From positions 1 to 17,970 of the forward strand of contig JAQICW010000605.1 of the NCBI GenBank assembly GCA_027858355.1: 17,970 nucleotides of DNA, written 5' to 3'. The notes beneath the pieces are model-generated. The model saw only the letters and a list, made by a program, of their open reading frames with translations, did no database searches and was not told the origin of the DNA. Made by a program: the position numbers and the translations under genes. Positions 1 through 17,970 of the stretch are shown piece after piece; the stretch's first letter is position 1, and each line of letters begins with the position of its first letter. Source of the DNA: Desulfobacula sp. (GTDB taxonomy: Bacteria; Desulfobacterota; Desulfobacteria; Desulfobacterales; Desulfobacteraceae).

Positions 1-1
1 G

Positions 2-1750
2 GCGAACACTCTTGAAAATGACGTTTTCCCATCTTTGAAACAAGTTCATCAGATTTCAATTATCGCAGAGTTGAAAAAGAATCCCAACAGACTGGTGATG
101 CAATTTTTAGATAATACACCCGACAGGGAATTTATTGTCACCTCCCAAATATCCTCCCTTTTATCTGATTGCCGAATATCCAGGATAAAATTTGATACGC
201 GATTGGAAAGCGGCCAGCTTATAAAAGCACTTCTGGTACTGTCCCATATTAGAAAACATCTGTTTTCTGCGCAAAAATCCGAATTTAAACCCGGACTATC
301 TGCTACAAATTCAGTCAACCTATCTTCACTTCTCCTGGACAATAAAGGCTTTCATAAATTTTGTGCCCGGCTTCATGTGGATCTTGATAGAAAAATTTTT
401 GAAATAGACTATTCCTATTGTGAACTCTTTTATACAATTACTGTTAACAGCCTGTTGCAACGATACACTAAGACAAAGAACCATCGGGCCATTTTTTCGT
501 TGGCCCCAAAGGCCGGAATCTTTGTATTCGTATGTCTCTTTTTGTCTCACCTGCTCCAAGGCAGTTCATCTGTCCCTAGGCTCGTATTTGCTCTGTTGTT
601 TTCCCTTGTTACTGGCATGGGTATTGCCTATCTTCTGAATATCATGGCTTCCATACTGTATGACCAGGAACACAGAGATAAACTGATTGAGGAAAGTATC
701 CGGGAAAAAACCTCACTCGCCCATATTCCCATTAATAACCCTAATCCGATTCTAAAAATTGAGGCTGGCGGTAACTTCACATTTGCCAACGAATCTTTCG
801 TAAAACAGCTTGAACTGATGGGTTTTCCCAGGGATAGTTATCAGAATATCCTGCCTGAAAAGTATTCTGATATTGTCAAAGACTGTCTTGACACCAATAA
901 AACAATCTTTAATATTGAGGTGACAAGACATGGCAGAACCATCCGGTATAATATTTCACCCTTTCCCATGGAGAGGGCAGTACTTGCTTCGGGTACAGAT
1001 ATCACAAGATTGAAGAATCTTGAAATTGAATTGCGCGATTTAAACAAAAGACTTGAATTAAAAGTTATTGAAAGAACCAAAGAGCTTCAATCTACCCAGG
1101 ACATCACCATTTTATCCCTGTCATCACTGGCAGAAACCAGAGACCCGGAGACAGGAGCGCATCTCCAACGGACAAGGCTTTATATCAAGCTTCTGGCAGA
1201 GTATCTCCAGGATCATCCATCCTATAAAAAAGATCTTTACGATGCCGGTGCAATTGACTTACTATACCGGTCAGCACCCCTTCATGATATTGGTAAAGTA
1301 GGGATACCTGACTCCATCCTTTTAAAACCCGAAAGATTGACAAAAAAAGAATGGAAACTGATGAAAACCCATACCACCATTGGTGGTGATTCCCTGAAAT
1401 GGGCAGAAAACAAGCTTGGGAAAAATTCATTTTTAAAAAAAGCGCGTGAGATAGCCTATTATCATCATGAAAAATGGAACGGATCAGGGTATCCAGATGG
1501 CCTTGCAGGAAAAGATATTCCTGTGGCTTGCCGCCTGATGGCCCTTGCCGATGTCTATGATGCATTGATTACGAAACGAGTTTACAAAGATGCTTTCTCC
1601 CACGAGAAAGCCAAAGCAATTATTATAGAGGGGAAGGGAAAGCATTTTGATCCTGAAATAGTCGAAGCATTTATGAAACTTGAAAAACAATTTATTGATA
1701 TAGCCGGAACGTATCAAGAACCACAGAAAAAAGAATGGAAGCATAATTAA
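2..1750 (+). CDS. PAS / HD-GYP domain c-di-GMP phosphodiesterase, 5' end outside the window
   Basis: The frame is open from base 2 with no stop or ATG before base 35, where the first codon is TTG (Leu or weak start), so the gene very likely begins upstream. Numbering from base 35, residues 1-150 are an unrecognised soluble region. Hydrophobic segments at about 153-172 and 182-207 look like two membrane helices. Residues 230-330 resemble a PAS sensor (NPNPILKIE, then TDITRLKNLE), followed by a coiled linker. Residues 365-550 are HD-GYP: H376, H417-D418 in APLHDIGKVGIPD, H446, H477-H478, GYP at 485-487 and D506 in ADVYDA. HD-GYP enzymes hydrolyse cyclic di-GMP at a metal centre, and all the usual ligands are present, so activity is likely. 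It is probably an inner-membrane sensor that lowers c-di-GMP. The nature of the N-terminal input domain is unknown. Confidence 0.9.
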   Translation, partial: ANTLENDVFPSLKQVHQISIIAELKKNPNRLVMQFLDNTPDREFIVTSQISSLLSDCRISRIKFDTRLESGQLIKALLVLSHIRKHLFSAQKSEFKPGLSATNSVNLSSLLLDNKGFHKFCARLHVDLDRKIFEIDYSYCELFYTITVNSLLQRYTKTKNHRAIFSLAPKAGIFVFVCLFLSHLLQGSSSVPRLVFALLFSLVTGMGIAYLLNIMASILYDQEHRDKLIEESIREKTSLAHIPINNPNPILKIEAGGNFTFANESFVKQLELMGFPRDSYQNILPEKYSDIVKDCLDTNKTIFNIEVTRHGRTIRYNISPFPMERAVLASGTDITRLKNLEIELRDLNKRLELKVIERTKELQSTQDITILSLSSLAETRDPETGAHLQRTRLYIKLLAEYLQDHPSYKKDLYDAGAIDLLYRSAPLHDIGKVGIPDSILLKPERLTKKEWKLMKTHTTIGGDSLKWAENKLGKNSFLKKAREIAYYHHEKWNGSGYPDGLAGKDIPVACRLMALADVYDALITKRVYKDAFSHEKAKAIIIEGKGKHFDPEIVEAFMKLEKQFIDIAGTYQEPQKKEWKHN

Positions 1751-1752
1751 AA

Positions 1753-1778
1753 AAATATTACGAATTTTCGGAATATTT
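1753..1778 (+). terminator. AT-rich hairpin after the HD-GYP gene, possible terminator
   Basis: Directly after the stop codon AAATATT (1753-1759) pairs with AATATTT (1772-1778), and CGA pairs with TCG inside, around an ATTT loop with one A/G mismatch. A run of eight T lies a little downstream at 1791-1798. The stem is weak because it is AT-rich, so its termination strength is uncertain. Confidence 0.35.
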
Positions 1779-1872
1779 TATTGAGTTGAATTTTTTTTGT
1801 AAGATTTTTTGATAACCTCCGACAAATCAGTAAAACGACAATATTAAATCCAGAGACTTGAATAATTCCGGA

Positions 1873-1901
1873 TTTAAATAACATTGGATTTTTTTTATAA
1901 T
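1873..1901 (+). promoter_or_regulatory. Candidate sigma70 promoter of the selenoprotein gene
   Basis: A perfect TATAAT at 1896-1901 lies 17 bases after TTTAAA (1873-1878, four of six matches to TTGACA). It would start transcription near 1907 and leave a leader of about 23 bases containing AAGGAG (1916-1921), 8 bases before the ATG at 1930. The surroundings are AT-rich, so a chance match is possible. Confidence 0.45.
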
Positions 1902-1929
1902 TTTTACGGATAAATAAGGAGAAAACAAA

Positions 1930-2505
1930 ATGACTTATCTAAAGATGTTTGCGCCTGGGGATGACCCTAAGATGGACCAGATCAACCAGGAAATGGAAGG
2001 ACTGTTTGGCGGTATGGTGCCTAAAGTTTTTACTGCCATGAACCTTCGCACCGATCTTCTGCAAACTATTGTGCAATATGTAAGGCAGTTAATGATAGAA
2101 GATCATGAGCATAGTCGGCTCACCAAAGAACTTTTGGCTGCCTATGTTTCTAAATTAAACAGCTGCGCCTACTGACTGGACGCTCATGGGGCCATGGTCA
2201 TGGCCCAGGGGCAACTTAGCCGGGAACAGATGCAAAGCATTCTGGATGACCCGGAAGGCTCTAATCTCATTGATGAAAAAACCAAAGGCCTGTTACAGCT
2301 GGCCGCCAAGATGACCCAAGAATCACATAAAATAATTCCTGAAGACATCAAGGCCCTTCGTAATTTAGGCATATCAGATGAGATGATACTTGAGAGTATC
2401 CACGTTATTGCCTTTTTCAACTATCTGGATCGAATGGCCGATGCCATTGGCGCGCCGCTGGAAAATCTTCAGGAAATGGTGGCTAAGATGGCTCAAGAAC
2501 AATAA
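1930..2505 (+). CDS. AhpD/CMD-family peroxidase-related selenoprotein with in-frame TGA (Sec) at codon 82
   Basis: Read through the TGA at 2173-2175, this is one 191-residue protein of the AhpD-like carboxymuconolactone decarboxylase superfamily. The core is E67, twelve residues on C79-A-Y-U82, then L-D-A-H86. This matches the AhpD pattern Glu...Cys-x-x-Cys-x3-His with the second Cys replaced by TGA. The part after the TGA stays in frame and is family-typical to its end (AFFNYLDRMADAIGAP), close to the peroxidase-related group. AhpD proteins reduce peroxides or relay electrons through the CxxC pair; Sec at the His-proximal position should make it more reactive. A hairpin with a GGTC loop sits about 20 bases past the TGA, as a bacterial SECIS requires. 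The start at 1930 has AAGGAG 8 bases upstream. Gene finders will call a truncated 81-aa ORF plus a separate ORF from 2194. The second ATG has no Shine-Dalgarno site and lies in the hairpin stem. No selenocysteine machinery lies in this window. Confidence 0.9.
2182..2212 (+). promoter_or_regulatory. Bacterial-type SECIS hairpin
   Basis: A perfect 7-bp stem, GGGCCAT (2189-2195) with ATGGCCC (2200-2206), closes a GGTC tetraloop (2196-2199). A lower stem GCTC/GGGC (2182-2185 with 2209-2212, one T-G wobble) is possible across a small internal loop. The loop begins 21 bases after the TGA at 2173-2175. From memory, the E. coli fdhF SECIS also presents GGUC in its apical loop at nearly this distance, where SelB binds. 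It lies inside the coding sequence, as bacterial SECIS elements do. Confidence 0.8.
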
Positions 2506-2729
2506 GCGATCCTGTCTGAGTCTGTCTGTTGAAATATTGGGAGTATGTACAGAGTGTAATAATAATTGTAGGGAAAATTTTTTAACCAAAACGTTCTACA
2601 GTAGATGAGTATGGCGGTTCTGGTCAGACACGAATCAACATGTTGGAATTCCTTTTTAAAATTGTGTAAGTTTTTTGCAATTTGACGGACTAAACTATCA
2701 AACAGAATGTTTAAAAAGGAGGTTGCACC

Positions 2730-3368
2730 ATGAAACCTTATATTATTTTTATAACCGCATTAATGGGAATGTTTTTTTTCATGACCGGTCTGACCGCTGC
2801 ATGGACCAGCAGGGACCGTTACAGGTATTATCATGATAAAAATAAGTATGGTCACTACCCGTATTCATCACCATTTTATAAAAAATATCGTTCCCCTGTA
2901 CGCACCTACCGATACAATTATCGATCTGAATCTCGATATACCCTGTCCCATGGCTGGGATTTGCTTAAAAAAGGCAGATCCCATACAGCCCTTGATGTCT
3001 TTAGCAAGATTGCCGAATCCTATCCGGAAAGCGGTGAACCAAAACTTGGATATGCCATTGCAGCTGCAGAATCCGGGCAATTATCAAAGGCAGTATGGGC
3101 AATGCGAAGGGCGCTTGAATATGACTCACAATTTTTTCGTCTTTTTTCAATGGACGTGCGACTTGAAAGAAAGATAACACATTTGACAGGGAAATATCGA
3201 GGCCATTCTCATGGCCTGGAAAAACATGATGCCCATTTTATGATAGCCTCCCTGCATTATCTTCTAGGAAATCGTCAGGAGTGCCTGCAGGCCATAGAAA
3301 AAATCAAAAAAGCAAATGATTACAGTCCCAGCGCAAGAAATTTATATCATTTAGCTGAAACTTTTTAG
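2730..3368 (+). CDS. Exported TPR-repeat protein with Tyr/Arg-rich N-terminal segment
   Basis: This 212-residue protein begins with a signal sequence (hydrophobic residues 4-23, possible cleavage after TAA near 24). Residues 28-72 are extraordinarily rich in Tyr, Arg, Lys, Ser and His. From about 73 onward the pattern is helical-repeat: two or three TPR-like units (LLKKGRSHTALDVFSKIAES, then a unit around 100-128, and a later pair near 165-205). TPR proteins are scaffolds for protein contacts, and this one should act in the periplasm or at the envelope. The start is supported by AAGGAGG 7 bases before the ATG. It is followed after 16 bases by the rhodanese gene, whose ribosome site begins at its stop codon, so the two are probably co-transcribed. 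The specific role is unknown. Confidence 0.8.
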   Translation: MKPYIIFITALMGMFFFMTGLTAAWTSRDRYRYYHDKNKYGHYPYSSPFYKKYRSPVRTYRYNYRSESRYTLSHGWDLLKKGRSHTALDVFSKIAESYPESGEPKLGYAIAAAESGQLSKAVWAMRRALEYDSQFFRLFSMDVRLERKITHLTGKYRGHSHGLEKHDAHFMIASLHYLLGNRQECLQAIEKIKKANDYSPSARNLYHLAETF

Positions 3369-3384
3369 GAGAGAACTTTTCAAA

Positions 3385-4071
3385 ATGAAACACAAACATT
3401 TTGTCCTGGTAATTTTGTTATCCATCTTTGCATTCAATTTATTATTGCTTGACCTGTCATACGCATCAGAAGACAGAGTGCTAAGCAAAGTTGAGGATGG
3501 ATACCGTATTTTAAATCTTGGTACGCGTCAGGGGATTCAAAAATTTACAGTATATCGTGGTGATTATATAAAATTCAGGCTGCCGGAAAAGATGGGTGAA
3601 TCATTTGCTGTTTTTCCGACGCTGAAAGAAAAAAAACAGGTGACTCACGATCTTAAGACTAGTTCGTACTTCAAGATGAAACAGATCGGCACCTATCCTT
3701 TTCAGATCAAGTCTATCAAAGGGCAGATCAGTGTAATAGAATACCAGCAGGCAAGCTATAAGGCTTTGTCATCCAAACATGCAAAGACGTATATCAAGAC
3801 CGACAACCCTCTTATCCTTGATGTCAGAACTCCGAAAGAATATGCAACAGGACATCTTGAAAATTCAATTTTGCTTCCTGTTCAGGAACTCCAGAAGCGC
3901 ATCAGTGAACTGGATGTCCATAAAAACAATGCCATATTGATTTATTGCGCAAGTGGAAACAGAAGTACTGTGGCTTCAAAGATATTGATTGATGCCGGAT
4001 TCAAAAAAATCTTCAACCTCAGACACGGGATTTCCGGTTGGGCAAAAAATAATTATCCGATTGTTCAATAA
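3385..4071 (+). CDS. Exported rhodanese-domain protein with an N-terminal beta-rich domain
   Basis: This 228-residue protein starts with a signal peptide (residues 5-27, likely cleavage after YAS). Residues 30-120 form a beta-rich domain (KFTVYRGDYIKFRLPEK; YFKMKQIGTYPFQIKSIKGQ) with a cupredoxin-like rhythm. It has no Cys, and no type 1 copper site is evident. Residues 122-228 are a rhodanese: LILDVRTPKEYATGHLENS, catalytic loop C188-A-S-G-N-R-S, and the ending GISGWAKNNYPI. Single-domain rhodaneses transfer sulfane sulfur through the loop Cys, which is present, so the enzyme is likely active in the periplasm. Candidate roles are sulfur or polysulfide handling; this is inference. It follows the TPR gene by 16 bases and precedes the acyl-CoA dehydrogenase by 66 bases. 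Confidence 0.85.
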   Translation: MKHKHFVLVILLSIFAFNLLLLDLSYASEDRVLSKVEDGYRILNLGTRQGIQKFTVYRGDYIKFRLPEKMGESFAVFPTLKEKKQVTHDLKTSSYFKMKQIGTYPFQIKSIKGQISVIEYQQASYKALSSKHAKTYIKTDNPLILDVRTPKEYATGHLENSILLPVQELQKRISELDVHKNNAILIYCASGNRSTVASKILIDAGFKKIFNLRHGISGWAKNNYPIVQ

Positions 4072-4137
4072 CTATATTTGAAATTTACGGGTTAACAGAT
4101 TTCTCATACTTTAAATCAGATAGAGGAGGCCGCCATT

Positions 4138-5478
4138 ATGTTAAATTTCAGTCTTAACAAAACGCAGATCAAACTTCAGAAAAAAGCCAGAACCTTTGCT
4201 CTTGATAATGTTCTGCCCGAAGCATGGTATTATGATGCCAAGGATAAGACTCCGGTCCACATTCTTAAAAAAGCGTTTGAGAAAGGAATTTCTCACGGTG
4301 ATATCCCTGCCCAATACGGTGGGAAGGGGTTCGGTATCATTGACGGCTGTGTGATCACAGAGGAAATCGCCGCTGCCTGTCCAGGAACAGCGACCTCTAT
4401 TTTTGGAAATTCTCTGGGTATGGAGCCCCTGATCCTGTCGTCGAATGAAGATTTGAAAGAAAAATATCTCACCCGTTTTGCAAAGGACTTCAAACTAATC
4501 AGTTTTGCCACATCCGAACCCACTCTGGGGTCTGATGTTTCCGGCATTCGATGCCTGGCCCAGCCGGATGGAGAAGATTATATTTTGAACGGCACCAAAT
4601 ACTGGGTTACCAACGGCGGTATTGCCGATTATTTCAGTATTTTTGCAACAATTGATCCTGAACAGAAACATCAGGGAATCTGTGCATTTTTCGTTGACAA
4701 AAAATGGCCCGGAGTCATGGTGGGACGCGCCATACCCAAAATGGGCCAGCGCTGCTCGAACACAGTGGGCGTCCATTTTGACAATGTCAGGGTGCCCAGA
4801 GAAAATGTACTGGCAGAACCCGGGGAAGGGTTTTTTCTGTCCATGAAAACCTTCAGCCGGACCCGTCCTGTCATCGGGGCGTTTGCCATTGGAGCGGCTC
4901 GGTCCGCCATGGAATATGCCTTGGATTATGCAAAAAAACGACAGGCATTTGGCCAGAAAATAGGAGATTTCCAGACCATCCAGTTTAAAATAGCAGAGAT
5001 GTACCAGAAGATTGAAGCTTCACGACTCCTGGTGTGGAAGGCGGCGTGGGAGGCTGACAGCGGGGTTGACCCGACACTCAATGCCTCCATTGCCAAGTTT
5101 TATGCCACGGAGGCAGGCCTTGAAGTGGTCAGCGAGGCCATGCAGATATTGGGTGGATACGGATATACAAAAATGTTTCCTCTGGAAAAACTCTATCGGG
5201 ATATCCGGCTGCTGAGAATTTATGAGGGAACCAGCGAAATTCAGAGAATGATCGTTGCGGGTTATGTGATGGGCGGTTACAAACCCGTCATGCCATCGCT
5301 GGAAGATCTGCCCCTGCATCGTGCAGAGGTCTTGCCCGAAAACCTGATGGCAGAGGGAGAAAACGAAAAAGCCTGGCGTTGCCGTATCTGTGGACATGTT
5401 CACTATGGGAACCAGCCACCAAAAGAGTGTCCCTACTGCTTTTTTCCCGGCAAAGCGTTCAAGCTAGCAGAAAAGTGA
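4138..5478 (+). CDS. Acyl-CoA dehydrogenase with C-terminal rubredoxin-like domain
   Basis: This 446-residue protein is preceded by a strong GAGGAGG site. Residues 1-385 are a complete acyl-CoA dehydrogenase: the FAD/substrate motif FATSEPTLGSDVSG (123-136), YWVTNGG (155-161), YAKKRQAFGQKIGDFQTIQF (264-283), and the catalytic base E363 in IYEGTSEIQRM. Family members oxidise acyl-CoA to enoyl-CoA with FAD and normally pass electrons to ETF. Residues about 412-446 are an added rubredoxin/rubrerythrin-like iron knuckle, C415-x-x-C418 and C431-x-x-C434, in WRCRICGHVHYG and PKECPYC. The extra Fe(Cys)4 centre suggests an intramolecular electron relay, either from flavin to a partner or in reverse for an enoyl-CoA reductase; the direction cannot be read from sequence. 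The substrate chain length is not determined. Only the rubredoxin-like tail is unusual; the catalytic domain is of normal length. Confidence 0.93.
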   Translation: MLNFSLNKTQIKLQKKARTFALDNVLPEAWYYDAKDKTPVHILKKAFEKGISHGDIPAQYGGKGFGIIDGCVITEEIAAACPGTATSIFGNSLGMEPLILSSNEDLKEKYLTRFAKDFKLISFATSEPTLGSDVSGIRCLAQPDGEDYILNGTKYWVTNGGIADYFSIFATIDPEQKHQGICAFFVDKKWPGVMVGRAIPKMGQRCSNTVGVHFDNVRVPRENVLAEPGEGFFLSMKTFSRTRPVIGAFAIGAARSAMEYALDYAKKRQAFGQKIGDFQTIQFKIAEMYQKIEASRLLVWKAAWEADSGVDPTLNASIAKFYATEAGLEVVSEAMQILGGYGYTKMFPLEKLYRDIRLLRIYEGTSEIQRMIVAGYVMGGYKPVMPSLEDLPLHRAEVLPENLMAEGENEKAWRCRICGHVHYGNQPPKECPYCFFPGKAFKLAEK

Positions 5479-5520
5479 TCCTCTTTTGGTACAGCGGACA
5501 CATGGTTAAGATTTGATCGT

Positions 5521-5553
5521 AAAAAAAGGGGGGGGGGTATTTAACCCCCCCCC
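5521..5553 (-). terminator. Intrinsic terminator of the acnA-gltA pair with a pure G/C stem
   Basis: Ten G (5528-5537) and nine C (5545-5553) flank a 7-base AT loop, with seven A at 5521-5527. Read on the minus strand this is a very stable hairpin followed by a run of seven T just past the citrate synthase stop, which is the form of an intrinsic terminator. On the plus strand no T run follows, though the hairpin could still hinder polymerase arriving from the acyl-CoA dehydrogenase gene. Confidence 0.8.
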
Positions 5554-5560
5554 AATAGGC

Positions 5561-6739
5561 TTATCGCTCATCCATAGACGTAAAAGTACATTCCGCAGGA
5601 CCGCAATACTCTCCTATATACTCTGATTCAGGGCGGTAAATAGCAGTCTTTGGTGCAGCACAGGCAAACTGTTCTTCCAGGACATGTGCTGCCCATCCCG
5701 CGATCCTGGAAATGGCGAATACCGGTGTAAACAGATCCGTTGGTACCCCCATGGCATAGTAAAGTGATGCGCTGTAAAAATCCACGTTCAGAAAGATGTC
5801 TATTCCCTTTCTTTGTTTAAACGCGGCCTTACCCTTCTCTTCAAGCTGTTTTGAAATGTCATACCAGTGGGGCTCCCCAATCTTTTTGCACACAATTTTT
5901 GCCATGGGTGCAAGAATCAGTGCCCTGGGATCATCTGTTTTGTAGACCGCATGACCCAGCCCGAAAATCACCCTGCCCGCGTCAAGCTCCCGGTTGATAT
6001 ACTCCTGGACTTTATCAACGGAGCCGATGCGTTTTAACATCTCCATGACCCGGACATTTGCGCCCCCATGCAGTTCGCCGGACAGAGATCCAACAGCCGC
6101 GGTTACAGCTGCATACATGTGTGCACGGGTCGAAGCAACTTCTCTTGCGGCAAAAGTTGATGCATTGAAAGAATGTTCTGCATGTAAAACCAGCCCGACA
6201 TCAAAAAAGTGCTGCACATCATCATCAGGGGCTTCCCCTTTCAGCATGTACAAAAAATTCGCTGCATGGCCCAGTTTTACATCTGGCGGTACAATATCTC
6301 TCCCGTGACGTATCCGTTCCCATGCGGCGATGATACCGGGAAATTTGGCGATGAGGCTGATAGCTCTGTCCTCGGATGCCTCTGGTGAATGATTCTTAAT
6401 ATCAGGATCATGATTGGCAAGCATGGGGATACTCGACTGAAGAATATCCATGGGCAATGAATTTACAGGCATTGTTTTAAGAGCCTGGATAACTTCATAA
6501 GGGATCTCTCTTGCTTCTTTAAGGCACCTGGTAAAACTTTCCAGCTCCTTTTTGTCAGGCAGTTTTTCAAAAAGCAAAAGATAGGCTACTTCTTCAAATG
6601 AGGTTCGCTCTGCAATATCCTGAACCAGGTAGCCCCTGTAAATCAATTTTCCTGCCTGACCGTCCACGTCACTTATTTTTGTGCTGGCCACTGTTACACC
6701 TCTAAGACCCTTATTAATGATCGAATGATGGTCACTCAT
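5561..6739 (-). CDS. gltA: Citrate synthase (short, type II-like)
   Basis: The 392-residue length fits the compact citrate/2-methylcitrate synthase group rather than the longer hexameric E. coli type. The catalytic residues are visible: H224 in GELHGGAN, H263 in GLGHAVYK and D320 in LNVDFYSASLYYAMG. The enzyme joins acetyl-CoA and oxaloacetate to citrate in the cytoplasm; methylcitrate synthase activity cannot be excluded from sequence. The start is backed by AGGAGG 6 bases before the ATG. The aconitase stop lies 16 bases upstream on the same strand, so the two consecutive citric acid cycle enzymes form an operon. A strong terminator follows directly. Confidence 0.95.
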   Translation of the reverse strand: MSDHHSIINKGLRGVTVASTKISDVDGQAGKLIYRGYLVQDIAERTSFEEVAYLLLFEKLPDKKELESFTRCLKEAREIPYEVIQALKTMPVNSLPMDILQSSIPMLANHDPDIKNHSPEASEDRAISLIAKFPGIIAAWERIRHGRDIVPPDVKLGHAANFLYMLKGEAPDDDVQHFFDVGLVLHAEHSFNASTFAAREVASTRAHMYAAVTAAVGSLSGELHGGANVRVMEMLKRIGSVDKVQEYINRELDAGRVIFGLGHAVYKTDDPRALILAPMAKIVCKKIGEPHWYDISKQLEEKGKAAFKQRKGIDIFLNVDFYSASLYYAMGVPTDLFTPVFAISRIAGWAAHVLEEQFACAAPKTAIYRPESEYIGEYCGPAECTFTSMDER

Positions 6740-6755
6740 TTGGCACCTCCTCTTT

Positions 6756-9515
6756 TCAAGCTATTGTGTCTGTTGTGCTCATGATCTTTCTGAGTACATA
6801 GGGCAAAATACCGCCGTTTTCAAAATAATCCACATCGACTTTGGTATCAAGCCTTGCAATTGCTTCAAATATAATTTCATTACCGTCTTTCTTTACGGCT
6901 TTTATCTGTAAAACTTTTTGCGGCTCCATGTCTTCAATTCCGGTGATGGAAAAGGATTCCGACCCATCCAGTCCGAGGCTTTCCCAGCTTTCATTCTCCA
7001 TAAATACCAGCGGTAAGACTCCCATTCCGACAAGATTGCTTCTGTGGATACGTTCAAGCGACTGAACTATCACAGCTTTTATTCCCAGAAGGCCGGTTCC
7101 TTTAGCAGCCCAGTCCCTGGAAGAACCGGTTCCGTATTCCTTTCCCCCCATCACGATCAAGTCAATGCCCTGATCCATATATGACATGGCCGCATCATAG
7201 ATATACATTTCCTCTTGACCCGGAAACTTTATTGTGAAACTGCCCTCTTTGGGCGATACGAGTTTGTTTTTTATCCTTATATTGCCAAAGGTTCCCCGCA
7301 TCATGACTTCATGATTGCCTCTCCTGGAACCGTATGAGTTAAAGTTTTCTTTCTCGACACCATGTTCAATCAGGTGTTTTCCAGCAGGATAATCTTCGGG
7401 AATAGCCCCGGCCGGTGATATGTGATCTGTGGTAACGGTATCCGCCAGCATCAGAAGTGCACGAGAATTCTTTAAATCGGAAGGCCTTTTTAACCCCGAG
7501 GTAAAATTATCAAAATAGGGCGGCTTTCTTATATATGTGGAATGTGTATCCCATGCAAATGTCGTACTTTTCGTAATGTCAAGATCCTGCCATAATGGAT
7601 CACCGTCAAAAATCCTGGCATATTCTTTTTGATAAAATTTTGGTTTCACATGATTTTTTACCAGTATTTCAATATCCTGCGATGACGGCCATAAGTCTTC
7701 GAGATAGACAGGATCTCCCTTGTCATCAAACGAAACCGGCTCTTTTGTTAAATCAATATCAATTCTTCCGGCAAGGGCAAAAGCAATCACCAGCATGGGG
7801 GAAGCCAGGTAGTTTGCCTTGATACTCTGGTGTATTCTTGCCTCAAAATTTCTATTACCCGAAAGAACGGATGCAACCGTGAGATCGTTAGCAACAATGA
7901 CCTTTTCAATCTCAGGGTTGAGAGGGCCGCTGTTTCCGATGCAGGTTGTGCATCCAAAACCAGCCACATGAAACCCCAGCGCTTCAAGGTAGACCATGAG
8001 ATTTGCGTCAATCAGATAGTCTACAACAACACGGGAACCGGGAGCAAAGGAGGTTTTTACTACAGGATTTGTCTTTATTCCCTTTTCAACGGCTTTTTTC
8101 GCCAGAAGACCCGCCCCTATCATGGCAGATGGATTGGATGTGTTTGTACAGGATGTAATAGCGGCGATCACAATACTGCCGTCGCCAAGATCCACGGTTT
8201 CTTTGCCGAGATTGACGGCATATGTATGGGTACTCACCGGCTTGCAGATTTTGGACCGTATGGCCTGACAGCCGGATTCATCATGAAATTTAGATATCGG
8301 GATCACATCCTCATCCGCATCATATTCACATCCGATGATTCCTGCAAAACTCTTTTTTACAACATCCAGGCAAAGCCTTTGCTGGGGTTTTACCGGTCCG
8401 GCAATGGATGGTGTGATCGATGAAAGATCCAGTTCAATCACCTTTGTATATTCCGGTGTTTCCTTTCCCGTATAAAACAACCCTGTTTCTTTTGTATAAT
8501 ATTCCGTGATTTGGGCCTGTTCTTTTCTGTTTGTCATGCTCAGATATTCAATAGTTTTTTTATCCACCGGAAAAAATCCCATGGTTGCACCATATTCCGG
8601 CGCCATATTGGCAATAGTTGCCCTGTCCGGCACATTGAGCATCTCCATGCCCGGTCCGAAAAACTCAACAAATTTTTCAACCACATTAAGCTTTCTTAAA
8701 CGCTCGGTTATGGTAAGCACCAGATCCGTAGCGGTTATACCAGCGCCAGGGCTTCCCGTCATTTTTACCCCGATGACTTCAGGAATAGACATATAATATG
8801 GCTGACCCAGCATCACGGCTTCAGCTTCTATCCCTCCCACACCCCAGCCAAGTACACCCAGCCCGTTTATCATGGTCGTGTGAGAATCAGTACCCACCAG
8901 GGTATCTGGATAGGCCAGCGTTTTTTGCCCGCTTCTATGGGTTGTGATCACCTGGCCGAGATATTCAAGATTCACTTGATGACATATCCCTGAACCCGGT
9001 GGAACCACCTTGAAATTATCGAAACTCTGCTGCGCCCATTTCAGCAGGCTGTATCTTTCTTTGTTTCTTAAAAATTCTTTTGCCATATTTTTTGATAATG
9101 CATCGGTTGTGCCGGAAAAATCGATCTTCACGGAATGATCAATGATGAGATCGACCGGAACCAGGGGATTGATTGCATTTGGATCGCCGCCCAGGTCTTT
9201 TACGGCATCCCGCATAGCCGCCAGATCGACGACCGCAGGCACACCGGTAAAATCCTGCATCAGAACACGGGCGGGATGATAGGGTATTTCGACAGGATTC
9301 TCATAGGTTTGTTTCCATTCGGCAATATTTTTCAAATCTTCCCATCGGACAATTGTCCCGTCCAGTTTGCGTAAAAGATTTTCAACCAGAATTCTTATGG
9401 AAAATGGAAGCCTGCCAATATCGGCTATCTGTTTTTTCTCGAGCAGGGTTATATCTGATACTGTGTAGTCGGTCCCCTTAATTTTAATCTGCCTTATAAA
9501 GTCTTTTGGATTCAT
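6756..9515 (-). CDS. acnA: Aconitate hydratase, AcnA type
   Basis: The 919-residue monomeric aconitase interconverts citrate and isocitrate using a [4Fe-4S] cluster. The cluster cysteines are C456 in AAITSCTNTSNP and C522/C525 in GFGCTTCIGNSG. Other hallmarks are VGTDSHTTMINGLGVLGWGVGG (207-228), ADTVTTDHISPAG (691-703), the swivelling domain NSYGSRRGNHEVMMRGTFGN (726-745) and GGKEYGTGSSRDWAAKG (790-806). I place the start at 9515 because AAAGGAG precedes that ATG by a normal distance; an in-frame ATG at 9551 would add 12 residues but has only a weak site. The gene is upstream of citrate synthase in a two-gene operon. Length and motifs are complete, with no sign of damage. IRP-type RNA binding is possible for the family but not shown here. 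Confidence 0.96.
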   Translation of the reverse strand: MNPKDFIRQIKIKGTDYTVSDITLLEKKQIADIGRLPFSIRILVENLLRKLDGTIVRWEDLKNIAEWKQTYENPVEIPYHPARVLMQDFTGVPAVVDLAAMRDAVKDLGGDPNAINPLVPVDLIIDHSVKIDFSGTTDALSKNMAKEFLRNKERYSLLKWAQQSFDNFKVVPPGSGICHQVNLEYLGQVITTHRSGQKTLAYPDTLVGTDSHTTMINGLGVLGWGVGGIEAEAVMLGQPYYMSIPEVIGVKMTGSPGAGITATDLVLTITERLRKLNVVEKFVEFFGPGMEMLNVPDRATIANMAPEYGATMGFFPVDKKTIEYLSMTNRKEQAQITEYYTKETGLFYTGKETPEYTKVIELDLSSITPSIAGPVKPQQRLCLDVVKKSFAGIIGCEYDADEDVIPISKFHDESGCQAIRSKICKPVSTHTYAVNLGKETVDLGDGSIVIAAITSCTNTSNPSAMIGAGLLAKKAVEKGIKTNPVVKTSFAPGSRVVVDYLIDANLMVYLEALGFHVAGFGCTTCIGNSGPLNPEIEKVIVANDLTVASVLSGNRNFEARIHQSIKANYLASPMLVIAFALAGRIDIDLTKEPVSFDDKGDPVYLEDLWPSSQDIEILVKNHVKPKFYQKEYARIFDGDPLWQDLDITKSTTFAWDTHSTYIRKPPYFDNFTSGLKRPSDLKNSRALLMLADTVTTDHISPAGAIPEDYPAGKHLIEHGVEKENFNSYGSRRGNHEVMMRGTFGNIRIKNKLVSPKEGSFTIKFPGQEEMYIYDAAMSYMDQGIDLIVMGGKEYGTGSSRDWAAKGTGLLGIKAVIVQSLERIHRSNLVGMGVLPLVFMENESWESLGLDGSESFSITGIEDMEPQKVLQIKAVKKDGNEIIFEAIARLDTKVDVDYFENGGILPYVLRKIMSTTDTIA

Positions 9516-9657
9516 GATAGAACTCTCCTTTAAAAATTCATTATGTTTCACTCTCTGTCATTTATCACATAAAATCCTTACATTAAAAGCTTTTTTACTG
9601 CTGCTGGCTGTCAATCCAATTGATCAACAAAAGTCCTGTTATATACCATCGGTTATA

Positions 9658-9990
9658 TTACTGTTGGTCTTTTCCAGGGATGGGTACAGGGCTATAAGTT
9701 TCAAAGTCACCAGTGCCATAAAATCGGACGGGTTTGTCTATGTCATCTACCACCGTGATGTTGTAAAATGCACCGGGCGCACTGGTTTTAGCTTCTGTTA
9801 GGGTAGCCTGCCAGAGTTTCCAGGCGTATCGCCAGGCCGTGACATCTGAGGTCAATGGTTCCGTTTCTGCCGGAGGGGAATACCCATCCTCTATCCCGGT
9901 TTCTGTCTGTTTTTGATATTTTACTCGAAATCCTTTGGGTTTCCGGACCCACCCAGCCTCGATGATTTTCATTCCATCGGTAATTTTCAT
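9658..9990 (-). CDS. Small protein of unknown function (110 aa)
   Basis: I do not recognise this 110-residue protein. It has no signal peptide, membrane segment or cysteine. The composition is mixed with several Trp and Tyr (AWRYAWKLWQATLTEAK at about 52-68) and a proline-rich C-terminus. Translation is well supported: AAGGAG lies 6 bases before the ATG at 9990. It is transcribed in the same direction as aconitase, 142 bases upstream of it, and starts beside an inverted repeat. It could be a lineage-specific gene or the relic of an accessory element. No function can be assigned. Confidence 0.65.
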   Translation of the reverse strand: MKITDGMKIIEAGWVRKPKGFRVKYQKQTETGIEDGYSPPAETEPLTSDVTAWRYAWKLWQATLTEAKTSAPGAFYNITVVDDIDKPVRFYGTGDFETYSPVPIPGKDQQ

Positions 9991-10008
9991 TATTGCTCCT
10001 TGTTATAT

Positions 10009-10100
10009 ATGAAAGTAGTGGGATTTGAGTTGTGAGTAGTGAGATTGGAATATTGCAATTTTTTTCTCATAACTCATATCTCACTACTCATAACTTTCAT
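10009..10100. repeat. Imperfect inverted repeat, 92 bases, intergenic
   Basis: ATGAAAGT (10009-10016) is the exact reverse complement of ACTTTCAT (10093-10100). Inside, TGAGTAGTGAGAT (10033-10045) matches ATCTCACTACTCA (10078-10090). Both arms are built of short GAGT(A/T)(G/A)TGAG-like units. The structure fills most of the gap between the small unknown gene and the mscS-like gene. It lacks a T run, so it is not an obvious terminator; a dispersed intergenic repeat (REP- or MITE-like) is more likely. Confidence 0.6.
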
Positions 10101-10109
10101 GTTTTGTTG

Positions 10110-10123
10110 TGCCCGCCAGGGCA
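10110..10123 (-). other. Small GC-rich hairpin after the mscS-like stop codon
   Basis: TGCCC (10110-10114) pairs with GGGCA (10119-10123) around GCCA, seven bases beyond the stop of the MscS-like gene on the minus strand. No T run follows on that strand, so it is at best a weak or factor-assisted terminator, or an mRNA 3'-end stabiliser. Confidence 0.3.
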
Positions 10124-10129
10124 TGGGGG

Positions 10130-11008
10130 TTATACAGTTTCATCATAAGGGTTCTGACTGCTGAATACAGGTTGCGCCTTCCCGATCGATTGACTTATTT
10201 CACTCATCTGCAATTCATTGGATTCTATGTGCAGATCCAACTGCGGAAAGGCGAATTGGATACCTTCTCTGTCAAATCGGAGCTTGGTTTTTTCCAGCAA
10301 ATCACAACGAGCAAACCAAAAATCCTTGTTGGCCACCCAGCAACGCCCACCCAGATCAACGCTGTTAGTGGCCAGGTTCATGACATACACCACAGGGCTT
10401 GGCTTGATTTTCACCCTTGAATCTTCAATCATAATCTTTTCTAACGTCTGTTTTGCTTTCAGCAGATCTTGATCGTAACGGATGCTTACGTTAATCTTTA
10501 CACGGCGGGTCTGGGTAAAATGATAGTTGATGATGATTTCATTGAGAATTTGGCGGTTGGGCACAAAAAATGTTTTCCCATCAAAGGTTTTCATTCTGGT
10601 ATTGAGAAATGTGATGGCTTCCACTTTACCCAGTAAATCACCAGCCTTGACATTGTTTCCGACCTTAAAAGGCAGGGTTGGGAGGAATGGCCGCAAAAAG
10701 ACCATGGTACCGATAACAATCAAAGCAATAATGGCCACCAGGCGGAACAAGATGACAGGCTGAGCACCTAACTGCACTGCGGTGCCCATTATTGTGATGG
10801 CGATAACAATGATGTAAATTGAATTACACGCAAGCGGTGCAGCCTTACTTTTCGGATACAGTCTTCGCATTCCCTGACTTAATCTTTTGTGAATCCATCT
10901 TGCGGCCAAGAGACCGCTGATCAATACTATCAGCGCCACCACGAGTTCTGTACCGTGGTTTGCCATTGTTTCACCGAGTATCTGAAGCCGGGACATCTCA
11001 TTTTGCAT
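10130..11008 (-). CDS. MscS-family small-conductance mechanosensitive channel-like protein
   Basis: I start this 292-residue protein at 11008, where AAGGAG precedes the ATG; the longer frame to 11110 has no ribosome site. Three hydrophobic segments lie at about 19-37, 61-80 and 87-108, followed by the MscS beta-domain signature VKAGDLLGKVEAITFLNTRMKT...DGKTFFVPNRQIL (120-155) and a mixed alpha/beta C-terminus. Family members are inner-membrane heptamers that release solutes on osmotic downshock. The pore region is unusual. Instead of the Gly/Ala-rich TM3 pattern ending in LSN..AG, it reads TMVFLRPFLPTLPFKVGNN (101-119), so conductance and gating may differ from E. coli MscS. The gene stands alone, divergent from the TVP38 operon. 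Confidence 0.85.
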   Translation of the reverse strand: MQNEMSRLQILGETMANHGTELVVALIVLISGLLAARWIHKRLSQGMRRLYPKSKAAPLACNSIYIIVIAITIMGTAVQLGAQPVILFRLVAIIALIVIGTMVFLRPFLPTLPFKVGNNVKAGDLLGKVEAITFLNTRMKTFDGKTFFVPNRQILNEIIINYHFTQTRRVKINVSIRYDQDLLKAKQTLEKIMIEDSRVKIKPSPVVYVMNLATNSVDLGGRCWVANKDFWFARCDLLEKTKLRFDREGIQFAFPQLDLHIESNELQMSEISQSIGKAQPVFSSQNPYDETV

Positions 11009-11321
11009 TGATTGTATTCTCCTTAAAATATGATAATATTTATCTCTTTTCTTAAGCCAATTAGCTTCAACACATTTTCTCATTAAAAAACGTGCCCTGT
11101 GGAGGATCACCCATAAATCAATTAGTCGGGGTGATAGTTAAAACCTTACAAATAGCTTGAGTATTTTTATCTTTTCCCGATGAGATTTCTTTGAAATGTG
11201 CTTTTGCCTGCACAGCAGTTGCCAGGGTGTTTATTAAATTTTAATGTAAGGTATGGTGTCTTGAGACGACATAGTAATCACATATAGAAATAATAGGATT
11301 TATTAATTGAGGAGCGATTTT
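11009..11321. other. Divergent intergenic region between mscS-like and TVP38 genes
   Basis: About 310 bases separate the two divergent starts. It contains the candidate promoter at 11261-11288 and the ribosome sites of both genes. I see no convincing coding frame, RNA gene or strong hairpin in it. Confidence 0.5.
11261..11288 (+). promoter_or_regulatory. Candidate sigma70 promoter of the TVP38-DUF547-flavoprotein operon
   Basis: TTGAGA (11261-11266, five of six) and TATAGA (11283-11288, four of six) are separated by 16 bases and lie 33 bases before the ATG at 11322. This is the best match in the divergent gap, but it is not verified. Confidence 0.4.
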
Positions 11322-12008
11322 ATGAAAACAGATTTATCTAAATTTATTATTGCGGGAGTCCTTATAGCGGTCATTGTTTTATTTTTTGTGTTTGATATGA
11401 AACAATATTTCGCCCTGGAATATATCAAGGCCCAGCAGGATGCCTTAAATGTTTATTATCAGAACAACACCCTGTTAACCATTGCTGTTTATATGCTCAT
11501 TTACAGTGTTGTTACCGCCCTTTCCCTGCCGGGTGCCGCAGTCATGACCCTGGTGGGTGGAGGACTTTTCGGTTTGCTGGTCGGCACTGTGGTGGTATCC
11601 TTTGCCAGCACCATTGGTGCTACACTGGCCTTTATTGTATCCCGGTTGCTCTTACGCGACTGGGTACAGACAAAATTTGGTGATAAATTACAAGCCATCA
11701 ATGACGGGATTGAAGCAGACGGGGCCTTTTACCTGTTTACTCTGCGGCTTGTGCCGGCTTTCCCCTTTTTCATCATCAACCTGGTTATGGGTTTGACACC
11801 CATCAAGACCATCCAGTTTTACCTGGCAAGCCAGATTGGCATGCTGGCAGGGACAATTGTTTACGTCAATGCGGGTACACAATTGAGTAAAATCGATTCC
11901 CTCAAGGGGATTTTATCTCCCGGATTGCTGATATCATTTATACTCCTGGGTATTTTCCCTATCCTGGCTAAAAAAGGGCTTAAAATTATTAAAAGAAAAA
12001 AAGGATAG
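11322..12008 (+). CDS. TVP38/TMEM64 (DedA-like/VTT domain) membrane protein
   Basis: I start this 228-residue integral membrane protein at ATG 11322, with GAGGAG 8 bases upstream; a TTG start at 11307 would swallow that ribosome site. An N-terminal helix (8-25) is followed by the VTT/SNARE-associated domain: ALSLPGAAVMTLVGGGLFG (66-84), a Gly/Ser-rich helix, then LRLVPAFPFFIINLVMGLTPI (141-161), with the family's Arg-Pro-Phe-Pro and Asn-Gly positions. VTT-domain proteins have re-entrant helices and are linked to lipid scrambling or ion/proton-coupled transport; the substrate here is unknown. It is the first gene of a tight operon, with the DUF547 gene starting 3 bases after its stop. Its partnership with the flavoprotein reductase two genes on suggests a membrane redox role. 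Confidence 0.9.
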   Translation: MKTDLSKFIIAGVLIAVIVLFFVFDMKQYFALEYIKAQQDALNVYYQNNTLLTIAVYMLIYSVVTALSLPGAAVMTLVGGGLFGLLVGTVVVSFASTIGATLAFIVSRLLLRDWVQTKFGDKLQAINDGIEADGAFYLFTLRLVPAFPFFIINLVMGLTPIKTIQFYLASQIGMLAGTIVYVNAGTQLSKIDSLKGILSPGLLISFILLGIFPILAKKGLKIIKRKKG

Positions 12009-12011
12009 TCC

Positions 12012-12818
12012 ATGAAACTATTATCCATTATTTTTACTGCTATCATCCTGTTTAACACCCATGCCTTGGCAGAGTCATTTGATCATAAGCATACTATTTT
12101 AAATGATCTGTTGAAAAAGCATGTAAGCTGGAACCAGGCCAAAACAGCCTCAACCGTCAATTATAAAGGAATTTCAATAGACCGGAAAGCATTAAGAACT
12201 TACCTTGATTCGGTTTCTGCTGTTACCAAGCCGGAATTTACCAAATGGTCAAAAAATCAACAACTGGCTTTTTTAATAAACATATATAATGCCTTTACCA
12301 TCGAATTGATCCTGACAAAATATCCAAACCTGAAATCTATCAAGGATATTGGTTCGTTGTTTAAAAGCCCATGGAAAAAGAATTTTTTTACTCTTTTCGG
12401 GAAGAAAACAAATATAGATGAGATAGAGCACGGTCTTATCCGGCAAAAAGGAGTATACGATGACCCGCGCATACACCTGGCAATAGTGTGTGCTTCCATC
12501 GGCTGTCCAGCTTTGAGAAATGAAGCCTATACCACAGACAAAATAGACGGCCAGTTAGATGACAACATAAAGAGCTTTCTGTCAGATCGTACCCGAAACC
12601 GATACAACACATATACGAAGAAGTTGGAAGTGTCCAAAATATTTGACTGGTATAAGGAAGATTTTAATGCCGGTTATCATGGTATACAATCACTCCCGTT
12701 TTTTTTGGGCCAATATGCCAAGTTGCTGGCAGACAATCCAATCGATCAAGAAAAAATAAAACTGGAGATGGTTGATATCATCTATCTGGATTATGACTGG
12801 AGTTTAAATGACAACTAG
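12012..12818 (+). CDS. Exported DUF547-domain protein
   Basis: This 268-residue protein has a signal peptide (residues 2-20, cleavage after ALA). The DUF547 family is recognisable from AFLINIYNAFTIELILTKYP (about 84-103), IDEIEHGLIRQ, then DPRIHLAIVCASIGCPALRNEAYT and KIFDWYKEDF. The conserved His-Leu-Ala-x-x-Cys-x-x-x-x-Cys-Pro segment is intact. No biochemical function is established to my knowledge; the Cys/His pattern would fit a thiol enzyme, but that is speculation. The start lies 3 bases after the TVP38 stop, and the next gene begins 17 bases after this one ends, so all three are co-transcribed. The product should be periplasmic. Confidence 0.88.
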   Translation: MKLLSIIFTAIILFNTHALAESFDHKHTILNDLLKKHVSWNQAKTASTVNYKGISIDRKALRTYLDSVSAVTKPEFTKWSKNQQLAFLINIYNAFTIELILTKYPNLKSIKDIGSLFKSPWKKNFFTLFGKKTNIDEIEHGLIRQKGVYDDPRIHLAIVCASIGCPALRNEAYTTDKIDGQLDDNIKSFLSDRTRNRYNTYTKKLEVSKIFDWYKEDFNAGYHGIQSLPFFLGQYAKLLADNPIDQEKIKLEMVDIIYLDYDWSLNDN

Positions 12819-12835
12819 TGCAAAAGGAGAGAATC

Positions 12836-14293
12836 ATGAGTAACAACGAATACGATATCGGAGTAATTGGTGGTGGTGCCGCAGGCCTGACAATAGTTTC
12901 GGGTGCGGCCCAGCTTGGCGCCAGGGTCATCCTGATTGAACAGGAAAAAAAATTAGGGGGAGATTGTCTTCACTATGGCTGTGTTCCCAGTAAAACCCTG
13001 ATTAAGTCAGCCCATGTTTACCACCAGATGAAACAATCCCAAAATTACGGATTGCCTAAATTGGATATACCGCCAGTAGATTTCAGGCAAGTGGTAAAAC
13101 GTATCAAATCGGTGATCGATACCATCCAGGTGCATGATTCAGAAGAACGGTTCTGCGGCCTTGGTGCCAAGGTTGTTTTTGGACAGGCCCGATTTATCGA
13201 TACCCATAAAGTCAGTCTTGACGGAAAAATTATCTCTGCTGACAAATGGGTGATTGCCACGGGATCTTCACCGGTAGTACCCCCTATTGAAGGCCTGGCC
13301 GATACGCCACACCTGACCAATAAAGAGATTTTTTACATGGACAAGCTGCCAGCCTCTATGATCATTCTGGGTGCCGGGCCCATTGGTATTGAAATGGGTC
13401 AGGCTTTTAATAGACTTGGAACTCAAGTAACGGTAATTGACCGGGCAGCACAAATATTGGGTAAAGAAGATAAGGACATGGCTGACGGCGTAATGACGGT
13501 TATGTCAAAGGAAGGTGTTCAGTTTCTCCTGGAAGCTGCGATCACCCGGGTCAAAAACCTCAAAGATGCCCGGCAGGTTACCATTGTCGATGCCAATGGC
13601 ACATCACAAGATATAAAAGCTGAAGCCATCCTTGTATCCATGGGCCGTTCTCCCAATGTGGATGGCCTGGGGCTGGATGAAATTGGTATTAAATATGATC
13701 GCCGCGGAATCCAGGTTGACAATCGATTACGGACCAGCCACAAACACATTTATGCAGCCGGAGATGTCAATGGCGGATTCCAGTTTACCCATGCTGCCGG
13801 GTATGAGGGTGGAATTGTTATCAGCAACGCTGTTTTCCGGCTTCCCCGAAAAGTTGACTACACCTGGCTTCCATGGGTCACTTATACCGACCCGGAACTG
13901 GCCAGCATCGGCATGAACGAAACAGCGGCCAAAAAAGCAGGGTTGAAATACACGCTTTATACTGAAGCCTTTAAGGATAATGATCGCTCACTGGCAGAAG
14001 GAGAGATCACAGGGAAAATCAAGTTGCTCTTAGATGAAAAGGAAAAACCCCTGGGGGTCCAGATTTTGGGACCGGGTGCCGGCAATCTGATCAGTGAATG
14101 GGTTGCAGTGTTAAATGGAAACGTAAAATTATCCACTATTGCAGCAGCGATCCATCCCTATCCGACCATGGGTGAAATCAATAAACGGGTTGCGGGTTCC
14201 TATTTGTCTCCCAAAATTTTTTCTAAAACCATACAAAATGGACTTAAATTCTTCTTCAACTTGAAGGGTCGGGCCTGTAATTTGGATGAATAG
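12836..14293 (+). CDS. Pyridine nucleotide-disulfide oxidoreductase, MerA/Lpd-like flavoprotein
   Basis: This 485-residue protein starts at ATG 12836 after AAAGGAGAG; the GTG six codons earlier lies across the ribosome site. It shows FAD binding IGVIGGGAAGL (8-18), the redox disulfide C44-L-H-Y-G-C49 in GGDCLHYGCVPSK, the NAD(P)H Rossmann motif ILGAGPIGIEMGQAF (177-191), the FAD motif IYAAGDVNGG (305-314) and the dimerisation domain. In lipoamide dehydrogenase the C-terminal motif is HAHPT with a catalytic second His; here it is H440-P-Y442-P-T, so Tyr replaces that His, as in mercuric reductase. There is no C-terminal Cys pair and no N-terminal metal-binding domain, so classic mercuric reductase is unlikely. 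The natural acceptor is unknown. Clustering with TVP38 and DUF547 genes suggests a membrane-associated redox role. Confidence 0.9.
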   Translation: MSNNEYDIGVIGGGAAGLTIVSGAAQLGARVILIEQEKKLGGDCLHYGCVPSKTLIKSAHVYHQMKQSQNYGLPKLDIPPVDFRQVVKRIKSVIDTIQVHDSEERFCGLGAKVVFGQARFIDTHKVSLDGKIISADKWVIATGSSPVVPPIEGLADTPHLTNKEIFYMDKLPASMIILGAGPIGIEMGQAFNRLGTQVTVIDRAAQILGKEDKDMADGVMTVMSKEGVQFLLEAAITRVKNLKDARQVTIVDANGTSQDIKAEAILVSMGRSPNVDGLGLDEIGIKYDRRGIQVDNRLRTSHKHIYAAGDVNGGFQFTHAAGYEGGIVISNAVFRLPRKVDYTWLPWVTYTDPELASIGMNETAAKKAGLKYTLYTEAFKDNDRSLAEGEITGKIKLLLDEKEKPLGVQILGPGAGNLISEWVAVLNGNVKLSTIAAAIHPYPTMGEINKRVAGSYLSPKIFSKTIQNGLKFFFNLKGRACNLDE

Positions 14294-14329
14294 CCAAAAA
14301 ATATAAAAATCAGGAGCCTGAATTACAGG
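14274..14329. repeat. Inverted repeat spanning the flavoprotein gene end
   Basis: CCTGTAATT (14274-14282, the last codons of the flavoprotein) is exactly complementary to AATTACAGG (14321-14329), with a 38-base AT-rich spacer. It could form a long-loop hairpin between the operon and the hydrolase gene, as a weak terminator or processing site. It may also be chance. Confidence 0.3.
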
Positions 14330-14358
14330 TTACTTGAAACCCAGATAACGTATCGGAT

Positions 14359-15162
14359 ATGAATTCCATGATTGCATCTTTAAGAAAATTTATTCTTGAA
14401 AAACTCGAAAAACAGAAGCGACAATATGAACAGAGGGCTTACAACAATTTAAGCAAGTTGTATGGCATTATTCAACCCGGTGATATTTTGTTGGTGGAAG
14501 GCCGATCTGAGATGAGCCGGTTGATAAAATTATTCTCCAGCAGTAATTGGAGCCATGTTGCAATGTATGGAGGGAACAAATTGATAAACTCAGATCATAA
14601 AGCTGAAGATCTTTACTTAAAAAGATACGGAGAAGACGCTAATCACATGCTGGTGGAAGCCTTCTCCGGCAAGGGTGTTATTGCGACACCTTTAAAAAAA
14701 TATAAAGATTACAATATCAGGCTTTGCCGACCCTATGGAATCCTCGATTCTGATCTGCGTTATGTCATTGAGCAAGTGATTGGCAGTTTGGGAATGCGCT
14801 ATGATGATCAAAATATAATGGCTATTGCATTAATGGCTGTGCAAGCACTTTGGCGGCCAAAAAACAATCATACCTTGCGAGCATGCCTTGGAAACTGCAA
14901 TGATTTTCAGGTGATCTGTTCCGGGATGATAGCTCAAGCCTTTCAGAGTGTGGGATATCCAATTGTGCCGGCGCTCTTACCTCAATCCTCAAAAGATGCA
15001 TTTGACGAAAATAATCCTTACGGGGGAGGGTTGATAATGCGGCATTACACCCAGGTAACACCCAAAGATTTCGATCTAAGCCCTAATTTTGAAGTAATAA
15101 AATACAATATCATGGGAGATATTCGGTTCGATTATAAATCACTTTGGGCAAAGCAGCTTTAA
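14359..15162 (+). CDS. Permuted NlpC/P60 (YiiX/YebB-like) papain-fold cysteine hydrolase
   Basis: The 267 residues show the circularly permuted papain fold of the YiiX/YebB-like group: IQPGDILLVEGRS (38-50), W65?-region NWSHVAMYGG with the likely catalytic H66, LVEAFSGKGVIATPLKKY (98-115) with E100, the arginine-rich strand IRLCRPYGILDS, and V-I-C187-S-G-M with the likely catalytic Cys. Members hydrolyse amide or ester bonds in peptides or lipids; the substrate is not predictable. There is no signal peptide. Residues 5-35 are a charged helical lead, so it is probably cytosolic or peripheral. No clear Shine-Dalgarno site precedes either ATG 14359 or ATG 14368, so the exact start is uncertain. 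It lies 65 bases after the flavoprotein gene and may be part of the same transcript. Confidence 0.82.
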   Translation: MNSMIASLRKFILEKLEKQKRQYEQRAYNNLSKLYGIIQPGDILLVEGRSEMSRLIKLFSSSNWSHVAMYGGNKLINSDHKAEDLYLKRYGEDANHMLVEAFSGKGVIATPLKKYKDYNIRLCRPYGILDSDLRYVIEQVIGSLGMRYDDQNIMAIALMAVQALWRPKNNHTLRACLGNCNDFQVICSGMIAQAFQSVGYPIVPALLPQSSKDAFDENNPYGGGLIMRHYTQVTPKDFDLSPNFEVIKYNIMGDIRFDYKSLWAKQL

Positions 15163-15191
15163 AATTTGTAAAAGACCAAAGGAGAAAACAC

Positions 15192-15227
15192 ATGAATGCT
15201 CTATTGTTAGAAGAAGAAGGGCGGTAG
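15192..15227 (+). pseudogene. Strong ribosome site opening an 11-codon ORF, probable gene stump
   Basis: AAAGGAGAA at 15178-15186 is ideally placed before ATG 15192, but the frame ends at TAG 15225 after MNALLLEEEGR. A one-base slip would add AVAIIIIAPLKQPHL, a hydrophobic run, before the next stop. Beyond this point the DNA is the 3' end of the broken kinase on the other strand. It could be a tiny leader-like ORF, but a gene cut off at a junction is more likely. Confidence 0.4.
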
Positions 15228-15236
15228 CTATTATTA

Positions 15237-16030
15237 TTATTGCCCCCTTGAAACAACCTCATTTATGACCTTGCTCAGTTCATCTCTGGTTGTAGGCTTT
15301 GTAAGAGATCCTGTTTCCAGTTTAGCTTCTACATTGATCAACCCTCCATGTTTATTAATTATGGAATAACTGATTGTAAGCCCGAGTCCCTGCCCTTTAT
15401 CAGCCCCCATACCTTTTGTTGAAAAATAGGGATCAAATATTTTTTCAAGGTTTTCACATGATACCGTAAGTTGGCCATTATCATCCATTGCTTCTCTTGC
15501 ATTGACGACTATATTACGGACAACCTTTTTGATCTGACCTTCATCAATATTTACTTGTCTGATGTCATCAATGTTTATTCATTTCTGTGCTGTAATTTTC
15601 AAAAATGGCCTTATCTTGATTCAATGCGACTTTCCCATAATTATTAATCCAAGACTGCTCTGTTTTCTAACTTCACACTATGTGAGTGTTGGTTTTTAAG
15701 AAGCGGGAGTTTTGAGGTGGGAATACCTATATGTAAAGGATTTGAAGAAGCAACAATCATTTCTTTGTGATTCGAAACGGCAATTTCTATTGCATATGGA
15801 TTATTCTTCAAATTTTCAAAATATATTTGCAGGTCTCCATAATCATCATTGATTAAAGCAAACCTGCTAACATCTTTAAGTAAAAAGATCGTAATTGCAT
15901 GCTGTTCTTTAATCTGAGCTTTAATGGATTTAAATGAATTGCTTTGGGTCTGCCATAAAACAAGAGATACCATTAGGAGTTCAAGCACAAAAATAACAAG
16001 AGCGATGCGGTATTTTAATGAGAATATCAT
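15237..16030 (-). pseudogene. Degraded hybrid sensor histidine kinase (multiple deletions and frameshifts)
   Basis: Read along the minus strand from 16030. First comes a signal-anchor helix (LKYRIALVIFVLELLMVSL) and about 100 residues of periplasmic sensor domain, ending at a stop near 15644. A frame change then continues it as SWINNYGKVALNQDKAIFENYS to a TGA at 15570-15568. Next the frame shifts again to a kinase N-box (GQIKKVVRNIVVNAREAMDD). Sequence resembling LTVS is joined directly to ENLEKIFDPYFSTKG, with the DxGxG box missing. After the intact G2 box (GQGLGLTISYSI), ETGS is joined to LTKPTTRDELSKVINEV, the usual C-terminal end of a receiver domain. HAMP/PAS, the phosphoacceptor His domain and most of the receiver are absent. 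It cannot work as a kinase. Its start overlaps the stop of the upstream kinase by four bases, so both were once one operon. Confidence 0.8.
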
Positions 16031-17622
16031 GCAACGGGCAGTTTTATCCGGAACGTTGTTCCCTCTGGACCGAAATCAGCTACATCAATCTCCCCTTTTT
16101 GTTCTTGAATGATTCCATGACTGATGGAAAGCCCCAGCCCTGTACCTTTGCCCACCTCTTTGGTGGTATAAAAAGGATCAAAAATAATATTCAGTGCTTC
16201 CTGGGGTATCCCGCACCCGTTATCCGTGAATAAGATTTCAACCTTTTTTTTATCACCTTCTGAAACATGGGTGGTAATCACGATCTTTTTCTGCAATTGG
16301 GCACCATCTCCCTTGGATTCAAACTTTGATTCTATGGCATCCCGCGCATTGGTGAGCATATTGAGAAAGACCTGCTCCAACTGACTGGCATTTCCCAGAA
16401 CTTTGGGAAGGTCGTTGGAAAGATCCTTTATCACTTTGATATCTCTTAATTTGAGTTGTTCTCCAATCATCAAAAAGGAATCTTGAATGATCCCGTTGAC
16501 ATCCACCGGCGTTAACTCGTTTTTTGATTGGCGGGAAAAAACCCGCAGATGGTTGATGATCTTCATCATGCGCTTGGTGTTTTTTTCGATGGAGTTAAGG
16601 TTTTCCAGCAAGTTGGCAGTATCCAGAGAATTTTTACGCTGTTTTCTCAATGTGAGCTGTGCCGTGCCTCGAATAAGCATCAGGGGTTGATTCAATTCAT
16701 GGGCCACGCCTGCAGCAAGTTCGCCGATGGAGGCCAGTTTCCCTGCCTGGACCAACTGGCTCTGGGTATTTTTTAGGTCCTTGTAGGCCGCTTGCAAGTT
16801 ATCTCCTGCCTTCTTACGTTCGGTAATGTCATGGGCGATACCGCGGAATCCGACTATGTTGCCGTTATAGTCCCTCATCAAGGAAGCAAACAGTTCATGA
16901 AAACCATGGGTTCCATCCTTTTTGATTACTTCATAGTTGGATGTTCTTGCCGGCTTTCCAGTTTTATAGATTTGGTTAAAGAAATTGAGGATTCTCTTGG
17001 CGGATCTCGGAGGCATGTAGTCACGATTATTCATTCCCATTAATTCATCTTGGGAATATCCAAGGATTTTCGACAGTGAATTATTGAAGAAGATAAAGTT
17101 ACCTTTAAGGTCAACCTCAAAGTAGGCTTCTTCTATGCTTTCGAGGATGGTTCGATATTTTTCTTCCGACTCTCGCAACGACGTCTGCACCTGATTGCTT
17201 TTAGAGATTTTCTTTTCGATTATGTTCAGCGAGTGTTCAAGTTCGGTCTTTGTTTGAGCAAGCTGGCTAACGGAAGGTATCCATTTCCAAAAACCAAAAG
17301 CAATAAAAATGAATCCAAGCAGATAGCCGACCAATTTTTCTAAAATGGCTTCGTATTCGGTGTCTCCAATAACTATAAATTTATTTAAGCTTTCAAAATT
17401 ATCAGTAACATCAACCTCCATTCCGAAGAATAGTAGTACAAAGCCAATTATTAAACTATTCCAGCCACGTTTATTATAATTAAGTCCCTTTCTCCCAGAA
17501 ATGTATAAAAAACAAATGATGCTCCCTACAATAACTGCTCGAAAAATTTCTAAAATAATATCAGTCATATTTTTTGTAACAAAATCCCTTGGTGAGGGTT
17601 TTACATAACATGCATTATTCAT
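16027..17622 (-). CDS. Membrane-bound PAS sensor histidine kinase
   Basis: The 531 residues have membrane helices at about 22-42, 54-70 and 95-112, then a coiled region (120-150), a PAS/PAC domain (153-270, ending FRGIAHDITERKK), a HisKA domain with phosphoacceptor H308 in ELAAGVAHELNQPL, and a full HATPase: N-box NMLTNARDAI (421-430), DNGCGIP (467-473), FDPFYTTK and GKGTGLGLSISHGI (491-504). All catalytic boxes are intact. It autophosphorylates on H308 and passes phosphate to an unidentified response regulator; none is nearby, so it is an orphan here. The start at 17622 has only a weak AGAG upstream, and Met19 (17568) is an alternative that removes CYVKPSPRDFVTKN. Its TGA overlaps the ATG of the degraded downstream kinase (ATGA). 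Confidence 0.9.
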   Translation of the reverse strand: MNNACYVKPSPRDFVTKNMTDIILEIFRAVIVGSIICFLYISGRKGLNYNKRGWNSLIIGFVLLFFGMEVDVTDNFESLNKFIVIGDTEYEAILEKLVGYLLGFIFIAFGFWKWIPSVSQLAQTKTELEHSLNIIEKKISKSNQVQTSLRESEEKYRTILESIEEAYFEVDLKGNFIFFNNSLSKILGYSQDELMGMNNRDYMPPRSAKRILNFFNQIYKTGKPARTSNYEVIKKDGTHGFHELFASLMRDYNGNIVGFRGIAHDITERKKAGDNLQAAYKDLKNTQSQLVQAGKLASIGELAAGVAHELNQPLMLIRGTAQLTLRKQRKNSLDTANLLENLNSIEKNTKRMMKIINHLRVFSRQSKNELTPVDVNGIIQDSFLMIGEQLKLRDIKVIKDLSNDLPKVLGNASQLEQVFLNMLTNARDAIESKFESKGDGAQLQKKIVITTHVSEGDKKKVEILFTDNGCGIPQEALNIIFDPFYTTKEVGKGTGLGLSISHGIIQEQKGEIDVADFGPEGTTFRIKLPVA

Positions 17623-17632
17623 GAATCTCTAA

Positions 17633-17892
17633 ATTCTCAACAATTCAGCCGGTATCTTTAAGCACATTGGATCAAATTCACGTTACAATAAATATTTTAA
17701 TAATGCAAAAAAAATCATAAATGGCAATAGTGACGAGCAAAATCAAGCGAAATACCATGACTACAAAAAGATATAGACGGTGCTCAGGGTTTGGGCGGCG
17801 GTGACTATAGTAACGGGAAGAATCAAATAAACCAAGATCCCATGAAATTGTATTGGAGTTATGTTGCGAGTGGCGCTAACCCTATAAAATAA
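17633..17892 (+). pseudogene. Frameshifted 3' remnant of an unrecognised gene
   Basis: A frame from 17633 reads ILNNSAGIFKHIGSNSRY and then a polar stretch to a TAG at 17774. Shifting one frame near 17761-17772 continues protein-like sequence (KDIDGAQGLGGGDYSNGKN, then DPMKLYWSYVASGANPIK) to a double stop, TAA TGA, at 17890-17895. The Gly/Asn/Asp-rich composition and the neat double stop look like the end of a real gene that has lost its 5' part and one frame. I do not recognise the family. A chance pair of ORFs cannot be excluded. Confidence 0.4.
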
Positions 17893-17901
17893 TGATAAAA
17901 T

Positions 17902-17930
17902 TTGACTTATTGATTGTAAATCAATATTAA
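17902..17930 (+). promoter_or_regulatory. Candidate promoter with a dyad in the spacer, reading out of the window
   Basis: TTGACT (17902-17907) and TATTAA (17925-17930) are 17 bases apart. Between them ATTGATT-GTA-AATCAAT (17909-17925) is a perfect 7-bp dyad that could be an operator. The gene it would serve lies beyond the right edge. Confidence 0.4.
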
Positions 17931-17970
17931 TACAGTAACTTTCCTATCTGAAAATTTGTTACAGGAAGAT

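Follow-up and report, generated by a model that had tools for sequence, protein, structure and literature searches.

The AhpD-like frame and its internal TGA

In the window analysed here (the whole stretch of DNA, 17,970 nucleotides), positions 1930-2505 of the forward strand form a single 191-codon frame that ends at a TAA and contains one internal stop, the TGA at 2173-2175 (codon 82). An earlier note on this DNA had claimed that automated calling splits the gene, and this was confirmed: mechanical ORF calling cut the frame into pieces of 81 aa (1930-2175) and 103 aa (2194-2505), which are restored here as one gene. The gene is solitary, flanked by genes for a protein with HD-GYP-like motifs (recognised by reading its translation) and for a TPR protein. 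Promoter-like sites (4 found versus 2.2 expected in shuffles) were not used as evidence. The features of the locus are:

1916-1921, + strand: AAGGAG, ribosome-binding site, with the ATG 8 nt further on (from the sequence)
1930-2505, + strand: CDS of the 191-residue AhpD-like (TIGR01926) selenoprotein, TAA included (profile matches; relatives preserve the frame before and after the TGA)
2128-2130, + strand: Glu67, proton-relay position (aligned in relatives; role by analogy with the enzymes in the available part of PMC3141380)
2164-2166, + strand: Cys79, presumed resolving residue of the CxxU site (Cys in all loci of the first-scan table; role by analogy)
2173-2175, + strand: TGA, codon 82, read as selenocysteine (TGA or Cys codon in 46/46 aligned loci; TGA in 21/22 subfamily loci)
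2183-2210, + strand: possible lower stem, weak, 2183-2185 pairing with 2208-2210 (73% of cells paired)
2185-2187, + strand: His86, proton-relay position (His in all loci of the first-scan table, Gln in locus L104)
2189-2206, + strand: SECIS-like apical stem-loop GGGCCAU-GGUC-AUGGCCC, loop at 2196-2199 (fixed position in 21 TGA loci; peak of synonymous-codon conservation; pair counts)

The read-through protein passed the cut-offs of NCBIfam TIGR01926, 'peroxidase-related enzyme' (104.6 bits, cut-off 81.8), and of Pfam CMD (42.2, cut-off 23), while the first half by itself gave no CMD match and the second half by itself scored 18.8, under the CMD cut-off. These matches, together with relatives in which the frame runs on intact before and after the TGA, bear out the earlier claim that the downstream frame continues the same family. 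TIGR01926 was also matched at E <= 0.001 by all seven members of one alignment (A3), and its type of active site, E-x11-C-x2-C/U-x3-H, is present in the window protein with Glu67, Cys79, codon 82 and His86 at the positions and spacing given in that note. Among relatives found by sequence, structures are solved for 2pfx, 3c1l and 6k40 and others, and the second Cys of their CxxC aligns with codon 82; the TGA thus lies, as had been proposed, at the second Cys of an AhpD-type CxxC.

The window protein stayed under the cut-offs of other AhpD-related models: it scored 22.1 bits against AhpD proper (TIGR00777, cut-off 191.95, far above this score), 67 bits against NF041238 (AhpD_rel_CFYUT, AhpD-related (seleno)protein, cut-off 175) and 30.8 bits against NF053654 (YciW-related, cut-off 310). 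The last two resemble it in being AhpD-related with a possible Sec form marked by NCBI, and differ in that the window protein falls under both cut-offs. A search of viral contigs found no relatives, and one candidate relative (L003) was dropped, its match being short (34% over about 63 residues).

Codon 82 and the downstream hairpin among relatives

Codon 82 was TGA in 18 and TGC/TGT in 28 of the 46 family loci from kin genomes that aligned there, and nothing else was found; 49 loci were examined, of which three (L086, L091, L094) had no alignment over this codon and were left out. The 28 loci with TGC/TGT provide the homologues with Cys at position 82 that the earlier note had suggested looking for. 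The first scans had found TGA at codon 82 in 7/7 distinct loci with 51-79% identity, one of them (L011) a decayed remnant. In the window's own subfamily, window included, TGA occupies codon 82 in 21 of the 22 loci, the remaining one (L105) having TGC. Identity to the window protein ranges over 49-79% among these loci, and the TGA has therefore been kept over long divergence. The class-level searches gave one match each around G249 (55 genomes) and G396 (41 genomes), both with TGA. At order level, 389 genomes yielded 16 matches spread over 15 genomes; 15 of these matches had TGA, L105 being the exception. Two phylum searches drew nearly identical genomes and are not independent; duplicate loci were excluded from the counts (L107=L009, L112=L001, L008=L001, L043=L002, L097=L014, L098=L015).

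Outside these closer relatives, TGA at codon 82 was also observed in ten distant relatives with 24-31% identity (L022, L038, L040, L042, L084, L085 and L087-L090), whose hairpins and loop positions mostly differ from those of the window; in the tree, nine of them lie outside the window's group and L089 adjoins it on a long branch. One TGA locus (L104, 499-549) has the relay His86 replaced by Gln and Asp84 by Gly.

A stem-loop with a G in a small apical loop soon after the UGA, a trait of bacterial selenoproteins, is present at the window gene. The GGYN loop begins 20 nt past the TGA in 21/21 TGA loci of the subfamily, and the 7-bp stem that closes it is fully paired (G-U allowed) in 18 of the 21, with six of seven pairs formed in the other three (L001, L106, L108). 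Synonymous-codon identity over the hairpin (codons 86-93) was 0.716 compared with 0.455 for the whole gene, ranking first of 181 eight-codon windows in 19 sequences, counted without the remnant L011, the short contig end L113 and the Cys locus L105. Ala88 is GCC in 19/19 of these sequences, and Ala85 is encoded by four codons. One stem pair varied among the 21 loci (C-G 16, G-C 2, U-G 2, unpaired 1), with a covariation score reached by 8 of 500 shuffles, the changes being possibly few events.

Taken alone, the window hairpin does not stand out against shuffles (z -1.6, 13/200 as good). No Rfam family, SECIS included, was matched at gathering score, and a relaxed search gave weak chance matches (best E 0.43-0.44). 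Hairpin energy averaged -11.8 kcal/mol in the 18 TGA loci and -8.3 kcal/mol in the 28 Cys loci (Mann-Whitney p 0.0005), a comparison that ignores relatedness and is indicative only; some Cys loci (e.g. L024, L028) fold as well as TGA loci or better. L105, the Cys member of the subfamily, comes from a genome with selD and has retained a hairpin that resembles the SECIS of its Sec relatives; the presence of the hairpin alone is therefore no proof.

Selenocysteine machinery and the rival readings of codon 82

Genes for selenocysteine insertion scored over the cut-offs in most of the kin genomes searched: selA in 11/11, selB in 38/41 (including all seven with subfamily loci found by then), tRNA-Sec in 6/7 and selD in 20/20, the best selD match of each carrying an internal TGA. 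The selB misses were G285, G257 and G099, and in the first of these there is a distant relative that carries an internal TGA and did not align at codon 82; the tRNA-Sec miss was G071. Among 14 control genomes, those passing the cut-offs numbered two for selB, one for selA, two for selD and five for tRNA-Sec. Of 86 genomes in G001's family, 58 contained a match to the citrate synthase of the window (57-65% identity), which fits a Desulfobacterota-type host. From the machinery in kin and the codon pattern we infer that the window's organism inserts selenocysteine. In the proposed decoding, SelB and tRNA-Sec would place Sec at UGA codon 82, directed by the bacterial-type SECIS hairpin in the CDS just downstream.

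The genome with no tRNA-Sec over the cut-off, G071, is the one that carries the remnant L011 (1504-1695), in which the TGA and the hairpin are still visible; selA, selB and selD were matched there.

Public protein records were surveyed through 123 distinct entries, comprising the 9 matches of a first database search and the best 120 of 388 in a second. Among these listed records, 78 start at about residue 83 or 89, just past the TGA, and therefore come without the N-terminal half and the active-site pair. Position 82 is Cys in 33 and Trp in 11, and the region is missing in one. The Trp records (P0002, P0003, P0018 and eight more) probably arose from gene callers that translated the TGA with table 4, and they are useful as a flag for misread selenoproteins. 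In the subfamily record P0010 roughly residues 59-107 around the TGA are missing, a gap that looks like an intron introduced by a gene caller.

Two readings without selenocysteine were weighed and rejected. The gene could be a broken Cys-type gene, its TGA a nonsense mutation or a sequencing error, and the subfamily does contain one decayed copy, L011; against this, 21 of the 22 subfamily loci have the TGA, and the intact ones preserve the frame before and after it. Since chance breakage would not strike the same codon again and again, nor produce TGA every time, we regard this reading as very improbable. The earlier note's preference for selenocysteine over a nonsense mutation thus stood up, there being no pattern of a conserved stop only: a TGA or a Cys codon, the usual pattern of Sec/Cys pairs, accounts for all 46 aligned loci. 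The other reading has the UGA decoded as Trp, or skipped under another recoding rule, to give a full-length protein without selenium. The 11 listed records with Trp at position 82 speak for it, but relatives carry Cys codons at this position, TGG occurs in no aligned locus, TGA serves other genes of the window as an ordinary stop under table 11, and on the tree the Trp records lie interspersed with Sec rows; we give this reading equally little credence. The selenocysteine reading of TGA codon 82 in the active site is well supported, and the product of the gene is very probably a single AhpD-like protein of 191 residues, belonging to the TIGR01926 family, with UGA codon 82 decoded as Sec, most likely a small thiol/selenol peroxidase or disulfide reductase.

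Known relatives, predicted activity and possible Sec/Cys turnover

AhpD-like CxxU proteins were among the new selenoprotein families of the 2005 Sargasso Sea study (27 sequences, COG2128; available part of PMC1088965), an ocean survey lists AhpD-like 1 and AhpD-like 2, both CxxU (available part of PMC2398784), and a 2026 review, citing the 2005 paper, lists 'AhpD-like protein, TIGR01926, CxxU' (available part of PMC13188914); this review was the sole match of a literature search pairing TIGR01926 with selenoprotein. With both the family and its Sec form already published (2005, 2026), the window gene is a further member of a known selenoprotein family. It shares with the AhpD-like CxxU selenoproteins in the available parts of PMC1088965 and PMC13188914 the TIGR01926 match over cut-off, a CxxU site with Sec second, and a hairpin after the UGA with a G in the apical loop; no important difference was found in this comparison of family model, motif and hairpin, and the window represents a Desulfobacterota-type subfamily.

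Peroxidase or thiol-reductase activity is the most likely function, judged from the family. Cys133 is the peroxidatic residue of AhpD, and by carry-over from that enzyme Sec82 is presumed to be the peroxidatic residue of the window protein. According to the available part of PMC3141380, M. tuberculosis AhpD uses Glu118, Cys130, His132, Cys133 and His137 together with a water, and P. aeruginosa PA0269 uses Glu36, Cys48, Tyr50, Cys51 and His55 in a Cys-Ala-Tyr-Cys site. Both share the Glu-x11-Cys-x2-Cys-x3-His spacing with the window protein, whose residues Glu67, Cys79, Tyr81, Sec82 and His86 are spaced in the same way; they differ in having Cys in place of Sec, so that the site of PA0269 corresponds to Cys-Ala-Tyr-Sec in the window, and AhpD also in the low score of the window protein against its model given above. 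In the mechanism that we propose, with substrate and electron donor inferred, Cys79-Ala-Tyr-Sec82 would be the redox pair, and Glu67 and His86 occupy the same places as their counterparts in the proton relay of AhpD. By analogy the relay would activate Sec82, the substrate would oxidise its selenolate, Cys79 would resolve the oxidised Sec82 into a selenenylsulfide, and a cellular thiol reductant would then reduce this bond.

The same selenoprotein might instead serve mainly as an adaptor or disulfide reductase that passes electrons to another peroxidase, with direct peroxide reduction not its main role. The available part of PMC3141380 presents AhpD as an adaptor whose peroxidase activity is weak, and PA0269 as reducing H2O2 only weakly, which favours such a role; opposed to it, no ahpC-like gene was recognised beside the gene within the window (Pfam for 8 neighbours, other translations read), and the five relay positions (E67, C79, Y81, U82, H86) are all filled. 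We regard the adaptor or disulfide-reductase role as a real possibility, somewhat less likely than not; the sequence fits both this role and direct peroxide reduction.

Sec and Cys forms of the family can be close: one Sec locus is 74% identical to a Cys protein record, and with such pairs one could measure what AhpD-like enzymes gain from selenium. A tree of 45 family members, built without L011, placed the seven subfamily rows, all Sec, in one supported group (98/95), and the Sec label took two changes over it. A further tree of 63 rows took in protein records (31 with Cys, 8 with Trp), L105, additional Sec loci and an outgroup of four rows, with L011 and L113 excluded. On it Sec versus Cys took 10 changes when the Trp records were ignored (at least 5 forced by well-supported branches), 12 when they were treated as Sec (at least 6 of them forced), and one when only DNA-verified rows were used. 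Sec/Cys turnover is a lead and not a result, because every Cys label except that of L105 was taken from a protein record and the tree has several long branches. It may be, and we put this forward tentatively and with some doubt, that the Desulfobacterota-type subfamily has repeatedly swapped Sec and Cys at one active-site position in an otherwise unchanged enzyme, the hairpin of L105 being a fossil of a recent Sec-to-Cys loss. If true, nature would have provided in this subfamily a set of closely matched Sec and Cys forms with which to ask what advantage selenium gives an AhpD-like enzyme.

Elsewhere in the window, the reverse strand carries, past an intact histidine kinase (16027-17622), two pieces at 15237-16030 that resemble a second kinase: an N-terminal sensor (15644-16030) and a C-terminal ATPase end (15237-15488), with the middle missing. 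From reading the translations, this is probably a decayed gene. The forward strand at 11307-14293 holds a run of a VTT-domain protein, a DUF547 protein and a pyridine nucleotide-disulfide oxidoreductase, the last of which retains Cys codons in its GGDCLHYGCVPSK-type site.
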